NCBI RefSeq assembly: GCF_020150455.1
Contig: NZ_CP083740.1
Span: forward strand, 372,001-436,000
Length of the DNA stretch: 64,000 nucleotides
Direction of reading: 5' to 3'
Origin: Bremerella sp. TYQ1
GTDB lineage: Bacteria > Planctomycetota > Planctomycetia > Pirellulales > Pirellulaceae
Shown: positions 1-64,000 of the stretch, in pieces
How positions within the stretch are numbered: position 1 is the stretch's first letter
How the letters are laid out: every line of letters begins with the position of its first letter
The notes under the pieces: model-generated
Told to the model about the DNA's origin: nothing
Databases searched by the model: none
Seen by the model: the letters and a program-made list of their open reading frames with translations, nothing else
Translations under genes and position numbers: made by a program

Positions 1-564
1 CCAGTTTGATCGCAAGTCGCGAGGCGGGGCATTGCGGTGGAACACAATCGTCGAGGGGTAGGCTTCCGTGTAATAGCCATTGGCGTAGAACGAGACAACC
101 GAAAAACCTTGGTTCGATAGCTCGTCAAGCTTGTTGCCATCTTCAAACGTAAGAACGCTCATCGTGTTCCAAAGGAATTGCTGCGGCACCAAGACGGTGT
201 GGTCGGCCGAACTTTTCCCCTGCGGTAGCTTGATTTGCTGAGTAACGACAGGAAATGGATTGCGATTGTTGTAGTTGTAATAGCTGGGAATCAGCGAAAC
301 GTCGATCCGACGATCGGCCGGGGCAGGGCGGCCATTGGCAGTGGTAACCGTGAGGCGTATCGGCCGATACCCGCTGCCATCGATCCAACGCGTATCGATT
401 GCCAGAAACAGTCCATGATCGGGCTTGTCGGGAGGCGCAGGCAATCGAATAACCCGGCCCGTTTCTGCATACGCGGCATGGAGCGGCGCGAGTACCAAAA
501 CGGCTAGAAGCAATCCGACAGCCAACGTGCGGATAACATGACGAGACGAAGCAAGAGAAGGCAT
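1..564 (-). CDS. Exported protein of unknown function, C-terminal part off the window
   Basis: Reading the minus strand from ATG 564 gives 188 codons open to the window edge, so the stop lies outside. Residues 1-33 form a Sec signal peptide: a basic start (MPSLASSRHVIR), a long Leu/Val/Ala core, and a likely cut after the AAYA segment. The mature part is soluble, rich in Tyr, Asn and Pro, and contains IPSYYNYNNRNPFPVV. A GGAAAG-like ribosome site lies about 8 nt before the ATG. It starts 38 bp after the stop of the small membrane protein gene on the same strand, so the two are probably co-transcribed. I do not recognise the family; a periplasmic or surface location is inferred from the signal peptide only. 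Confidence 0.75.
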   Translation of the reverse strand, partial: MPSLASSRHVIRTLAVGLLLAVLVLAPLHAAYAETGRVIRLPAPPDKPDHGLFLAIDTRWIDGSGYRPIRLTVTTANGRPAPADRRIDVSLIPSYYNYNNRNPFPVVTQQIKLPQGKSSADHTVLVPQQFLWNTMSVLTFEDGNKLDELSNQGFSVVSFYANGYYTEAYPSTIVFHRNAPPRDLRSNW

Positions 565-602
565 ACGATGGACTTTCCAAGCTGCCTGACGGCAACACGC
601 CG

Positions 603-890
603 TTATTGGCTGTCGATTTCTTTCGGCGGAATGATTTGTGGGGCCGGCACCTCGGTTGCGAAGGGGGCCTGGCCTTTTTTAGGAGTTATTGCTTGGATCA
701 GATTCATCATCACGTAGCCGATTGCACCAAACATCATGTGAATGACAACCCATAATGCGGCGGCACATACGACCAACGAGACCGCTTTGGCCCAGTCGGA
801 ACCTGCGATTGCCTGGCGTATGGTAAGCGAGGCCACCGCAGCGAGGGTGATTAGAACGAACAGTTTGGCAATGGAAAAGCGTTGAATCAT
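603..890 (-). CDS. Small two-helix membrane protein
   Basis: This 95-residue protein starts at ATG 890, with a GAGG ribosome site 5 nt upstream; an in-frame upstream extension to 983 lacks protein-like composition and was not used. Two hydrophobic segments are clear, near residues 8-27 (FVLITLAAVASLTIRQAIAG) and 36-63, followed by a short Pro-rich tail ending in PPKEIDSQ. No catalytic motif is visible, so an inner-membrane protein of unknown role is all that can be said. It lies just upstream of the exported protein gene at the window edge, on the same strand. Confidence 0.7.
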   Translation of the reverse strand: MIQRFSIAKLFVLITLAAVASLTIRQAIAGSDWAKAVSLVVCAAALWVVIHMMFGAIGYVMMNLIQAITPKKGQAPFATEVPAPQIIPPKEIDSQ

Positions 891-1071
891 GTCCTCATTG
901 TCTCTGCCGAGGCTTCGTTTGCAAGCAATTTGCCAAAGGCCCATTCGTCCGTAGTTCGCGAATCTTGGGGGCACAGGGGACAAACTTTTTCAGATATTTT
1001 CAGCGGGGTGGTCGGCCGGTTCTGGGTGCGGATAATTGAGGATAACGTACCTATCCCTGATGAGGCCCCGC

Positions 1072-1467
1072 ATGGACTCGCAATCTCGCGAAACGTTTGA
1101 TCTGCATCTCGAGCACGTACTTGCTCGTTTGCCTGAATCGATTTCGACGCTGCTCGATAAAGTTCCTATGATCGTCGAAGATTACCCGTCCGATGCATTG
1201 TTGCGGCAGCTTGGGCTACATAGCCGACGTCAGTTGTGCGGACTTTATACCGGTATCCCGCTATCCAACCGATCGATTCAAGGGCCCGCGGTTCCGTCGG
1301 ATGTCATTCAGATCTTCCGCGAAGGGATCCTTTCGCAAACCCGATACGTCAATGGGCAAGTCACCGCCGAAGGACTGCAGGAGCAGATCCGGATCACCAT
1401 TCTGCACGAGCTGGGACATCATTTCGGCATGACTGAAGAGGATCTTGACGAGCTAGGCTACGGCTAA
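1072..1467 (+). CDS. Zincin-like metallopeptidase (DUF1025/Zincin_1 family)
   Basis: The 131-residue product ends in HELGHHFGMTEEDLDELGYG. HExxH at about residues 112-116 plus the following Gly and acidic residues is the zinc signature of the small Zincin_1 (formerly DUF1025) family, whose members are about 120-135 residues long with this motif at the extreme C terminus. The start at 1072 is chosen because GAGG sits 6 nt upstream; an ATG at 1060 is also in frame. There is no signal peptide, so it is likely cytoplasmic. Substrates of the family are not established to my knowledge. It is followed at about 110 bp by the NAD+ synthetase gene in the same direction. Confidence 0.85.
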   Translation: MDSQSRETFDLHLEHVLARLPESISTLLDKVPMIVEDYPSDALLRQLGLHSRRQLCGLYTGIPLSNRSIQGPAVPSDVIQIFREGILSQTRYVNGQVTAEGLQEQIRITILHELGHHFGMTEEDLDELGYG

Positions 1468-1577
1468 TCGGGGTGAGCCTTGCTTGGCTGCGATGTGTCC
1501 CCCTTGGTGTCCGATAGACCCGAACATCGGCATCGGGTAGCTTGTTGGGAAACAACGAACTTCGGGGAATATTCATC

Positions 1578-3587
1578 GTGCTGAACGTCAAAGTTGCCGC
1601 TGCGGTCCTCAACCAAACGCCGCTCGACTGGGAAGGAAACACGCAAAACATCTTGGATGCCCTCCAGGCGGCACGCGATCAGGGGGCATCCATCGTCTGC
1701 CTGCCGGAACTGTGCATCACAGGGTATGGCTGCGAAGATGCGTTTCTTTCTGCCGGGATGCGACGCATGGCGTGGGAAAAATTGCAAGAGCTTCTGCCGG
1801 CAACGAAAGGCTTAGTGGCTTGCATCGGCCTGCCGATTTCGTACCGCGGTTTGGTCTTCAACGTTGCCGCGATTGTCGCCGATGGCAAACTGATGGGTTT
1901 GGTCCCGAAAAAGAATCTCGCCGGTGACGGGATCCATTACGAGCCGCGCTGGTTCAAACCATGGCCGAGCGGCAAGCGCACCTATTATGAAGAAGGCGAC
2001 CAAAAGATTCCGCTGGGGGACTTGGTCTTTGATTTCGATGGTGTGATGGTCGGTCTCGAGATCTGCGAAGATGCCTGGGTCGCGACGCGGCCGGGGGGAC
2101 GTCTCGCCGAACTAGGCGTCGATTTGATCTTAAACCCAAGCGCCAGCCATTTCGCATTCGGCAAGCAGGAAGTTCGTCGCCGGTTTGTGCTGGAAGGATC
2201 AAGGGCGTTTCATGCCGCTTACGTCTATGCCAACTTGCTCGGCAACGAAGCAGGTCGGGCGATCTACGATGGCGGAGCGATGGTTGCTTCCGAAGGTCGC
2301 TTGTTGGCTGAAGCCCCGCGGTTCAGTTTCCGGAATGTGGTCGTCACCACGGCAGTGGTCGATATCGACGTGAACCGCATGAACCGGGCCAAGAGCGATG
2401 CGTTTGTGCTCAACTTCGATGCGGCGAAAGATCAAGTCGTCACGTCGCAGTTTGCTTTGCCTCACGGAAACCCTGAGGTAAAAGAACAAACGCTCGCGGC
2501 GTGGGAAAAGTCGGACCGATTGAAGGAAGAAGAGTTCACCAGGGCAGTCACGCTGGGCCTGTTCGATTACCTTCGCAAAAGTCGTTCGCGCGGATTTGTT
2601 GTTTCGCTTTCTGGTGGAGCCGATTCGGCTGCTGTGGCAACGCTTTGTGCTTACATGGTGCAATTCGCGCTGGGCGACATCGGCGTCGATCAGTTCGCAC
2701 GAAAACTGCCGTACATCGAAGGTCTCAACGAAATCGTCAACGCAGCCGATGTGAATCGCATTTTGCTAACATGCGTTTATCAGGCCACACGCAACAGCGG
2801 CGACGTGACCTACGAAGCGGCTAAGGGAGTTGCCGAAACGGTCGGTGCGAATTTTCACCGTATCGATGTGGACGACATCGTCCAGAAGTACATGGCTCTT
2901 GGCGAGCAAATGCTTGGTCGTCCCCTGACTTGGGAACAGGACGACATCGCGCTGCAGAACATTCAAGCGAGAACCCGATCGCCAAGCATCTGGCTGATTG
3001 CCAACTTGAAGAATGCTCTTTTGCTTTCGACCAGCAATCGCTCTGAGGCGGCGGTCGGTTATGCCACCATGGATGGCGATACGAGCGGCGGGCTTTGTCC
3101 CGTTTCGGGGATCGACAAAGCGTTCCTCCGCGAGTGGCTTGTCTGGATGGAAGAGGAAGGACCGCAAGGATATGGCTGTTTGCCGGTGCTAGAGCTCATT
3201 AATAAGCAGCAACCAACCGCCGAGCTTCGTCCGTCCGATCAAAATCAAACCGATGAAGGCGACTTAATGCCATACACGGTGCTCGATGCGATTGAACGTT
3301 TAGCCATCCGAGACAAGCAAGTCGCCGTCGAAGTGCTGGCCCATTTGCGGGAGAAGTACCCCGTTTACACGCTCCAGGAGCTAGGTAACTTCATTCAGCG
3401 TTTCTTCCAGCTTTGGAGCCGCAACCAGTGGAAGCGGGAACGTTACGCCCCGGGCTTTCACCTGGACGACGAAAACCTCGATCCGAAGACCTGGTGTCGA
3501 TTCCCGATCTTGTCAGGCGGATTCCAAGTGGAACTCAAGCAAATGTGGGACAAGATCGACGAATTGGAACCGAAGGAAACGGAATAG
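1578..3587 (+). CDS. nadE: Glutamine-dependent NAD+ synthetase
   Basis: This cytoplasmic enzyme amidates nicotinic acid adenine dinucleotide to NAD+ using ATP and glutamine. The N-terminal nitrilase-type glutaminase domain shows the Glu-Lys-Cys triad in context: LPELCITGYG, VPKKNL and LEICEDAWV. The C-terminal synthetase domain has the PP-loop SLSGGADSAAVA and later the conserved STSNRSEAAVGYATMDGD segment. The length of about 669 residues fits the two-domain form. I start at GTG 1578 (LNVKVAAAVLNQTPLDWEGN follows) because a GGGGA ribosome site lies about 9 nt upstream; an upstream in-frame start at 1542 would add 12 residues without family support. The gene stops 6 bp before the convergent stop of the next gene. 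Confidence 0.95.
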   Translation: MLNVKVAAAVLNQTPLDWEGNTQNILDALQAARDQGASIVCLPELCITGYGCEDAFLSAGMRRMAWEKLQELLPATKGLVACIGLPISYRGLVFNVAAIVADGKLMGLVPKKNLAGDGIHYEPRWFKPWPSGKRTYYEEGDQKIPLGDLVFDFDGVMVGLEICEDAWVATRPGGRLAELGVDLILNPSASHFAFGKQEVRRRFVLEGSRAFHAAYVYANLLGNEAGRAIYDGGAMVASEGRLLAEAPRFSFRNVVVTTAVVDIDVNRMNRAKSDAFVLNFDAAKDQVVTSQFALPHGNPEVKEQTLAAWEKSDRLKEEEFTRAVTLGLFDYLRKSRSRGFVVSLSGGADSAAVATLCAYMVQFALGDIGVDQFARKLPYIEGLNEIVNAADVNRILLTCVYQATRNSGDVTYEAAKGVAETVGANFHRIDVDDIVQKYMALGEQMLGRPLTWEQDDIALQNIQARTRSPSIWLIANLKNALLLSTSNRSEAAVGYATMDGDTSGGLCPVSGIDKAFLREWLVWMEEEGPQGYGCLPVLELINKQQPTAELRPSDQNQTDEGDLMPYTVLDAIERLAIRDKQVAVEVLAHLREKYPVYTLQELGNFIQRFFQLWSRNQWKRERYAPGFHLDDENLDPKTWCRFPILSGGFQVELKQMWDKIDELEPKETE

Positions 3588-3593
3588 ACGCCG

Positions 3594-6425
3594 CTAAAAT
3601 TGGCGTCCTTCCGCTTTTGGCTGCGGAAGGGGTTGCGGACGTGGAATTGGTTCTGGCAACTCTTCCGCTTTGGGAGTGATCGCCGGAGGTGTTTTGGCGT
3701 CCTCCTTTTTCGGCTTCTCTTCCTTCGGTTTACTGCCGCCGCCGAGAGCGCCTCCCATGTTGAACAAGTTGAAGCCGGGGAGCTTCAATCCTGGCTCAGG
3801 CTTCTCGTTCTGCATTTCCAACTGGGCATGCATCTCGATCAGGTGCTCGTCAACGTTCAAGCGTACATCCAAACCGCGGAACCAATCCATGACGTTGGCC
3901 TGAAAGTCTCTGCCTTCTTCACTCCAGGCGGTTGAAACCCAGCGTCCGTAACCGTTGCCATTGGTTTCGTATTTAAACTGACCGCCGAGAGGGTCGATGA
4001 ACTCGAGATTCAACAGCTGGTCGACAAACGCTTTGGCCTGATTGCTGGGAACGCCTAATTGATTGTGGACATCGTGGAACAACGCCGCGTTGGCCAGGCT
4101 TCCTTTTTTCGCGAGGGCCTGAGCAAGTCCGTTGGCCAGCGGGGTGATCTGAGCGTTGGAGATATCGCCGACATGAAGACGTACTTGAGCAGGGTATTCA
4201 TCTTCGACGATCGCCAATTGCGGCGTGACGTCGGCAAGAATATCTGGATGGAACGAAAGGGTCGAGAAATCGTTGTACTCGCGACGCATCAAGCCGAATG
4301 GCAACTGCGAGTAGCCATAAATGTCCGGTGCCGCGGCTGGACCAATAAACGGCATACGGTCGATCAACCCAGGTTTCGGCCAAGCCGTCAAATAGCCAGG
4401 CGTGGCCTGAATCATCCTGAGCGTGTTGAAGAAGCCTTGGTTGGTGAAGTCTTCCAGTGGGAAGGGAAGGTCCTTCACCGCCACCGCATAATGGGTCGCC
4501 CCGCCACTGTACTTGCCATTTAAAATTGCTTGAAACGCAACGACATCACTGGGCGTCGTGGCAATGTGCGTTGTCACCGGGGGACCGAGGAAATCAAGCA
4601 TCTGGCTGAAGTTCGATTTCTGGAATGGAGATACCCGGGCGTCGATTGCGATTCGCTCCAGCCCTTCGTCATTCAGTTTGAAGCGATGGATGCCGACCAT
4701 CAACGGGTTCATCTGTCGCCACTGTGTCATATGGAATTGACGCAGGCGATTGAATTCGGAAACCTCCTGCGGCGTCATCCCGATGATGTCCATGTCGGGA
4801 ATCGGGACGAAATGACCACGACCTCCCCGGATGGAATCGCCCAACGTGTCGCCGGTAACGATGGTATGACTGCCGTCGGCGCGTTGACCGAAATTTCGAG
4901 GCAGGAAACCAGCCGCGATCAGTCCTTCGACCGAAGTGTCTTGAAAGCCTTCATTATTGGCTGCGGCAGTTGCCATCTGCTGCAGTTCCATCTCGATCAC
5001 GCTTTGCAGTCGGCGACGCATCTCTACGCGATACTGCGGCGAGTACAAACCGCGGAAGAACTGCGACGAGAGATAGACAAAGACGGTGTCTTTACGGCTA
5101 ACCGGCATCAAACCGCGGGCATAGCGGAACTCGCGTGAATTGGCCAGGCTGGTCGACGATTTCTCTAGCGAGAGAAAACGCTCCATGATTGCCCGAGAGG
5201 TCGTTACCAGGTGAAAGTCGCCGCGAGCGTAATAGAACGATCGCAGCGTATTGTCAGGCGTCGACAGGAACGAAACCTCTTTGCCATCGATCGTAATTGT
5301 TTCGAGCGTGGCTCCTTGCTTCTTAAAGTCGCGAAGCGCATCGCGGCGGTTCTTTTGGATGTCGTTGGCCAGCAGGGCACTTTGCTTCGCATGGAATAGC
5401 ATCCCCAGTGCGCCCCCTTCTCGCGTGTAGGTATCGCGTCCGATCAGTGCGACATCTTGTACGACGCGGTCACCGAAGATCTCGGCAAGCTCTGACTGCT
5501 TCAGCGAGAGTTGTCGCTGTACCACTTCGTTCAAATGAACGGCGACACGGCGATTGGAAACCATTCGCGACAAATCGCCCCCGTTCCGCTCGAGCAGTTT
5601 ATTGAGCCACAGGTAATTGCTCAGCGAACCGAAGCGAACGTAGAAACATTCCTCCGGCACGTACTTGGCGATCGGTTCGATCTCGACGTCGGGCTGCGGA
5701 TCGGGGACGGCGAGTGGTGCCCATTCAATCGGAGGTACCACAGGACCGAGCTGGCCGTTGGCGGCGATCTCGTTGTTCATGATCGCTTTCAGCATCGCAT
5801 CGTGGACCGCTTCAGTTCCCATCAACTGACTTAGCGACTGACTCGGATCGAGTGCGGAGCGGTCGGCGAATACTTTTTCGCTCAACGGTGGCGGCGACAA
5901 TCCAAGCCGCCCGGAAAGCATCATCGATAAATACGTCTCCAGGACCGGTGGATGCTCGATGGAACTGGCACGGTCGCGGACAACTTCGTGGTAGCTACGC
6001 CACCATTGCCGCATCAAACTGTTGTAAGGTCCGTCGCGGCGAATCTTAGGCACCACATGCACGCGGTGAGGTGTCGGTGTGTTGACGGTGACGTCCATCG
6101 GAGCACTGCCGCGGAACAGGAAGTGGATTTCAACTTCCTGCGGAGGCGTGACTTGATCCGCCCCCATCAGTGACTGAAGCAGCGGAAGAAAACGTTTCGG
6201 CTTAAAGACAGGGTAAAAGATTCGGCCGTCTGGATCCGAGATGGAGAATGCCTGGCTATCGATTGGATCGCCGAAATCGGCTCGTTGAAACGGAATCACC
6301 ATGCGAGCGACGCCCCATGGTTCGCCGGCGATGGCGTTGACTTGCTGCGCGAAGCTGGATTGGGCGGTCCCCATCAGCAAGAGCAGGGTGGCGCAAAATA
6401 CGATCCGTCGAGTCAGGCAGGCCAT
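3594..6425 (-). CDS. Large exported protein of unknown function
   Basis: The product is about 943 residues. The start at ATG 6425 is preferred because GGAG lies 9 nt upstream; ATG 6449 would add eight residues. MACLTRRIVFCATLLLLMG and the following AQSSFA form a typical signal peptide. The rest is a long soluble chain with no repeat that I recognise, ending in a low-complexity Lys/Glu/Pro tail (KPKEEKPKKEDAKTPP, then Pro-Gln-rich) after a Gly-rich GGALGGGSK stretch. This layout resembles large lineage-specific planctomycete exported proteins, but I cannot name the family. It is convergent with nadE, with a 6-bp gap, and has no co-directional partner close upstream. Confidence 0.8.
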   Translation of the reverse strand: MACLTRRIVFCATLLLLMGTAQSSFAQQVNAIAGEPWGVARMVIPFQRADFGDPIDSQAFSISDPDGRIFYPVFKPKRFLPLLQSLMGADQVTPPQEVEIHFLFRGSAPMDVTVNTPTPHRVHVVPKIRRDGPYNSLMRQWWRSYHEVVRDRASSIEHPPVLETYLSMMLSGRLGLSPPPLSEKVFADRSALDPSQSLSQLMGTEAVHDAMLKAIMNNEIAANGQLGPVVPPIEWAPLAVPDPQPDVEIEPIAKYVPEECFYVRFGSLSNYLWLNKLLERNGGDLSRMVSNRRVAVHLNEVVQRQLSLKQSELAEIFGDRVVQDVALIGRDTYTREGGALGMLFHAKQSALLANDIQKNRRDALRDFKKQGATLETITIDGKEVSFLSTPDNTLRSFYYARGDFHLVTTSRAIMERFLSLEKSSTSLANSREFRYARGLMPVSRKDTVFVYLSSQFFRGLYSPQYRVEMRRRLQSVIEMELQQMATAAANNEGFQDTSVEGLIAAGFLPRNFGQRADGSHTIVTGDTLGDSIRGGRGHFVPIPDMDIIGMTPQEVSEFNRLRQFHMTQWRQMNPLMVGIHRFKLNDEGLERIAIDARVSPFQKSNFSQMLDFLGPPVTTHIATTPSDVVAFQAILNGKYSGGATHYAVAVKDLPFPLEDFTNQGFFNTLRMIQATPGYLTAWPKPGLIDRMPFIGPAAAPDIYGYSQLPFGLMRREYNDFSTLSFHPDILADVTPQLAIVEDEYPAQVRLHVGDISNAQITPLANGLAQALAKKGSLANAALFHDVHNQLGVPSNQAKAFVDQLLNLEFIDPLGGQFKYETNGNGYGRWVSTAWSEEGRDFQANVMDWFRGLDVRLNVDEHLIEMHAQLEMQNEKPEPGLKLPGFNLFNMGGALGGGSKPKEEKPKKEDAKTPPAITPKAEELPEPIPRPQPLPQPKAEGRQF

Positions 6426-6508
6426 CGATTGCTTCTCCAAAATAAACATTTCCCAATGATCTCATGGTTCGCCGATTTGGGAAACCTGTCAAGGGAAAGT
6501 CGATGGGG

Positions 6509-7024
6509 CTATTTAAGTCGTTTCAGGCCCAGTTTTTCCCGCTGTTGATTAAGCTGGGCAAACGCGGCCGATTCGTTTTTCAGAAACTTCACCAATTGAT
6601 TGGTCGAACACTGCAAATGGCTTGCCGCTGCGGCAGCGTCCCACTGGTTAAACGTCAGCACAGCAATTGCTTCGGCCAAAAGGGACGGGAAATCGTCGTG
6701 CGTCGGGTTAATGGCAAGTTTTCCACTACGCAAGCGAGAACGCCAAAGTTCGCTGGGAGAACTGGACAGATCGAAGTTCGCTGGTGGATCAAGAGCCAGT
6801 TTCACACGGAGACGAAAGATGGCGACCTGGCGATTGGCCTCTTGGCTGCGGCGCTCGTTGGCCTCGCCTGACTTGCCAGAGATAGGATCGTGAATGACGA
6901 CCGCGGTTTCCACTTTATTGCGATGCTGCCCGCCTGGGCCGCCGCGACGCAGGCGTTGGATGTCGCACTGCTTGAGAAGCTGCTCGGCCGGCCAGGCTGC
7001 CGGGTGATCGATACCTTGAGGCAT
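6509..7024 (-). CDS. Peptide-chain release factor-like protein (GGQ domain)
   Basis: The 171-residue protein contains RRGGPGGQHRNKVETAVV near residues 26-43. The GGQ tripeptide is the catalytic loop that hydrolyses peptidyl-tRNA on the ribosome, and the flanking residues match domain 3 of class I release factors and ArfB-like rescue factors. No stop-codon-recognition domain is present, so this is not RF1 or RF2. After the GGQ domain comes a helical extension (residues about 110-171) ending in a basic KLGLKRLK tail, which may bind rRNA. It starts 6 bp after the stop of the SDR gene, so the two are likely one operon. A role in stalled-ribosome rescue is inferred from domain content. Confidence 0.85.
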   Translation of the reverse strand: MPQGIDHPAAWPAEQLLKQCDIQRLRRGGPGGQHRNKVETAVVIHDPISGKSGEANERRSQEANRQVAIFRLRVKLALDPPANFDLSSSPSELWRSRLRSGKLAINPTHDDFPSLLAEAIAVLTFNQWDAAAAASHLQCSTNQLVKFLKNESAAFAQLNQQREKLGLKRLK

Positions 7025-7030
7025 ATTTGC

Positions 7031-7714
7031 TTACTTCACGATACTGATCGATTGGCCATTCTCTTCCGCGCCGAGCGAAAGAATGAACGGCACTGCGTAC
7101 TGGGCCCAGTCTTCCGGTTTAGGAGCACTCGAGGCCCCTTCGGAGAAGCACTTCTCGAGCATATCGGTGTGGATCATGCCAGGGCCCAGGGGAATAGCAG
7201 CCATGCCGTCGGGGAGCTCTTGTGCCAGTGACTTAGTCAGCCCTTCGATGGCAAATTTGGTGGCACAGTAAGGACCAACATTGGGTGAAGTGGTTCGTCC
7301 CCAACCGGAACTGAAATTGATGATGACGCCTTCACGCTGCTCGATCATCTTGGGGGCGAACACTTTAACGACGTGAAAGACCCCTTGAATGTTGATGTCG
7401 AGCATGTGCGAAAACTCATCGACGGGAACCTGCCAGACAGGGTTGGTTTCGTTGATGATCGCAGCGTTGTTGATCAACAAGTCAGGCACACCAAAGGTTT
7501 CCACAACCGAACGATGCCACTTCTTCACGTCATGCCAATTGGTCACATCGACTACATCAAAACGATGAGGCGAGCCATATTGTTCGCTCAGTTGTTCGAT
7601 TTTGTCGGCGGAACGCCCACACCCGGCGACTTGATGGCCGGCGGCGATAAAGCCATCGACCATGGCACGGCCGAGCCCCTTTGTAGCGCCGGTAACGACA
7701 ATTTTGCGAGCCAT
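7031..7714 (-). CDS. Short-chain dehydrogenase/reductase (SDR)
   Basis: This 227-residue classical SDR has the Rossmann motif VTGATKGLGRAM (TGxxxGxG) at the N terminus, NNAAI for the NNAG motif, a catalytic Ser in NFSSGWG, and the Tyr-Lys pair in GPYCATKFAIEG. The start ATG at 7714 directly precedes ARKIVVTG, as usual for the family. It would reduce or oxidise a carbonyl or alcohol with NAD(P)(H); the substrate cannot be told from sequence. At 227 residues it is at the short end of the 230-260 range. It is followed at 6 bp by the release-factor-like gene and diverges from the DUF309 gene. Confidence 0.9.
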   Translation of the reverse strand: MARKIVVTGATKGLGRAMVDGFIAAGHQVAGCGRSADKIEQLSEQYGSPHRFDVVDVTNWHDVKKWHRSVVETFGVPDLLINNAAIINETNPVWQVPVDEFSHMLDINIQGVFHVVKVFAPKMIEQREGVIINFSSGWGRTTSPNVGPYCATKFAIEGLTKSLAQELPDGMAAIPLGPGMIHTDMLEKCFSEGASSAPKPEDWAQYAVPFILSLGAEENGQSISIVK

Positions 7715-7789
7715 GGTCGGATCCTTGTGAGGGCTATCGATGTGCTGGTCCGTCGGTCATTACAATGGCCCAGGATGAAAGACGCAACC

Positions 7790-8266
7790 ATGGCAAACAG
7801 AATCCCCCGTTACGAGCCAAGCTTGTCGCTCCCGCGTGAAGCGTACGTTCCGGGACAATCGGCACGGCCGAGCGAGACTTTTGCTGGGGAAACGCCTCAG
7901 CAATCGATTCGTTTCGGGATCGACCTATTCAATGGTGGCTTCTATTGGGAGGCACACGAAGCGTGGGAAGCGGCGTGGATGACGCTGGGTAGAAATGGAG
8001 CAGCGGCAGACACGCTGCAAGGCTTAATTCACTTGGCCGCGTGCGGGGTGAAAGCTCGCCAAGCGTCGGTTCATGGAGTTTCCACGCATGCCGAAAAAGC
8101 GATTCAACGATGGTGCAATGCGGAGGAAGACCTTGGCATCGCTTCGCTGAGCAAGCTCACCGAGCAGGTAAAGAAAGTCCGGCAGACTCCCAGTCGTATC
8201 CTTGCCAAAACGCAGGAAAACGTGGTTATCGTGTTCGACTTCCAAATCGAATTGTCGGGCGGTTAG
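7790..8266 (+). CDS. DUF309 family protein
   Basis: The core reads FGIDLFNGGFYWEAHEAWEA and then LQGLIHLAACGVKARQ. The 'FN.G.Y.EAHE.WE' signature followed by a second helix with GLI.LA is diagnostic of DUF309, a small all-helical family of unknown biochemical role. The product has 158 residues from ATG 7790; ATG 7775 is an alternative that adds five residues but has its AGG directly against the start codon. Its stop codon overlaps the stop codon of the convergent gene by 4 bp (TAG on plus, TAA on minus), so the two transcripts must be antisense at their ends unless termination is very tight. Confidence 0.8.
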   Translation: MANRIPRYEPSLSLPREAYVPGQSARPSETFAGETPQQSIRFGIDLFNGGFYWEAHEAWEAAWMTLGRNGAAADTLQGLIHLAACGVKARQASVHGVSTHAEKAIQRWCNAEEDLGIASLSKLTEQVKKVRQTPSRILAKTQENVVIVFDFQIELSGG

Positions 8267-8682
8267 TTCTCGGCTTTGGCCATCGCTTCGATCTTCGGGG
8301 TCAAGCCGCGGCGATACTCGCGTGGGAGATAATCCCGTTCGACGAGTTCCGGATCGTACTGCGTCCAAGTCTCGCGCATGTTCTTACCGACCACGCTGCG
8401 GATGACATCGCCATCGCGCCAGGTGGTGGTATAGGCCCCGTCGGTCCATCGCTTTCGGGGAACTTGCCAAGAACTCTTCAGCAGACGCCATGCGGTAACG
8501 TGGAACCGGGCATCGCTGTGCGACCATTCATAGAAGATGACCTGGTCGAAGATCAAACGGCCTTGTGAATCGTAGTAGTGGTTCACCTCGATCAGGTCGA
8601 CCTGATCCTGGACCACTGGCGTGTGGGGCGAGGCCCCAAGAATCATCCACAAGGCAGCTACCGAAAAAGTAACACCACTCAT
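8263..8682 (-). CDS. Secreted protein of unknown function
   Basis: The 139-residue product has a short signal peptide (MSGVTFSVAALWMILGASP) and a Trp/Tyr/Arg-rich mature part (VNHYYDSQGRLIFDQVIFYE, RDGDVIRSVVGKNMRETWTQ). A very strong ribosome site, AGGGAGG, lies 5 nt before ATG 8682, which fixes the start. I do not recognise the family, though the size and Trp-rich beta-like composition suggest a small periplasmic domain. The last codon overlaps the stop of the convergent DUF309 gene. Confidence 0.75.
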   Translation of the reverse strand: MSGVTFSVAALWMILGASPHTPVVQDQVDLIEVNHYYDSQGRLIFDQVIFYEWSHSDARFHVTAWRLLKSSWQVPRKRWTDGAYTTTWRDGDVIRSVVGKNMRETWTQYDPELVERDYLPREYRRGLTPKIEAMAKAEN

Positions 8683-8896
8683 AATTTCCTCCCTAACGGT
8701 CCGTCGTGTAAGGGCAGTTGTGGCAGAGTAGGGTGTATCTATATTCGAATTTCGGATAGGGCAATGTCGATTGATCAGGATTTATGAAGACATGCTGAAA
8801 ACCACAGAAAAAACGGGCTAAGAGCTGCTAGCTGCTTGCCGCAATGGCAATGCGGTGCCCTTAGGCAATTCGGGTGGATGTTCTTCCAATTACCTG

Positions 8897-9712
8897 TTAG
8901 CGGCGGATGTACTCTGAGAAGTTTTCGTCGTCGCGATAACGCTCGGCGAGATGATTGATTCTCGACTCGCTGCGTAGCTGTTCAAAGGGAACCGTCGTGT
9001 CGAGCAGCCCAAGCGAGTAAGCGTATTCGTCGCTGTAGCCAGGCAGAAGAATCCGCATATCATACGGCACGCTCTTCGGGGCGATTTTATTCACGTGCGA
9101 AACAATGTTCGTCGTGCAGTTGTTCGTCAGCGTGTTATAGAACTCAGGCTTCGCGGCAAGTTCGTTGGCTCGTTTAACCACATCCAGGAACAGTGCCTGG
9201 GCTTGCTCTGGCTGGGCAACGGTTCGGTATAGATAGACGTCGCTCTTGTAATAGTTAGAACTCAAGTTGATGACGTCCCGTTCGTCGCCGATCACGTACA
9301 TCAGTTCATACTGGTTGAAGAATCCTTTCCAGGCCGAGTATTCTTCAGTAGCTTCCTTGCGGATTTCGACCGAGGAAACCAGGTATTCGCCATCTTTCAT
9401 CCCGAAGCTCAGCATCGTGTGAGCGACGCTCGGAGTGTCTTTAAAAGGTACGACGATGAAGTCGACGGTCTCGATATCGCTCAGGCGAATGTCTTTGTCG
9501 TAGTACTGTACGACATAGTCGTCCGCAGTCGCGTAGCGGCAATTGCGAACATTGTGGATCGTGATCTGATCGCCTCGAACTTCGCCGATCGGCAGTCGGG
9601 CTTGATCAGGGGCCCAGTTGCGGTTGTTGGTCGCAACGATTGCTTTGCAGCCTGTCGACATCGCGACTAGACACAGCATTCCCACTGCCAGCCCAAGGCG
9701 GCATGCGACCAT
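8897..9712 (-). CDS. DUF4105 domain lipoprotein
   Basis: The N terminus MVACRLGLAVGMLCLVAMSTGC is a lipoprotein signal with the acceptor Cys near residue 22, so the protein is probably membrane-anchored on the outer face. The mature part carries the DUF4105 hallmarks: VAHTMLSFG with a conserved His, and YNTLTNNCTTNIVSHVNK with the Asn-Asn-Cys-Thr motif. The family has a Cys-His arrangement suggestive of a papain-like fold, but no activity is proven to my knowledge. The start at ATG 9712 is preferred over 9751 because it places the hydrophobic core next to the basic residues. The gene stands alone on the minus strand. Confidence 0.8.
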   Translation of the reverse strand: MVACRLGLAVGMLCLVAMSTGCKAIVATNNRNWAPDQARLPIGEVRGDQITIHNVRNCRYATADDYVVQYYDKDIRLSDIETVDFIVVPFKDTPSVAHTMLSFGMKDGEYLVSSVEIRKEATEEYSAWKGFFNQYELMYVIGDERDVINLSSNYYKSDVYLYRTVAQPEQAQALFLDVVKRANELAAKPEFYNTLTNNCTTNIVSHVNKIAPKSVPYDMRILLPGYSDEYAYSLGLLDTTVPFEQLRSESRINHLAERYRDDENFSEYIRR

Positions 9713-9857
9713 TCGAGTTAGAATCGAAAGCGTTAGCACCGGGAAAATCATAGGGGGAGATACAGGGGACGACTTTCGCGGTGCAACTTATAGGAAACCG
9801 GTGCTGGCAACGCAACGCCAATGACGCATTTTGCTAGCGAAACGGTTGCTACTGCTG

Positions 9858-10655
9858 CTAGGGTATCAGACCAAAGTGCCGACAGCCGGCGAGAACCCCA
9901 CTGGTAGCATGCTTGCGAGCAATGTAGACCCGATCGACTTGCCGCTTGCTTTCATAGTGCTGGTGGACCGTTTCCATGAGATCGCCTGAAGCGTTTCCGA
10001 CAACGATCGTTCGATAGCCGGCAGTCATTGCGGCTAAGTCATTGCCGGAATCCCCGGAGAAGACCAGCTCTTTGTTATCCAGTCCGGTATGGTCGGTCCA
10101 CCACTGCAACGCGTAGGCCTTGGAAACGTCCGTAGGCAACAGATCGATCAAGCCATCGCCGGTGAAAGGATCGACACTACTTATCACGCTGTACGGCAGT
10201 TCGCGATGGGTAATAGTGTCCAGCACGTCGTCGTGAATTTTGCGGAGCTGCTTGGCATCGCAGTAAAAGCTGAGCTTGAACTTCCCCTGCTTCTCTTCCT
10301 CCTGCAGACGGAGTGCCTGGTTCTCGGCAAACTGTTCGCGAATTTTGCCTGGCGAGAATTCACCGACGATCGATTGCAGGTGATCGACATAAGGATCGGC
10401 CACGGTGAACGTACCATCCTCATTTCGCTGATAGATCGAACTGCCTACGTCGCAGATCACCCAGTCAGGCTTGGGCAGCGCGTAGCGGCTGATGGCATCT
10501 TGAACCGATTCCAAATGACGCCCTGTCACAAAGGTCAACGTGACCTGATTGGCGCGGAGGGCTTCCTCCAATTGAACTAAGTCGGCTTTGTTTTCTTCGT
10601 TGCCCTCAAGGGGAATGAAAGTTCCATCCAAGTCGGTAGCGAGAACTTTGCTCAC
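9858..10655 (-). CDS. HAD-family sucrose-phosphate phosphatase-like protein
   Basis: This 265-residue protein begins LATDLDGTFIP, the DxDGT nucleophile motif of Cof/SPP-type HAD phosphatases, and later has FVTGRHLESV (motif II Thr context) and ELVFSGDSGNDLAAM (motif IV GDSGNDxxM). The GDSGND form and the length match sucrose-6-phosphate phosphatase, which removes the phosphate from sucrose 6-phosphate. It lies 99 bp from, and divergent to, fructokinase and sucrose-phosphate synthase genes, which supports that role. The downstream synthase carries its own HAD domain, so the module encodes two potential phosphatases. No signal peptide, so cytoplasmic. Confidence 0.85.
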   Translation of the reverse strand: MSKVLATDLDGTFIPLEGNEENKADLVQLEEALRANQVTLTFVTGRHLESVQDAISRYALPKPDWVICDVGSSIYQRNEDGTFTVADPYVDHLQSIVGEFSPGKIREQFAENQALRLQEEEKQGKFKLSFYCDAKQLRKIHDDVLDTITHRELPYSVISSVDPFTGDGLIDLLPTDVSKAYALQWWTDHTGLDNKELVFSGDSGNDLAAMTAGYRTIVVGNASGDLMETVHQHYESKRQVDRVYIARKHATSGVLAGCRHFGLIP

Positions 10656-10754
10656 GTTACGTCCCTTTTGTCCGATTTGAGTTTGTGCCGTTGGAATGCT
10701 AAAACAATGTTACTCAATTACTAAACGATCCGTCTAACCGATCGATATAGATTC

Positions 10755-11651
10755 GTGTCTACTCCGACTGCAAGTCGCTCGCCATTGATATTGGGGGAAG
10801 TCCTTTTTGACCGCTTCCCAGATGGCCGCCATGTTCTCGGCGGCGCTCCGTTTAACGTTGCTTGGAATGTCCACGGCATGGGCTTTTCGCCCTGTATGGT
10901 CACCGCTGTCGGCTCGGACGAGCCCGGCGACGATGTCCGTAACGCAATGTCCAACTGGGGCATGTCAGCCAACTTCGTGCAGACGGTCGAAGACAAGCCT
11001 ACGGGTGCCGTTGAAGTCACGTTAAAAGATGGCGAACCGGTCTACGACATTTTGAAAGAGCGCGCTTGGGATTACATCGAGCCGCCCCAGATCGAAGACT
11101 TTTCTAGCTTCTCTTATCTGTATTACGGCAGTCTTGCGTATCGTAGCGAACGCACAGCCGCCACGATCCGCAAATTGATCGAAGAAAGTGGCTTGCCCCG
11201 CTTCGTTGATCTGAACGTACGTCCTCCATGGTTTGACGAATCTTGGGTGGATGTGCTCGTTGATGGGGCGGATTGGCTGAAATTGAACCACGACGAACTT
11301 CAACGACTCACTCAGATGCCGTGCGAGACCCAAGGCCAAGTCCGTCAGGCGGTCGATAAATTCCGTACGGGGCACAAAGTCGCCAATTTCTGTATCACAT
11401 CTGGCTCGAAAGGTGCTTTTCTTGCCACAGAAGATGGTGATGGCATCGAAATTGCAGTCACCAAACCAGATCCTCTCGTCGACACTGTCGGGGCAGGGGA
11501 TGGATTCGCGTCAGTCCTTCTTGCCGGACTGATATCGGGCCGCCCTTTGCGTCAGGTTGGCGAAGCAGCGTCTCGATTCGCCGGAAAAGTTTGCGAGAAC
11601 CATGGGGCAACTTGCCAAGACAAGTCGTTCTATGAAGACGTCTTCATCTGA
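10755..11651 (+). CDS. PfkB-family fructokinase
   Basis: The 298-residue product has the PfkB N-terminal pattern ILGEVLFDRFPDG...LGGAPFNVAWN and the C-terminal signature DTVGAGDGFASVLLAGLI, where GAGD is the anion hole and catalytic Asp. It starts at GTG 10755; no in-frame ATG precedes the conserved block. Fructokinase phosphorylates fructose to fructose 6-phosphate with ATP. The neighbourhood fits: amylosucrase two genes downstream releases fructose from sucrose, and sucrose-phosphate synthase uses fructose 6-phosphate. It is the first gene of a plus-strand operon, 60 bp before the synthase. Confidence 0.9.
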   Translation: MSTPTASRSPLILGEVLFDRFPDGRHVLGGAPFNVAWNVHGMGFSPCMVTAVGSDEPGDDVRNAMSNWGMSANFVQTVEDKPTGAVEVTLKDGEPVYDILKERAWDYIEPPQIEDFSSFSYLYYGSLAYRSERTAATIRKLIEESGLPRFVDLNVRPPWFDESWVDVLVDGADWLKLNHDELQRLTQMPCETQGQVRQAVDKFRTGHKVANFCITSGSKGAFLATEDGDGIEIAVTKPDPLVDTVGAGDGFASVLLAGLISGRPLRQVGEAASRFAGKVCENHGATCQDKSFYEDVFI

Positions 11652-11711
11652 GGAGCGTTGCCGATTCCGAGAGCTTTTCCACAACCAACAACCTTCAAAG
11701 AATGACTCTCC

Positions 11712-13844
11712 ATGAAGATCGCTCTGATAAGCTTACATGGCTTAATCCGCGCCCACGATGCCGAACTCGGTCGCGACGCGGATACGGGCGGCCAGGTCAA
11801 GTATGTCCTGGAATTGGCCGCGGAACTGGCCAAGCAGCCCGGTGTCTCTGAAGTTGAACTACTAACACGTCAAATCATCGACGACCGCGTCTCCGACGAC
11901 TACGCGCAAGTCGAAGAACCGATCTGCGAAAACGCGAAGATCGTACGTATTCCATTTGGACCAAAGCGCTATATCCGCAAAGAATCGCTTTGGCCGTACA
12001 TCGAATTCTTCGTCGATCAAACACTGCATCACTTCCGTCGAGCCGGCTTGCCAGATCTGATTCATGGCCACTATGCCGACGCTGGTTTGGCCGGGGCGCA
12101 GCTCGCTCGTCTGCTGCACATTCCGTTTGTCTTCACGGGGCACTCTTTAGGACGAGTGAAGCAAGAACGGTTGATTGCGAAAGGGAAGTCGATCGAAGAC
12201 CTCGAGCGTCGTTACAAGCTCTCGCAGCGAATCGAAGCCGAAGAGGTCGCACTCGAAACCGCTTCCATGGTGGTTGCAAGTACGAACCAGGAAGTCGAAC
12301 AGCAGTACGAAAAGTACGAAAACTACGTACCCGATCGCATGGAAGTGATTCCGCCGGGCGTGAATCTCCAGTCGTTTGCGCCTCCTAAATCGAAGGACGA
12401 CGACTACACGATCGGGCCTCAGATCGAGCGATTTTTGCGAGATCCAAGCAAGCCGCCTCTGATCGCCATGGCACGGCCGGACGAGCGTAAAAACCTGGAG
12501 ATGCTCGTCCGTGTGTATGGCGAAAGCAAGCGACTGCAAGAGTTGTCGAACCTTGTGTTGATCATGGGAACACGAGAGACGCTCAAGGATCTTGCCCCTG
12601 CTCAGCGGCGAATTGTCGAACAAATCTTGGGACGCATTGACGATTACGATCTGTATGGATCGGTGTCGTATCCGAAGATGCACACTCCGAGTGATGTGCC
12701 AGACATTTACCGCTGGGGAACGCAGCGCCGCGGCGTGTTCGTCAATCCAGCACTCACCGAACCATTCGGACTGACGCTTCTTGAAGCGGCTGCGGCCGGC
12801 ATGCCGATTGTCGCTACCAACGACGGTGGTCCACGCGACATTGTGGCAAACTGCCATAACGGTTTGCTGGTCGATCCGCTGGACGGAGAAGCGATTGAGA
12901 AAGCGTTGCTGCGGATGCTGACCGAACCGAAGCAGTGGGACGATTGGTCGAGCAATGGGTTGTCCGGCGCGGAAAAGCACTACTCGTGGGCCAATCACGC
13001 GAAGCGTTACTGGCGCGACGTCAATGACATTCTCGATCACTCGGCCCAACCGGTTTTAGCGAAGAGTGCCAAAGTACGTCGTTTGCCGAACTTCGATCGC
13101 TTGATCATCACCGATCTCGACAACACATTGACCGGCGACGACGACGGGCTGCGTGATTTCTTGGAGACGATTCGCGAGCACGACTACATTGGGTTTGGAA
13201 TCTCGACGGGACGCCGGCTCGATAGTGCGATGGAATTGATCGAAGAAATGAAGCTGCCGCGGCCCGATTTGATTTGTGCCGGCGTCGGCACGGAGCTTTA
13301 CTATGGTGAAAACCTGACGAATGATCGTAGTTGGCGCAAGCAGATTGGCTTGCACTGGACACCTGACGCAATTCGTGCTCTGTTTGATGGGGTGGATGGC
13401 GTCTACGTCCAGAAAGACAGCCAACAGTCTGAATTCAAGATCAGCTTCGACATCGACAAGAGTGTCGCCCCAGGTATTCCAGCCATAAAACGCATGTTGC
13501 GTGAGGCCGGCATACGTGCTCGTGTCGTTTTTTCGCGAGATATGTACCTGGACATCCTGCCCAATCGTGGGGGGCCAGGCGTGGCCGTACGTCACGTCCT
13601 CTACAAATGGGGCTTTTCCCCGGAAAAAGTACTCATCGCTGGCGACAGCGGGAACGACGAGGGGATGCTCAAGGGACGTACGCTTGGAGTGGTTGTAGGG
13701 AATTACAGTCCTGAGCTAGAGAAGCTTCGGGACTGGCCGCGGATCTATTTCGCGGAGAGCCATCATGCGCGAGGTATCTTGGAGGGAATCAATTACTATC
13801 AGTTTCTAGATAACATCACGATACCCAATGATCGGAATGAGTAG
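11712..13844 (+). CDS. Bidomain sucrose-phosphate synthase (GT4 plus HAD)
   Basis: The 710-residue protein joins a GT4 glycosyltransferase (residues about 1-450) to a HAD phosphatase-like domain (about 457-705). The GT part opens with [20 protein letters not shown] and GGQVKY, the sucrose synthase/SPS acceptor signature, then [21 protein letters not shown] and [16 protein letters not shown], where the last binds the donor. The HAD part keeps [12 protein letters not shown] and [12 protein letters not shown], so its catalytic Asp residues look intact and the enzyme may both make and dephosphorylate sucrose 6-phosphate. It overlaps the amylosucrase start by 17 bp, indicating translational coupling. 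Cytoplasmic; sucrose here is a plausible osmolyte. Confidence 0.93.
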
Positions 13845-15810
13845 GAATGGACAGCCTGACCAAGTGCAAACCGAAGCGGAGATTTCGCTCAAGCGACTTC
13901 TACCGCGGCTGGATGCGTTCTGGTCGGAAGACGACGTCGAAAGCGGACTAGCGCGGCAGTTCACGCAGCGTTTAGTTAGCGAGTGGCCTCGGTTGTTCCG
14001 TCTGCTCTTTACGCTGTACCACGGCCGATACGATTTCTTCTATCACCTGGAGGAAATCATGTTTACCGCAGCACGAGGATGGAAGGACCGAAGTCCTGAG
14101 CTGCGCGAACAGGATGACCATCGGTCTAACGACCCGACATGGTTTCAGTCGGAACATATGGTGGGTGGTGCGCTGTATGTGGATCTCTTTTCCGAGAACC
14201 TCAGCAAACTGCGCGAGTGCATTCCCTATTTCAAAGACTTGGGGCTCACCTACGTCCACTTGATGCCTCTGTTTGCGGTTCGGCCTGGCGATAACGACGG
14301 CGGATATGCCATCAGTAACTATCGCAGCGTCGACCCACGGCTGGGGACGATCGATGACTTGCGGCTGTTAGCCGACGAGTTCCGCAAAGCAGATATCTGT
14401 CTGTGTCTCGACTTTGTGTTCAATCACACGTCGGACGACCACTTCTGGGCACAGCATGCCCAAGCGGGCGATGTCGAGTATCAGCAGTATTATTACTGCT
14501 TCCCCGATCGCACCGTTCCGGATCAATACGAGCGAACCCTCCGAGAGATTTTTCCCACCGTCCGCCGCGGAAATTTCACCTGGCACGACGGGATGCAGAA
14601 GTGGGTTTGGACGACGTTCAACAGTTTCCAGTGGGATTTGAACTATCACAATCCGGCCGTTTTCCGAGCGATGCTGGAAGAAATGATCTTCATCGCCAAT
14701 ACGGGCGTCGATATCTTGCGTCTCGATGCGGTGGCATTCATTTGGAAGCAGATGGGCACCAACTGCGAGAACCTGCCGGAAGCGCATCTGCTGATTCAAG
14801 CGTTCAATTGTCTCGCTGGAATCGCCGCGCCAGGGCTTGTGTTCAAATCGGAAGCGATCGTCCATCCGGACGAGGTGGTCAAATACATCGATGAAGATGA
14901 GTGCCAGATCTCGTACAACCCGACACTGATGGCGTTGTTGTGGGAATCGCTGGCTACGCGAAGCACGCGGCTGCTAAAGAAATCGCTCAGTCATCGACAT
15001 CGCCTCCCGCACGGGACTTCGTGGGTTAACTACCTGCGATGCCACGACGATATCGGGTGGACATTCGATGATGAAGATGCGGCCCAATTGGGGATCAACG
15101 GCTACGATCATCGACAATTCTTGAACAACTTTTACACCGGGCAGTTCCCAGGCTCGTTTGCACGAGGTGTTCCGTTTCAGCACAATCCCACGACGGGAGA
15201 TATGCGGATCTCAGGCACGCTGGCGTCGCTCGCCGGGCTTGAGCAGGCGATCGAATTTCATGACCCCAAGCTGATCGAAATGTCGGTCCGGCGGATGTGC
15301 CTACTGTATGGCATTACGCTTAGCATCGGCGGCATTCCGCTACTGTATCTCGGCGAAGAGTGGGGGATGCTGAACGACTACGATTTCGTAAAGGATCCTG
15401 CCAAAGCGGGCGATACCCGCTGGATTCATCGTCCGAAGATGAAGTGGGAATATTTGAACAATTTTAAGCAAGAGGTTGATGAACAGAACGGGACGATTCG
15501 CGGGAAGATTTTCCGTTCGATTCAGCGACTTATCTCGCTGCGGAAGAATTTGCCTTCGTTGGCTGGGCAGCAAATGGAGCTTGTTCCCGTCGATAACCCA
15601 CACGTTTTGGGCTTTATTCGGCACTTCGAGGGAAATCGAACTCTCATTCTTGCCAATTTCACCGAGGAAGAGCAGCGCGTTCCGGCCAACAACATCCGCA
15701 CCGGCGGTCTGGGACGTTTCTTCCAAGATCTGATCTCCGAGCAGGAAATTGCCACGCATGACGATCTGATCATGCAGCCGTACGGTCTTCTATGGCTGGA
15801 AAGAATTTAA
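13828..15810 (+). CDS. Amylosucrase-like GH13 enzyme
   Basis: The 660-residue product carries the GH13 barrel and the amylosucrase N-terminal helical region. Family landmarks are [11 protein letters not shown] (region I), [10 protein letters not shown] with nucleophile Asp near residue 300, LVFKSEAIV with acid/base Glu near 342, and CHDDIGWTF with the stabilising Asp near 407; the HDDIGW sequence is typical of amylosucrase (GH13_4). It would transfer glucose from sucrose onto an alpha-glucan and release fructose, which the operon's fructokinase can recover. ATG 13828 overlaps the synthase gene by 17 bp; ATG 13837 is an alternative. No signal peptide is seen, so cytoplasmic. Confidence 0.92.
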
Positions 15811-15827
15811 ATTCGAATTACGCTGGT

Positions 15828-15850
15828 CATGGCCCAGAATTGGGCCCCAT
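15828..15850 (+). terminator. Possible weak terminator after the sucrose operon
   Basis: An imperfect hairpin (CATGG-CCCA, loop GAAT, TGGG-CC-CCATG with two unpaired bases) starts 18 bp after the amylosucrase stop. A run ATTTTT follows only after another 8 nt, so this is not a classical intrinsic terminator. Confidence 0.35.
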
Positions 15851-16081
15851 GTGCACAAATTTTTAGCACCTCAGCGCCAAACCTCAACTAAGTGTTAGGT
15901 TTAGGGCGAAGCGCAGGCATTGGCGCGTTATTTGCAATTCCGCTTAAGCGGATCGTGCCAATAAACGTGCAGGCGGCTGGCAGTAACGGGTTTTTTCGAT
16001 TTTGTCGAACTCGCGGACTGAAAATGTGCCTCTGTGGCGATGGCATTTCTCTCCCGCGATTCGACTATCATTGAGGCTTCT

Positions 16082-19000
16082 ATGGCGATCCTGACGGCGT
16101 TACATCATTCGACTAAGTACAAGTACGATCGCAAGATCGGTGTGGGTGCCCAAACCATTCGCCTGCGGCCGGCTCCGCATTGCCGCACCCCCATCCACAG
16201 TTACTCGCTGCGAATCAATCCGCAGCCCCACTTTCTTAACTGGCAACAAGACCCTCACGGCAACTTTGCCGCTCGCGTTGTCTTCCCAGAACCGGTCGAT
16301 CACTTCACGGTCGACGTCGACTTGATCGCCGAAATGACGGTGATTAACCCGTTCGACTTCTTTTTGGAGCCCGACGCGGAAGACTTCCCGATCACCTACC
16401 AAGAGCCCCTGAAGACCGACCTGGCTCCGTTCCTGGAAAAGGAACCGCACGGCCCGCTGCTGACCGAATACCTGGATGGCGTCGATGTGACCCCGCGGCG
16501 TATCGTCGACTTCCTGGTCGATATCAACCAGCGTCTTCAAAATGATATCGCCTACACCGTGCGTATGGAGCACGGTGTTCAGACGCCAGAAGAAACCTTG
16601 GAGAAGCGACTCGGTTCGTGTCGCGACTCGGCGTGGCTTTTGGTTCAGATGCTGCGTCACTTCGGTCTCGCGGCCCGCTTCGCATCCGGCTACATCTGCC
16701 AATTGACGCCAGACATCAAGTCGCTCGATGGCCCTTCCGGTCCCGAGCAGGACTTTACCGACCTGCACGCGTGGACGGAAGTCTTCCTGCCGGGGGCAGG
16801 CTGGGTTGGGCTCGATCCAACGTCTGGTTTGTTCGCCGGAGAAGGGCACATTCCGCTTGCGTGTACCCCGTCGCCACTGACGGCTGCTCCGGTTTCGGGG
16901 ACACATGAAAAGTGCGAAGTCGAGTTCGACTTCGAGATGAAAGTCACCCGTTTCCACGAAGACCCACGGGTTACGAAGCCTTACACCGATGACGAGTGGG
17001 AAGATATTCAGGCCTTAGGACACGAGGTCGACAAACATCTCGATCGTGTCGGCATCAAGATGACGATGGGGGGCGAACCAACGTTCGTTTCCATCGACGA
17101 CATGGAAGGGGACGAGTGGAACACGGCGGCTGTCGGTCCAACCAAGCGAGGTATGGCCGACAAGCTGATGCGGAAGCTATTCAAACGTTTCGGCGAAGGG
17201 GGCTTCCTGCACTACGGACAAGGGAAGTGGTACCCCGGTGAATCGCTTCCACGCTGGGCCTTCCGATGCTATTGGCGACACGACGGCGAGCCGATTTGGA
17301 GAGACCCGACGCTGTTGGCCGAAGATGGGATGAACTACGGCCACGATACCGATCTGGCGATGCAGTTCATGCAGAAACTCGCCGAACAGCTTGGCGTCGA
17401 ACCAAACCATGCGAATTACGCCTACGAAGACGCGTTCTATTACACATGGATGGAACGTCGCCTGCCGGTGAATGTCGACATTCATGATTCCAAGCTGGAA
17501 GACAAAGAAGAACGCGAACGCATTGCCAAAGTGTTCGAGCAAGGGCTCACCTCGCCGGTCGGTGTTGTGCTGCCGGTTCGTTACCTCTGGTGGGCCGCAC
17601 AGCCTTGCTGGGAAAGTGGCGAATGGGTCGTCCGAAGCGACGAATTGTTCCTTATCCCCGGCGACTCCGCGATGGGTTTGCGGTTGCCGTTGAAATCGCT
17701 TGTCTACGAAACCGAAGACCAGTCAGCGGCACTGTTCCCATTGGATCCGATGGCTGAATCAACGCCGTTGCCATCGTATGCCGAGTTCATGGCGCGGCGG
17801 ACGCCTGCGATGGTTGGAGGAGACTCCGGCAAGCCATGGTCGATGAAGACGTCCGGAGGGGACGACTATCGAAGTCCTTCGCGTCCTCAAGGAATGAGCG
17901 GTCAAAGTCTCGTATCGGATGGGTTCTTCGGGCCTGGCGATTGGAGTGACAATGGCGGGCCGAACCCGTTGAATCAACTCGTTCGCACGGCACTATGTGT
18001 TGAACCGCGGAACGGCTGTCTGCATGTCTTCATGCCTCCGGTCGATCGCATGGAAGGCTACTTAGAGTTGATCACGGCGGTTGAAAACGTCGCGACGGAA
18101 TTGCAGGCTCCCGTCATTATCGAAGGTTACCTGCCTCCGCACGATGATCGTGTGAATCATTTGAGCGTGACCCCAGACCCTGGCGTCATCGAAGTGAATG
18201 TCCATCCAGCCAACAATTGGCAGGAATTGGTCGACATCACCACAGGCGTTTATGAAGACGCTCATCACACGCGTCTGGGGACTGAAAAGTTCAACCGCGA
18301 TGGGACTCACACCGGAACCGGCGGTGGGAACCATGTCGTGCTGGGGGGACCGACACCAGCGGAAAGCCCCTTCCTGCAGCGACCTGATATTCTGCGTAGC
18401 TTGATCGCGTATTGGCACAATCATCCGTCGCTGTCGTATTTGTTCAGCGGCAACTTTATCGGCCCAACAAGTCAGGCCCCGCGCGTTGACGAAGGGCGTC
18501 GCGATGCCATCTATGAACTGAAGATCGCCTTCGAGCAGATCCCCGATAAGGGGCAGTTTTCGCCATGGTTGGTCGACCGGGTTTTCCGCAACTTGCTGGT
18601 GGATATCACCGGGAACACCCACCGTGCTGAATTCTGTATCGACAAGCTTTTCTCGCCAGACAATGCCTCCGGTCGCCGCGGCTTGTTGGAGTTCCGAGCG
18701 TTCGAGATGCCGCCGCACGCCCGAATGAGTCTTACGCAGCAGCTGCTACTGCGAGCTTTAATGGCTCGCTTTGCGGAAAGCCCTTATAAGGCGCCTTTGG
18801 TCGATTGGGACACCAGTCTGCACGATCGATTCATGTTGCCGCACTTTAATTATCAAGATTTTGAGGACGTCATCCAAGAAACTCAGGATGCCGGATTCCG
18901 CCTGGAACCGTATTGGTTCCTCCCTCACTTTGAGTTCAAATTTCCCAAGATTGGGGAGTTCTCGCACCGAGGTGTCCAGGTCGAACTGCGAAAAGCAATC

Positions 19001-19495
19001 GAGCCGTGGTACGTTCTCGGAGAAGAAGCAGGGCAAGGATTTACGGCCCGTTACGTCGACTCGTCGCTGGAACGGATGCAGGTCAAAGTCCGCGGTGCGA
19101 TCGCCGAACGTCACATCCTGATGTGCAACGGACGTCGTATTCCACTGCATCCGACGGGAACCGAGCAGGAGTTTGTTGCTGGCGTCCGCTACCGAGCCTG
19201 GCAGCCGCCCAGCTGTTTGCATCCGACCATTCCAGTTGACGAACCGTTGACGATTGATTTGTACGATGGGTGGTTCCAAAGAAGCTTGGGTGGATGCCGC
19301 TATCATGTGGGGCATCCGGGGGGGAATAATCCAGAAGCATTCCCAGTGAATGCGTTCGAGGCCGAGTCGCGGCGAGGTACAAGATTCGAGAAAATGGGGC
19401 ACACGCCCGGTTATGTCGAACTCCCGCCGGACGAGTCCTCGCGCGAATTCCCCTTCACGCTCGATTTGAGACGGGGTAAAACGAAGCATCTGTAA
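16082..19495 (+). CDS. Transglutaminase-like/DUF2126 fusion protein
   Basis: The product is 1137 residues. Residues 1-300 are a transglutaminase-like domain beginning AILTALHHSTKYKYDRK, with the catalytic Cys in LGSCRDSAWLL (near residue 180), His in LHAWTEVFLPG and Asp in GLDPTSG. From about residue 309 the DUF2126 region begins with KMTMGGEPTFVSIDDMEGDE and continues to the C terminus, including HYGQGKWYPGE and THTGTGGGNHVVLGG. The start at ATG 16082 has GAGG 7 nt upstream. Genes of this type occur with circularly permuted ATP-grasp and alpha-E genes in predicted peptide-ligase clusters, as here; the actual substrate is not established. First gene of a three-gene plus-strand operon. Confidence 0.92.
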   Translation: MAILTALHHSTKYKYDRKIGVGAQTIRLRPAPHCRTPIHSYSLRINPQPHFLNWQQDPHGNFAARVVFPEPVDHFTVDVDLIAEMTVINPFDFFLEPDAEDFPITYQEPLKTDLAPFLEKEPHGPLLTEYLDGVDVTPRRIVDFLVDINQRLQNDIAYTVRMEHGVQTPEETLEKRLGSCRDSAWLLVQMLRHFGLAARFASGYICQLTPDIKSLDGPSGPEQDFTDLHAWTEVFLPGAGWVGLDPTSGLFAGEGHIPLACTPSPLTAAPVSGTHEKCEVEFDFEMKVTRFHEDPRVTKPYTDDEWEDIQALGHEVDKHLDRVGIKMTMGGEPTFVSIDDMEGDEWNTAAVGPTKRGMADKLMRKLFKRFGEGGFLHYGQGKWYPGESLPRWAFRCYWRHDGEPIWRDPTLLAEDGMNYGHDTDLAMQFMQKLAEQLGVEPNHANYAYEDAFYYTWMERRLPVNVDIHDSKLEDKEERERIAKVFEQGLTSPVGVVLPVRYLWWAAQPCWESGEWVVRSDELFLIPGDSAMGLRLPLKSLVYETEDQSAALFPLDPMAESTPLPSYAEFMARRTPAMVGGDSGKPWSMKTSGGDDYRSPSRPQGMSGQSLVSDGFFGPGDWSDNGGPNPLNQLVRTALCVEPRNGCLHVFMPPVDRMEGYLELITAVENVATELQAPVIIEGYLPPHDDRVNHLSVTPDPGVIEVNVHPANNWQELVDITTGVYEDAHHTRLGTEKFNRDGTHTGTGGGNHVVLGGPTPAESPFLQRPDILRSLIAYWHNHPSLSYLFSGNFIGPTSQAPRVDEGRRDAIYELKIAFEQIPDKGQFSPWLVDRVFRNLLVDITGNTHRAEFCIDKLFSPDNASGRRGLLEFRAFEMPPHARMSLTQQLLLRALMARFAESPYKAPLVDWDTSLHDRFMLPHFNYQDFEDVIQETQDAGFRLEPYWFLPHFEFKFPKIGEFSHRGVQVELRKAIEPWYVLGEEAGQGFTARYVDSSLERMQVKVRGAIAERHILMCNGRRIPLHPTGTEQEFVAGVRYRAWQPPSCLHPTIPVDEPLTIDLYDGWFQRSLGGCRYHVGHPGGNNPEAFPVNAFEAESRRGTRFEKMGHTPGYVELPPDESSREFPFTLDLRRGKTKHL

Positions 19496-19545
19496 CCCCA
19501 CGCAGGGATTGCGTAACACCTCATTTTGGACAGCCCGAGGTCTCG

Positions 19546-22095
19546 GTGACCAGAATTCCCGCACAAAACGATGCGTCCGCCGACCTGTTTACTCCGTATA
19601 AGCCGATTCCCGACATATACGATGAGCTGAACGACGGTACGCAAATACGTCCCCATTGGCAAAGTTTCGTCAGTGGGATGCGAGAAATCGGAGCCGGCGA
19701 ATTTCAACGTCGCTGGCAGCAAATGCAGAAAGTTCTTCAACGTACGGGGCTTGCCTACGTGGGCGCCGGCGTTGGAAGCCCTGAGCAAGACCGTCGGGCT
19801 CGGCCGTGGGAGCTTGATCCGCTGCCGGTGTTAATTCCCAGCAGCGAGTGGGACCATGTCTCGCAAGGGCTCAAGCAACGCGGCAAGCTGATGCAGCTGA
19901 TCTTGCAAGATCTATACGGTCCGCAAGATTTGCTGCGAAGTGGAATCCTGCCCGAAGAAGTCCTGTTCCGGCATCCTGGCTATTACCGCTGCTTTCATGG
20001 TCAGAATCCGCCGGGCAATAACTTCCTTTACTTCTATGCAGCCGACTTGTCGCGCTCGCCCGATGGAAGTTGGTGGGTGCAAGGGGATCGTAGCGAGTCC
20101 CCATCGGGTAGCGGCTTTGCGCTGGAAAACCGAATCATTCAGTCCCGCATGACGCCGAGCCTTTTTCGGAAGGAAAACGTTCAGCGTTTGGCTGGCTATT
20201 TCATGAAAGTGAAAGAGGCTGTCCTAAGGGCATGCTCTCGTGTCACGAATCCTCGTGTTGTCATCCTTAGCAATGGAGCGGAGAATCCAAACTATTTCGA
20301 GGATGCGTACCTGGCACGTTATCTCGGTTACACACTCGTTGAACCGGCCGACTTGGCGGTACGCGGCAACCGAGTGATGCTCAAGACGCTGGGTGGGCTT
20401 TTGCCGGTCGATGTCATCATTCGCCGGCCGAACAGCGATCAATGCGACCCGCTCGAGATAAGCCACTGTGCCGGCGGGGTTCCGGAACTGCTGCAAGTCT
20501 GCCGCATGAAGAATGTCGTCATTCTCAATCCGCTCGGATCCGGGATTGTCGAGTCGCCGATTTTTATGACGTTCATGCCGCAGCTTTGCCAACACTTGCT
20601 TGGCGAGCCACTCATTTTGCCAGGCGTGGCCACATGGCGATGCGGCGAGTCCGACTCGCTCGGTTACGTTATCGACAACATCGACAAGCTTCTGATCAAG
20701 CCGGCGTATCGAAACCGGGGCACACGCACGCCCATTTACCGCGTGCAAAAAGAAGGGGATCGCGAAAAACTCATTCGCATGATCCAAGCCGACCCCGACA
20801 TGTTCGTCGCACAGGAACAAGTCGTTCGTTCTACGAGCCCGGTCTATTCCAAGAAGTCGCTTACGCCGGCACACATCGCACTTCGATCGTTTGCCGTCTT
20901 AGGGCAAAACGAATTCGAGACCATGCCAGGCGGACTCGTTCGACTAAGTGGCGAACTACAACCGTTGGAGTCGTCGCTGCAAGTGGGGGAACGCAGCAAG
21001 GATGCTTGGGTTCTTTCTTCGGCTCCGATTGCGCGTGTTAGTCTGCTGACTCAGCCGGAACATGGGGTTGAACTCAAACGAACCGGTGGAGAACTGCCCA
21101 GCCGCATCGCTGAGAACTTGTTCTGGTTGGGGCGAAACCTGGAACGAGCCGATGTCACCGCGAGAATCTTGCGAACGACCATTTCACGACTGACGAGTGA
21201 AGAGCAGCTGGATGAGATGCCGGAGGTGCGGATCTTGATTCGTACGATGGCCGAGATGGGAATTATCGAGACCAGCTATGGTGTCGACGAGATGCGAGCC
21301 CAATTGCCGCCGATCGAACGTAACCTGGCGGCGAACATCTTCGACGAACAGAATTCAATGAGTTTGCGTTCGATCGTGACGCAAATCTTCCGTTTGACGT
21401 CCCGCAGTCGCGACCGCGTTTCCGCCGATAGTTGGCGAGTACTGCACCGCGTCGATCAAGGATTTCAGGCACCCAGCAGTGGTTACTGGGATCTGTCCGA
21501 TTGTCTGGCACTGTTGGACGATCTGATCCTTGACCTCGCGGCGTTTTCCGGGATCATTTCCGAAAGCATCACGCGAACTCAGGTCTACCACTTCCTGGAC
21601 ATGGGGCGTCGTATGGAGCGAGCCACGCAAAGTTCGCGGTTGATGCGGAACTGTTTGGTGCTACCGGCCGGCGATTTGACGGCCATACTAGAGGCTCTTT
21701 TAGAGATTTCCGATAGCTTGATCACGTATCGCTCGCGTTACCTGGAAGAAATGCATCTGGGGGCGGTGCTCGATTTGTTGGTCACCGACGAAACCAATCC
21801 CCGTTCAATTGCACGCCAACTGGCTCAGCTTTTGGATCACGTGAATGATCTGCCTAACATTGCCGACCATGCCGGGTACACCGTCGAGCAGCGTCTGGCG
21901 ATGTCGCTTCTGCATGAGGTGCGAATGTTCGACGTGACACGCGTTCGAGCTCCTGGTGCCCTTTCTGCCGGCGAATCGTTGCACTTGCTACTTCAGGAAA
22001 TTGAGGTTCTGCTTCCCAAGCTATCGGATGTGGTGACGCAGCGTTACCTGGTTCATTCGATGCCTCAGTCTCACCTGGTCGAGATACGCCCCTAG
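19546..22095 (+). CDS. Circularly permuted ATP-grasp/alpha-E fusion protein
   Basis: The 849-residue chain has two parts. Residues about 60-500 are a circularly permuted ATP-grasp (DUF404/DUF407 type), seen in NPPGNNFLYFYAADLSRSPD, RSESPSGSGFALENR and DNIDKLLIKPAYRN. From about 518 (ENLFWLGRNLERADVTARIL) to the end is an alpha-E domain (DUF403), an all-helical domain of conserved Glu and Arg residues; YHFLDMGRRMERATQ is its second repeat. ATP-grasp folds form amide bonds through acyl phosphates, so a peptide-like ligation is inferred. It starts at GTG 19546 after a GAGG site. In the convergent copy downstream the same two domains are separate genes. Confidence 0.9.
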   Translation: MTRIPAQNDASADLFTPYKPIPDIYDELNDGTQIRPHWQSFVSGMREIGAGEFQRRWQQMQKVLQRTGLAYVGAGVGSPEQDRRARPWELDPLPVLIPSSEWDHVSQGLKQRGKLMQLILQDLYGPQDLLRSGILPEEVLFRHPGYYRCFHGQNPPGNNFLYFYAADLSRSPDGSWWVQGDRSESPSGSGFALENRIIQSRMTPSLFRKENVQRLAGYFMKVKEAVLRACSRVTNPRVVILSNGAENPNYFEDAYLARYLGYTLVEPADLAVRGNRVMLKTLGGLLPVDVIIRRPNSDQCDPLEISHCAGGVPELLQVCRMKNVVILNPLGSGIVESPIFMTFMPQLCQHLLGEPLILPGVATWRCGESDSLGYVIDNIDKLLIKPAYRNRGTRTPIYRVQKEGDREKLIRMIQADPDMFVAQEQVVRSTSPVYSKKSLTPAHIALRSFAVLGQNEFETMPGGLVRLSGELQPLESSLQVGERSKDAWVLSSAPIARVSLLTQPEHGVELKRTGGELPSRIAENLFWLGRNLERADVTARILRTTISRLTSEEQLDEMPEVRILIRTMAEMGIIETSYGVDEMRAQLPPIERNLAANIFDEQNSMSLRSIVTQIFRLTSRSRDRVSADSWRVLHRVDQGFQAPSSGYWDLSDCLALLDDLILDLAAFSGIISESITRTQVYHFLDMGRRMERATQSSRLMRNCLVLPAGDLTAILEALLEISDSLITYRSRYLEEMHLGAVLDLLVTDETNPRSIARQLAQLLDHVNDLPNIADHAGYTVEQRLAMSLLHEVRMFDVTRVRAPGALSAGESLHLLLQEIEVLLPKLSDVVTQRYLVHSMPQSHLVEIRP

Positions 22096-23043
22096 TTGTC
22101 AAAGCGACTGCTGACTGTGCGATACCAAGTTCAACATAAGACGGCCTATCGATATTCCGAACCTGCTTCGGTCGCTCACAATTTATTGCATTTGCGAGTA
22201 CCGACGACACATCGGCAAAGCGTGGAAGACTTTGCCCTGTTGGTCGAGCCGAAGCCGCGATCGGTCGTTTCGCGAACCGATTACTTTGGCAATCAGGTGC
22301 ATTACTTTGCACTGAGCGAGCCACATGATGGAATGACCATCACGTCGACCAGCCGGGTAACGATCAAGCCACCTACATCGGTGACGAATTCGCCAGCCTG
22401 GGAAGAGCTGGCAGCATTAGGCAAGCAGCGAGAATTTCCGCTGGAGGTTCGGCAGTTCTTGTACCCTTCGCGGCACATACGATTTCTTCCGATCCTTACC
22501 GAATATGGCAAAGCGGCGTTCACACGTGGTCGTCCGATCGTCGAAGCGGCGATGGATCTTACGTCGCGGATTTTTACCGACTATAAGTACGACTCCTCGG
22601 CAACTAATATTCAAACGCCTTTGGAAGAGGTCGTTCGCCAGCGTCACGGAGTCTGCCAAGACTTTGCCCATGTTGGCATTGGCTCGCTGAGAGCCTTGGG
22701 GCTTCCGGCTCGATATGTCAGTGGTTACTTGAGAACGCAACCGCCTCCTGGTAAGCCGCGACTTGTCGGGGCCGACGCATCGCATGCGTGGTTTTCGGTG
22801 TTCTGCGGACAAGAGCTCGGCTGGATCGACTTCGATCCGACGAACAAAGTGATGGTCGGTACCGATCACATCACGTTGGCACATGGTCGCGACTTCGAGG
22901 ACGTTTCGCCCATCCAAGGAGTGGTGATGGGTGGGGGGACCCGTTCAATGCAGGTCGGCGTCGACGTAATGCCGCTCGATCCTAAGACCGATAAGCCATC
23001 TTCCAATGGAAGTGGCGGATCGCAGCAACAGAACCAGAACTAA
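22096..23043 (+). CDS. Transglutaminase family cysteine protease-like protein
   Basis: This 315-residue protein has the bacterial transglutaminase pattern: an N-terminal beta domain (VRYQVQHKTAYRYSEPASVA), catalytic Cys in HGVCQDFAHVGIG (near residue 187), His in DASHAWFSVF and Asp in WIDFDPTN. Such proteins are thought to act as proteases or amidases. It starts at TTG 22096, immediately after the stop of the ATP-grasp/alpha-E gene, so translation is probably coupled; no better ATG precedes the conserved domain. The C-terminal tail (KPSSNGSGGSQQQNQN) is low-complexity. The gene ends 12 bp before the convergent alpha-E gene. Confidence 0.9.
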   Translation: MSKRLLTVRYQVQHKTAYRYSEPASVAHNLLHLRVPTTHRQSVEDFALLVEPKPRSVVSRTDYFGNQVHYFALSEPHDGMTITSTSRVTIKPPTSVTNSPAWEELAALGKQREFPLEVRQFLYPSRHIRFLPILTEYGKAAFTRGRPIVEAAMDLTSRIFTDYKYDSSATNIQTPLEEVVRQRHGVCQDFAHVGIGSLRALGLPARYVSGYLRTQPPPGKPRLVGADASHAWFSVFCGQELGWIDFDPTNKVMVGTDHITLAHGRDFEDVSPIQGVVMGGGTRSMQVGVDVMPLDPKTDKPSSNGSGGSQQQNQN

Positions 23044-23055
23044 ACGCTGACTTTC

Positions 23056-24006
23056 TTACGCCGCTTGCAGACTGAAGAATGTCGTGCCGATCGATTCGCC
23101 AACGAGATTCAGCCGCTGCTGGAAATCGTCGATGAATTCGTGCAACCCTCGGGCGATAATATCGTTCGCACTGGTGAATGCGAATTCTGCTCGCAACTGT
23201 CCGAGTCGCTGTTCCGGCAAGTTGGTGAACCCTTCGATATCGCTGCCTGTGATGGCATGCAGCGATTCGTTCGCATGTGTCAGGCAGTGCAGCACAGCTC
23301 GGGGGAACTCTTTGTCGAGCATCAAGAAGTCGACCACGTTTTGCGGCACGATCCGGCCAAAACGCTGACGATACATTTCATACGCACTTGCTGAGCGGAG
23401 CAGGGCAGCCCACTGAAGATCGTCGAACGGGCTTCCGACATGCTGAGGACTGGGCAGCAAGATGTAATACTTCACATCGAGGATGCGCGACATCTTATCG
23501 GCACGTTCGAGGAAACGTCCGAGCTGACAGAAGTGCCATCCTTCGCCGTGAGTCATGGTGGCGTCGGTCACGCCCACAAACTGCTGACCGGAGTTGCGGA
23601 CTGCTTCGTAGAAGTCCGGCAGGTCATCCAGAATACCTTCGGCATCGCCGACATCTTTGACCATCAGGTAGAAGCGGTTGATGTGCTCCCACATTTCGGC
23701 CGAGATGCGTTCGCGGATACTGCGGGCGTTCTCGCGTGCTTTGATCAAGCACGAAAGAATGGAATTCGGGTTATTGCGATCAAACGTCAGGAACTCGATC
23801 ACATTCCGTTTGCTGGATTCGCCGTAGGTTTCTTTGAACCCTTCGTCATCCCCAGTGGTGGTGACCAACGGCAACCATTGCTGGTTTCCTGCCGTCGACA
23901 GGTCCATGCTGATGTTCAAGTTGACGGCGATGAAACGAGCAACGGCCTCAGCGCGTTCAATGTAACGGCTGGTCCAATAGATGGAGTCGGCAACGCGACT
24001 TAACAT
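23056..24006 (-). CDS. Alpha-E domain protein (DUF403)
   Basis: The 316-residue protein is a stand-alone alpha-E domain: MLSRVADSIYWTSRYIERAE is the standard opening of the family, and FCQLGRFLERADKMSRIL is its internal repeat with the conserved Arg-x-x-Glu-Arg. The family is all-helical and always travels with circularly permuted ATP-grasp genes; its own activity is unproven. It lies 16 bp after the ATP-grasp gene on the minus strand, forming a two-gene operon, and runs into the stop of the transglutaminase gene of the other set. Confidence 0.92.
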   Translation of the reverse strand: MLSRVADSIYWTSRYIERAEAVARFIAVNLNISMDLSTAGNQQWLPLVTTTGDDEGFKETYGESSKRNVIEFLTFDRNNPNSILSCLIKARENARSIRERISAEMWEHINRFYLMVKDVGDAEGILDDLPDFYEAVRNSGQQFVGVTDATMTHGEGWHFCQLGRFLERADKMSRILDVKYYILLPSPQHVGSPFDDLQWAALLRSASAYEMYRQRFGRIVPQNVVDFLMLDKEFPRAVLHCLTHANESLHAITGSDIEGFTNLPEQRLGQLRAEFAFTSANDIIARGLHEFIDDFQQRLNLVGESIGTTFFSLQAA

Positions 24007-24022
24007 GAAGAACCTTTCACTC

Positions 24023-25489
24023 CTACACGACCCAGGTGTCTTTGCTTCCGCCCCCCTGGGACGAGTTCACCACGAGCGACCCCTTTCGCAGGGCAACACG
24101 TGTTAGTCCGCCGGGCAATACATAGATGTCTCGTCCATAGATAATAAACGGTCGCAAGTCGACATGCCTACCCTCTAAGTGGTCGTCAATGATGACAGGT
24201 GCCCGGGAGAGGGAAAGTGTCGGCTGGGCGATGTAATTCCGCGGATTAGCTTTGATCAGTTCAACAAACTTCTGATGCTCTTCTTTGCTGGACCGAGGGC
24301 CAATCAGCATGCCGTATCCGCCAGACTCGTTGGCTGGCTTAACTACCATGTCGGCGATGTTTTTGATGACGTGATCTCGCTGTGCGTCATCCCAGCAAAC
24401 GTACGTCGGAACGTTCGGCAGAATGGCATCTTCACTCAGGTAATACTTGATCATGTCGGGAACGTACGCGTAGATCACTTTGTCGTCGGCGATCCCGGTG
24501 CCTGGGGCATTCGCCAAAGCAACGTTTCCGGCTCGGTAGGCATCGATAATGCCAGGCACGCCAAGCATCGAGTCCTTCCGGAAGACGTGTGGGTCGAGGA
24601 AGTCGTCGTCGATGCGGCGGTAGATCACGTCAACACTTCGCAGCCCTTTGGTGGTGCGTGCGTAGACGCGTCGATCTCGAACGACTAAGTCGCGGCCTTC
24701 GACTAATTCCACTCCCATCTGCTGAGCGAGGAATGAATGCTCGAAATAGGCCGAGTTGTAAATGCCCGGCGAAAGCACCGCCACTTGTGGCTTCTCGACA
24801 TGTTCCGGAGCAAGATGATTCAATGCATCGAGCAACTGGCTACAGTAGTCGTCGACAGGGCGAACGAACTGAGCCTCGAACAGACCGGGGAATGTCTGTT
24901 TCATCAATTGACGATTTTGCAGCACATACGACACGCCGGATGGGCAGCGAAGATTGTCTTCCAGAACGTAAAACTCGCCGTCAGCATCACGGACCAAATC
25001 GGTGCCAGTGATATGGCACCAGATCCCGTTCGGTGGCTTCAATCCGACACACTGCGGACGAAAGCTGCTCGCGGACTTCACCACATGTTCCGGGATGATC
25101 CCGTCTTTGAGGATCTTTTGCTCGTTGTAGATGTCGTCGATGAACATATTGAGCGCGACGATACGCTGCTTCAGTCCTTTTGATATCCACGACCACTGCT
25201 CGCCCTGAATGATTCGCGGAAGAATATCGAACGGGATGATTCGCTCCGTTCCTTCTTCTTCCCCATACACATTGAAGGTAATGCCAAGCCGAATCATCGA
25301 ACGTTCCGCTGCCGTTTTTCGTTTACGCAGATCGTTCGAGGTCAGCTCTTGAATATGTTGATACAGCAACTGGCAGTTCGTGCGGGGCGAACCACCGGGG
25401 GAGAACATTTCGTCATAGAATTCGCCAACGTCGTAGTTGGCAACAAGATTGGGCTCGGAATAGCTTTGGGACTGCGTTTGCCCTTGCAC
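24023..25489 (-). CDS. Circularly permuted ATP-grasp protein
   Basis: This 488-residue protein is the stand-alone form of the permuted ATP-grasp (DUF404/DUF407). Landmarks are [37 protein letters not shown] and [14 protein letters not shown], then [20 protein letters not shown] with the nucleotide-binding Lys and Gly loop, and [20 protein letters not shown] near the end. It is 488 residues long, normal for the family, and lacks the alpha-E domain that is fused to the plus-strand copy at 19.5 kb. Predicted role: ATP-dependent ligation of an amino-acid or peptide substrate, cytoplasmic. It heads the minus-strand operon with the alpha-E gene. Confidence 0.92.
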
Positions 25490-25871
25490 GTTCTTCTTCT
25501 CCTAATGAGAAATCTAGTGGGGCCAGATTGTTCCGCCGGGGGAGGAAAGGTCGTCTCTGCCAGACGAGTTGAAATTGCCTGAGTCCTCCCGTAAGGACAA
25601 ATCTTAAGGGTGCATTTGTCGTGCCAATTTTATGCTTACACCCTGCTCGCTGTAATCGTAAGTCTCGCTGGATGTACGCCTTGCAGCGATTTGGCACATC
25701 CTTGGCGACCTCGCTTGGTGGTCGGAATTGCCTATTAAATGAGCAGAAGTAAGGGAACTTGAATTAACCTAAACGTCAAACCCACGTCGCCAAAAGTTGC
25801 TCGCTGGACGCTGCAGGGGCTGATAGAATGCGGTTCTACTTCACCCCGTCCCACCTCAGCGAGCCTGGCCT
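25490..25871. other. Divergent intergenic region
   Basis: The 382 bp between the ATP-grasp gene (minus) and the exported hydrolase (plus) must hold promoters for both. I see no ORF with protein-like composition, no strong hairpin and no clear -35/-10 pair. Confidence 0.5.
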
Positions 25872-27143
25872 ATGTCTTCGCGGTTTACCTATCTTCCGCT
25901 CTTTGTTGTTTGGTTGATTCTATCTGTTGGTTCGGCCGCTTTTGCCGATCCAATTCAGCCTTCACCGAATCTTCCTGAAACCCAACCGTGGGATTTAACC
26001 CAGCTGTCAAAAGCTCCGAAGTTCGAGTGGGTCGACGCCGATTCTCCTGTTAAATCGATGACTTTCATCGGCGAAGCCTTTGAAGGGCATCCCACACGTG
26101 TCTTCGCTTATTATGCGACACCTGGCTCGGTTTTGGGAGACAAAAGTCTCGACAAAGATCTTCCGGCCATTGTTTGTATTCATGGCGGTGGTGGGACCGC
26201 GTTTCGGGAATGGACCGAGTTGTGGGCCAAGCGGGGCTATGCGGCCATCGCCATGGATCTGGCCGGAAGTCGGCCTATCGAAGGCGAGAATCCCCACAAT
26301 CAAAAGAACCGCACGCGTTTGAAGGATGGTGGTCCGTTCCATGGAGATGAGCATAAATTCGGGCACATCGACGATAACGTAAACGAGCAGTGGCAATACC
26401 ATGCAGTCGCCAACGTAATTCTCGCCCACTCTCTGATCCGCAGTTTTCCCGAAGTCGACGGTGAACGAACCGGCGTCACGGGAATTAGCTGGGGTGGTTA
26501 TCTCACGTGCATTGTTGCTGGCGTCGATTCACGCTTCCATGCGGCGGTTCCTGTTTATGGCTGCGGCTTTCTCACCGACAACAGCAAGTGGCTCGATCGT
26601 TTCGAGCGAATGACGCCTCAGCAAAAGCAACGCTGGGAAACGCTTTGGGATCCGAAGCAGTACCTTCCTGCCGTCTCGATGCCGATTCTTTTCGTCAACG
26701 GTACGAACGACTTCGCCTATCCGCTGGATAGCTACATGAAAAGCTTTCACGTAGTCCCCAGTAGCGTGTCCAAGCAACTATCGATCACCGTGAAGATGCC
26801 CCACAGTCACCCTGGCGGATGGAACCCACCGCAAATTGGTCGTTATATGGATCAGTGGCTCAAGCAAGGGAAACCACTGCCGACCGTCGGGCAAGTAGCC
26901 CTGAAAAACGGCCAGGTCGAAATGCCATACCAAAACGGACCGATCACCCAGGCCGCCATTCATTGGACGGTGGACGACAAAGTGGTCAACGCCCACAACT
27001 GGAAGACAACGCCGGCGACCGTTCACGAAAACAACGTCGTTGCTCCAGCACCTCCGGAAGAGGCGAAGCTGTGGTACATGACCATTCAAACCGAAGATGG
27101 CAGTCTGATCAGCAGCGAAATCCAATTTGTAGAGAAGCCATAG
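25872..27143 (+). CDS. Exported alpha/beta-hydrolase (dienelactone hydrolase/acetyl xylan esterase type)
   Basis: The 423-residue product has a signal peptide (MSSRFTYLPLFVVWLILSVG, then SAAFA). The catalytic core is an alpha/beta-hydrolase: IHGGGGTAF for the oxyanion region, TGISWGGYLTCIVAG with the nucleophile Ser in GISWGG, NGTNDFAYP with the acid Asp, and MPHSHPGG with the His. GISWGGY fits prolyl-oligopeptidase or acetyl xylan esterase-type enzymes. A C-terminal beta domain of about 90 residues follows. It probably cleaves an ester on polysaccharide in the periplasm; the adjacent sulfatases suggest joint work on sulfated, acylated glycans, which is inference. It ends 17 bp before the convergent sulfatase stop. 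Confidence 0.85.
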   Translation: MSSRFTYLPLFVVWLILSVGSAAFADPIQPSPNLPETQPWDLTQLSKAPKFEWVDADSPVKSMTFIGEAFEGHPTRVFAYYATPGSVLGDKSLDKDLPAIVCIHGGGGTAFREWTELWAKRGYAAIAMDLAGSRPIEGENPHNQKNRTRLKDGGPFHGDEHKFGHIDDNVNEQWQYHAVANVILAHSLIRSFPEVDGERTGVTGISWGGYLTCIVAGVDSRFHAAVPVYGCGFLTDNSKWLDRFERMTPQQKQRWETLWDPKQYLPAVSMPILFVNGTNDFAYPLDSYMKSFHVVPSSVSKQLSITVKMPHSHPGGWNPPQIGRYMDQWLKQGKPLPTVGQVALKNGQVEMPYQNGPITQAAIHWTVDDKVVNAHNWKTTPATVHENNVVAPAPPEEAKLWYMTIQTEDGSLISSEIQFVEKP

Positions 27144-27160
27144 AAGCGATCGGTGAGTGA

Positions 27161-29008
27161 TCAGTCTATTCGTCTGACATAAAGATAGTAGGCACCGCAG
27201 ATCTCTGTGCCTGCTTTGTCGAAGAATGTCGCACGAATTTCAAGTGGTCCGGAATCTAGTTTTGCCTGGGTTACGAAAGCAGTTTTATCCCGATCGGGCT
27301 GAGCCAGCAAAATCTTACGATCATCGAGACGAAGCGTTGCTCGTGCGATCGGTAATGCGGTTCCTTCAAGAAAGGTTCCGTCGGTAACCTGAAGTTCAGG
27401 ACAACCTTCGTGCAGCTTCAGGCGACTTTCCTTTGGCCAACGACGAAGCTCTAGCTCGTATGTCCCCGTTTCTGCCACCGTGACGTGCCAGGAACCATTC
27501 TTTGGTACTCCGCGGCGAATTTGAATTTGCTGGTCGACGAACACGTCCAACCATTCGCAAGCGGTCAGAAGCAGCGGGTTCTCTGCATTGTGACCGATGA
27601 TCACTCTCTGCGGTGTCAGCACGTCCCCCTCCACTTCACTCCACCATCCATCCAGTCTCGCCCGCATCTTCTCAACGATTTTCTGGTGCCGTGCCGCGAT
27701 GTTGTGTCGCTGCTCAGGATCATCCTTTACGTTGTACAATTCGCGATTTTCGAGAAGACGCCAATGTTTCCACATCACTAACGCTCCATCTTTATGCGGC
27801 AATGCTGGGTTCTCAGTCGTATACTTCACCCGAAATGTTGGCATGCGACTGTAATTAATGACTAGCATTCGTTCCTCCAAGCTCATGTCGGGATCCTCCA
27901 ACACGGCTTTCAGCGACGTCCCGTCCAACTTCTCAGGAGTATGTTCCGCGATGCCGCTCAACGCGGCGAGTGTTGGAAGCAGATCTTGTACGTGACATAA
28001 GTCATCCACTTCGTGCGAAAGCTTCAGCCCATTGGGCCAGCGAATAAAACAAGGGACTCGGTGGCCTCCTTCCCAGAGCGTTGTCTTCCCTCCACGCATG
28101 CCAGCGTTGAAGTACTTTGGCCCCATCGTACTGCCGTTATCGGTCAGAAAGACAACGATCGTATTGTTCATTTGTTCCGACTCACGCAGGAACCGATCAA
28201 GCTTTCCGACGTTGTCGTCGATGTTTGTTCCCATGGCCAGGAAACTGATCAGATTGTCCCGCAACACAGGCTTGATATTGCCGGAAATCTCGTTGTTGTC
28301 GTCCAGTGCCTCTCGTATTGCGGAACGATAATGGTCCGGAACAAACCATGGCCAATGGGCCGCGTTCAATGCAATGTAAGCAAAGAATGGCTGCTCGTCC
28401 TGCTGATCCATCCACTTGATTGCTTCATCAAAGAACACATCGGTACAGTAACCGTCGCGGCGAACTCGCTGGGTGTTGTGGATGTAAGTGTCGTCGAAAT
28501 AATCGTTGTTCCAGTAATCGGGCACACTGTTGATGTGGGACGATGGAAACCACAACGCCTCGTCGAATCCACGGTCTTCCGGGCGAAACGGATAGTTGTC
28601 TCCTAAGTGCCACTTACCAAAAAGGCCTGTTCGATAGCCACCGGTGCGGAAAACATCGGCAATCGTTTTTAACTCAGGCCGTAGCAATGTCCGACCACTA
28701 CTTACATTGATTGCCCCATTGCGAAATGCATCGAGTCCCGTCATCAGCTGTCCGCGCGTCGGCGTACACATGGGCGACACGTGAAAGTCCGTTAGTCGCA
28801 CGGCCTCCGAAGCCAGCTTGTCGATGTGAGGCGTCTTGGCGATTGGATTGCCATGGCACGAAAACTCTCCATACCCCTGATCGTCCGTCATGATCAAGAC
28901 GACGTTGGGACGTTCAGCAGATGCGGCACAAAGCACAGCCGCGAAGCAAAGTTGTCCGGCAATCACCAAGCCGACGGAAGCAATCAAGAGGGCACGCGAT
29001 GGAAGCAT
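27161..29008 (-). CDS. Secreted sulfatase (formylglycine-dependent)
   Basis: The 615-residue protein begins with a signal peptide (MLPSRALLIASVGLVIAGQL) and enters the sulfatase fold with NVVLIMTDDQGYGEFSCHG, whose Asp pair binds calcium. The activation site is MCTPTRGQLMTG: Cys in CxPxR is converted to formylglycine by a sulfatase-maturating enzyme. GKWHLGDNYPF and FLTDNGSTMGPK are further active-site segments. After about residue 470 there is a beta-rich C-terminal extension ending YYLYVRRID. It would remove sulfate esters from extracellular polysaccharide. The ATG at 29008 is preferred to the TTG at 29056, since it directly precedes the signal core. It is 59 bp downstream of a paralogous sulfatase. 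Confidence 0.92.
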   Translation of the reverse strand: MLPSRALLIASVGLVIAGQLCFAAVLCAASAERPNVVLIMTDDQGYGEFSCHGNPIAKTPHIDKLASEAVRLTDFHVSPMCTPTRGQLMTGLDAFRNGAINVSSGRTLLRPELKTIADVFRTGGYRTGLFGKWHLGDNYPFRPEDRGFDEALWFPSSHINSVPDYWNNDYFDDTYIHNTQRVRRDGYCTDVFFDEAIKWMDQQDEQPFFAYIALNAAHWPWFVPDHYRSAIREALDDNNEISGNIKPVLRDNLISFLAMGTNIDDNVGKLDRFLRESEQMNNTIVVFLTDNGSTMGPKYFNAGMRGGKTTLWEGGHRVPCFIRWPNGLKLSHEVDDLCHVQDLLPTLAALSGIAEHTPEKLDGTSLKAVLEDPDMSLEERMLVINYSRMPTFRVKYTTENPALPHKDGALVMWKHWRLLENRELYNVKDDPEQRHNIAARHQKIVEKMRARLDGWWSEVEGDVLTPQRVIIGHNAENPLLLTACEWLDVFVDQQIQIRRGVPKNGSWHVTVAETGTYELELRRWPKESRLKLHEGCPELQVTDGTFLEGTALPIARATLRLDDRKILLAQPDRDKTAFVTQAKLDSGPLEIRATFFDKAGTEICGAYYLYVRRID

Positions 29009-29067
29009 TGGTGGGAGTCCATTGGCGGAGTGAAAGGTCTTCGGAGCATGATGCAATGACGTGTTTT

Positions 29068-30921
29068 CTAGCGAAGCTTTCGCACGTAGACGTAATATGC
29101 CCCGCGAGTTTGGTTGCCTCGATCTGGAATTCGGAGCATCGTCTGCAACATGGCCGGACCAGCAGGCAGGTCTAATTCAAACTGCACGAATTCGGCGTCG
29201 GGTTCAACACGCGTCTCGGCCATTGTCTCGCCGATCGAGATCTTCGCATGGTCGGCTTCGATCGGGCCTGGCCTCTCGGTTGGCCAGCGACGAAGCTCAA
29301 ATTGATAAGTTCCAGGAGAGAGCACTTCGATCGCCCAAGGGCCATTGCCCATTTGACCGGCGATTACGCCTGCCTGATTCCAGATACAGTCGCTGATCTC
29401 AGTGGTGAGCCAATCGTGCGACATCAATCGTGCCACAGGCTCTGCTTCAGCACCGATCGCAATGCGGCTGTATTCGGAAAACATCGGCGATTGATCGGCA
29501 AACCAGTCGTCGTAGGCGGCTTGAAGTTCGGTGACTAGTTTGCTGTGCTTCTGGGCGAGGTCTACCGATTGCCGAGGATCCTCGGCGATGTTGTAAAGTT
29601 CGACCGAGCCAGGCTCAGACGCATTGAGAACCAATCGCCACGGACCTTTGAGAACAGCCGTTTTGGCCTCCTTCGAAGGCAGCGGCAAACGTTGGCTTTG
29701 AATCACGTGAATGCGGTCATTGTCAATCGACTCTCGATCTTGCAACGCGGCAGAAAGATCGATGCCATCAAGCGGAGGGCCGTCAGGCTTTTTCACGCCG
29801 GTCAAAGACACGAGCGTTGGAAGGATATCGATGTCGGTCGCGAGGAGATCAACGTCTTTTCCTCCTGAAAGCTGGCCGTCCGGCCAATGAATAAAACAAG
29901 GAACACGGTGCCCACCTTCATACAACGATCCCTTCGCACCACGCATGTTGGCGGTGAAATGCGGCAACGGCTTGGAATGCATGTCGCCGTTGAGAGGCCA
30001 GCCCCCGGCAGGTCCATTATCGGTCATGAAGAGTAAGATGGTGTTGTCGGCAAGTTGCTTCTCCTGGAGGAACTTCCGGAGTCGCCCCAGGTTGTCATCG
30101 ATGTTGCTAATCAATGCGTAATAAGGGGCAGCCGTTTTGGCGACCCCTTTATCGAGATAGACTTGCTCTAACTTCGGATCAACATTCCACGGCCGATGCG
30201 GAGCGTTGGTGGCCAGGTAGACGAAGAATGGGGAATCACGCTGGGCGTCCATGAACTGCATCGCTTCGTCAAACCAGATGTCGGTGCAGAAGCCTTCGAA
30301 CTTTTCGACGTTGCCGTTTCGCGAGTAGTGATCGTCAAAGTAATCGTTCCCCAGGTAATCCGGTCCTTGCGATACGCCGCCGCCAAGATGCTGAACGACC
30401 GTCGAAAACCCTTGGTCTTGAGGACGCATCGGGTAGTTGTCGCCCAAGTGCCATTTGCCGAACATCCCGGTCTGATAGCCGTTGGCTTGAAAGACTTCGG
30501 CCAGCGTTAGCTCGTTTCCACGCATTAACGAACGACCCATGATCGTGTGCCAGATACCACTTCGCATGGGATGGCGACCAGACATCAACGCTGCCCGAGT
30601 CGGAGCACAAGTCGGACGCACATGGAAATCGGTCAGGCGAAGGCTTTCCGTAAAAAGACGATCCATATTCGGCGTGTCGATATAAGGATGCCCATGCGCG
30701 GCAACATCTTTATACCCTTGATCGTCGGCAAGTATCAAAACGATGTTAGGACGATCTCTTGACTCGGCGTTAAGTGGTGTTGTAAAAAAGAGTTGTGCGA
30801 AGAGCATCAGACTCACCGCAAATACGAGTGTAGTTATTCTGTGTAGCAAATGACGTGGGAATGTTCGGCGGCAACCGAGCGTTCCATAACGACGCGTCGA
30901 AATGGCAAGGAATTGAAACAT
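29068..30921 (-). CDS. Secreted sulfatase (formylglycine-dependent), paralogue
   Basis: This 617-residue sulfatase shares the layout of its downstream neighbour. It has a long basic N terminus followed by a hydrophobic stretch (TTLVFAVSLMLFAQLFFTT), the metal site IVLILADDQGYKDVAAHG, the formylglycine site TCAPTRAALMSGRHP, then GKWHLGDNYPM and FMTDNGPAGGWP. The C-terminal beta region ends GAYYVYVRKLR, close to the neighbour's ending, so the pair probably arose by tandem duplication. ATG 30921 has GGGAT at good spacing; ATG 30933 is possible. It lies first in a likely two-gene minus-strand operon and next to the left edge of the mobile island. Confidence 0.92.
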   Translation of the reverse strand: MFQFLAISTRRYGTLGCRRTFPRHLLHRITTLVFAVSLMLFAQLFFTTPLNAESRDRPNIVLILADDQGYKDVAAHGHPYIDTPNMDRLFTESLRLTDFHVRPTCAPTRAALMSGRHPMRSGIWHTIMGRSLMRGNELTLAEVFQANGYQTGMFGKWHLGDNYPMRPQDQGFSTVVQHLGGGVSQGPDYLGNDYFDDHYSRNGNVEKFEGFCTDIWFDEAMQFMDAQRDSPFFVYLATNAPHRPWNVDPKLEQVYLDKGVAKTAAPYYALISNIDDNLGRLRKFLQEKQLADNTILLFMTDNGPAGGWPLNGDMHSKPLPHFTANMRGAKGSLYEGGHRVPCFIHWPDGQLSGGKDVDLLATDIDILPTLVSLTGVKKPDGPPLDGIDLSAALQDRESIDNDRIHVIQSQRLPLPSKEAKTAVLKGPWRLVLNASEPGSVELYNIAEDPRQSVDLAQKHSKLVTELQAAYDDWFADQSPMFSEYSRIAIGAEAEPVARLMSHDWLTTEISDCIWNQAGVIAGQMGNGPWAIEVLSPGTYQFELRRWPTERPGPIEADHAKISIGETMAETRVEPDAEFVQFELDLPAGPAMLQTMLRIPDRGNQTRGAYYVYVRKLR

Positions 30922-31012
30922 GTGGGATCCCATTCTTCGGATGACGAGCGTGCTGCGCTCGTTTCAATCTCGTGGCTGGCTGCATCTACCGCTTAGCACG
31001 CGCATAAAAAGA

Positions 31013-31053
31013 CCAAGGGATCGCGGTCGGCAAACCGCATGGTGATCCCTTGG
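31013..31053. repeat. Nested inverted repeat at the left edge of the island
   Basis: CCAAGGGATC (31013-31022) pairs with GATCCCTTGG (31044-31053), and an inner GCGGT/ACCGC stem (31023-31027 and 31034-31038) closes a CGGCAA loop. It sits between the sulfatase start and the integrase start. A second hairpin with the same CGGCAA loop (CCCGG/CCGGG) lies about 70 bp further on, just before the integrase. Possible roles are a recombinase arm site or a transcript hairpin. Confidence 0.5.
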
Positions 31054-31154
31054 CGGCAAGGAACCGAAACCGGTTCCAGCTCTTAGTGTCCTCTCTCGAA
31101 TTTCATAAGTCAATTCCCGGCGGCAACCGGGGCAACTCCGTGAGGTAATTAAAA

Positions 31155-32303
31155 ATGGCAAGGAATCGAAAATCGCGTCGCCAGCAGCATGGTTCTGCGT
31201 GGCATTGGAAGCAGACGGACTGCTGGTACTACACACCACCCGGGACAAAAAAGCGAGAAGCTCTCTTCGACGAGGATGGTGAGCGGATCCGGGGCAAGGA
31301 GAACAAGGAGGCGGCCCAACTAGCCCTGGCACGGATCAAGTTGACCGATGAGTTGACGCCTGTCTCGTCGGCACCCTCGAAAGACTGGACGGTAGCCCAA
31401 GTCTGCGAGATCTACTTGGCGGATCTTGCGAACACGGCGACCCCAGAGTGGGTTGGTCTTTGCCAAGCCTGGCTGAACGACTTCTGTGGTTACTGCGGAG
31501 CATTGTCCGTCTCCGAACTCAAGAAGAAGCACTTGCGAATCTGGCTCCAAAAGCACAAGACCTGGAACAACAACTCGCAGCGGAATGTCATTGCCTGTAT
31601 CAAGGCTGCATTCAATTTCTGCTGCAAGTTTGATGACCTTGATACCAACCCGCTTGCCAGCTACCAGAAGCCTGCAGCCACAGCTCGCGTGACTTCGTTC
31701 AGTCCCGAGGAAGAAAAAGCGATCTACACGACCACGAACAAAGCCCATGCCTTGTTTCTGAAGTGTTGTATTTTGACGGGAGCTCGTCCGTTCTCCGAAA
31801 TGGCGATGGTGACGGCTGATCACGTCGTCGAAACACCGCACGGTATGTTTTATTTGCTAAAGGCTCGTACCGCAGAGGGGGGCCACGGTCATAAGGCCGC
31901 CAAGAAGACTGGCAAGGATCGGCGGATCATGCTCTGTGAGGAGATGGAAGAGATCACGCGGCAACTCATGCTCGAAGCACCGAAGGGCTCCGGGATCCCT
32001 CTGCTGCGAACGACGCATGGAAAGCAGTGGAAACGCTGCAACGGCGTTCAGCAGTTTTGCAATCTCAAGGAAACGCTCAACCTACCGGACGACCGGGTGA
32101 CCTACACGTGTCGCCACACGTTTGCCAAGCGAACCTTGTCCGGGTACTACACGGGCCAACCCACCACGATCGAAGTCTTGGCAGGTTTGATGGGTAACAC
32201 GCCGAAAGTTTGCTGGGATCATTACGCCCAGTGGGCCGACGACTACAACGATCCGCTCTGGGCGGCCCTTGGTAAGTCCAAAGCGAGGCAGTCTGCGGCC
32301 TAG
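31155..32303 (+). CDS. Tyrosine recombinase (integrase)
   Basis: The 382-residue protein has a basic N terminus, a core-binding SAM-like domain (about 75-165) and a catalytic domain. Visible active-site residues are Arg in LTGARPFSEM (near 211), Lys in AKKTGKDRRIM, YTCRHTFAKR (a Tyr replaces the first His of HxxR, as in many phage integrases) and the nucleophile Tyr in VCWDHYAQW (near 357). It would catalyse site-specific insertion and excision of the element that follows. ATG 31155 is preceded by GAGG at about 10 nt. It faces into the island, whose cargo extends to about 43.6 kb; I could not find a matching attachment-site pair. Confidence 0.92.
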   Translation: MARNRKSRRQQHGSAWHWKQTDCWYYTPPGTKKREALFDEDGERIRGKENKEAAQLALARIKLTDELTPVSSAPSKDWTVAQVCEIYLADLANTATPEWVGLCQAWLNDFCGYCGALSVSELKKKHLRIWLQKHKTWNNNSQRNVIACIKAAFNFCCKFDDLDTNPLASYQKPAATARVTSFSPEEEKAIYTTTNKAHALFLKCCILTGARPFSEMAMVTADHVVETPHGMFYLLKARTAEGGHGHKAAKKTGKDRRIMLCEEMEEITRQLMLEAPKGSGIPLLRTTHGKQWKRCNGVQQFCNLKETLNLPDDRVTYTCRHTFAKRTLSGYYTGQPTTIEVLAGLMGNTPKVCWDHYAQWADDYNDPLWAALGKSKARQSAA

Positions 32304-32357
32304 AGCTTTTGAGAAGGGGATAAATGGGGTAAGCAAGCACGCTCGCCGCATGTTTTG

Positions 32358-32400
32358 CTAAATTTAGGCCGATTTCGCGTCATAATACATGAGGGGATCG
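32358..32400 (+). promoter_or_regulatory. Island boundary/promoter repeat, copy A
   Basis: AAATTT (32360-32365), 17 nt, TAATAC (32383-32388), followed by ATGAGGGGATC. The last bases of the spacer, CGCGTCA, match copies B and C at five or more positions. It begins 54 bp after the integrase stop. Confidence 0.55.
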
Positions 32401-32458
32401 CTTACCATTTGGATCTCCGTAGAACGCGGCCGTACGGCCAGAAATCGTTAAGCCTTAC

Positions 32459-32500
32459 CTAAATTCGGTCGTTTTTCGTGTCATAGAACTTGTTATTGGC
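32459..32500 (+). promoter_or_regulatory. Island boundary/promoter repeat, copy B
   Basis: AAATTC (32461-32466), 17 nt, TAGAAC (32484-32489), with the spacer ending CGTGTCA as in copy C. It is 101 bp after copy A. The downstream GAGGGATC block of the other copies is missing here, so this may be a decayed copy. Confidence 0.5.
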
Positions 32501-33022
32501 AGAACCGCTTTTTAAGCGTTGGAAACGACAGTCGATATACACTTCGGCGGCTCTTAAGAGGAGAGAATTCAGCAACCGCACGACGTTTTCACATCCTGCT
32601 GGCAGGCGTGAAGGTCTCTTCCATCCAAGCCATGGAAGTCGTGATGTCGTCGAGCTATCATACGGTGGTGTTTTTCCCGAAGTTGAAGAGCACCGAGTTA
32701 TTCCATTTAATTACACAATCACCTCCGGTTAGGCCCGGATTCAACACAATTTGATCGACGCGCAAGCGTCAAGGCTACTCCGTCCAAATTCACCACCCTG
32801 AGCCGAAAGGCTCTTGTAAGCACAGAAGTAGCACTTGGCTGCGTTCCGCAAGGGACGCCGGCCGGTGCTGTTCTGTGCGCCCTGTGGTGGGGCTGGACGG
32901 ACAGGCTGGTTCGGCGTCCTTTTATATGCGCCTAGCCACGCCCTGGTACGTCCTGCTGAAACTGTTTTGAGGTTCTCCGCCTCGACAGCAGGCTTACGAC
33001 CCACCACTACCAGGACCTTTTT
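32501..33022 (+). other. Long non-coding leader rich in hairpins
   Basis: These 522 bp before the first GYF gene contain no convincing gene. I see several stem-loops. GACGC-GCAA-GCGTC (32757-32770) and GAGCC-GAAA-GGCTC (32800-32813) both carry GNRA tetraloops. GGACGCCG (32853-32860) pairs at distance with CGGCGTCC (32912-32919). CCTGCTG (32952-32958) pairs with CAGCAGG (32986-32992) around an inner GAGG/CCTC. The copy of AGAGGAGAGAATTCA at 32555-32569 repeats the ribosome-site sequence of the second GYF gene, but here no start codon follows. A structured untranslated leader or small RNA is possible; remnants of a lost gene are the alternative. Confidence 0.35.
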
Positions 33023-33775
33023 ATGACGAACGATTCTTCCATGGAGTCCCACGCCGCGACTACGCGGTGGTGGATCTCAACCGCGGGCAAGGCCGAAGGC
33101 CCCTTTCCTCAAGGCCACGTAATTGACGCGGTCAACGCTGGCGAAATCCCCATCACAGCCCACGCGTGCCCAGTTGGCGGAACGCAGTGGAAACGCTTGG
33201 GGCAGTGGCCGCCGTTTGCCGAGATGGTGCCTCCTGCGCCAGAGGTTATTCCTCCCCCTCCTAACCCTCCAACTTCGTTGCCCAATGATTCTCCGCTGAC
33301 CAATCCCCGTTTACCGGCGATCGCCAATTGGATCTGCATCTACGCGATCTTAGTCAGCCCTGTGATTTGGGCGATCGGCTATCTCTCGTTCTGTGTGACA
33401 GGCCCAACCTATCACCCAGACTCTCGATTTGTTGGCTTTGAGATTCTCTTGGGAGTTGCAGACTTTTTCGCTTCGCTGGCAGCTACGGCTTTCAAGGTGC
33501 TCGGTGGACTCAGGCTACGAAATCTCAGGTCGTCCGGTGCCAAGATTCTGAAGTGGACCATGTTGGCCTATCTCGCTTTTGTGATGCTTCAGCTTCTCAT
33601 CATCATCCCGATCGCCGTCGTTGCCTCAGAAAGCGATTATGCGGAAACCACACCCGCGGGAGAGATTATTTTCTTCTTCATGTTCGTTATGGCACTTGGG
33701 GCATTGGCATTTGAAATCTTTGCGATTGTGTGGCTTCACCAGAACGCCAACCGGCTCCCCCTCGACAAAAACTAA
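33023..33775 (+). CDS. GYF-like (DUF4339) domain membrane protein 1
   Basis: The 250-residue protein starts with a GYF_2-type domain (residues about 14-70): RWWISTAGKAEGPFPQGHVI and GTQWKRLGQWPPF, where the W-x-x-x-x-G...GP pattern normally binds Pro-rich peptides. A Pro-rich linker (PPAPEVIPPPPNPPTSLP) follows and then about four transmembrane helices (about 98-122, 135-160, 178-205, 213-236). It is the first of three tandem genes with the same domain at the N terminus. The domain is common in planctomycete membrane proteins, with unknown partners. The Pro-rich linker could itself be a ligand for a sister GYF domain, which is inference. Confidence 0.75.
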   Translation: MTNDSSMESHAATTRWWISTAGKAEGPFPQGHVIDAVNAGEIPITAHACPVGGTQWKRLGQWPPFAEMVPPAPEVIPPPPNPPTSLPNDSPLTNPRLPAIANWICIYAILVSPVIWAIGYLSFCVTGPTYHPDSRFVGFEILLGVADFFASLAATAFKVLGGLRLRNLRSSGAKILKWTMLAYLAFVMLQLLIIIPIAVVASESDYAETTPAGEIIFFFMFVMALGALAFEIFAIVWLHQNANRLPLDKN

Positions 33776-33797
33776 GCACTACGAGAGGAGAGAATTC

Positions 33798-34310
33798 ATG
33801 GATCAAGAAGGATGGTACTTTGAGCACAACGGGCAACGTGTGGGTCCGTTCTTTCGTGATGAACTTGCCGAATTGGCAAGAGGCAAGATCCTCAACTCGA
33901 GCACTCGATTGATTGACGCTTCGGGGCAAAAAGTTCGTGCGGCAGAACAACTTGGCCTGGATGCTAGAGCTCAGCTTGTCCCGGGAACGAATGCGACAGC
34001 TGCTGTAAACGTCAGAAATTCACCCGACGAGGTGGAAGAACTCGTGACTGCCGAGATCGTCCCTGCTCCTCGCCGTATCGTTCAAACGCCTACAGATTGC
34101 GACAGCTTGTCGCTATCTGAGTTCATCGTGTATGGGCTCGCGTTTCTCTTTCTGCCGATGATCTGTGTCCTTGTTAGTTCCTTCTTGTACTACGTATGGA
34201 GATCTTCGTATCCCTGGAAGGCGCAACAGATCAACATTTTAGGGTTTGGAGTGTTCTTTTTGCACATCCTGTTCGGATGCGTGATTGGGATGATTGCAGG
34301 AGGTTCGTGA
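33798..34310 (+). CDS. GYF-like (DUF4339) domain membrane protein 2
   Basis: This 170-residue protein has the domain at residues 1-50: QEGWYFEHNGQRVGPFFRDE, then LARGKILNSSTRLIDASG. Two hydrophobic helices follow a linker of about 55 residues (about 112-138 and 147-169), so the domain probably faces the cytoplasm on a two-helix anchor. AGAGGAGAG lies 7 nt before ATG 33798 and fixes the start. It begins 22 bp after the first GYF gene. No enzymatic motif is seen. Confidence 0.75.
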   Translation: MDQEGWYFEHNGQRVGPFFRDELAELARGKILNSSTRLIDASGQKVRAAEQLGLDARAQLVPGTNATAAVNVRNSPDEVEELVTAEIVPAPRRIVQTPTDCDSLSLSEFIVYGLAFLFLPMICVLVSSFLYYVWRSSYPWKAQQINILGFGVFFLHILFGCVIGMIAGGS

Positions 34311-34372
34311 GGATAAGCAATCTTCACATCAAATGGGTTGAATTGATTTGAGCAATATCCGAAAGGAACTTT

Positions 34373-34777
34373 ATGAGCGAACAAGAGTGGTACTTCGAAC
34401 ACGCGAATCGGAAACTTGGACCTTTTCGAATTGCAGCACTTCAACACTTAGCGAGTGTTGGACTGATTGACTCGCATACAAAAGTGATCGACTCGACAGG
34501 AATCTGTACAGAAGCAAACGATATCGTGGATTGTTTGCCAATTCCTCCTTCTCCTCCATTATCAGAGGAGATGTTTCAAGCTCAAGGTACTTCGAATCAT
34601 TCGAAAGAGAATGAGTTAATCAATTCCGATCTATCCATTTCCAATGTGTTTCGATTTTTTGGATCGTTTCTGCCTAGCGCAGCAACGATTGGCGGATTGA
34701 TTTTCGCCTTGTTTATGCTTTCGCGCCTCGGCTACTTTTTAATGCTGTGCTGGGAGGCAATTTTTTCGGCCGATTAG
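34373..34777 (+). CDS. GYF-like (DUF4339) domain membrane protein 3
   Basis: The 134-residue product repeats the same N-terminal domain, EQEWYFEHANRKLGPFRIAA, with a linker containing PIPPSPPL and one or two C-terminal hydrophobic segments (about 92-130, FRFFGSFLPSAATIGGLIFA and onwards). Similarity to the second protein (W-Y-F-E-H-x-N at the same place) indicates a tandem duplication. The gene is more AT-rich than the surrounding core genes. It is followed by a bidirectional terminator. Confidence 0.72.
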   Translation: MSEQEWYFEHANRKLGPFRIAALQHLASVGLIDSHTKVIDSTGICTEANDIVDCLPIPPSPPLSEEMFQAQGTSNHSKENELINSDLSISNVFRFFGSFLPSAATIGGLIFALFMLSRLGYFLMLCWEAIFSAD

Positions 34778-34934
34778 CAAGACACTTCCCTAAACGCCTC
34801 TGAGGGCACGTCTATTGGAGATGATTCTTAGATAATCCGCACCAAGTCACTTCGCCGATTTGTTAGTTTCTTCAGTCGTGACGGGGCGTCGAACACGACA
34901 ATTGCACCGCAAGCATTCTACGTACCAAAATAAA

Positions 34935-34963
34935 CCCCTGCCTCAGAATTCATGAGGCAGGGG
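34935..34963. terminator. Bidirectional intrinsic terminator
   Basis: CCCCTGCCTC (34935-34944) pairs perfectly with GAGGCAGGGG (34954-34963) around a 9-nt loop. On the plus strand TACTTTATT follows; on the minus strand TTTATTTT follows. It lies between the convergent third GYF gene and the HTH gene, as expected for a shared terminator. Confidence 0.85.
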
Positions 34964-35036
34964 TACTTTATTGGCCTTCGGATTGCCGTCCGCTGGCCTT
35001 TGCCGCCAAGGTAATATCAGTAGGATCGAAATGCGA

Positions 35037-35345
35037 TTAATCCGGCCGCCCTAAGGGAGTCGTGATGAAATGACTTTTCGGCTTGGGAGATTGGCTTCGA
35101 CGGGGTTTCTTAGCCTGGGGTTGAACTCGCATCAATCCCAATAATCGATCGATTTCGTTTTCTGAAATTCGGATACGTCCTTGGCCTTTAGCCCCACCTT
35201 GGCTGTACTCAATAAAAAGTCTTTGGCCGCGTATTTGAAATTGCCCGGAGTCGGATTGACTCAACCACTCGTAAAGAGTTAACACGGAAATGCCGAGACG
35301 CTCGGCAGCGTCCGCGGACGACAGAAGTTTGCTTGGGGTTGGCAT
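35037..35345 (-). CDS. Excisionase/MerR-type helix-turn-helix protein
   Basis: The 102-residue protein opens with KLLSSADAAERLGISVLTLY and continues EWLSQSDSGQ, the helix-turn-helix of the excisionase (HTH_17) family, then a short beta wing (QFQIRGQRLFIEY), a helix ENEIDRLLGLM, and a basic tail (KKPRRSQSPKPKSH) that could contact DNA. Such proteins act as recombination directionality factors or as repressors. It is divergent from the 35.5-kb gene, and the 11-bp-period iteron at 35404-35431 lies about 60 bp upstream of its start, with a second array upstream of the serine recombinase. Binding to these sites is inference. Confidence 0.8.
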   Translation of the reverse strand: MPTPSKLLSSADAAERLGISVLTLYEWLSQSDSGQFQIRGQRLFIEYSQGGAKGQGRIRISENEIDRLLGLMRVQPQAKKPRRSQSPKPKSHFITTPLGRPD

Positions 35346-35403
35346 GAGTCGTGGTAACCATCATGTTGCGATTGGGAACATGATCACGAGTGTCCCAAGT
35401 GAG

Positions 35404-35431
35404 ATTCCGCTGGCGTTCCGCTGACAGGAAT
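35404..35431 (+). promoter_or_regulatory. Iteron array 1 (TTCCGCTGRC, 11-bp period)
   Basis: TTCCGCTGGC (35405-35414) and TTCCGCTGAC (35416-35425) are direct repeats exactly 11 bp apart, one helical turn. A partial inverted GGAAT closes the block. It lies in the divergent region between the HTH gene and the 35.5-kb gene. Confidence 0.6.
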
Positions 35432-35521
35432 TCGCAACTAATGACTAAATGGGCATGCGAAAACCGAACGAAATATGGACACACTGAGCAACCCCATCTC
35501 CAGATTCAGGGAACAAAAGTG

Positions 35522-36208
35522 ATGAACGCACCAGCGCAATTGAACAAATCGCTATCCAATGCCGCATTCGATAATTTACGCGAAGCTGCTTTGAGGATTC
35601 GTACTCCTAAATCGGCTTGCGATCTGTGGGAGCAGGTATTTTCTCCTCGGGAGCGTCTGCGACTTCATCGGTTCCAAGACGTGACCTGGAACAAAGACGA
35701 CGCATGCAAAATGTGGGTAGAGTTACATAGCTGCTCGAAGGTTCGAGCAGTGATTGAAATCGCCCACGTGCTTCACCACCTATCGTCCAAAGACTATCGG
35801 TGGCTATTACAGGAAACGGGCGAACTCATAGACACCGATGCATCCTACAAAGATGCAATCCCCCGCAACGACCTCGTCCTTAATTCCCTAGATCGCAAAA
35901 TATTCTGGAAAGGTGCTCCCATCGTGCTCGACTGGTCCCACGATGCGAAATGGTACTTTATGTGGGAACTTGCGCGTCAAGCTAAAGCGGGTCTATCCCT
36001 CGACCGTTTGGATTTCGCACCTAAGAAGCACGAGTCGTATCTATCGAAAGTGAAATCGGATCTCGCGAAACACGACGAATTTCCTGATGAACTCGCCGTC
36101 TTGATCGAACCTTGTGAAATCGGGACGCAAAAGCTCCAATTGCCACCGGAGCAGATTCGGCTCTTCGAGCATCACCTTGGAGGTGAAATCCGTGAATGGC
36201 TACCGTGA
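35522..36208 (+). CDS. Protein of unknown function in the island
   Basis: The 228-residue product, from ATG 35522 (GGGAA about 10 nt upstream), is soluble with alternating helical segments: SPRERLRLHRFQDVTWN, KVRAVIEIAHVLHHLSSKDY and DWSHDAKWYFMWELARQAKA. I recognise no family and no catalytic motif. It is flanked by the two iteron arrays and by repeat copy C, which starts 2 nt after its stop. A long in-frame upstream extension back to 35390 would run through the iteron and is not protein-like. Confidence 0.65.
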   Translation: MNAPAQLNKSLSNAAFDNLREAALRIRTPKSACDLWEQVFSPRERLRLHRFQDVTWNKDDACKMWVELHSCSKVRAVIEIAHVLHHLSSKDYRWLLQETGELIDTDASYKDAIPRNDLVLNSLDRKIFWKGAPIVLDWSHDAKWYFMWELARQAKAGLSLDRLDFAPKKHESYLSKVKSDLAKHDEFPDELAVLIEPCEIGTQKLQLPPEQIRLFEHHLGGEIREWLP

Positions 36209-36209
36209 C

Positions 36210-36264
36210 CTAAATTTCGGCAGAAAACGTGTCATATAACTTGAGGGATCTCCTAGCCCTCAGG
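36210..36264 (+). promoter_or_regulatory. Island boundary/promoter repeat, copy C
   Basis: AAATTT (36212-36217), 17 nt, TATAAC (36235-36240). The spacer ends CGTGTCA. Directly after the putative -10 a hairpin of 8 bp (36240-36247 with 36257-36264, one G-T pair) would form at the 5' end of the transcript. It starts 2 nt after the stop of the preceding gene and about 270 bp before the serine recombinase. Confidence 0.6.
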
Positions 36265-36294
36265 CTAAGTGTTTGACCTGTAGTCGAAAAACGT

Positions 36295-36318
36295 AACGCT
36301 CCGTTTTCACGGGGCGTT
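36295..36318 (+). terminator. Intrinsic terminator-like hairpin
   Basis: AACGCTCCG (36295-36303) pairs with CGGGGCGTT (36310-36318), with one G-T pair, and TTCCTTT follows. It lies downstream of copy C and upstream of the recombinase, so it could attenuate transcription from copy C rather than end the previous gene. Confidence 0.6.
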
Positions 36319-36357
36319 TTCCTTTGCGCGGCGCTTCTCGTCACGCAATTCTGTTAA

Positions 36358-36383
36358 TTCCGCTGAGCGGAATGCCAGCGGAA
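36358..36383 (-). promoter_or_regulatory. Iteron array 2 (TTCCGCTGRC, 11-bp period)
   Basis: On the minus strand TTCCGCTGGC (36383-36374) and TTCCGCTCAG (36372-36363) again repeat with 11-bp period; a plus-strand copy TTCCGCTGAG (36358-36367) overlaps the second, making a palindrome. The array is the inverted counterpart of array 1 and lies about 100 bp upstream of the serine recombinase. Confidence 0.6.
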
Positions 36384-36481
36384 TCGCAAATCGTAGCCTG
36401 ATCCCATTCCAAATCTTCATGGGATCCCTGGGCTCGTCGCCCGGTTGCTTCACATGAAACATTAGCAGAGGAGGTTCCACC

Positions 36482-38533
36482 ATGAACCAGGACCTGCCTA
36501 GCATGGGTGCGGCTAATGAAAAACTCACCTCGGAAGTCGTCAAATGGTGGACAGAGATGTCGGCGGTTTGCGACTTTGTTTTGACTGGATTCGATCCGGA
36601 AGCCTCGCTTGAAAAACGAGTCGAATGGGCCATCGCCTGTGGCCTCGAAATCGGTACGATCTATTCTCGGTTCAGCACCAAGCTACAGCATTCGACGGAT
36701 GACCAGGTCCGAGAGTGTATCCAATGGGCGGCAAAGAATCGCATCTACGTTCCGCCGGAGTACATTTCTGTAGACGAGGGCGTAAAGGGAAAGCAAACTC
36801 AGCGGGCTGGTCTCGACAGGACGAAACGGATCCTTCGCAAACGGCATGCTAAGGTCCTCTTGGTCTACAAAGCCAGCCGACTGTTCCGGCAGGCAGGTAA
36901 GGGATACCAATTCATCAACGAGGAGGTCGTCGAAGAAGGTCTGCGAGCCGTTAGCGTTTCTCAAGGCATTGATACCAACGACCGCAAGACCTGGAAACTG
37001 CAGTTGCAGATCCATGGCCTCTTGGACGATATGCTACTCGATGCAATTGCCGATCACGTTCGCTCGGGGCTGACGGGCCTGTTCCTTAACGGTTATACGA
37101 CGGGGGCACTCGGGATCGGTTATCGCCGTAAGGTGATTCCCGGTGCCCCACTCACCAATCGCGGTCTCCCTCGCACGATGCCCGAGGTCGACCCGGAAGC
37201 GGCCAAGCTGATTCAGGAACATGCCCAATTGTTACTCAATGGCATGGCGGTCCGCGAAGGCGTACGACGCTGGAACGCGGTCGGCGGTCCCGTGGACCCA
37301 CGATCTTCAAGCGGCAAGATGAGCTACCAAAGCTATCGACGACTCTTCACGAATATTCGCCTTGTCGGAAGATGGGAGTTCGGTCGCCGTCGTAATCAGT
37401 TTTCGACGAAGCTCGATAGTGTCAAGCAAGTCGAACAGCCTGATAACGAGGTGACCACCTTGCAGTGCGAAGAACTACGGATTCTGGATGACGCCACGTT
37501 CGAGGCGCTGCAAACGTTGTTTGGTGAACGTAAGACAGGTCCCCGAGGACCTCGTAAGGCTAAGAAGCTGAAACTGTGGGACTTGACCACAGAGTTCTTC
37601 TTCTGTGAACGCTGCAGCACGCCCGAGAGCCCGGTTCGGTTCTACCAAACGGGTGCTCAAGGCAAGGCGATGCAGTGCAAGAATGGTGACCAGTGTCCGT
37701 GCAAGTCGGCCGTTCGTCGCAAAGATGCGGTCGAGGCGATCTGCAACAGTCTCAGCCAGCTGATCCTGCGTGATGCCGAGCTGATCGAGTCGATCGTACT
37801 GCAGTGCCAGCAGTTGGATGCTCAGGCTGACCAGGGTCTGGAACAACAGCTAGTCCAGGCTCGTAAGCAGTTGGCTTTGCTCAAAAACCGGGTCCACGAT
37901 CTGTTCGAGTTGTCAGGCGAAGGCACCGAGGACGATCGCAAGGAGATCAAGGCCCGACTGCGGGCTGCCCAGTTGCAGCGGAACGCCGCCCAGAGCGAAG
38001 TGAATCGCTTGCAGCGGGCGGTCGACGGGACGACCAGCACGATGACGGTGGAACAGATCCGCGAGCGTCTGGCCGAGATGTGCGATCTGTTGAGCACAGC
38101 GGCGAATGGCGACCTCGGCGAGGATGCCGTCTACAAGACGCTCGCCGTATTCCGTGCTTTGACAGGCGGACAGATTTGGGTGCAGGTCGAACAGCGTGCC
38201 AATCGCAAACGGACTAACATCCGGGGGACCTTTCGTCCTCAACTGTTGAAGGCGTTCTCCGAACCGCTCCCAGGGGCCCATGCCCCGACTGCGGAACTGG
38301 TCACGGTCTGGCTACGCAAGCCGCCTCGCCTGGATCTGATTGCCGAACGCGTCCATCAACTGATCGACATCGAGGGCATGAGCCATCGCGAGACCGCAAA
38401 ACAACTGAAGCGCGAAGGGCACAACGTCAATTCGGGAAACGTTTGGTACAGCTACCGTCGCTGGTACGAGATGCAAGGCCTTGAGCCGCCAAACGTCCCC
38501 TACAACAACGGCAAAAAGCGACGCCCTCGCTAA
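36482..38533 (+). CDS. Large serine recombinase
   Basis: The 683-residue protein has a resolvase-type catalytic domain at about 57-215: TIYSRFSTKLQ with nucleophile Ser near residue 65, and LVYKASRLFRQ with the catalytic Arg. The recombinase domain follows (GALGIGYRRKV and onwards), then a zinc ribbon with Cys in FFFCERCSTPE and QCKNGDQCPCKS, a long coiled coil (about 455-520), and a C-terminal extension with an HTH-like MSHRETAKQL. An extra 55 residues precede the catalytic domain. AGAGGAGG upstream of ATG 36482 is a strong ribosome site. Two recombinases of different chemistry in one island suggest nested elements or separate insertion and excision duties. Confidence 0.93.
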   Translation: MNQDLPSMGAANEKLTSEVVKWWTEMSAVCDFVLTGFDPEASLEKRVEWAIACGLEIGTIYSRFSTKLQHSTDDQVRECIQWAAKNRIYVPPEYISVDEGVKGKQTQRAGLDRTKRILRKRHAKVLLVYKASRLFRQAGKGYQFINEEVVEEGLRAVSVSQGIDTNDRKTWKLQLQIHGLLDDMLLDAIADHVRSGLTGLFLNGYTTGALGIGYRRKVIPGAPLTNRGLPRTMPEVDPEAAKLIQEHAQLLLNGMAVREGVRRWNAVGGPVDPRSSSGKMSYQSYRRLFTNIRLVGRWEFGRRRNQFSTKLDSVKQVEQPDNEVTTLQCEELRILDDATFEALQTLFGERKTGPRGPRKAKKLKLWDLTTEFFFCERCSTPESPVRFYQTGAQGKAMQCKNGDQCPCKSAVRRKDAVEAICNSLSQLILRDAELIESIVLQCQQLDAQADQGLEQQLVQARKQLALLKNRVHDLFELSGEGTEDDRKEIKARLRAAQLQRNAAQSEVNRLQRAVDGTTSTMTVEQIRERLAEMCDLLSTAANGDLGEDAVYKTLAVFRALTGGQIWVQVEQRANRKRTNIRGTFRPQLLKAFSEPLPGAHAPTAELVTVWLRKPPRLDLIAERVHQLIDIEGMSHRETAKQLKREGHNVNSGNVWYSYRRWYEMQGLEPPNVPYNNGKKRRPR

Positions 38534-38557
38534 TCTGACCGTGATCGATCGATCATC

Positions 38558-38587
38558 AACGCCTCGTCCTCGCGACGAGGCGTTTTT
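38558..38587 (+). terminator. Intrinsic terminator after the serine recombinase
   Basis: AACGCCTCGTC (38558-38568) pairs perfectly with GACGAGGCGTT (38574-38584) around a 5-nt loop, and the stem runs into a T5 tract (38583-38587). It begins 25 bp after the recombinase stop. Confidence 0.9.
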
Positions 38588-38634
38588 CATGCGCCTAGCG
38601 ATTTTGGACTATCACCCAAATGAAAGGAGGATGA

Positions 38635-38796
38635 ATGCCCCCCATTTCTGATTCAAGTCATGTTCAAGATTCGGAGACCGACTCGCAGCGAGCGCAACTG
38701 GCGACTAATCTCGCCTACCTCGTCGTGCAGGCAAATAGACGTAAGCAGCAAGGCGGAGAAAAGACATCGAATAACGCCGAGGCTCCCGAAAACTAA
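38635..38796 (+). CDS. Small hydrophilic protein
   Basis: A 53-codon gene starting at ATG 38635 with the very strong ribosome site AAAGGAGG 4-5 nt upstream. The product begins MPPISDSSHVQDSETDSQRA and contains a short helix LATNLAYLVVQANRRKQQ before a polar tail. I recognise no family. Its last codon overlaps the start of repeat copy D. An overlapping ATG at 38631 opens a different frame and is not favoured. Confidence 0.55.
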   Translation: MPPISDSSHVQDSETDSQRAQLATNLAYLVVQANRRKQQGGEKTSNNAEAPEN

Positions 38797-38845
38797 ATTT
38801 CTGCCCAAAACGGGGCATAAATAGATGAGGGAGGTCTTATCCCTT
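38793..38845 (+). promoter_or_regulatory. Island boundary/promoter repeat, copy D
   Basis: AAATTT (38795-38800), 17 nt, TAAATA (38818-38823), then GATGAGGG. AGGGA (38828-38832) can pair with TCCCT (38840-38844). It overlaps the stop of the small gene and is about 90 bp before the DUF1257 gene, placing it as promoter of the cargo operon. Confidence 0.6.
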
Positions 38846-38911
38846 CCATGGTCATCACCATCTCCAGCTGAGAGGTGACCGCAATCTACTTCATCCCACA
38901 CAGGAGGTCTT

Positions 38912-39274
38912 ATGTCACATATCGTCAGCATCAAAACCGAAGTTCGTGATGTTACGGCGATCCGCCAGGCAACACGACGACTTCAACTTCCCGAGCCCAC
39001 GTACGGTGAGGTTCGCCTGTTCAATGATCGTAAGCGGGGCTGGGCGATCCAGCTTCGAGATTGGCGTTATCCGGTTGTCGCCGACGTGACGACCGGTCGG
39101 CTCGATTACGACAACTACAACGGCCATTGGGGCAGCCAGAAAGAACTCGATCAGTTTCTGCAGCGGTATGCCGTCGAGCGGGCGACGATCGAAGCCCGCA
39201 AGCAAGGCCACACCGCCGTCGAACAGGCGCTTCCGGACGGAAGCATCAAACTCGTCATTCAAGTTGGAGGGTAA
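38912..39274 (+). CDS. DUF1257 (Ycf35-like) protein
   Basis: The 120-residue product, MSHIVSIKTEVRDVTAIRQA and onwards, with WAIQLRDWRYPVVADVTTGR, YDNYNGHWG and a C-terminal DGSIKLVIQVGG, matches DUF1257, the family of the plastid/cyanobacterial Ycf35 protein. Its biochemical role is unknown. CAGGAGG lies before ATG 38912. It is followed at 4 bp by the DUF2997 gene. The pairing with DUF2997 and a Ycf46-like ATPase is the notable point. Confidence 0.85.
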   Translation: MSHIVSIKTEVRDVTAIRQATRRLQLPEPTYGEVRLFNDRKRGWAIQLRDWRYPVVADVTTGRLDYDNYNGHWGSQKELDQFLQRYAVERATIEARKQGHTAVEQALPDGSIKLVIQVGG

Positions 39275-39278
39275 GCTC

Positions 39279-39473
39279 TTGAAAACTATTGAGATTATCG
39301 TCAGCCCCACTGGCGAGTCACGCCTAGAAACGAGGGGCTTTCAGGGGACGGAGTGTCGCGAGGCAAGCCGCATTCTGGAAGCCGCCTTGGGACAACAAAC
39401 GTCCGAGACGCTCACAGCCGAGTTCCACGCCTCGGAAATCACGCAACAAAATCAAATCGAACAGAAGGAATAA
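39279..39473 (+). CDS. DUF2997 protein
   Basis: A 64-residue protein starting at TTG 39279 with GGAGGG 7 nt upstream, inside the last codons of the previous gene. KTIEIIVSPTGESRLETRGF followed by GTECREASRILEAALG is the DUF2997 pattern, with a conserved Cys and an amphipathic helix. Members are typically 50-70 residues and sit next to DUF1257. Function unknown. An in-frame extension upstream would overlap DUF1257 heavily and is rejected. Confidence 0.82.
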   Translation: MKTIEIIVSPTGESRLETRGFQGTECREASRILEAALGQQTSETLTAEFHASEITQQNQIEQKE

Positions 39474-39479
39474 CTGCCT

Positions 39480-40133
39480 ATGGATCCCATACTCAAACAC
39501 CCATCCCACAAAGCGGTCGATCTGGCACGCGTTCTGGTGATTGTCGAGGGAACCAACGACATTGAGTTCCTCCGTCGGATTTCATTGACGCTGCATGCGC
39601 ACAATCAAGACTTGCCCAATCTGGCCGAAATGGAACAGCAAGGGCAATTGGTGTTCGTTCCTTTCGGGGGCAGCAACTTGCCCAGTTGGACCTATCGGTT
39701 CGCTTCGCTGGGTAAACCAGAGTTTTTCTTGCTCGACCATGAAGTGCCGCCCGAAACGGAACAGCGTCAGGAATTGGCCGAGGTGATCAACCAGCGGCCA
39801 AACTGTCGAGCGGTGCTTACGCGCAAGCGTAGCCTGGAAAACTATCTTCATCCAGCAGCGATCCGAGAAGTTGCTCCAATCGAACTTACATTTGGCGACT
39901 TCGATCCGGTGGCCATCCTCGTCGCCAAGCAGCTCTATGAGAGCGGTCTCCACGACAGGCCTTGGGAGCTCTTATCGCGACGTTCGCAGAATCGCCAGTC
40001 CAGCCGTGCCAAACGCTGGCTCAACACGCAGGTCGCGGCCCATATGACCATTGACCACCTTCGGAACCGAGATCCCGAAGGCGAAATCGCCACCTGGCTG
40101 ACCACGATCGGACAACTAGCCCACTCTGTCTAA
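39480..40133 (+). CDS. TOPRIM-like protein (OLD/DUF4435 type)
   Basis: The 217-residue protein begins with a TOPRIM-like fold: VLVIVEGTNDIEFL gives the Glu (near residue 23) and EGxxD pattern, FVPFGGSN follows, and FFLLDHEV gives an acidic pair near residue 87. CRAVLTRKRSLENYLHP resembles the 'K-R-x-x-E-N-Y' motif of OLD-type TOPRIM and DUF4435 proteins. TOPRIM domains with Mg2+ cut or relax DNA or handle RNA; here no ATPase is fused, but a separate AAA gene is adjacent. It ends in an intrinsic terminator overlapping the stop, so the ATPase may have its own promoter or depend on readthrough. Confidence 0.75.
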   Translation: MDPILKHPSHKAVDLARVLVIVEGTNDIEFLRRISLTLHAHNQDLPNLAEMEQQGQLVFVPFGGSNLPSWTYRFASLGKPEFFLLDHEVPPETEQRQELAEVINQRPNCRAVLTRKRSLENYLHPAAIREVAPIELTFGDFDPVAILVAKQLYESGLHDRPWELLSRRSQNRQSSRAKRWLNTQVAAHMTIDHLRNRDPEGEIATWLTTIGQLAHSV

Positions 40134-40155
40134 AGCTCGCTCTCGCGAGCTTTTT
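40132..40155 (+). terminator. Intrinsic terminator after the TOPRIM gene
   Basis: AAAGCTCGC (40132-40140) pairs perfectly with GCGAGCTTT (40145-40153) around a TCTC loop, with T5 (40151-40155). It starts inside the stop codon, 32 bp before the ATPase gene. Confidence 0.88.
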
Positions 40156-40186
40156 CATTTCAAGACTTCATTTACAAGGAATCGGT

Positions 40187-41683
40187 ATGCGCTTAGCAGA
40201 AGAAATACAGGAACTGGTGCGAGCTGGCTTCAGTGGCATCTGGATTCGCAGCTGCGAACAGGATGATGCGATCGCCGAACTGGCTCAGCTTTGCCGCGAC
40301 GAAGACTGGCGGATGAATACCTGGGATATTGATGTCGGTCTCAGAGGTGCCCCGACGGCCCCAGCAGAATCGCCAGCGGTGTCGGTCACCGATCCCTTAG
40401 GGGCTGTGCGACATCTCGAATCGCTTCCCAGCAGCGGACAGCCTTCGCTCCTGGTACTATCGAATCTCCACCGTTTCCTCGGCTCAGCGGAGGTGGTACA
40501 GGCAATCTCTCACCAGGTTTCGCAGGGAAAAGCTCATCAGCGTTTTCTCGTGATTCTGGCACCGGTGGTTCAGCTACCAGTGGAACTCGAACGTGTGTTC
40601 ACCGTGGTAGAGCATGAGCTGCCATCTCGGGAACAACTTGCAGAAATTGCCGCAGAGATTGCGACCGAAGGAGATGAGTTCCCTGCAGGTGTGGAGCGAG
40701 AACGGATTCTCGATGCGGCCTGTGGCTTGAGCCGCTACGAGGCGGAAAACGCGTTTGCCCTATCCCTGGTGAGGCATGGCCGACTGGAGCCGTCGGCTAT
40801 CTGGCAACTCAAGTCGCAGACGCTCATCAAGAGTGGTCTGCTTTCGCTTCATCGTGGCGGAGAGTCGTTTGCCGAACTGGGAGGGTTAGGATCGCTCAAA
40901 CAGTTTTGCTGTCAGGCACTGCGATCACATGAATCCCACTCAGTCCAAGCGAAGGGCGTATTGCTGCTGGGGGTGCCGGGCACGGGTAAGTCTGCCTTCG
41001 CCAAGGCGCTTGGCCGTGAGATTGGCAGGCCGACGTTGACGCTCGACGTCGGTGCACTCATGGGCGGCATCGTCGGCCAAACTGAGGAGCGAACTCGTAG
41101 GGCGTTGAAAATCATCGATGCGATGCAGCCTGCGGTACTCTTCATCGACGAATTGGAAAAGGCCCTCGGCGGCACCTCCAATTCCGGCCAGACCGATAGC
41201 GGTGTGGGCTCACGGATGCTCGGGGCGCTACTCACCTGGCTGGCTGATCACGAATCGGACGTGTTCGTGATTGCTACGAGTAACGACGTCTCTAAGCTAC
41301 CGCCGGAGCTCACTCGAGCGGAACGCTTCGATGCAATTTTCTTTCTCGACTTACCTGGGAGGTCACAGAAGGAAGCGATCTGGCAGATGTATCTGGAACG
41401 CTTTGGGTTGGAGCACTCGCAGGATCTGCCCAACGACGGATCGTGGACGGGCGCCGAGATTCGTGCCTGTTGCCGGTTGGCCGCTCTCTTGAATGTTTCC
41501 TTGGTGCAGGCGGCGCAGAACGTGGTTCCGGTCGCCGTCACGTCCGCCGAGTCGGTTGAGCGACTCCGTAGCTGGGCGAGCGGTCGCTGTCTCTCTGCCG
41601 AGTCCGGGGGCATGTTCACCACAACGACTCAGGCTACGCGAAAGTCGCGGCGACGACTAACCCAGAACCCTGAATCCAATTAG
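40187..41683 (+). CDS. Ycf46-like AAA ATPase
   Basis: The 498-residue protein has an N-terminal region (about 1-230) of unknown fold, beginning LAEEIQELVRAGFSGIWIRS, and a classical AAA module: Walker A GVPGTGKSAFAKAL (near 262), Walker B AVLFIDELEKALGG (near 320), sensor VIATSND and a second Arg region in RAERFDAIFFLDLP. The Glu-Lys after Walker B and the GSRMLGALLTWLADH segment match Ycf46-type ATPases of cyanobacteria and plastids. It presumably forms a ring and remodels a protein or nucleoprotein partner. The neighbours DUF1257 and DUF2997 are themselves known from cyanobacteria, which suggests a functional set. Confidence 0.88.
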   Translation: MRLAEEIQELVRAGFSGIWIRSCEQDDAIAELAQLCRDEDWRMNTWDIDVGLRGAPTAPAESPAVSVTDPLGAVRHLESLPSSGQPSLLVLSNLHRFLGSAEVVQAISHQVSQGKAHQRFLVILAPVVQLPVELERVFTVVEHELPSREQLAEIAAEIATEGDEFPAGVERERILDAACGLSRYEAENAFALSLVRHGRLEPSAIWQLKSQTLIKSGLLSLHRGGESFAELGGLGSLKQFCCQALRSHESHSVQAKGVLLLGVPGTGKSAFAKALGREIGRPTLTLDVGALMGGIVGQTEERTRRALKIIDAMQPAVLFIDELEKALGGTSNSGQTDSGVGSRMLGALLTWLADHESDVFVIATSNDVSKLPPELTRAERFDAIFFLDLPGRSQKEAIWQMYLERFGLEHSQDLPNDGSWTGAEIRACCRLAALLNVSLVQAAQNVVPVAVTSAESVERLRSWASGRCLSAESGGMFTTTTQATRKSRRRLTQNPESN

Positions 41684-41716
41684 CCCAAAACTAACCCATC
41701 TTTACGTGAGGTATTT

Positions 41717-42658
41717 ATGACGGCAACAACTTTAGAACAGCCGACCGATCGCAGCAGCCCCTCCGGGAGACTGCGATCCACCATGTGCGCGACCCGGGTA
41801 AACTTTACCTGGTTAGGCACGCAGAAGACGTTGACCCCAGCTCAACGGGCTCAGGCGGCGCTATCCTTCGACGCTCAGGGCGAATTCTTGAGTGCGGGCA
41901 AGAAACTGCTCGACACAAAGAATCCACGCTTCAAAGCGGTGACCTCGGAACGGAATCGAATCCGCTCGTTCTGGACGTCCATGAGCCTGCCTTATCCGGA
42001 ACCGGCTGTGCGATTGATTCGGCAGGATAGGGTCGACACGTTTCAAGACTGGATGAGTGAGCATCGCCAGGAGCTAACCAAGGCAGTCGAGGAACTCGAC
42101 GAAGATTATTTCTCGCTGAAAGAGGCAGCGCGGCAGCGACTTGGTCGCCTCTACAACGAGGCCGATTACCCAATATCGTTGATCGGGCTGTTCGACGTTA
42201 CCTGGGATTTCCCCAATGTGGAGGCTCCGTCCTATCTGCGGCAACTCGATCCTCAGCTGTACCAGGAAGAGTGTCGTCGCGTGCAGGCTCGGTTTGATGA
42301 GGCAGTTCAACTGGCTGAGTCCGCCTTCGTGGAAGAGCTATCCGGCTTGGTTACACATCTGACGGAACGCCTTTCGGGACAGCAGGATGGTCGCGCCAAA
42401 GTCTTTCGGGACTCGGCGGTTGGAAATTTGAATGAGTTCTTTGAGCGATTTCGTTCCTTGAATGTTCGGTCAAATGACCAACTCGACTCACTCGTTTCAC
42501 AGTGCCAGGACATTGTCCAGGGCGTTCAACCTCAGACGTTACGAGACGACGCTCAGGTACGCCAGACGGTCAGCCGTGAACTATCGAGCGTTCAGGCCAC
42601 GTTGGACGAACTGTTGGTCGATCGTCCACGTCGGCGGATTATCCGCTCCCCGAAGTGA
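41717..42658 (+). CDS. DUF3150-like coiled-coil protein
   Basis: The 313-residue product is almost wholly helical with long charged segments: VEELDEDYFSLKEAARQRLG, ECRRVQARFDEAVQLAESAF and FRSLNVRSNDQLDSLVSQCQ. A central hydrophobic-aromatic patch reads YPISLIGLFDVTWDFPNVEA. The overall layout (KxLxxxxxR, central 'W.FPN', C-terminal coil) resembles DUF3150, a family found in phages and mobile elements next to AAA ATPases. A partner or substrate adaptor for the upstream ATPase is inferred. It lies 33 bp downstream of that gene and 8 bp before the next. Confidence 0.65.
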   Translation: MTATTLEQPTDRSSPSGRLRSTMCATRVNFTWLGTQKTLTPAQRAQAALSFDAQGEFLSAGKKLLDTKNPRFKAVTSERNRIRSFWTSMSLPYPEPAVRLIRQDRVDTFQDWMSEHRQELTKAVEELDEDYFSLKEAARQRLGRLYNEADYPISLIGLFDVTWDFPNVEAPSYLRQLDPQLYQEECRRVQARFDEAVQLAESAFVEELSGLVTHLTERLSGQQDGRAKVFRDSAVGNLNEFFERFRSLNVRSNDQLDSLVSQCQDIVQGVQPQTLRDDAQVRQTVSRELSSVQATLDELLVDRPRRRIIRSPK

Positions 42659-42666
42659 GGTGCCCT

Positions 42667-42915
42667 ATGCAACTTGTCATCTCATCCACCGGGACCATTC
42701 GCTGTCTCTATGACGAGACGCTCGACCTCCATACGCTCGGCACACTATCGATCTCGCGCGGCTCCCATGTCGAGCCGAACGAAGATGGCCAGTGGTTCGC
42801 AGATCTTTCGCCCGTCGGCGGGCCACAGCTCGGGCCTTTCGTTAGTCGTAGTGACGCGTTGACCGCTGAGGTTCGCTGGCTTGAAGAGAATTGGCTCTCT
42901 TCAAGCAACGACTAA
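42667..42915 (+). CDS. Small protein of unknown function
   Basis: The 82-residue product from ATG 42667 (GAGG 6 nt upstream) reads QLVISSTGTIRCLYDETLDL, HVEPNEDGQWFADLSPVGGP and EVRWLEENWL. It is compact, beta-then-helix, with a 'W-x-A-D-L-S-P-V-x-G-P' block that looks conserved, but I do not know a named family. It closes the ATPase/DUF3150 unit and is followed by a strong terminator. Confidence 0.68.
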   Translation: MQLVISSTGTIRCLYDETLDLHTLGTLSISRGSHVEPNEDGQWFADLSPVGGPQLGPFVSRSDALTAEVRWLEENWLSSSND

Positions 42916-42941
42916 CGCACCTTTATTATCACAAACCTTCC

Positions 42942-42979
42942 AAAGCCCTTGCTGGATTGCGATCCGGCAAGGGCTTTTT
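42942..42979 (+). terminator. Intrinsic terminator closing the ATPase unit
   Basis: AAAGCCCTTGC (42942-42952) pairs perfectly with GCAAGGGCTTT (42967-42977) around a 14-nt loop, followed by T's to 42979. It lies 26 bp after the preceding stop. Confidence 0.9.
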
Positions 42980-43009
42980 CTGTTTCTTGACCTAAGGAGA
43001 AATGAATCC

Positions 43010-43225
43010 ATGCAAGCTTCAGAGTTTTATCGAGCCGTTGCTGAGGCAACTGGCGAAAGCGTTGCCACGATCCGTCAACTTGGATTTTCGCTAGTCGAGG
43101 AACCATTAGACGACCTGGATGACGATGTCTGTTTCGGCCCGAACGTCATCGACTGGGACGAAGTCGAGTATTTGAGAGCACGGGAGTCTTCGGGGAGCGA
43201 GTCTTATGAACCGAAAGCAGCCTAA
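43010..43225 (+). CDS. Small acidic protein
   Basis: The 71-residue product starts at ATG 43010, with AAGGAGA 9 nt upstream. An HTH-like N-terminal helix pair (EFYRAVAEATGESVATIRQL) is followed by a very acidic stretch (EEPLDDLDDDV). The TGESVATIRQLGF segment could be a short DNA-binding helix, but the acidic rest argues against strong DNA binding. No family recognised. It overlaps the next small gene by 20 bp. Confidence 0.6.
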   Translation: MQASEFYRAVAEATGESVATIRQLGFSLVEEPLDDLDDDVCFGPNVIDWDEVEYLRARESSGSESYEPKAA

Positions 43226-43385
43226 CTCCCAAACTTCGAGAACAGCAGCCTTGTCACTAACGCCACATTATCGGAATGCAGCGGATCAAGTCGATCTGCG
43301 TTTGATCCGAGGTGGTCAGCAGCGAGGGCGGCGTCAGTACCGATACCATCCTCGTTGTGCGAATTTGCGGCGCTCGGACAGGTAG
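43206..43385 (+). CDS. Small basic protein
   Basis: A 59-residue reading frame from ATG 43206, overlapping the previous gene's end. The product is strongly basic: VDLRLIRGGQQRGRRQYRYH, then PRCANLRRSDR. The acidic upstream and basic downstream products in overlapping genes could form a pair, which is inference. GCGAG is the only ribosome-site-like element, so support is mainly from position and composition. Confidence 0.4.
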   Translation: MNRKQPNSQTSRTAALSLTPHYRNAADQVDLRLIRGGQQRGRRQYRYHPRCANLRRSDR

Positions 43386-43413
43386 GTTTGTTACTTCGAG
43401 ACTGGGAGGAACT

Positions 43414-43542
43414 ATGGAAACCATCGTGCAGGCTGCATTCTGGGCCGTCGTTGCCTGGGCTTGCTACAAAACCGGAAAGCAATTGGGAAGTCGGAAGGGA
43501 TTCAACGCCGGTCGGCGACGTGGACGTTCATCGAGACGATAA
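43414..43542 (+). CDS. Small single-helix membrane protein
   Basis: A 42-residue gene with an excellent ribosome site GGGAGGA just upstream of ATG 43414. The product METIVQAAFWAVVAWACYKT is a hydrophobic helix, followed by a basic tail (GRRRGRSSRR) that would stay in the cytoplasm. This is the layout of a small regulatory membrane peptide or of a toxin-like peptide; nothing decides between them. It is followed 18 bp later by the strongest terminator of the window. Confidence 0.6.
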   Translation: METIVQAAFWAVVAWACYKTGKQLGSRKGFNAGRRRGRSSRR

Positions 43543-43560
43543 TAATGTTGCCGTAAACAA

Positions 43561-43606
43561 CGCAGCAGGGCCGTCCAGATGGGCGGCCCTGCTGCGTTTT
43601 CTTTTT
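43561..43606 (+). terminator. Strong intrinsic terminator at the end of the island cargo
   Basis: CGCAGCAGGGCCG (43561-43573) pairs perfectly over 13 bp with CGGCCCTGCTGCG (43584-43596), loop 10 nt, followed by TTTTCTTTTT (43597-43606). Confidence 0.93.
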
Positions 43607-44018
43607 AGCTATCCATCGGAAAATGTCTCCCCCATTCCGGGAGTTTCAATTCTCAAGACCACGAAAGGTAAGACTGTCTTAACAGTCATATAACGTGACG
43701 CGGCCCGAAAGCACATTGTCACCTGACTACGCTGGTCGTTCGGGATTAGGCGCCTGGAATATGGATATCACAATAGTTCGCGTCGGCTCCTCTTTCGGGC
43801 CTGACGTCGGTTCAACGTGCCCTCCTATTTCGATGAGGCAACGATCATTCCGATTGCCAAATGTTCCTCCTCCTCACTCGAAGTCGATGGTTGGTGCTTC
43901 TCGAATCGAGGTTCTTTCCCACGAATTTCAAGAATGAAATGTTTGGCAGCCAAGAAATCGCCAAGTAGAATTATGGCCGATCTATCCCAATCGAAAGCTA
44001 AACAAGGGACAAGTTAGA
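43607..44018. other. Intergenic region with half of the island repeat
   Basis: No convincing gene. GACTGT/ACAGTC form a small hairpin at 43676-43688, running into GTCATATAAC (43685-43694) and GTGA, identical over ten bases to the -10 half of repeat copy C, but no AAATTT lies 17 nt upstream. This may mark the right part of the island. I found no direct repeat of the left edge that would define attachment sites. Confidence 0.4.
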
Positions 44019-44957
44019 GTGGCCGCTGACGATTTCGCTGTAATTACCTGTTACTTCAATCCCTGCAATTATGAGAATCGCCGACGGAATTATCGGATGT
44101 TTGCCGACGCGTTGGCAAGTCAAGACGTTCCATTATGGACGATTGAAGCGGCCCTGCATGATGGGGAGTTTAGGATTGAGGAAAAGAACGAATCGGTCGT
44201 TCGCCTGCGGCTGCCCAAAGAGGGTTGGCTTTGGCAGAAAGAGCGTTTGCTCAACATCCTTCTCCCCCACGTGCCCAAGCAGTTTACCAAAATTGGCTGG
44301 GTCGATTGCGATGTTATTTTCGAGACCGATCACTGGGCTGACCTTGCTTCTTCCACAATCGATTTGTATCCAATCATTCAGCTCTTTGAGTACGTGAGAT
44401 GGCTAGGCCCCAACTTTGAAATCTTGCCATGGTTTGAGAAGATCACCCGTCGCCCGAGTATGGCCGCCCTCTGGCACCACATACCGGAAAAGGCTTCTAA
44501 GCTGCAGATCGCATCACCAGGTTTTGCTTGGGCGGCACAACGATGGTTACTTGAAAAGCACAGCCTCTACGATCGGGAAATTACCGGCGGGGGTGATACG
44601 GTCATGGCTCTTTCCAGTCTTGGCATGTTTGATCATGTCTACTTTACGCGAGGCTCGGAGGCCATGGCTGAATCCGCGCTCACGTATGGTCGTCCGCTAT
44701 ATGACGACGTAAGAGGAGCAATGGGGTATATCCCAGTGACCCTCTCGCACCTGTGGCACGGTAACCGAAAAGATCGTCAATACGTTGAGCGACAACGGTT
44801 CATGGATTCCGCGGGATTTGACCCCCGTACGGATATCCAGCTTGACCCAGTCTCTCAGCTTTGGACGTGGTCAGAATCGGCTAAACCTGAAGTGCGGGAA
44901 TATATGCGAAATTACTTTTCGGTCCGCAATGAAGACGCCAATCCGGTCAAATCTTAG
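44019..44957 (+). CDS. GT-A-type glycosyltransferase-like protein
   Basis: The 312-residue product starts at GTG 44019. AVITCYFNPCNYENRRRNYR is a GT-A-like opening with a nucleotide-sugar-type beta strand, and WVDCDVIFETDHW provides a D-x-D metal site. ITGGGDTVMALSSLGMFDHV resembles the later catalytic region. The family resembles putative nucleotide-diphospho-sugar transferases often located in surface polysaccharide loci. Acceptor and donor cannot be told. Its last 11 bp overlap the end of the convergent DUF1796/glycosyltransferase gene. Confidence 0.68.
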   Translation: MAADDFAVITCYFNPCNYENRRRNYRMFADALASQDVPLWTIEAALHDGEFRIEEKNESVVRLRLPKEGWLWQKERLLNILLPHVPKQFTKIGWVDCDVIFETDHWADLASSTIDLYPIIQLFEYVRWLGPNFEILPWFEKITRRPSMAALWHHIPEKASKLQIASPGFAWAAQRWLLEKHSLYDREITGGGDTVMALSSLGMFDHVYFTRGSEAMAESALTYGRPLYDDVRGAMGYIPVTLSHLWHGNRKDRQYVERQRFMDSAGFDPRTDIQLDPVSQLWTWSESAKPEVREYMRNYFSVRNEDANPVKS

Positions 44958-46578
44958 TCGATGACTTCGAGCCTTGTTCCTTGACACGTTGCTTTTGCAG
45001 CTCCTCAAGGAATGTTGCTGACGTTGGTCGGCCATGCCAGCGTCCCAGTTTGTGTCGGAAATTTCGATAGAAGTGCCGACCTGCGTCGACGCTGCAGTGT
45101 TCTGCCTGAAAAATCATTTGCAGGATACTCACAAATCTTAGTCGCTGTTCTCGGATTCTTGATAGCGTGCTCTGGCGGATCAAGTCAGGAGAGAAGTTGG
45201 CGTGAATGAGCTCGTTAACAGCCTTGGCAATCGCAGGTGCATCATCAGGTACCACGCGTACGTATCGTGAGTCAAACCACTCGTCTCTGCCACCTTCACT
45301 GACGGTAGAAACAACAGGCAATCCACAAAGCATGTATTCAACGGCGGAATACATCGCCCCTTCTTTGGCAGACAAGCACAAACCCACTTTCGAGCGATTC
45401 AGCCAGCCAACAATCTCGGAAGGGGTAATGTATTTGTCCGGTTGTTTCGCATGCGTAAAAGCTCCCTGAAGCACTTCCGTACGCACCTTTGCAAAATACT
45501 CTAGTTCGTCCCGAACCGAGGCGATCCCTCCGATAAAGAGCGGTGTCGATATGCTTTTGGCAAGGGCATGGCGTTTGAAGGGAGCCATTCGAGCGTTGTA
45601 CACGGCATCGAATTCCTTTTTGATTGTCGAGTTGATCGTGAACAGCTCTTCGTCCAGGAAGCAGTTGTGCGAGACGAAGTAGGCTGGGATGCCACGACAC
45701 ATGAGTTGGTTGGCATGCGCCTTAACATTGACCATGTGGATCAGCTTATCCTGCGGCCTGGTCGACAATGCTCGCTGATGGTAATCGGCAATTTCCTCTA
45801 CGGAAACGCACCACGAATATTTCCGCAGTCGATAAATGGGCATGTCCGGAAGACAAGGTCCGATGTCTGTATTCATGCCGCAGGCGTAATAGAGGATGGG
45901 AGGATTCGCCGCAACCCAGCCGAAAAAGACAGATTCGTTGAGTTGCGGAAGGCTGGAAGGGTCGCCGATATCTGCAACCTTTTCCTCTGACGCCTCCTCC
46001 TCCACACTGCGAACCCGTGGCATGATGCCTTCGAAAAACTCTTCCCAGTCCGCCTGGCTTCCTTTCCAACGTGCCCTACCTTCGTAGTCAGGCGTTCGCT
46101 TTAGCGGAAACCATCGCTCCGTCGATTCGCACTCACCCTTGACGGCAAACACGAGTTGAAAGGAACAGAAACCCGATTTTTTCAAGCACGAGACGATGTC
46201 CTCGTATTGCGATTCAAGATCGGTAGAGTTCTCCGTTCGGCGAATGAACAGGACGTTTTGTGATTTCAAACTGAGAAAGTTCCGTATCTGGGTCTGCCAT
46301 CGCTGCCTGATCTCCTTACCAAGTTCTTCCTTAGGTTGATGCCCCCAAATAAACTTCGTCTCGTAGCATCCGATTCGAATCGTTTTCCCTGAAAAGACCT
46401 TCTCAAAATCTGATCCGATGCATTCCAGCAAGGACTCATGACTGGTCGCGGCATTGTCGAACGGGCAAGTTAAGGTAGGCAGGCCTGCCCTTGAAATATG
46501 GTAGGCTACCTCACAGTTGTCTCCCAAACTGATGACGCGATCAAAGAGTTCGTTATTCGGCATGGATTCACTTAACAT
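44947..46578 (-). CDS. DUF1796/glycosyltransferase family 1 fusion protein
   Basis: The 543-residue chain has two parts. Residues about 14-190 match DUF1796, a putative papain-like cysteine peptidase family: VISLGDNCEVAYHISRAGL, TCPFDN and NVLFIRRTENSTDLESQYED, with Cys22-like in GDNC. Residues about 260-505 form a GT4/GT1-type glycosyltransferase: HNCFLDEELFTINSTIKKEF, then KVGLCLSAKEGAMYSAVEYM and LCGLPVVSTVSEGGRDEW, the E-x7-E nucleotide-sugar motif. Such a fusion is unusual; the DUF1796 part may act as a sugar or peptide recognition module. It lies 15 bp downstream of another glycosyltransferase on the same strand, a likely operon. Confidence 0.8.
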   Translation of the reverse strand: MLSESMPNNELFDRVISLGDNCEVAYHISRAGLPTLTCPFDNAATSHESLLECIGSDFEKVFSGKTIRIGCYETKFIWGHQPKEELGKEIRQRWQTQIRNFLSLKSQNVLFIRRTENSTDLESQYEDIVSCLKKSGFCSFQLVFAVKGECESTERWFPLKRTPDYEGRARWKGSQADWEEFFEGIMPRVRSVEEEASEEKVADIGDPSSLPQLNESVFFGWVAANPPILYYACGMNTDIGPCLPDMPIYRLRKYSWCVSVEEIADYHQRALSTRPQDKLIHMVNVKAHANQLMCRGIPAYFVSHNCFLDEELFTINSTIKKEFDAVYNARMAPFKRHALAKSISTPLFIGGIASVRDELEYFAKVRTEVLQGAFTHAKQPDKYITPSEIVGWLNRSKVGLCLSAKEGAMYSAVEYMLCGLPVVSTVSEGGRDEWFDSRYVRVVPDDAPAIAKAVNELIHANFSPDLIRQSTLSRIREQRLRFVSILQMIFQAEHCSVDAGRHFYRNFRHKLGRWHGRPTSATFLEELQKQRVKEQGSKSSTKI

Positions 46579-46593
46579 CTGAGGGTGTGTCCA

Positions 46594-47781
46594 TCAGCAA
46601 GCTGCGCAGATTGTTTCGACAATTTTATGCTGCTGGGCTTCAGCATCGTAACTGCCTAACTGGCTGGCGAACCGAGAGCTGTTTTCCTGCAGTTGTTTGC
46701 TTGTTAGTGCCGCGTTCAATTGCGAGATAACTTGGGGAACGTGACTTGCCGAGGCCGAGAACGCGAACCCTTTCTGCACGGTTACATGGCTCAGTATCGA
46801 TTGCTCCTGCATTAAAGGGATCTGCAGAATCGGCACGCCAGCTAAAAGAAATTCACAGGTAACACCATGATTTCCATTCAATATGGCCAAGTCACACGTC
46901 TTCTTGATCTCCGTTAAATCAATCGCTTTGTCCAGGAGTTGAATCCGGTTGCTAACGAGTTTCCGAAGGGGAGTGAAATCGATTCGATCTCCCACGACGA
47001 CCACCGAATGCCCCGATTCGGATAACCACCGAATAAGGTCACCCAGACATGGCATCCGCTTCAGATAAGCGAAGATCTTTTTACCGCTTGCTGGTCGCCA
47101 ACCAGTAAAGGCTGACCGTGACAAGGGCGGAGACCAAGAGCCAAAGTATTGAGCATCTTGGCGCGAAGGGTAGTGATCGAGATCGCAAAACGTGGTTAAG
47201 AAGTTGCCCTGGACGAGTTCAAACAAACGCCCCAATCCCGTCAGAGGCTGTTCGATGCCGGGAATCGTCCGGTGGATGCGGTCGATCAGACTTGATTCTC
47301 GTTCCGCCAACTCCATGGGATCATGAGGTCTCCACCAAGCCATGGGAGGAAGTGGAAATATCGGTGGTGGTTGGCAGAAACCTGTTCCAATCGTAAAGGC
47401 AGGTAACTGCAACGAGAGTGAAGCCAACATGGCGGTAGGGCTATGGTCGTGCAAAACGATATCCGGCTTCAAAAGCGAGAACAGGCCCTTCCACCCTTCA
47501 AAAAGCCCCAGCAACTCGATTTCGTCCTCGTAGCCAAGATTGAGAAGCATGTCGCCGTAGGTGAGTGGACGGTCAATCGGATTGGCGGATTTCTTAGTCC
47601 TAACTGGAGCTTGAAAATGCGGAAATTCTCCCCCCCCGAATAGTCTTACTGAGGTTGCTAGGTTTCTGGATATTAGCGAGATTTGATGCCCTTTTCGCTT
47701 CAATTCGCGCACTAGCGGTGCCAGCACGCCGAGGTGACCTAGCCCCCCACCAAGCTCCCAAGCGACAGCAACGTTGGCCAT
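46594..47781 (-). CDS. GT1/MurG-like glycosyltransferase
   Basis: The 395-residue protein starts ANVAVAWELGGGLGHLGVLA, the N-terminal Gly-rich loop of GT-B enzymes of the UDP-glucosyltransferase/MGT type, with a following LVRELKRKGHQ helix. The C-terminal donor site is seen in ILNGNHGVTCEFLLAGVPIL, equivalent to the H-G-G...E-x-x-x-x-G-x-P motif. It has no signal peptide. Donor and acceptor are unknown; the next genes suggest a surface glycan or glycoprotein target. ATG 47781 is divergent from the giant RHS gene across a 262-bp AT-rich gap. Confidence 0.85.
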   Translation of the reverse strand: MANVAVAWELGGGLGHLGVLAPLVRELKRKGHQISLISRNLATSVRLFGGGEFPHFQAPVRTKKSANPIDRPLTYGDMLLNLGYEDEIELLGLFEGWKGLFSLLKPDIVLHDHSPTAMLASLSLQLPAFTIGTGFCQPPPIFPLPPMAWWRPHDPMELAERESSLIDRIHRTIPGIEQPLTGLGRLFELVQGNFLTTFCDLDHYPSRQDAQYFGSWSPPLSRSAFTGWRPASGKKIFAYLKRMPCLGDLIRWLSESGHSVVVVGDRIDFTPLRKLVSNRIQLLDKAIDLTEIKKTCDLAILNGNHGVTCEFLLAGVPILQIPLMQEQSILSHVTVQKGFAFSASASHVPQVISQLNAALTSKQLQENSSRFASQLGSYDAEAQQHKIVETICAAC

Positions 47782-47870
47782 ATCGTGTCCTCAGCTAAAA
47801 CCTTCTCTTCAAGCAAATTGATTGCTAATTGTAACTGGTTAAACGGTTTCCAGCATTCCATAGCAACCTC

Positions 47871-47898
47871 TTGATGAAAAGTTCATTTTTTTCATCAA
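47871..47898. promoter_or_regulatory. AT-rich palindrome before the giant RHS gene
   Basis: TTGATGAAAA (47871-47880) and TTTTCATCAA (47889-47898) are a perfect 10-bp inverted repeat with an 8-nt spacer. A TATAAT box lies at 47927-47932, about 110 bp before the RHS start. The repeat could be an operator for the divergent promoters or a hairpin. Confidence 0.5.
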
Positions 47899-48043
47899 AT
47901 ATGTTTTTTATGCTAAATAGCCTCGCTATAATCCTCACCATTATCCCAACGTGGATTGCGATAACTCCCCAAAGGAACCTCTTTCTATTGGGTGGGTCAT
48001 ACTCGTCAACTGCCGAATTCCCCGGTCTTCATAGGCTGTCGCC

Positions 48044-51000
48044 ATGCATCTTCCCCACAACGCTTGGAAGCTTACTCTCGCCCGACTTGGACTTCGATTG
48101 AAGAAGAAATCGCCTGCGAAGATCAAGAAAAGTCGTCCCATGAAAATGGAACGACTACAGGCACGTAACATGCTCGCCAACGATACCGGCGTGGTGCCCT
48201 TTAGCGAAACTATAAACCTCTCAGGCATTGAAGATGAGCTCATCGGTGCCAATGTAGTTGAAGAGCTTCAGGCGGGGGGAACTTCAATTTTTGTTGGAAC
48301 CATCCCTGGTTCCGTCTCCGATGTGGAAGAAGCATCCGGTCGATCTGCGATGATTTCCCTTGTCTCGGAATATGAACGCGAAGCGGAAGATGCTTGGCGA
48401 AAGTGGAGTGATGAAAACATTGGAGACGGAGACAGAGGTCGAAGCGACGGCGTCGGCAGTATGCTAGCCTTGGAAGGTGAGGGCTATGGCGAGGCTGAGA
48501 TCGATGCCGACTTTGCGGGAACGCCAATTCTGGATGGAGCCTACGGTTCCTTTGGAACGGTAGCAATTGGAGGTTCAGCAAGTCGTAGTGTCGTGATCAG
48601 AAATACCGGAGATGCCGCTCTCAGCATCTCTGGTATTTCAATCTCAGGGAGCTATTCGGTTAGTGGAAACACCGGATCAGGAACACTCAACCCAGGACAG
48701 TCGCGAACGCTCACCGTTTCGATGACGGGAACCAGTACCGCCGGAACGAAAACCGGTACCTTATCCGTTTCTAGCAACGATAGCGATGAGAATCCGTTTG
48801 ATATTCATCTCTACGGCGATGTCGTCAAACCGACGGCAAGTATCAGTGGAGGGAGTTCCAGCCTCGTTGAAGGCAACTCGGACACCTATACGATTTCGCT
48901 CAATATGCCAGCTGCGCAATCGACGAATGTCTACTACACGATGAATACGGGCTCAGCTTCCACTTCAGACTTCAGTCCTACGAGCGGAAGCTACGTTACG
49001 ATTCCGGCTGGGCAGACATCGGCCACAGTCAACATTTCGGCGCTGAACGACACGCTCGTTGAATCAACGGAGAATTTTTCTATCCAGCTAACGAGTGGTT
49101 CCAACTACAGCCTAGGAGGTTCGAGTTCGAAGACTATTTCGATCTATGACACGGATGAATGGACGATCTCGGTTACAGCAATCGACAGCACGGCCGAGGA
49201 ATCGGGTGGCAATACCGGTAAATTTCGCGTCTCGCGTTCAGGTGCCAGCAACTATACTTCTCCGATCACCGTCGCTCTGAATGTATCGGGCTCTGCAACC
49301 TACGGTAACGATTACGGTTTCTCGCTCGGAACTTACAACGGCTCTGGAATTTCAGTCACGATTCCCTCCGGGCAAACCTACGTTGATATCGTCGTGACGC
49401 CTGCCAATGACGGTATCCGAGAAGGGAGTGAAACGGTCACACTTCAAGCGACATCGGGTACAAAATACACGGCAGGTTCACCCAGTTCCGCTACCGTAAC
49501 GATCGAAGATAACGACGACTGGACGGTCTCACTTTCTGCGGCGGACTCAACAGCTTCCGAAGAAGGCCCCTCATCAGGGTATTTCGTTGTTACACGTTCG
49601 GGGTCACCGGATCTATTTGCGCCACTGACCGTTTATGTAAGTCGGTCTGGCACGGCAACCAATGGTGTCGACTACGCCACGATATCCAGTGCCGTGACCA
49701 TTCCGGCCTACTCATCCAGCGCCTACATTTACGTCAATCCCATCAATGACAACAAGAAGGAATCGTCAGAGACCGTACAGCTAAGCTTGGCTGGTTCGTC
49801 TGGTTACCAGATCAGTGGCTCTAGTTCCGGTACGGTAACCATCGAGGACAATGATGACTGGACCGTCGACCTGGTCGTGAGCGATACGTCCGCGCACGAA
49901 GAAAATGCCTCGACCGAAAAGGGACAGGTAACCCTAACCCGTAGTGGCGAGACGGACCTATCCAACCCGTTGCCTGTGAGCCTCTCGTTCTCCGGGTCGA
50001 CGGCGATTTCGGGGGTCGATTACGTTACGATTCCTTCGACTTATACCATCCCCGCCGGGCAAACGTCGGTCACGATCGATGTGACCGCAATCAACGATGC
50101 CTATCGCGAGTCGGACGAGGATGTCTATTTCACGCTGGCTTCCAACTCGACGTATTACAACCAGGGGAGTTCTGTTTCCGGCAATGTGACGATCGGTGAT
50201 AACGATGACTGGGTCGTCGCGTTGGTCGTAACCGGATCGACGGCCGAGGAAGGAGGGACCGCTGGTTCGTTCTACTTCACGCGTACAAGCCCCGGTGGGT
50301 ATAGCGTCGCTCAATCGAAGGCGATTTCAGTAGGCTTCTCCGCAGACTCCATGGCTTCGACTGCTTCCGCAGGGGACTATAGTTTTTCGAGCTCCTACGC
50401 GACGTTTGCCGACGGTTCAGCGACTTCCAATAGCATCTCCGTGAACGCGGTGAACGACAACTTATGGGAAACGACCGAATATCTCGAGTTTGATCTGACG
50501 CCGAATTCCACCTATTTTGCAACCGGCTCACCCAGCAGTGGCAACATTACCATCTTGGACAACGACCAGTGGGACGTCAGCGCGATTGCAGGCGGAAATG
50601 CTGCGGAAACAGAGGACGGCAAAGGCACCCAGACCTTCACCATTACTCGCTCAGGTGAGTCAGACAAGACGCATGCTCTGTCAGTCGGTTTCACACTTTC
50701 GGGAGATGCCGACTACACCACGGACTACACTCTTTCAAGTTCTGCCACGCTTGTCATGGACGGTTCGTCTGGGACGATTACTATCCCCAGTGGTGAGACC
50801 GAAGTGACAATCACCTTGACGCCCGTCAACGATGCACTTCAAGAAGAAGAGGAGGAAGTTGTTCTCACGATCGTTCCCAAAGACGCCGTGAATGGTGCTG
50901 CGGGAGGATACGAGTCCACGGGCGGCCCTGCGTCGATGTACATCTATGACAACGATCAATGGGAAGTTGACGTTACACTCACCGGCGGACCTGCTCAGGA

Positions 51001-54000
51001 GACCCCCAGCAATAATGCCACTCAGACATTCACAATTACGCGAACCGGCGAAACGGATAAGTCGCACCCACTGGATGTCTATTTCTCGTGGGATGGCAGC
51101 GCAACGGTAGTCGATGACTACACTCTCACGGCGAGCCAAACCCTCTCGTCTGGCCTGATTACGATTCCGGCCGGGTTAGACACGGTCACGATCACAGTTC
51201 ACCCTGTCAATGATGATCTTCGTGAACAGACGGAGACGGTCGAGTTGAAACTCACCGACAAGTCGACCACAGGCACCGCTGGCTACTCGACAACGACGGC
51301 TTCCCAAACGATCGAAATCGAAGACAACGACGACTGGGCAGTCACGATCGAAGCCACCGAGCCAACCGCCCAAGAGATGGACCAAGTTCCAGGTGAGTTC
51401 ACGGTGACACGCTCCGGTGAGAGCGATTTAACGTATCCGCTGACCGTCTACCTCGACATCAGCGGAACCGCAACGCACGCTTCCGATTACAGCTTGTCAC
51501 CTATTGAAAGCCTCTCTGGTTCTCAATTGGAAATTGTCATTCCAGCAGGCGAGACTACCATTGCCCTTACCCTGACGCCGGAAGACGAAGGCGATATTGA
51601 AGGAGACGAGACGGCCATCCTCACCATCGTCGAACAGACCACCTATGGAACCCCCGGATATACAGGTAGTGGTTCCGATACGGTTACGATTGAGGATCGA
51701 AAGGAGTGGGATGTAACAATCAAGGCCAATTCTCCGTCAGAAATCTACGAAAAGGGATCTGATGGAGCGACCAAGTCCAGCTTCACCTTTACTCGTTCAA
51801 ACCTAAACGACTTCAGCAAAGCACTTGACTTAACGGTTGAATGGGGCGGCTACGCCACGAATGGCACTGACTACAAAGGCGACTCAAGCTCCCTACCTTC
51901 CACGATCACCATTCCAGCCGACGAGGCATCCGTCACAATTATTGTTGAAGCAATCAATGACACGAAAGCGGGAGTAGCACCGGAGAAAGACGAAGACATA
52001 CGGCCTGAATTAATCGCACCAACCGAGTATCCCGAATATAGAATCGTGGGAGACACGTCGGCATATATATGGATCGTGGACACCTACGTTCCGCCAGGCA
52101 ATCCAGGTTGCTCCTGTTCATGCGGTTGTGCGGGACAAACGATGTCAGAGTCCAATAGTGGGAGCATCAAAACCGGTGGTGGTAACGTAGAAAATGACTC
52201 AAGTGCGACTCAGAAATCCCAGGCAAATATTGAGGCACAAGTACGGATGGACGCGGGAAGCGCTTCCGCGGAACGTATACAGGCCGTCTTAACGGTCAAT
52301 GGAAATCAGGTTAGTTCCATCCATTTCGATCCATCCACAGCGACCTTGGGGGACACTCTGCGATTTGCCCAACTTGCCGACACGAGTAGTCTCGACTCCG
52401 GTTTCTATGACTGGACGATGGATATCATCGACCATTACAGCGATGAAACCACTCGAACACGGACCTACCATGGAAAGAAGGATGTTTATAAGGCCAAGAG
52501 CGGCTTCGGAGACGGCTGGAGAATCCCGGAATCGGAACGCCTGATCTTCCAAAGCGATGGGATCACTTGGGAACGGGGCACCGGCAATCTTCATTTCTTC
52601 AGCGATAACGGAGACGGAACGTACACACAGCTGGTCGGCGACTTCAATGACACCGAGCTGGTCGAAAACGTCGATGGGTCGTTCACCATTTCTCAAAAGA
52701 GCGGAGTGACGTTTAATTTCAGCTCCGCCGGTCTCGTCGAAACGATTACGGACCGAAACGGAAATGAATCAACGTTCAGCTACATTGACGCAGATTCAGA
52801 CAGTCAAACCGACGACCTGTCTCAAATTACCGCCTCCAGCGGAAAAACGAAGACCTACACCTATACCAGTGGCAAGATCACGCAAGTCACTGACTTTGAT
52901 GGCACGGTCACGAACTACCAGTACGATGCCAACGGCCGACTCGAAAAATCCATCACGCCTGATCCTGATGGGACAGGGACTCTGTCCGATCTCGAATCGG
53001 TCTTTGGGTATAACACCACCACGGGCCAATTAACCAGTTACACCTCACCGAAAAACGAAACCACAACCTTCAACTTTGACGCCAACGGTCTCTATACGGG
53101 TCGCACCAACCCCGACTCCTCGCAGAATGCAATGACCTCCTGGGTCGCCTCGGGGCTTCCAGACACAAGTGGCGGCAAGGGAACCGAGGGGAATGAAGCG
53201 GACCTCGTTACCACGGCTGGTACGTCGGCCAAGGTGACCGATGAAGAAGGCAAGGAGTGGGAATACCGATACGGCACCGCAGGGCGTGTCACTGAAGCGA
53301 TTGACCCCAATGGGGCAATAACCTACTACGAATACAACGATATCGGTCAAATCGCCAAGCTTACGCAGCCCGACCCCGATGGTAGTGGGCCAGAGACGGA
53401 GTACGTCACCACCTACGAATACGACGACCACGGCAATCGCACTAAGATCATCCATTCGGACTCCAGTGAAGAGATCTGGACTTACAATTCCAGCTTCGCC
53501 CATCCCATTAGCTACATCGATCGTAATGGAAAGAAGACCCTCTATACGCTTGACGCGAAAGGTAATGTAGAAACCGTCCAACAAGTGATTGGCTTTGTCG
53601 ATGGCGTGGGTAACAGTGAAACGGATGACATTACGATCGAGTACGACTACACTCCAGCACCAAGCAGCAGTAGCGATCCGCCGGAAGGACTGGTCAGTGA
53701 GAAAATCGACGGAATCGGTCGAGTCACCCAGTATAGTTACAACGGCCAAGGCGATCTCACGAAAATTACATTCGCCGTGGGCACAATTGATGAGGCCTAC
53801 GTCGAGTTCAAATACGACTCCAATGGCTGGTTAACCGACTACTACGACGAACTTGGGCAACGCACACAGTACGAATATTACACGGACGGTATGCTGAAAC
53901 AGGAGACGCTTCCTGATCCTGATGGCGCGGGCTTATTGACCTCGCCTATCTACTCCTACCAGTATGACGGAAATGGCAACCTGGTCGAGCAGACCGATCC

Positions 54001-57000
54001 GCTCGGACGCATCACAACGTACACGTACGATGACGTCGGCAACCTGACCAAAATCACGTTGCCGGACCATGACGACGACGGGAATCTCACCAACTACGAG
54101 TATCTCTACAACGACAGCCGCCAGCTTACAGGCTTTAAGGACGCGCTCGGCGTTCTGACCGAGTACGCCTATGATGGCCTGGGACAACTCCTGATAATTA
54201 CCCTTGCTGATCCCGATGGGATCGGGCCATTGACCGCCAGCAAGATTGAATACGAGTACGACTCGCTTGGCCGTGTCACCTCGATGCTAGATCAGCTAGG
54301 ACGCGAGACGACCTATAATTTCAGCGACTTCGGTAATAAATCGACCGCCAATTACGTCGACCCAGACGGCACAGGCCCCCTCTTCTCCGTCAGCTCGAAA
54401 GTCGAATATGACGCTGTCGGCAATATGCTCGAGAGTTCGTACTACAACCAAGCCGTCCAATACGAATACGACGATCTTCATCGCCTGATCAAGGTCACTT
54501 ATGAAGACCCGGATGGCGCCGGACAGCTAGTTGCCCCGGAAAGATCGTATCAATACGACGACGCTCACCAGCTGCGTTTCGTCACAGATGAACTGGGCAA
54601 CGTCACCGAGTACCAGTACGACAACCGCGGACGGTTGAAGACGATTATTCACCCCGATCCGGATGGCACAGGCGAGCTTGCCTCGCCGACCGAGTCGATG
54701 CTCTATGATGACGCAGGCCAACTGACTTCCTACACGGACGAACTCGGCAATACGACGAGCTATGTCTACGATGACTTGGGGCGTCTCGAGTCGATGACTC
54801 TTCCCGATCCAGACGGAGCTGGCAACCAAGCGGCCGCTACCTTTAACTACACATACGATGCCGTTGGCAATCTTCTGACGGAATCAGACGCCTTTGGCAA
54901 ACTGACCTGCTATGAATACGACGACCACGACAACCTGATCGAGATTACCTATCCAGATCCCGATGGTACAGGCTCGAAACAGGCCCCGGTCGAATCGTTC
55001 GAGTACGACGATAATGGCCGCCTCATTCTCGTCGTCGATGCCGCAGGCAATGAGACGGCATACGAATACGATGACCTGGGAAGACTGGTCAAAGTGACCT
55101 TGCCCGATCCCGACGACGCAGGTGAGCAGGAATCCCCCGTTTACATCTTCGAATACGATCTGGTTGGTAACCTTATCAGCGAGACCGACTCGCTGGGCAA
55201 CGTTACCAGCTACGAATACGACAACCTGGACCGCTTGACCACCATTACCTCGCCTGATCCTGACGGAGAAGGCGGTCAGCAATCCCCTGTCGAACGGTTC
55301 GTTTACGACATCTATGGCAATCTGAAGGAAGCCATCAACCCACGCGGCCTCACCACCACCTATCAATACGACAACCTTAACCGGCTAACGTCTGTCACCG
55401 AGCCTGACCCAGATGGTCCGTCCCCAGGCGGATCGCAGACCAGTCCCGTCTCCAGTTATCAATATGACGCCGCTGGGAACGTTACCAGCTTTACGGATGC
55501 CAACGGCAACACGACGGCTTATCAGTACGACCATCTCCAGCGTCTCACCCTGGTTGTGCTGCCAGACCCGGATGGAGTCGGGGGTGAAACCAGCCCACAG
55601 TATCAATACAAGTACGATGCCGCCAGCAACGTTACCAAAGTCATTGACCCACTGGACCGGGAAACCACTTACGAGTACGACGACCTCCAGCAGCTAGTCA
55701 AAATTACGCAGCCCGATCCGGACGGTGTAGGAGGCGACAGTGCGCCGGTCTTCTCCTTCGTTTACGACGCTCAGGGGCGACTCAAGAAAGAGATCGACGC
55801 CCGCAGTGCCGTAACCGAGTACTTCTATGATCATCTCGGACGTCTTACCAGCGTGACCACCGAAGATCCCGATGGCGGCGGCTCTCAAACCGCGGCGACA
55901 ACTGCTTTCGACTATGACATCCTCGATCGGCTCATCTCGCGAACCGATCCACTCGGCAAGACAACCACCTACGACTACGACAACCTCGGCCGCCTCATCG
56001 AAGAAGTCTCTCCGATCACGTCGGTCAAAATGACCTATACTTACGACTCGGAAGGTAACCTGCTGGCCGAGACCGATGGCCTAGGGCACACCACTTCGTA
56101 TGTGTACGACAACCTCTATCGAACCATCGCCAAGATCAATGCCGAAGGTCGCATCACCGAGTATGCCTACGATGCCAACGGCAATCTGCTTTCCCTCCTC
56201 GATCCGGCGGCTAACCTCACTACCTGGGCCTATGATGGGCTAGATCGGGTCACGCAGGAAACCAACGAGCTGAACAAGTCTCGTTACTACGAATACGACG
56301 CCGTGGGTAATGTCGTCGAGCAAACCGACCGCAACGGGGACGTGATCGAGTACGATTACGACAACCTCAATCGCCTGGTTACCGAGCGTTGGAAAGATGG
56401 CACTACCACCGTCGAAACGTTCAACTACGTGTACGATGCTGCCAGCCAGCTCACATCGGCCTCGGGTTCGTCCTCGTCCCTCTCGTATGTGTACGACAAC
56501 CTGGGCCGCGTCAAGGAGTTGACCCAGCAGCACCACAGCCAAACCTATTCGGTCGATCAAACGTTCGACGCCATGGGCAATCGGCTGAGCTTCTCAGCAG
56601 AACTGAACGCAGTTGCCAGTGTCGTCAATACGTTCGCCTATGACCTTCTTGGGCGAATGACCTCGGTCACCCAGACCGGTACCCAGACCGACAAGATGGT
56701 CGAGTTCGCCTACAACAAACGTGACCAGCTGTTGGGGATCGATCGCTACGAAGATGCCACCGGCACCACCAAGTTCTTCACTACCGATTTCCAGTACGAC
56801 GACGCTGGCCGCGTGACCGATATCGATCACGAAGCCCTCGACGACGACGGCTACGGTGGCCCCAGCATGGGCATGGTCGACAGCTTCGACTTCGGTTACG
56901 ACGCGGCCAGCCGCATTACCACGCTGTACAGCTACGGCGGCGGCACAGTCACGTTCCAGTACGACGACAGTAGCCAGCTGACCTACGAATACTCTACCGG

Positions 57001-59329
57001 CACCAACCAGTACGGTCACTACAACTACGACCAGAACGGCAACCGCGTCCGTCACGGTTACACGGTTGGCAAGAACAACCAGTTGCTGACCGACGGCGAG
57101 AAGCTCGAATTCTTCTACGACGGAGGGGATCCTTCCAAGTACCGCCTGCAGTTCAACATCGATGAAGATGAAGACGGTTACGGCGGTTTTAATCCGTCTG
57201 CCGGACCCGGGGCGCCTGTGACCGATGCCGACTTCTACGCGGAGGAAATTGGCAACCAAATCTCTACCAGCCACTATGTTAATGTCAACGAAGGAACGGA
57301 AACGGTCGTTGAATCGACAATCGGTGACGGCTCGTTCCTCGGAAACGACGTTGATTTCTATCGCTTCAGTATGGGGTCCGGCGATACCATCGGCATCGAC
57401 GTCGACGCGCTGCTGATGGACGACGGCACGCAACTTGGCACGGCGAACATTCGCCTGCGGCTGTTCGATTATCTAGGGAACCAAGTAGCTTACAATATTG
57501 ATGGTATCGATCCAGACAACAATTCGTACTCAAACGATCCGTACCTCGTTTTCACCTCTTACAGCGGAGGCGAATACTACCTGGGCGTCTCCTTCGAGTG
57601 GCACTCCAACTACGATCCACTGGAGCCATACGAAGGCAGCGGCACCGCTTCCAACAGCTACACCTACGACGACGAAGGGGCCCGTACCTCGAAGACCGAC
57701 CTAAGCACCGGCGAGACAACCGAGTACGAGTGGAACCACCGTCATCAGCTGACCAAGATCACCGAGAAGGACGATCTGGGCAACGTCACCAAGATCGTTG
57801 AGTACGAGTACGACCCGCTCGGCAGACGCATCGCCAAGCACATCGATAATAACGGTGATGGCGATACACTCGACGCAGGAGACGACGTCGACCTGTTCTT
57901 CTACGACGGCCAGCACATCGCCCTACAAACGGACGAAAGCGGCAACGAAGAGCACCACTACCTGCACGGCCCGGCCATCGACATGATCCTGGCCGACGAA
58001 GACGCTACCGGCGAAGTGCTTTGGGCCGCGACCGACCACCTGGGCAGTGTGACCACGCTGTTAGACTTCGACGGCACCAGCGACACAGACGTCGTCGCTA
58101 CGTTTACCTACGATGCCTTCGGCAACGTCACGGATCAGACGGGCAGCGGGGTGGACTTTTCGTTTGGCTACACCGGACGGGAAATCGATGCCGAAAGCGA
58201 TCTGCAGTATAATCGGGCTCGGTACTACGACGCGGATATTGGGCGGTGGTTGAGTCAGGACCCGATTTCGTTCTCGGCGGGGGATGAGAATCTTTATCGG
58301 TATGTGGGGAATACGGTCACGATTTACGTTGATCCAAGTGGGCTGCAAGGGGGAGATTGGCTCGATTGGGCGGCATCATGGAATCCGGGAAGGGGTTTTG
58401 GGGGGGACCAATATGATGATTACTTTACTTGGTCCGAGCCTTTCGGACCGTGGAATTCTAATCCCACTTCGAGTCAACCAAGCAACACCACTGGGCCCAA
58501 GAGTGGCACGCAGGCATCAATTAGAAAGGACCTAGCAAAACAAGACGCCGGCTGGAAAGCATCCGATGAACAAATGAAAGAGCGGATGCGAGATGCAAAA
58601 GACGCCGCTGAGGATTTGCAAGATCATCTGGGAAGTTCGACTCCGGGTGTTGGGCAGGTAAAAGACGCGATAGAAATACGAAGTGGGAAGCGTTTCGTAG
58701 ATGGCGAAGAATTAGGTTGCATGGACTATGTTGGTCGAGCTGCTAACGTGGGGGCGAGTGGTGCTACAATATTCGGCTCTGCTGATGAGCTAATCGAAGG
58801 CGGCGGTTCAGCCGCGAGGAATGCTGGAAGATCGAAAGGAAGTAGTTCGGGAGGGAAGCAGGTTGCAAGAAGCGCTTTCAGCAATCTACATGCCGGTTGG
58901 TATAGACACATCGATGGTATTGTTGATGAATTGGTCGCAAGCGGACGTCCTCGGACTATTGTTTTGGGAGAAGGCGGACAAGGTAAAATCGCCAGCTTCG
59001 TTAATCGGGATCCACGAAAGGTAACCGAGTTTCTGGAAATGCGTCCTAGGAACCTTGACTATTCGGACGCATTTAAAAGCGGAAAAGGCACGGCAGCGAT
59101 GGAGGCCGAAACGCTTGAATTCAATTTGGCTTTGATTAGACGACTGCAACAGCAGGGATTCACGTTTGAAGTTATGGGTGATATTTCGTCGTCCTGTGCT
59201 GCAACATCAAGTTGGTTAAAGGCTGAGCTTGAAGTGCTTGAATCATTAGGAGTCCGTTGGAAAACGATTCCTCAATCTCAGATCGACGAAGTAATGAAAT
59301 TAAAACCGTGGGGACGACCTAGAAGGTGA
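48044..59329 (+). CDS. Giant choice-of-anchor-D/Calx-beta/RHS protein with C-terminal toxin-like tip
   Basis: The 3761-residue protein begins with a basic leader ending RLQARNMLAND, as in many planctomycete surface proteins. Domains in order: a choice-of-anchor-D-like domain (about 159-260), nine Calx-beta-like repeats (about 262-1346) with boundaries of the type TIEDNDDWTV, a Cys-rich NPGCSCSCGCAGQT (about 1353-1366), YD/RHS repeats (about 1566-3386), including fourteen 50-residue units, interrupted by a pre-peptidase-C-terminal (PPC)-like domain (about 3063-3193), the RHS core YNRARYYDADIGRWLSQDP near 3390 and DPSGL near 3430, then a tip of about 326 residues. The tip ends WGRPRR, is more AT-rich and is not a domain I recognise. 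RHS proteins encapsulate a C-terminal toxin; the downstream overlapping gene is its likely immunity partner. Confidence 0.92.
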   Translation: MHLPHNAWKLTLARLGLRLKKKSPAKIKKSRPMKMERLQARNMLANDTGVVPFSETINLSGIEDELIGANVVEELQAGGTSIFVGTIPGSVSDVEEASGRSAMISLVSEYEREAEDAWRKWSDENIGDGDRGRSDGVGSMLALEGEGYGEAEIDADFAGTPILDGAYGSFGTVAIGGSASRSVVIRNTGDAALSISGISISGSYSVSGNTGSGTLNPGQSRTLTVSMTGTSTAGTKTGTLSVSSNDSDENPFDIHLYGDVVKPTASISGGSSSLVEGNSDTYTISLNMPAAQSTNVYYTMNTGSASTSDFSPTSGSYVTIPAGQTSATVNISALNDTLVESTENFSIQLTSGSNYSLGGSSSKTISIYDTDEWTISVTAIDSTAEESGGNTGKFRVSRSGASNYTSPITVALNVSGSATYGNDYGFSLGTYNGSGISVTIPSGQTYVDIVVTPANDGIREGSETVTLQATSGTKYTAGSPSSATVTIEDNDDWTVSLSAADSTASEEGPSSGYFVVTRSGSPDLFAPLTVYVSRSGTATNGVDYATISSAVTIPAYSSSAYIYVNPINDNKKESSETVQLSLAGSSGYQISGSSSGTVTIEDNDDWTVDLVVSDTSAHEENASTEKGQVTLTRSGETDLSNPLPVSLSFSGSTAISGVDYVTIPSTYTIPAGQTSVTIDVTAINDAYRESDEDVYFTLASNSTYYNQGSSVSGNVTIGDNDDWVVALVVTGSTAEEGGTAGSFYFTRTSPGGYSVAQSKAISVGFSADSMASTASAGDYSFSSSYATFADGSATSNSISVNAVNDNLWETTEYLEFDLTPNSTYFATGSPSSGNITILDNDQWDVSAIAGGNAAETEDGKGTQTFTITRSGESDKTHALSVGFTLSGDADYTTDYTLSSSATLVMDGSSGTITIPSGETEVTITLTPVNDALQEEEEEVVLTIVPKDAVNGAAGGYESTGGPASMYIYDNDQWEVDVTLTGGPAQETPSNNATQTFTITRTGETDKSHPLDVYFSWDGSATVVDDYTLTASQTLSSGLITIPAGLDTVTITVHPVNDDLREQTETVELKLTDKSTTGTAGYSTTTASQTIEIEDNDDWAVTIEATEPTAQEMDQVPGEFTVTRSGESDLTYPLTVYLDISGTATHASDYSLSPIESLSGSQLEIVIPAGETTIALTLTPEDEGDIEGDETAILTIVEQTTYGTPGYTGSGSDTVTIEDRKEWDVTIKANSPSEIYEKGSDGATKSSFTFTRSNLNDFSKALDLTVEWGGYATNGTDYKGDSSSLPSTITIPADEASVTIIVEAINDTKAGVAPEKDEDIRPELIAPTEYPEYRIVGDTSAYIWIVDTYVPPGNPGCSCSCGCAGQTMSESNSGSIKTGGGNVENDSSATQKSQANIEAQVRMDAGSASAERIQAVLTVNGNQVSSIHFDPSTATLGDTLRFAQLADTSSLDSGFYDWTMDIIDHYSDETTRTRTYHGKKDVYKAKSGFGDGWRIPESERLIFQSDGITWERGTGNLHFFSDNGDGTYTQLVGDFNDTELVENVDGSFTISQKSGVTFNFSSAGLVETITDRNGNESTFSYIDADSDSQTDDLSQITASSGKTKTYTYTSGKITQVTDFDGTVTNYQYDANGRLEKSITPDPDGTGTLSDLESVFGYNTTTGQLTSYTSPKNETTTFNFDANGLYTGRTNPDSSQNAMTSWVASGLPDTSGGKGTEGNEADLVTTAGTSAKVTDEEGKEWEYRYGTAGRVTEAIDPNGAITYYEYNDIGQIAKLTQPDPDGSGPETEYVTTYEYDDHGNRTKIIHSDSSEEIWTYNSSFAHPISYIDRNGKKTLYTLDAKGNVETVQQVIGFVDGVGNSETDDITIEYDYTPAPSSSSDPPEGLVSEKIDGIGRVTQYSYNGQGDLTKITFAVGTIDEAYVEFKYDSNGWLTDYYDELGQRTQYEYYTDGMLKQETLPDPDGAGLLTSPIYSYQYDGNGNLVEQTDPLGRITTYTYDDVGNLTKITLPDHDDDGNLTNYEYLYNDSRQLTGFKDALGVLTEYAYDGLGQLLIITLADPDGIGPLTASKIEYEYDSLGRVTSMLDQLGRETTYNFSDFGNKSTANYVDPDGTGPLFSVSSKVEYDAVGNMLESSYYNQAVQYEYDDLHRLIKVTYEDPDGAGQLVAPERSYQYDDAHQLRFVTDELGNVTEYQYDNRGRLKTIIHPDPDGTGELASPTESMLYDDAGQLTSYTDELGNTTSYVYDDLGRLESMTLPDPDGAGNQAAATFNYTYDAVGNLLTESDAFGKLTCYEYDDHDNLIEITYPDPDGTGSKQAPVESFEYDDNGRLILVVDAAGNETAYEYDDLGRLVKVTLPDPDDAGEQESPVYIFEYDLVGNLISETDSLGNVTSYEYDNLDRLTTITSPDPDGEGGQQSPVERFVYDIYGNLKEAINPRGLTTTYQYDNLNRLTSVTEPDPDGPSPGGSQTSPVSSYQYDAAGNVTSFTDANGNTTAYQYDHLQRLTLVVLPDPDGVGGETSPQYQYKYDAASNVTKVIDPLDRETTYEYDDLQQLVKITQPDPDGVGGDSAPVFSFVYDAQGRLKKEIDARSAVTEYFYDHLGRLTSVTTEDPDGGGSQTAATTAFDYDILDRLISRTDPLGKTTTYDYDNLGRLIEEVSPITSVKMTYTYDSEGNLLAETDGLGHTTSYVYDNLYRTIAKINAEGRITEYAYDANGNLLSLLDPAANLTTWAYDGLDRVTQETNELNKSRYYEYDAVGNVVEQTDRNGDVIEYDYDNLNRLVTERWKDGTTTVETFNYVYDAASQLTSASGSSSSLSYVYDNLGRVKELTQQHHSQTYSVDQTFDAMGNRLSFSAELNAVASVVNTFAYDLLGRMTSVTQTGTQTDKMVEFAYNKRDQLLGIDRYEDATGTTKFFTTDFQYDDAGRVTDIDHEALDDDGYGGPSMGMVDSFDFGYDAASRITTLYSYGGGTVTFQYDDSSQLTYEYSTGTNQYGHYNYDQNGNRVRHGYTVGKNNQLLTDGEKLEFFYDGGDPSKYRLQFNIDEDEDGYGGFNPSAGPGAPVTDADFYAEEIGNQISTSHYVNVNEGTETVVESTIGDGSFLGNDVDFYRFSMGSGDTIGIDVDALLMDDGTQLGTANIRLRLFDYLGNQVAYNIDGIDPDNNSYSNDPYLVFTSYSGGEYYLGVSFEWHSNYDPLEPYEGSGTASNSYTYDDEGARTSKTDLSTGETTEYEWNHRHQLTKITEKDDLGNVTKIVEYEYDPLGRRIAKHIDNNGDGDTLDAGDDVDLFFYDGQHIALQTDESGNEEHHYLHGPAIDMILADEDATGEVLWAATDHLGSVTTLLDFDGTSDTDVVATFTYDAFGNVTDQTGSGVDFSFGYTGREIDAESDLQYNRARYYDADIGRWLSQDPISFSAGDENLYRYVGNTVTIYVDPSGLQGGDWLDWAASWNPGRGFGGDQYDDYFTWSEPFGPWNSNPTSSQPSNTTGPKSGTQASIRKDLAKQDAGWKASDEQMKERMRDAKDAAEDLQDHLGSSTPGVGQVKDAIEIRSGKRFVDGEELGCMDYVGRAANVGASGATIFGSADELIEGGGSAARNAGRSKGSSSGGKQVARSAFSNLHAGWYRHIDGIVDELVASGRPRTIVLGEGGQGKIASFVNRDPRKVTEFLEMRPRNLDYSDAFKSGKGTAAMEAETLEFNLALIRRLQQQGFTFEVMGDISSSCAATSSWLKAELEVLESLGVRWKTIPQSQIDEVMKLKPWGRPRR
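48826..52080 (+). repeat. Nine Calx-beta-like repeats
   Basis: Within the giant gene, units of about 115-125 residues recur with the border DNDDWTV or DNDQWD and inner VTIPAGQTS and NDxxxExxE motifs typical of calcium-binding Calx-beta domains. The last border (EDRKEWD) is the most diverged. Confidence 0.85.
53909..56008 (+). repeat. Fourteen 150-bp RHS units
   Basis: The protein repeats LPDPDGxGxxxSPxxxYxYD followed by xxGNLxxxTDxLGNxTxYxYD and DLGRLxxIT, about 50 residues each. The block is 2,100 bp, exactly 14 times 150. DNA copies begin near cc(c/t)GATCC(G/A/C)GA(T/C)GG. The DPDG insert lengthens the ordinary 21-residue YD repeat pair. Confidence 0.85.
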
Positions 59330-59718
59330 TGAATATGACGACCAATACAGTTGCCTTTTCAGTTGACGATGTGGAGATTCTTTACTCTATTCCATTGCCT
59401 GGTGGCGATATTGCAACGATTGTCCGTGCTTTTACCTTTCTAAACCGATCCGCCCCGCCACCTTTCTCATTAATAAAAGATTGTTTCACGAAGGCTCTTC
59501 AGTCCGGCATTATGGTGGAGAACGATGGCCACTTTCAGATTGTGCCAGAGTGGTACAAACGAATTCACGGATATGATGCTTCAGAAGGAAATGAAATCGA
59601 GTCCATGTTGGCGTTTCAAGATGAGTTTGTGGGGGAGGAATTGTCTGTAGTTGCTGCTCTACAAGCGAGTTTTACTGAGAAAGCGTATAGTGCCATATTG
59701 CAAGGTATGTCTGAATAG
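59329..59718 (+). CDS. Candidate immunity protein for the RHS tip
   Basis: The 129-residue product starts at ATG 59329, sharing one base with the stop of the giant gene, so the two are translated together. The sequence (TVAFSVDDVEILYSIPLPGG, AFTFLNRSAPPPFSLIKDCF, PEWYKRIHGYD) is soluble with no signal peptide and no recognised family. Position directly after a polymorphic-toxin-like C terminus is the standard place for an immunity gene. ATG 59335 is an alternative start. AT content matches that of the tip rather than that of the RHS body. Confidence 0.6.
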   Translation: MNMTTNTVAFSVDDVEILYSIPLPGGDIATIVRAFTFLNRSAPPPFSLIKDCFTKALQSGIMVENDGHFQIVPEWYKRIHGYDASEGNEIESMLAFQDEFVGEELSVVAALQASFTEKAYSAILQGMSE

Positions 59719-59861
59719 GATTACTAGGACGGGTGGAAGTCACAAGCTGTTTGGCTTTCACTGGTGATCGAGATAAGAGCGGCGACATTTGATTAGAAGC
59801 TGTTTTTCCCTGTTGAAAACCGATCTTCCGTTTTCGGTTCCCCAGCGCTAAATTATCAGGC

Positions 59862-60101
59862 ATGAGCACGAAGCAAAACAACCTGATCGCCGTGGCTCGC
59901 CTCAGCATGAAGCTGGCGGCCAAGTTTATGCGGCCCTATTCGCACGAGCAGGCACCCAAGCGATACACACAACCGCAGTTGATGACCTGCCTTGTCTTGA
60001 AGGCGTATCTGAAAACGACTTACCGGGGCGTGATCGAGGTCGTCGATGCCTCGGATAACCGCTTCTCAATTCCTGGCATGAGGTTCACGATTTCAAGATA
60101 A
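59862..60101 (+). pseudogene. Truncated transposase, N-terminal fragment
   Basis: The 79-residue frame holds KRYTQPQLMTCLVLKAYLKT and TYRGVIEVVDASDN, which fits the N-terminal region of IS4/IS5-like transposases; full proteins of this kind have more than 300 residues. After DNRFSIPGM the sequence departs and stops, and no DDE residues follow in any frame that I can see. It marks past insertion-sequence activity beside the toxin locus. Confidence 0.65.
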
Positions 60102-60350
60102 TGCATTCGCCTGATTTTATCGTCGCCTTTGGAAGACCGCCATGCAATCAATTGAATTGCTCAAAGGGAGTCAACTTTGCCCCGGCAGTATGACCACCTT
60201 CAACGGGCTGCCATACTCTCGAGTTCCCAATTTAGAAACAGGAACCGAACTTTAGGCGACGCAGGTGGCAAATAGAACGGCATTCAATTGCAAGTAAAGC
60301 CTGATGAAGAAAAAGGTTATGGCTAAGATCGGCGGGAGTTGAGAATCCTT

Positions 60351-60368
60351 TAGTTGTGTCCACAACTA
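60351..60368. promoter_or_regulatory. Palindrome P1 (TAGTTGTG-TC-CACAACTA)
   Basis: Perfect 8-bp arms around TC. It shares TTGTG-NN-CACAA with P2. It lies 12 bp beyond the 3' end of the broken membrane-protein gene. Confidence 0.5.
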
Positions 60369-60380
60369 CGTTGGATTCAA

Positions 60381-60714
60381 CTAGTGAGAGTCACTCAGGG
60401 CGTCGACGATACCTCCGGCAACGTCGGCAACTCTTCCGTCGGTAATTGCGGCGGCAGAAAATCCTACTAACACGACAAGGAAGATACCTACGAACGCTGG
60501 AAAAATCACCGACCACAACCCATGAAATTACGGGGCCGTTGACTACGAAACTAATTGCTCCGTTCTCATCCTGCTGCCAGTCGACACTCTCTACGTCTTC
60601 GCCGTTCCTCCACTCTGAGAACTCCTGCGCATTCGATAGGTAGTTGTATTTGCACTGGACTGTAGTTCCATCCAAACAAACAAGGAAGTTTTCTTGCCCG
60701 AAGCCAAGCTGAAG
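60381..60714 (-). pseudogene. Frameshifted membrane protein fragment
   Basis: On the minus strand one frame runs from about 60714 with GQENFLVCLDGTTVQCKYNY and NAQEFSEWRNGEDVESVDWQ to FVVNGPVISWVVV. Near 60525 the sensible reading moves by +1 into VIFPAFVGIFLVVLVGFSAA and AITDGRVADVAGGIVDALSD, ending at TAG 60381-60383. The in-frame continuation is a nonsense Arg/Cys-rich stretch. This fits a soluble domain plus a transmembrane helix broken by a single frameshift; no start codon with a ribosome site is left upstream. Family unknown. Confidence 0.55.
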
Positions 60715-60879
60715 CTAGTGATTGATGCCTTAGACCGCTCACGTCACGAAGTCATCTACTTTGCGGTGAACGCGTTTGAAATTTCGCAAAGTCTTCGGGT
60801 AAATGGTTTAGTGCAGATTTCGATGCGAAGAGTCGAATCCTCGAAATCCTCTGCTTGAACTGGACTCTCAATGACGTAA

Positions 60880-60899
60880 CTCATTGTGCCCACAATGAG
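60880..60899. promoter_or_regulatory. Palindrome P2 (CTCATTGTG-CC-CACAATGAG)
   Basis: Perfect 9-bp arms around CC, the longest of the three related palindromes. Confidence 0.5.
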
Positions 60900-61188
60900 A
60901 AAGCCCTTCAAACTAATACCCAATGGGCTTATTTCTAAAGATGGTTGAGACGGCAAAACTGCGATTCAACTTCCTCGGCAGGTCGTCAGCAAGACTCCGA
61001 TGCAGCGATCCATTGAAGTCGCAGGACTTGCGGCACTGTTGGCATTTTTTTTCGGGAGCCGATCTCTGGAAAAGTACCGAAGTCAGTCCAGTCGCCGATG
61101 CGTCAGTCAATGTGAGCAAAGCAGTGTCGGAATCCTTCCTGCGCAACTATCTTTACTTGAAATCCTCGCGATGGTTACGTTGAAGTAA

Positions 61189-61204
61189 CATTGTATTCAC
61201 AATG
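61189..61204 (+). promoter_or_regulatory. Palindrome P3 in the promoter of the M41-like gene
   Basis: CATTGT-ATTC-ACAATG has 6-bp arms; its right half CACAATG equals that of P2. It ends one base before TATAAT (61206-61211), so a bound protein would block a promoter there. The peptidase gene starts about 70 bp downstream. Confidence 0.5.
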
Positions 61205-61282
61205 CTATAATGTCTCGCGGTGGTAGGTCATCATGTACAATTATGTTATGTTTGCTCGCGGCAATGAAACAGGAGAACGCTC

Positions 61283-61864
61283 ATGCTGAATCAGAAGAAG
61301 TCTACGCCCGAAGAGGCTGCATACCATGAGGCCGGCCACTGCTACGTTGCCGTACGAGATGCTGGACGAATCGTGAATTGGATGGACATTCAGGAGGAAG
61401 ATGATGGCTGGAGCGGCACGACAAATATTGTGCCTGACTACCAAAATTTGCTTACTTGGACGACGATTGCCGTTGCAGGCATCGCGGCGGAGGCGAGGCA
61501 AGATGCCAACCGCCGCTTCCCAGAAGAGAAGTTGATAGTCACTGGCGACCTCGTTGAACAGGTCAAGGACTACGTTGATGAGGCTGAAAAGCTGGCTAGA
61601 AACAAGAAAAAGGTCCTCGCGGTTCAGATCAACTTTCCAACCGAAGGTGGTCAGCAGGCCGTCAGTGCGATCTCCATCAGTGACGTACGTCAGATTACAC
61701 TGCCCTACCGGGATCGCTGGTCTTTGCAAACGTCTCTGGGGATCGTAGTAAGCATCGTCCAGAACGACCGGTATTGGGCCGACATCGATAAACTCGCTCA
61801 GGCTTTGCTCAAAAAACAGGCTATTGGCCGTGACGAAATCGAGACTTTTTTGGGCCTACGTTAA
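61283..61864 (+). CDS. Stand-alone M41-like (FtsH-type) metallopeptidase domain
   Basis: The 193-residue protein begins TPEEAAYHEAGHCYVAVRDA, with HEAGH at residues 15-19, the zinc motif of FtsH-type M41 peptidases. WTTIAVAGIAAEAR is the helix with the 'GxAAE' block that follows in M41, and the end RYWADIDKLAQALLKKQ, IGRDEIETFL resembles the last helix of FtsH. No AAA domain and no membrane helix are present, so it is a free peptidase domain. CAGGAG lies before ATG 61283. A palindrome-controlled promoter lies upstream. A role in a regulated proteolysis or conflict system is inference. Confidence 0.78.
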   Translation: MLNQKKSTPEEAAYHEAGHCYVAVRDAGRIVNWMDIQEEDDGWSGTTNIVPDYQNLLTWTTIAVAGIAAEARQDANRRFPEEKLIVTGDLVEQVKDYVDEAEKLARNKKKVLAVQINFPTEGGQQAVSAISISDVRQITLPYRDRWSLQTSLGIVVSIVQNDRYWADIDKLAQALLKKQAIGRDEIETFLGLR

Positions 61865-61876
61865 GTGAGAAACTCT

Positions 61877-61923
61877 GTAGGCTGATGAGTGGTGAGCCTA
61901 CCCCTACCGGTTCATCAGCCTGC
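61877..61923 (+). promoter_or_regulatory. Competing stem-loops after the M41-like gene
   Basis: AGGCTGATGA (61879-61888) can pair with TCATCAGCCT (61912-61921); alternatively GTAGGCT (61877-61883) pairs with AGCCTAC (61895-61901). The two stems exclude each other. No T-run follows, so a plain intrinsic terminator is unlikely. Confidence 0.4.
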
Positions 61924-62043
61924 CCTGTGTGTTGTTAGAGCGGTCAAGCAAACGGTGATTTCCCCTTTCCCAACCGTGGCACGCGGTAGATCTTACCGAA
62001 GTTGATCGGCGGGAGATTACGCGATTTCATTGGCGAGTACACC

Positions 62044-62961
62044 ATGTCTAAACTCCGACCTCACACGAACTTTTTGTTTGAAGCGGGAAAAGTATTGCCG
62101 CAGTTTGTGGTTAAGAGCGTTACCCGCATCCTCGGCATTCGCAAAGATGGCGGTCCGGCCGACCACCGCGGCACGGCTGTGATGTGCTGCGTGCAAGGAC
62201 GACAAGCCTTTGTCACCGCGAACCATGTCCTCACCGAGATCGAGAAGTCCGATGACTATCGATGCACCGGAATCAGCGCCTCCCCGGATGGTTTTCAGGC
62301 GCAGTACTTGCGATTCCCCGATATTGATGTAGCGGTCATCATGCCTGAAAACGAGATTAAAGTCCGAGAGGGAAGTGTTTTTTGGCCGAGCAACTGGTGC
62401 GATCTTCAGGAGCACGCTGTCATGGTCGGTGATTACATGCTCATGTACGGGTTTCCGGCGCGATTCTCACGTTTCTCAAACTTCCTTCCGGGCAATATCT
62501 CCGAGGGTTACACCCACGTCACTTGGGTCCGACCTCGTCACAGTCAGGCCCAAGATCCCCTCTGGAAGCCCTTCGCGGAGATTGCTGGTTATCCCCCGAT
62601 CCCAGACGAATTGCTACAGTCCTGACAGTTTTGTCTCAATTTCGACGAACCAACCGGCCCCTTGAAAACACAGGAAGGCGACCTCGTGACCAGTGCCGGA
62701 ATCCTAAAGGAGCATGCAGGGCTCTACGTTGACTCGCCGAGCTTACCGGGACAGCAACCTTTTGGTGCGTTTGGATTGAGCGGCAGCCCCGTCTGGAGAT
62801 TCGGTGCTGCCGAAGCGGCTTGGTCGCTGGACCTTTGGTCGCCTGAATCGGCGCGACTGGCTGGGATCATTACGCATTGGAATGAAGAACGTTCCTTCTT
62901 AAAGGCGACCAGATTCAGTGAGATCTTCACACGAATGTCCGAGTCACTTCATCGGGCGTAG
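62044..62961 (+). pseudogene. Trypsin-like serine protease interrupted by an in-frame TGA
   Basis: From ATG 62044 one frame continues to TAG 62961, broken only by TGA at 62623-62625 after PPIPDELLQS. The first part (193 residues) has RGTAVMCCVQ, the His in AFVTANHVL and the Asp in DIDVAVIMP; the second part, beginning QFCLNFDEPTGPLKTQEGDL, has the Ser in FGLSGSPVW. Together they make a complete His-Asp-Ser trypsin-like protein of about 305 residues. The simplest reading is a nonsense mutation (for example from TGG). Readthrough or recoding of the TGA cannot be excluded because both halves remain free of other damage. Confidence 0.7.
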
Positions 62962-63090
62962 ACGCCTTTGAGTAGGCAAGTTATATCTATCTAGAGAGGG
63001 GGGCAATAGTAAGGCGTGACCGACAACGGTGTGAAAACGATTCATACGGAGCCAAGAAGAGAAGGGGTTGCTGAATCGCTCTTTATCACG

Positions 63091-63990
63091 CTATTTCCCA
63101 TGGGGGCATACGATGACGCAGACTCTGAAATCTTCATCCTCGCATGAAAGATCTTTTTCCAATGCCACTGCATTTTTCAGTCGAAGATTTGGATCGTAGA
63201 CAAGACAAATTAACTGCTTGCAAGAAGTGTCTTGGCGGTAGTAGCGAGCGTCGATGATTAGCTGATCCGCAATGTGACGTTGCGTCAAACGATCACCTGT
63301 GTGCTTTACTTCGATTGCAATCTGATGATCTGGAAGGACGAAGTCGATTCGATTCTGATTATCAGCATATGATGGTGTCCATGGCTCAGCGCGAACGTCT
63401 TCAAAGAAGAGTCGTAAAATTGCATGTAAGGCATCTTGAACATCGTACTCGTCAACCATTTCAATTGTTGGTCGAGGAAGCCTTTGTTTGGTTCCATGTT
63501 GTTTCACGTCTTTTCGCCGTTGTTGGATTTGCCGAGCAAAAAGCGGAAAGTTTCTCGCCAATTGCTCGACCAAACGAGCAGCATCGTACTCGGTCGCAGG
63601 AGTCCGACAGGTTTCGTTTAGACGAGAAATTAGACGACGATGTATACTGTCCTCTAATGCATACAAAAGGAGAGAAGCGTCCGCAACATTCTGAAGATCG
63701 AACTTTCCAATGGCGACATCGGAAAGGATTTTTTCTTCTACGGCCAAGACGAGGTCTGGATCGACCGCTACTTTGTGCGAATGTTGTGTTGCGAGCCACT
63801 TGACAACTATTGCCACATCTAAAGTCAAGTTGTCATCAGGGAGTTTTACCAATTCGTACGATTTGTCAGTAAGCAGCATTTCTACAAAACGGTAAAGCAA
63901 CTGGGATTTTGTATCATCGTTTCCATTTGCCAAGCAATTTCGTACAACCTCGGAAAATGTCGTTTGCAGAGGACTTGATTGCGCAGCCAC
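63091..63990 (-). CDS. DpnII/MboI-type PD-(D/E)XK nuclease-like protein, possibly 5'-incomplete
   Basis: The C-terminal half (about 175-299) reads EYDVQDALHAILRLFFEDVR, EPWTPSYADNQNRIDFVLPD, then QIAIEVKHTGDR and CKQLICLVYDP. Asp in RIDFVL and Glu-x-Lys in IEVK form the PD-(D/E)XK metal site of the REase_DpnII-MboI-type family, which occurs in many stand-alone proteins linked to defence. The N-terminal 170 residues are helical and unrecognised. GTG 63990 is a possible start, but the frame stays open to the window edge, so the true start may lie outside. No methyltransferase is seen in the window. Confidence 0.75.
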   Translation of the reverse strand: MAAQSSPLQTTFSEVVRNCLANGNDDTKSQLLYRFVEMLLTDKSYELVKLPDDNLTLDVAIVVKWLATQHSHKVAVDPDLVLAVEEKILSDVAIGKFDLQNVADASLLLYALEDSIHRRLISRLNETCRTPATEYDAARLVEQLARNFPLFARQIQQRRKDVKQHGTKQRLPRPTIEMVDEYDVQDALHAILRLFFEDVRAEPWTPSYADNQNRIDFVLPDHQIAIEVKHTGDRLTQRHIADQLIIDARYYRQDTSCKQLICLVYDPNLRLKNAVALEKDLSCEDEDFRVCVIVCPHGK

Positions 63991-64000
63991 CTGCTTAATG

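Follow-up and report, generated by a model that had tools for sequence, protein, structure and literature searches.

A short gene set resembling a candidate mobile-element protein-remodelling module, with a classic AAA ATPase, DUF1257, DUF2997 and DUF3150-like proteins and a TOPRIM-like accessory gene

Modules of the DUF3150 + MoxR/VWA type are defined by a MoxR-type AAA protein together with a VWA protein. Among the other described systems that come close to the locus studied here, Cdc48/p97, AFG2 and other classic AAA unfoldases resemble it in their AAA domain, Gabija (GajA/GajB) and OLD nucleases in a TOPRIM region, and cyanobacterial and plastid genes in the DUF1257 (Ycf35) and DUF2997 families; in red algae the plastid carries both ycf35 and ycf46, according to a passage of PMC5940233. 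Operons of ubiquitin-like (Ubl), E2, JAB and E1 genes offer a further comparison: the mobile spread of E1/E2/JAB operons was remarked upon in 2006 by Iyer et al. (PMC1779556, in the part cited here), and BilABCD corresponds to Ubl, E2, JAB and E1 (PMC11354881, likewise in part). In titles and a few passages of the literature we found no published description of the module reported below.

The analysed stretch of DNA, hereafter the window, comprises 64,000 nucleotides from a planctomycete bacterium, and the gene set lies on a mobile island in it. On its + strand, six genes follow one another in one direction: a DUF1257 gene (38912..39274), a DUF2997 gene with a TTG start (39279..39473), a gene for a TOPRIM-like protein (39480..40133), an AAA ATPase gene of the classic (Cdc48/FtsH) clade (40187..41683), a DUF3150-like gene (41717..42658) and a gene for a conserved 82-aa protein, s82 (42667..42915). 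All six genes of the original prediction, which placed them in the same direction with gaps of 4-60 bp, were thus found, with gaps of 4, 6, 53, 33 and 8 bp (range 4-53 bp). Downstream of s82, and beyond the span first read, lies a seventh conserved gene encoding a 71-aa protein, s71 (43010..43225, +), whose position is kept in sibling loci. Upstream, a small ORF of 53 aa (38635..38796, +) is conserved at 79% identity at loci own530 and own1939 and gave no match in a Pfam search. A scan for terminator-like hairpins found 13 sites against 5.3 expected in shuffles, including one at the TOPRIM/AAA junction (40132..40153, +; 9-pair stem, then a T-rich tail), one 3' of s82 (42942..42977, +; 16-pair stem and T-rich tail) and a strong one (43559..43598, +; 18-pair stem) at the right end of the block shared between copies described below. 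Because such hairpins follow the TOPRIM gene and s82, a single transcript for the gene set is not assured.

The ATPase belongs to the classic AAA family (PF00004, 97.9 bits versus a cut-off of 21.2, E 8e-28). The best solved relatives of its AAA domain are AFG2, VCP and Cdc48, and the catalytic residues G265, G267, K268, D321, E322, R377 and R380 are invariant across 13 diverse AAA relatives; it differs from Cdc48/p97 and AFG2 in its single AAA domain close to the C-terminus and in its N-terminal region. It also matches phrog_8638 across residues 3-487 (E 2e-85), a profile that has matches in all 14 control genomes and is therefore not discriminating for Ycf46. The fifth protein had no match to DUF3150 (PF11348) in the Pfam search, and its assignment comes from relatives: PF11348 was matched by 1 of the 12 aligned DUF3150-like proteins (E 1.9e-9), and several close homologues carry the name DUF3150 in UniRef. 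In its AF2 model (pLDDT 88.0) the N-terminal half is mixed and the C-terminal half helical, and this predicted helical half is consistent with the original proposal of an ATPase working with a coiled-coil DUF3150-like partner. Assignment to a DUF3150 + MoxR/VWA module was rejected, as the AAA protein fits PF00004 best and no VWA match was obtained among the ten window proteins scanned. On the Cupriavidus plasmid pBB2, in a cluster of AAA, DUF3150-like and VWA genes, a distant DUF3150-like stretch (30.3% over 89 aa to a Manganitrophus protein) adjoins an ATP-binding protein; this cluster differs in having a VWA-like protein and, in the 12 kb examined, no annotated DUF1257 or DUF2997.

The TOPRIM-like protein is a stand-alone, OLD/GajA-type TOPRIM region of 217 aa without the ATPase part. 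Its assignment is based on a PADLOC match to GajA (residues 15-100, E 4.4e-6) and on conserved motifs; the Pfam search returned no match for it. Identity with Gabija or OLD was rejected: the window set, while sharing the GajA-like region, has no fused ABC ATPase, and no GajB-type helicase was matched among the six window proteins run through PADLOC. Of 27 planctomycete loci, 10 have the gene, as does 1 of 80 viral loci, and because of this distribution the suggestion that TOPRIM is the nucleic-acid effector of the set is weakened. We propose instead that it is an accessory, lineage-specific gene acting on nucleic acid.

For the two small proteins at the start of the set, the evidence differs in strength. 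The DUF2997 protein is a clear family member (PF11211, 58.2 bits versus a cut-off of 24.1, E 7.4e-16), with G12 and C26 invariant in 26 sequences. The DUF1257 protein scores 22.1 bits against PF06868, just under the curated cut-off of 22.2 (E 1.8e-4), its sibling at own54 scores 23.3 bits, and 12 of 14 aligned DUF1257 proteins, the window protein included, match the profile at E 0.1 or better; its AF2 model has a pLDDT of 89.5. The invariant Gly and Cys of DUF2997 would also suit a protein-modification or redox module, in which DUF2997 with its invariant Cys would be a small carrier or substrate that is modified with the aid of a radical-SAM or ferredoxin partner, and the AAA protein would be an activase. 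A Fer4_12/radical-SAM protein (E 3.6e-33 and 3.8e-30) does lie near DUF2997 on Paenibacillus and Paenarthrobacter plasmids, and the radical-SAM profile has matches at 9 of 80 viral loci and at a single locus from planctomycetes (L025). According to passages of the respective sources, duf2997, ycf35 and fed7 form one cluster in Synechocystis (PMC4284462), and in 127 red algae the presence of four plastid genes, ycf35 and ycf46 among them, is linked to habitat (PMC5940233). However, the profile found no match in 20 planctomycete stretches (L042-L061), and no Fe-S match was obtained in Pfam among the window proteins scanned. We consider such a module distinctly unlikely. Compared with the ferredoxin-containing cyanobacterial cluster, the window genes are a mobile set that includes DUF3150 and lacks a ferredoxin.

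The prediction of two recombinase genes beside the set also held, both lying upstream. The island has, close to its left end, an ORF for a tyrosine-recombinase-like integrase (31155..32303, +; Pfam Phage_int_SAM_5, E 0.028, below the cut-off), with relatives at own530 and own1939 at 40-49% identity. A large serine recombinase (36482..38533, +; Pfam Resolvase E 4.7e-17, Recombinase E 1.8e-9) is the first gene in a block common to three copies. Between them, a small helix-turn-helix protein (35037..35345, -), excisionase-like by reading, shares 53.5% identity with a gene of stretch L042, whose product matches HTH_17 (E 1.1e-4, below the cut-off). The genome holds five full-length copies of the AAA gene; three of the copies have 7.15 kb in common at 87.5-87.7% identity, with recombinases present, and two among these share 12.6 kb at 94.7%. 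The three-copy homology stops at 43610-43622.

Recurrence of the set was assessed in several collections. In 27 planctomycete loci, the window among them, picked by AAA or DUF3150 matches and not by the other genes, the order DUF1257-DUF2997-AAA-DUF3150-s82 is kept in 24, and s82 lies 3' of DUF3150 in 25. A survey of 294 planctomycete genomes put 51 of 64 DUF2997 places within 6 kb of AAA, all 26 of 26 DUF1257 places within that distance of DUF2997, and 30 of 42 DUF3150 places near AAA, far above an expectation of about 0.5% per place. The converse is weaker: of 146 AAA places, 51 are near DUF2997 and 29 near DUF3150, so AAA relatives also exist without the partners. Among 80 viral contigs retrieved with the AAA profile, DUF1257 was found in 60 and not seen in 20, DUF2997 in 56, DUF3150 in 51 and s82 in 21; ten plasmid and phage records included DUF1257 and DUF2997 in 7 and DUF3150 in 1. 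The core genes thus co-occur elsewhere, as the original prediction expected, which supports its idea of a functional unit. That the genes are unrelated passengers sharing one island by chance might be argued from the hairpins dividing the set and from most families having no known function, but the co-occurrence contradicts it (order kept in most loci, the core in viral contigs, colocalisation far above expectation), and we regard this explanation as very improbable. A relative of terminase (L072; phrog_675, E 1.4e-13) lies upstream in one viral group, a related AAA gene sits within a replication cluster in a second, and in the isolated phages RHph_I4 and RcTiptonus a DnaB-type helicase is encoded four and six genes, respectively, downstream of DUF2997. 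Among the possible roles named in the original prediction (defence, anti-defence or element maintenance), these phage contexts point to one in serving the element; in planctomycetes the genes nearby are often defence genes.

In 9 of the 27 planctomycete loci the operon runs past s71 into Ubl, E2/RING-like, JAB and E1-like (ThiF) genes, and in nine other loci a beta-clamp-like gene (E 3.7e-6) takes the same downstream place. The viral contig L069 has Ubl-E2/RING-JAB-ThiF after s71; more distant AAA genes are preceded at 3-5 kb by JAB and E1 in contigs L127 and L146, and by E1 in L145. Taking the 80 viral and the ten record loci together, ubiquitin-like genes were seen in 4. The JAB and Ubl matches in Pfam fall below the cut-off (E 0.002 and 0.021), the best RING match is weak (E 0.007), and the Pfam search gave no family match for the E2-like protein. 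These nine sibling loci share their Ubl, E2-like, JAB and E1-like content with Bil, Bub and the operons of Iyer et al.; however, BilA has two Ubl domains whereas the sibling Ubl is short (about 74-107 aa), the sibling E2-like protein has a long Cys-rich C-terminal part unlike Bil/Bub, and the suite comes after an AAA/DUF1257/DUF3150 core that goes unmentioned for these operons in the cited passages. In the window, tblastn with the sibling proteins found no Ubl, E2/RING, JAB or ThiF gene in 24001-50000, and membership of this copy in Bil/Bub was rejected accordingly. It has no beta-clamp-like gene either, and a tag or clamp step is therefore inapplicable to the window copy as it is.

The explanation we favour, tentatively and at a little under an even chance, is that the window genes represent an abbreviated form of a protein-remodelling module of mobile elements, with a TOPRIM accessory. 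The module core would consist of the Cdc48-clade ATPase, its three partners DUF1257, DUF2997 and DUF3150, and s82 and s71. The ATPase may assemble as a ring, to which DUF3150 and the small proteins would deliver a target protein as adaptors; spending ATP, it would unfold the target or strip it off DNA, and so let the element replicate, recombine, package or maintain itself. In fuller versions a ubiquitin-like protein could mark the target, through the Ubl, E2/RING-like, JAB and E1-like genes of the run, and in others the beta-clamp-like gene would replace this suite. Gene content, order, conservation, neighbours and copies with recombinases were observed; from these we infer ring and complex formation, a substrate, the tag-and-remodel step and a benefit to the element. 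A bolder version, which we think unlikely, would give phages, plasmids and genomic islands a counterpart of the eukaryotic ubiquitin-p97 machinery, with a Cdc48-clade AAA protein, DUF1257/DUF2997/DUF3150 adaptors and targets tagged by Ubl-E1-E2/RING-JAB, and would make plastid Ycf35/Ycf46 its domesticated remnant. DUF1257/Ycf35, DUF2997 and DUF3150, families without known function, here appear as components of one recurrent mobile module; each gains a list of partners and they become jointly testable, and plastid ycf35 and ycf46 gain a concrete hypothesis. The E1/JAB linkage, seen in planctomycete islands and, near distant versions of the module, in viral contigs, suggests that bacteria and phages have an AAA ATPase coupled to tagging of the ubiquitin-like kind.

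The main rival to the remodelling reading takes the module for an anti-phage system in its own right, in which the ATPase complex would sense or remodel phage proteins and the TOPRIM nuclease or the ubiquitin-like suite would be the effector; we see this as possible but rather unlikely. The TOPRIM part is similar to GajA, and at 15 of 27 loci the module has Hma, DISARM-type, type I R-M, PglW, Gabija or SIR2 genes no more than 10 kb away, although the window and 11 other loci have no such listed neighbour. Of 35 modules in 13 genomes, 12 have within 10 kb a member of one of three defence families, which were picked for testing after being seen near modules (binomial p 4.7e-9, 9.5e-7 and 7.9e-6). 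Defence genes cluster on mobile islands in any case, and the same core is carried by phages and plasmids, at times next to replication genes. PADLOC 2.0 recognised no known system in the six window proteins and gave only domain-level matches, to single domains of GajA, IetA, TRIP13 and similar proteins. In the part of PMC13373217 cited here, Bil is counted among anti-phage pathways, but phage protection by Bub operons is given as not demonstrated. Planctomycete islands with the module often hold defence genes and could aid the discovery of new ones. The frequent defence neighbours also fit the defence rival and were counted against the remodelling reading.

The window (G000:C1:372001-436000) lies in a single-contig genome of 6.66 Mb, and its six co-directional genes at 38912-42915 are separated by gaps of 4, 6, 53, 33 and 8 bp, in agreement with the same-strand run and gaps of 4-60 bp of the original prediction. 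The DUF2997 and AAA ATPase proteins matched Pfam with E-values of 7.4e-16 and 8e-28, and the DUF1257 protein, at 22.1 bits, fell just short of the 22.2-bit threshold. The DUF3150-like protein had no Pfam DUF3150 match of its own and showed a 23% alignment with a Manganitrophus plasmid protein, the sole DUF3150 match (E 1.9e-9) within the alignment of DUF3150-like proteins. The 217-aa protein matched GajA in its TOPRIM region (E 4.4e-6), and 9 aligned TOPRIM-like sequences share an invariant KRSLENYLHP block and an invariant D-x-E pair. Downstream of s82, a conserved 82-aa protein, we assigned s71 (43010-43225), a conserved 71-aa protein, as the seventh gene of the set on the basis of its conserved position. 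Since terminator-like hairpins occur in and just after the gene run (at the TOPRIM/AAA junction, 3' of s82 and at 43559-43598), a single transcript is not assured. AlphaFold2 models of DUF1257 (pLDDT 89.5) and the DUF3150-like protein (pLDDT 88.0) were both confident and had no convincing match among solved structures. The AAA catalytic residues were invariant across 13 diverse sequences, as were one glycine and one cysteine of DUF2997 in 26 sequences.

To assess conservation in the phylum, 294 genomes were searched, yielding the AAA protein in 91 (E 1e-30 or better, with at most 5 candidates scored per genome), DUF2997 in 44, DUF1257 in 25, the DUF3150-like protein in 16 and the TOPRIM protein in 8. 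Within 6 kb, DUF1257 was near DUF2997 in 26/26 places and near AAA in 21/26, DUF2997 near AAA in 51/64, DUF3150 near AAA in 30/42 and TOPRIM near DUF2997 in 13/16; in the reverse direction, AAA was near DUF2997 in 51/146 places and near DUF3150 in 29/146. We then compared by tblastn 27 planctomycete loci picked from AAA and DUF3150 matches. The order DUF1257-DUF2997-AAA-DUF3150-s82 was kept in 24 of them, so the predicted co-occurrence held and is not unique to the window's genome (G000); the exceptions were G181 (DUF1257 and DUF2997 not found), G275 (AAA first) and G216c8 (locus cut by a contig end). TOPRIM was present in 10/27, and by gene content the window copy is a putative short version of the module with a TOPRIM accessory.

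A similar core was found outside planctomycetes. A Manganitrophus plasmid carries consecutive AAA, small protein, DUF1257, DUF2997 and DUF3150 genes; Paenibacillus and Paenarthrobacter plasmids carry AAA, DUF2997 and a 4Fe-4S/radical-SAM protein, with DUF1257 detected by our own profile on the Paenarthrobacter plasmid only and not on the Paenibacillus one. In Rhizobium phage RHph_I4, AAA is followed by one gene, DUF1257 and DUF2997, with a DnaB-like helicase four genes further; in Rhodobacter phage RcTiptonus such a helicase lies six genes further on. Across ten plasmid and phage records (L039-L041, L062-L068), DUF1257 and DUF2997 occurred in 7 and DUF3150 in 1; neither DUF1257 nor DUF2997 was found by our own profiles in Corndog-type phage Krili, satellite phage Javan368 or a Treponema plasmid. 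From viral contigs we took the best 80 of 559 relatives to the AAA alignment, and among these our own profiles detected DUF1257 in 60, DUF2997 in 56, DUF3150 in 51, s82 in 21, the Fe-S protein in 9, and TOPRIM and s71 in 1 each. One viral group has a terminase relative about 4.4 kb upstream (L072 tested, phrog_675, E 1.4e-13), with relatives of this gene in six other loci. In L116, L128, L134, L138, L139, L141 and L142, a related AAA without DUF1257 lies in a phage replication/recombination cluster with SbcC/SbcD-, DnaC-, DnaB-, primase- and polymerase-like genes (single members tested). Separately, the annotation splits the Manganitrophus DUF3150 frame (L039, 12126-13012) into two overlapping genes, which may reflect a frameshift.

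The genes after s71 vary. In 9/27 loci, Ubl, E2/RING-like, JAB and ThiF genes follow in that order; another 9 carry a clamp-like gene, for which a five-sequence profile matched DNA polymerase III beta (E 3.7e-6), and G137, G137b, G024 and G121 carry a PD-(D/E)XK nuclease (E 1.2e-30, one tested). The ThiF assignment is firm (E 1.8e-24). JAB was under the Pfam cut-off (E 0.002), with E, HxH, S and D kept in 9/9 and an Rpn11-like protein (E 0.61) as the only solved-structure match at E 1 or better; Ubl was also under the cut-off (E 0.021), with KIEGA common to 9/9, with or without a tail. The E2-like protein had no Pfam match, keeps HPH...CxG, and has 20 C-terminal cysteines invariant in 8 aligned sequences, with weak RING-type matches. 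Suite genes occurred in 4/90 viral (best 80 of 559 relatives), plasmid and phage loci: L069 (complete suite), L127 and L146 (JAB and E1) and L145 (E1). In the last three they lie upstream of a distant AAA, itself directly flanked by putative ParB-like and RecA-like genes. That E1 and JAB keep appearing suggests an action of some module versions on tagged proteins, and the gene runs of L127, L145 and L146 would be a phage-type version of the module. In these three viral contigs (148-180 kb in length) the run reads E1, two unknown genes, ParB-like, AAA, RecA-like, DUF2997, radical-SAM and DUF1257; JAB is complete in two of them.

Known defence genes lay less than 10 kb from the module in 15/27 loci, and in 8 of these 15 the defence gene is a divergent neighbour 150-600 bp from DUF1257. 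At the G000 copy C1:3469436 (L048/L049), the most divergent in that genome, without TOPRIM and with a clamp-like gene, an HmaA/B/C Hma operon adjoins (E 0 for all three). Elsewhere we found Hma genes in two more loci, DISARM-type DrmD/DrmMI in three, type I methylases in five, PglW, GajA with GajB, and a SIR2-type PDC-S25 protein in one each, and a further DrmD near the G238c module. The window, three other G000 copies (own530, own1939, own54) and eight other loci of the 27 had no known defence gene within 10 kb. In 13 module-bearing genomes, DrmD-type helicase, HsdM and HmaB lay less than 10 kb from a module in 6/16, 5/20 and 3/5 places, with an expected share of 0.93%, and 12/35 modules had at least one of the three; as these families were chosen after the fact, enrichment p-values are optimistic. 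A single fixed defence system would fit this pattern less well than a protein-remodelling machine serving mobile elements, given a similar core in phages, plasmids and islands, changeable partners, and neighbours that are replication, packaging, partition or defence genes. In G024b, a sibling module beside a Gabija pair, a stop breaks the AAA gene (L161, 3369-4844).

In the accessible parts of the sources, duf2997-ycf35-fed7 is described as a cyanobacterial cluster, with Fed7 important under iron limitation (PMC4284462), the presence of ycf35 and ycf46 in 127 red algal plastids is linked to habitat (PMC5940233), the description of E1/E2/JAB mobile operons dates from 2006 (PMC1779556), and phage protection by Bub operons had not been shown so far (PMC13373217). 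Among the matches listed, literature with DUF1257, DUF2997, Ycf35 or Ycf46 concerned by title mostly plastid genomes; the accessible literature searched, subscription papers lying outside it, did not mention DUF3150 or, in the parts available, name the present module.

G000 encodes five full-length AAA copies (identities 100, 95, 93, 77 and 58%). Window positions 36471-43622 were found again at two further G000 sites (87.5 and 87.7% identity), and these two copies have 12.6 kb in common at 94.7% identity. The block common to the three starts with a serine recombinase and ends just beyond the last hairpin; upstream lie tyrosine-integrase-like genes, one in the window and two in each other copy, plus an HTH gene. 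We looked for an attachment repeat or empty site of the island and found none. In three G000 copies and one G238 copy, a sulfatase gene lies with its 5' end next to the integrase end of the island (window 29068-31155, L042 6203-7816 and L053 1367-3103). The near-identity of own530 and own1939 extends over the signal peptide of the sulfatase as far as conserved DDMG codons, beyond which the sulfatases diverge; the element may give its target gene a new 5' end. Inside the island, 33023-34777 encodes three putative GYF-like membrane proteins, the first with tblastn relatives near five other modules. In one module (L050, 10539-14456), a serine recombinase gene lies between DUF1257 copies or fragments, an arrangement that resembles insertion of an element at the DUF1257 gene.
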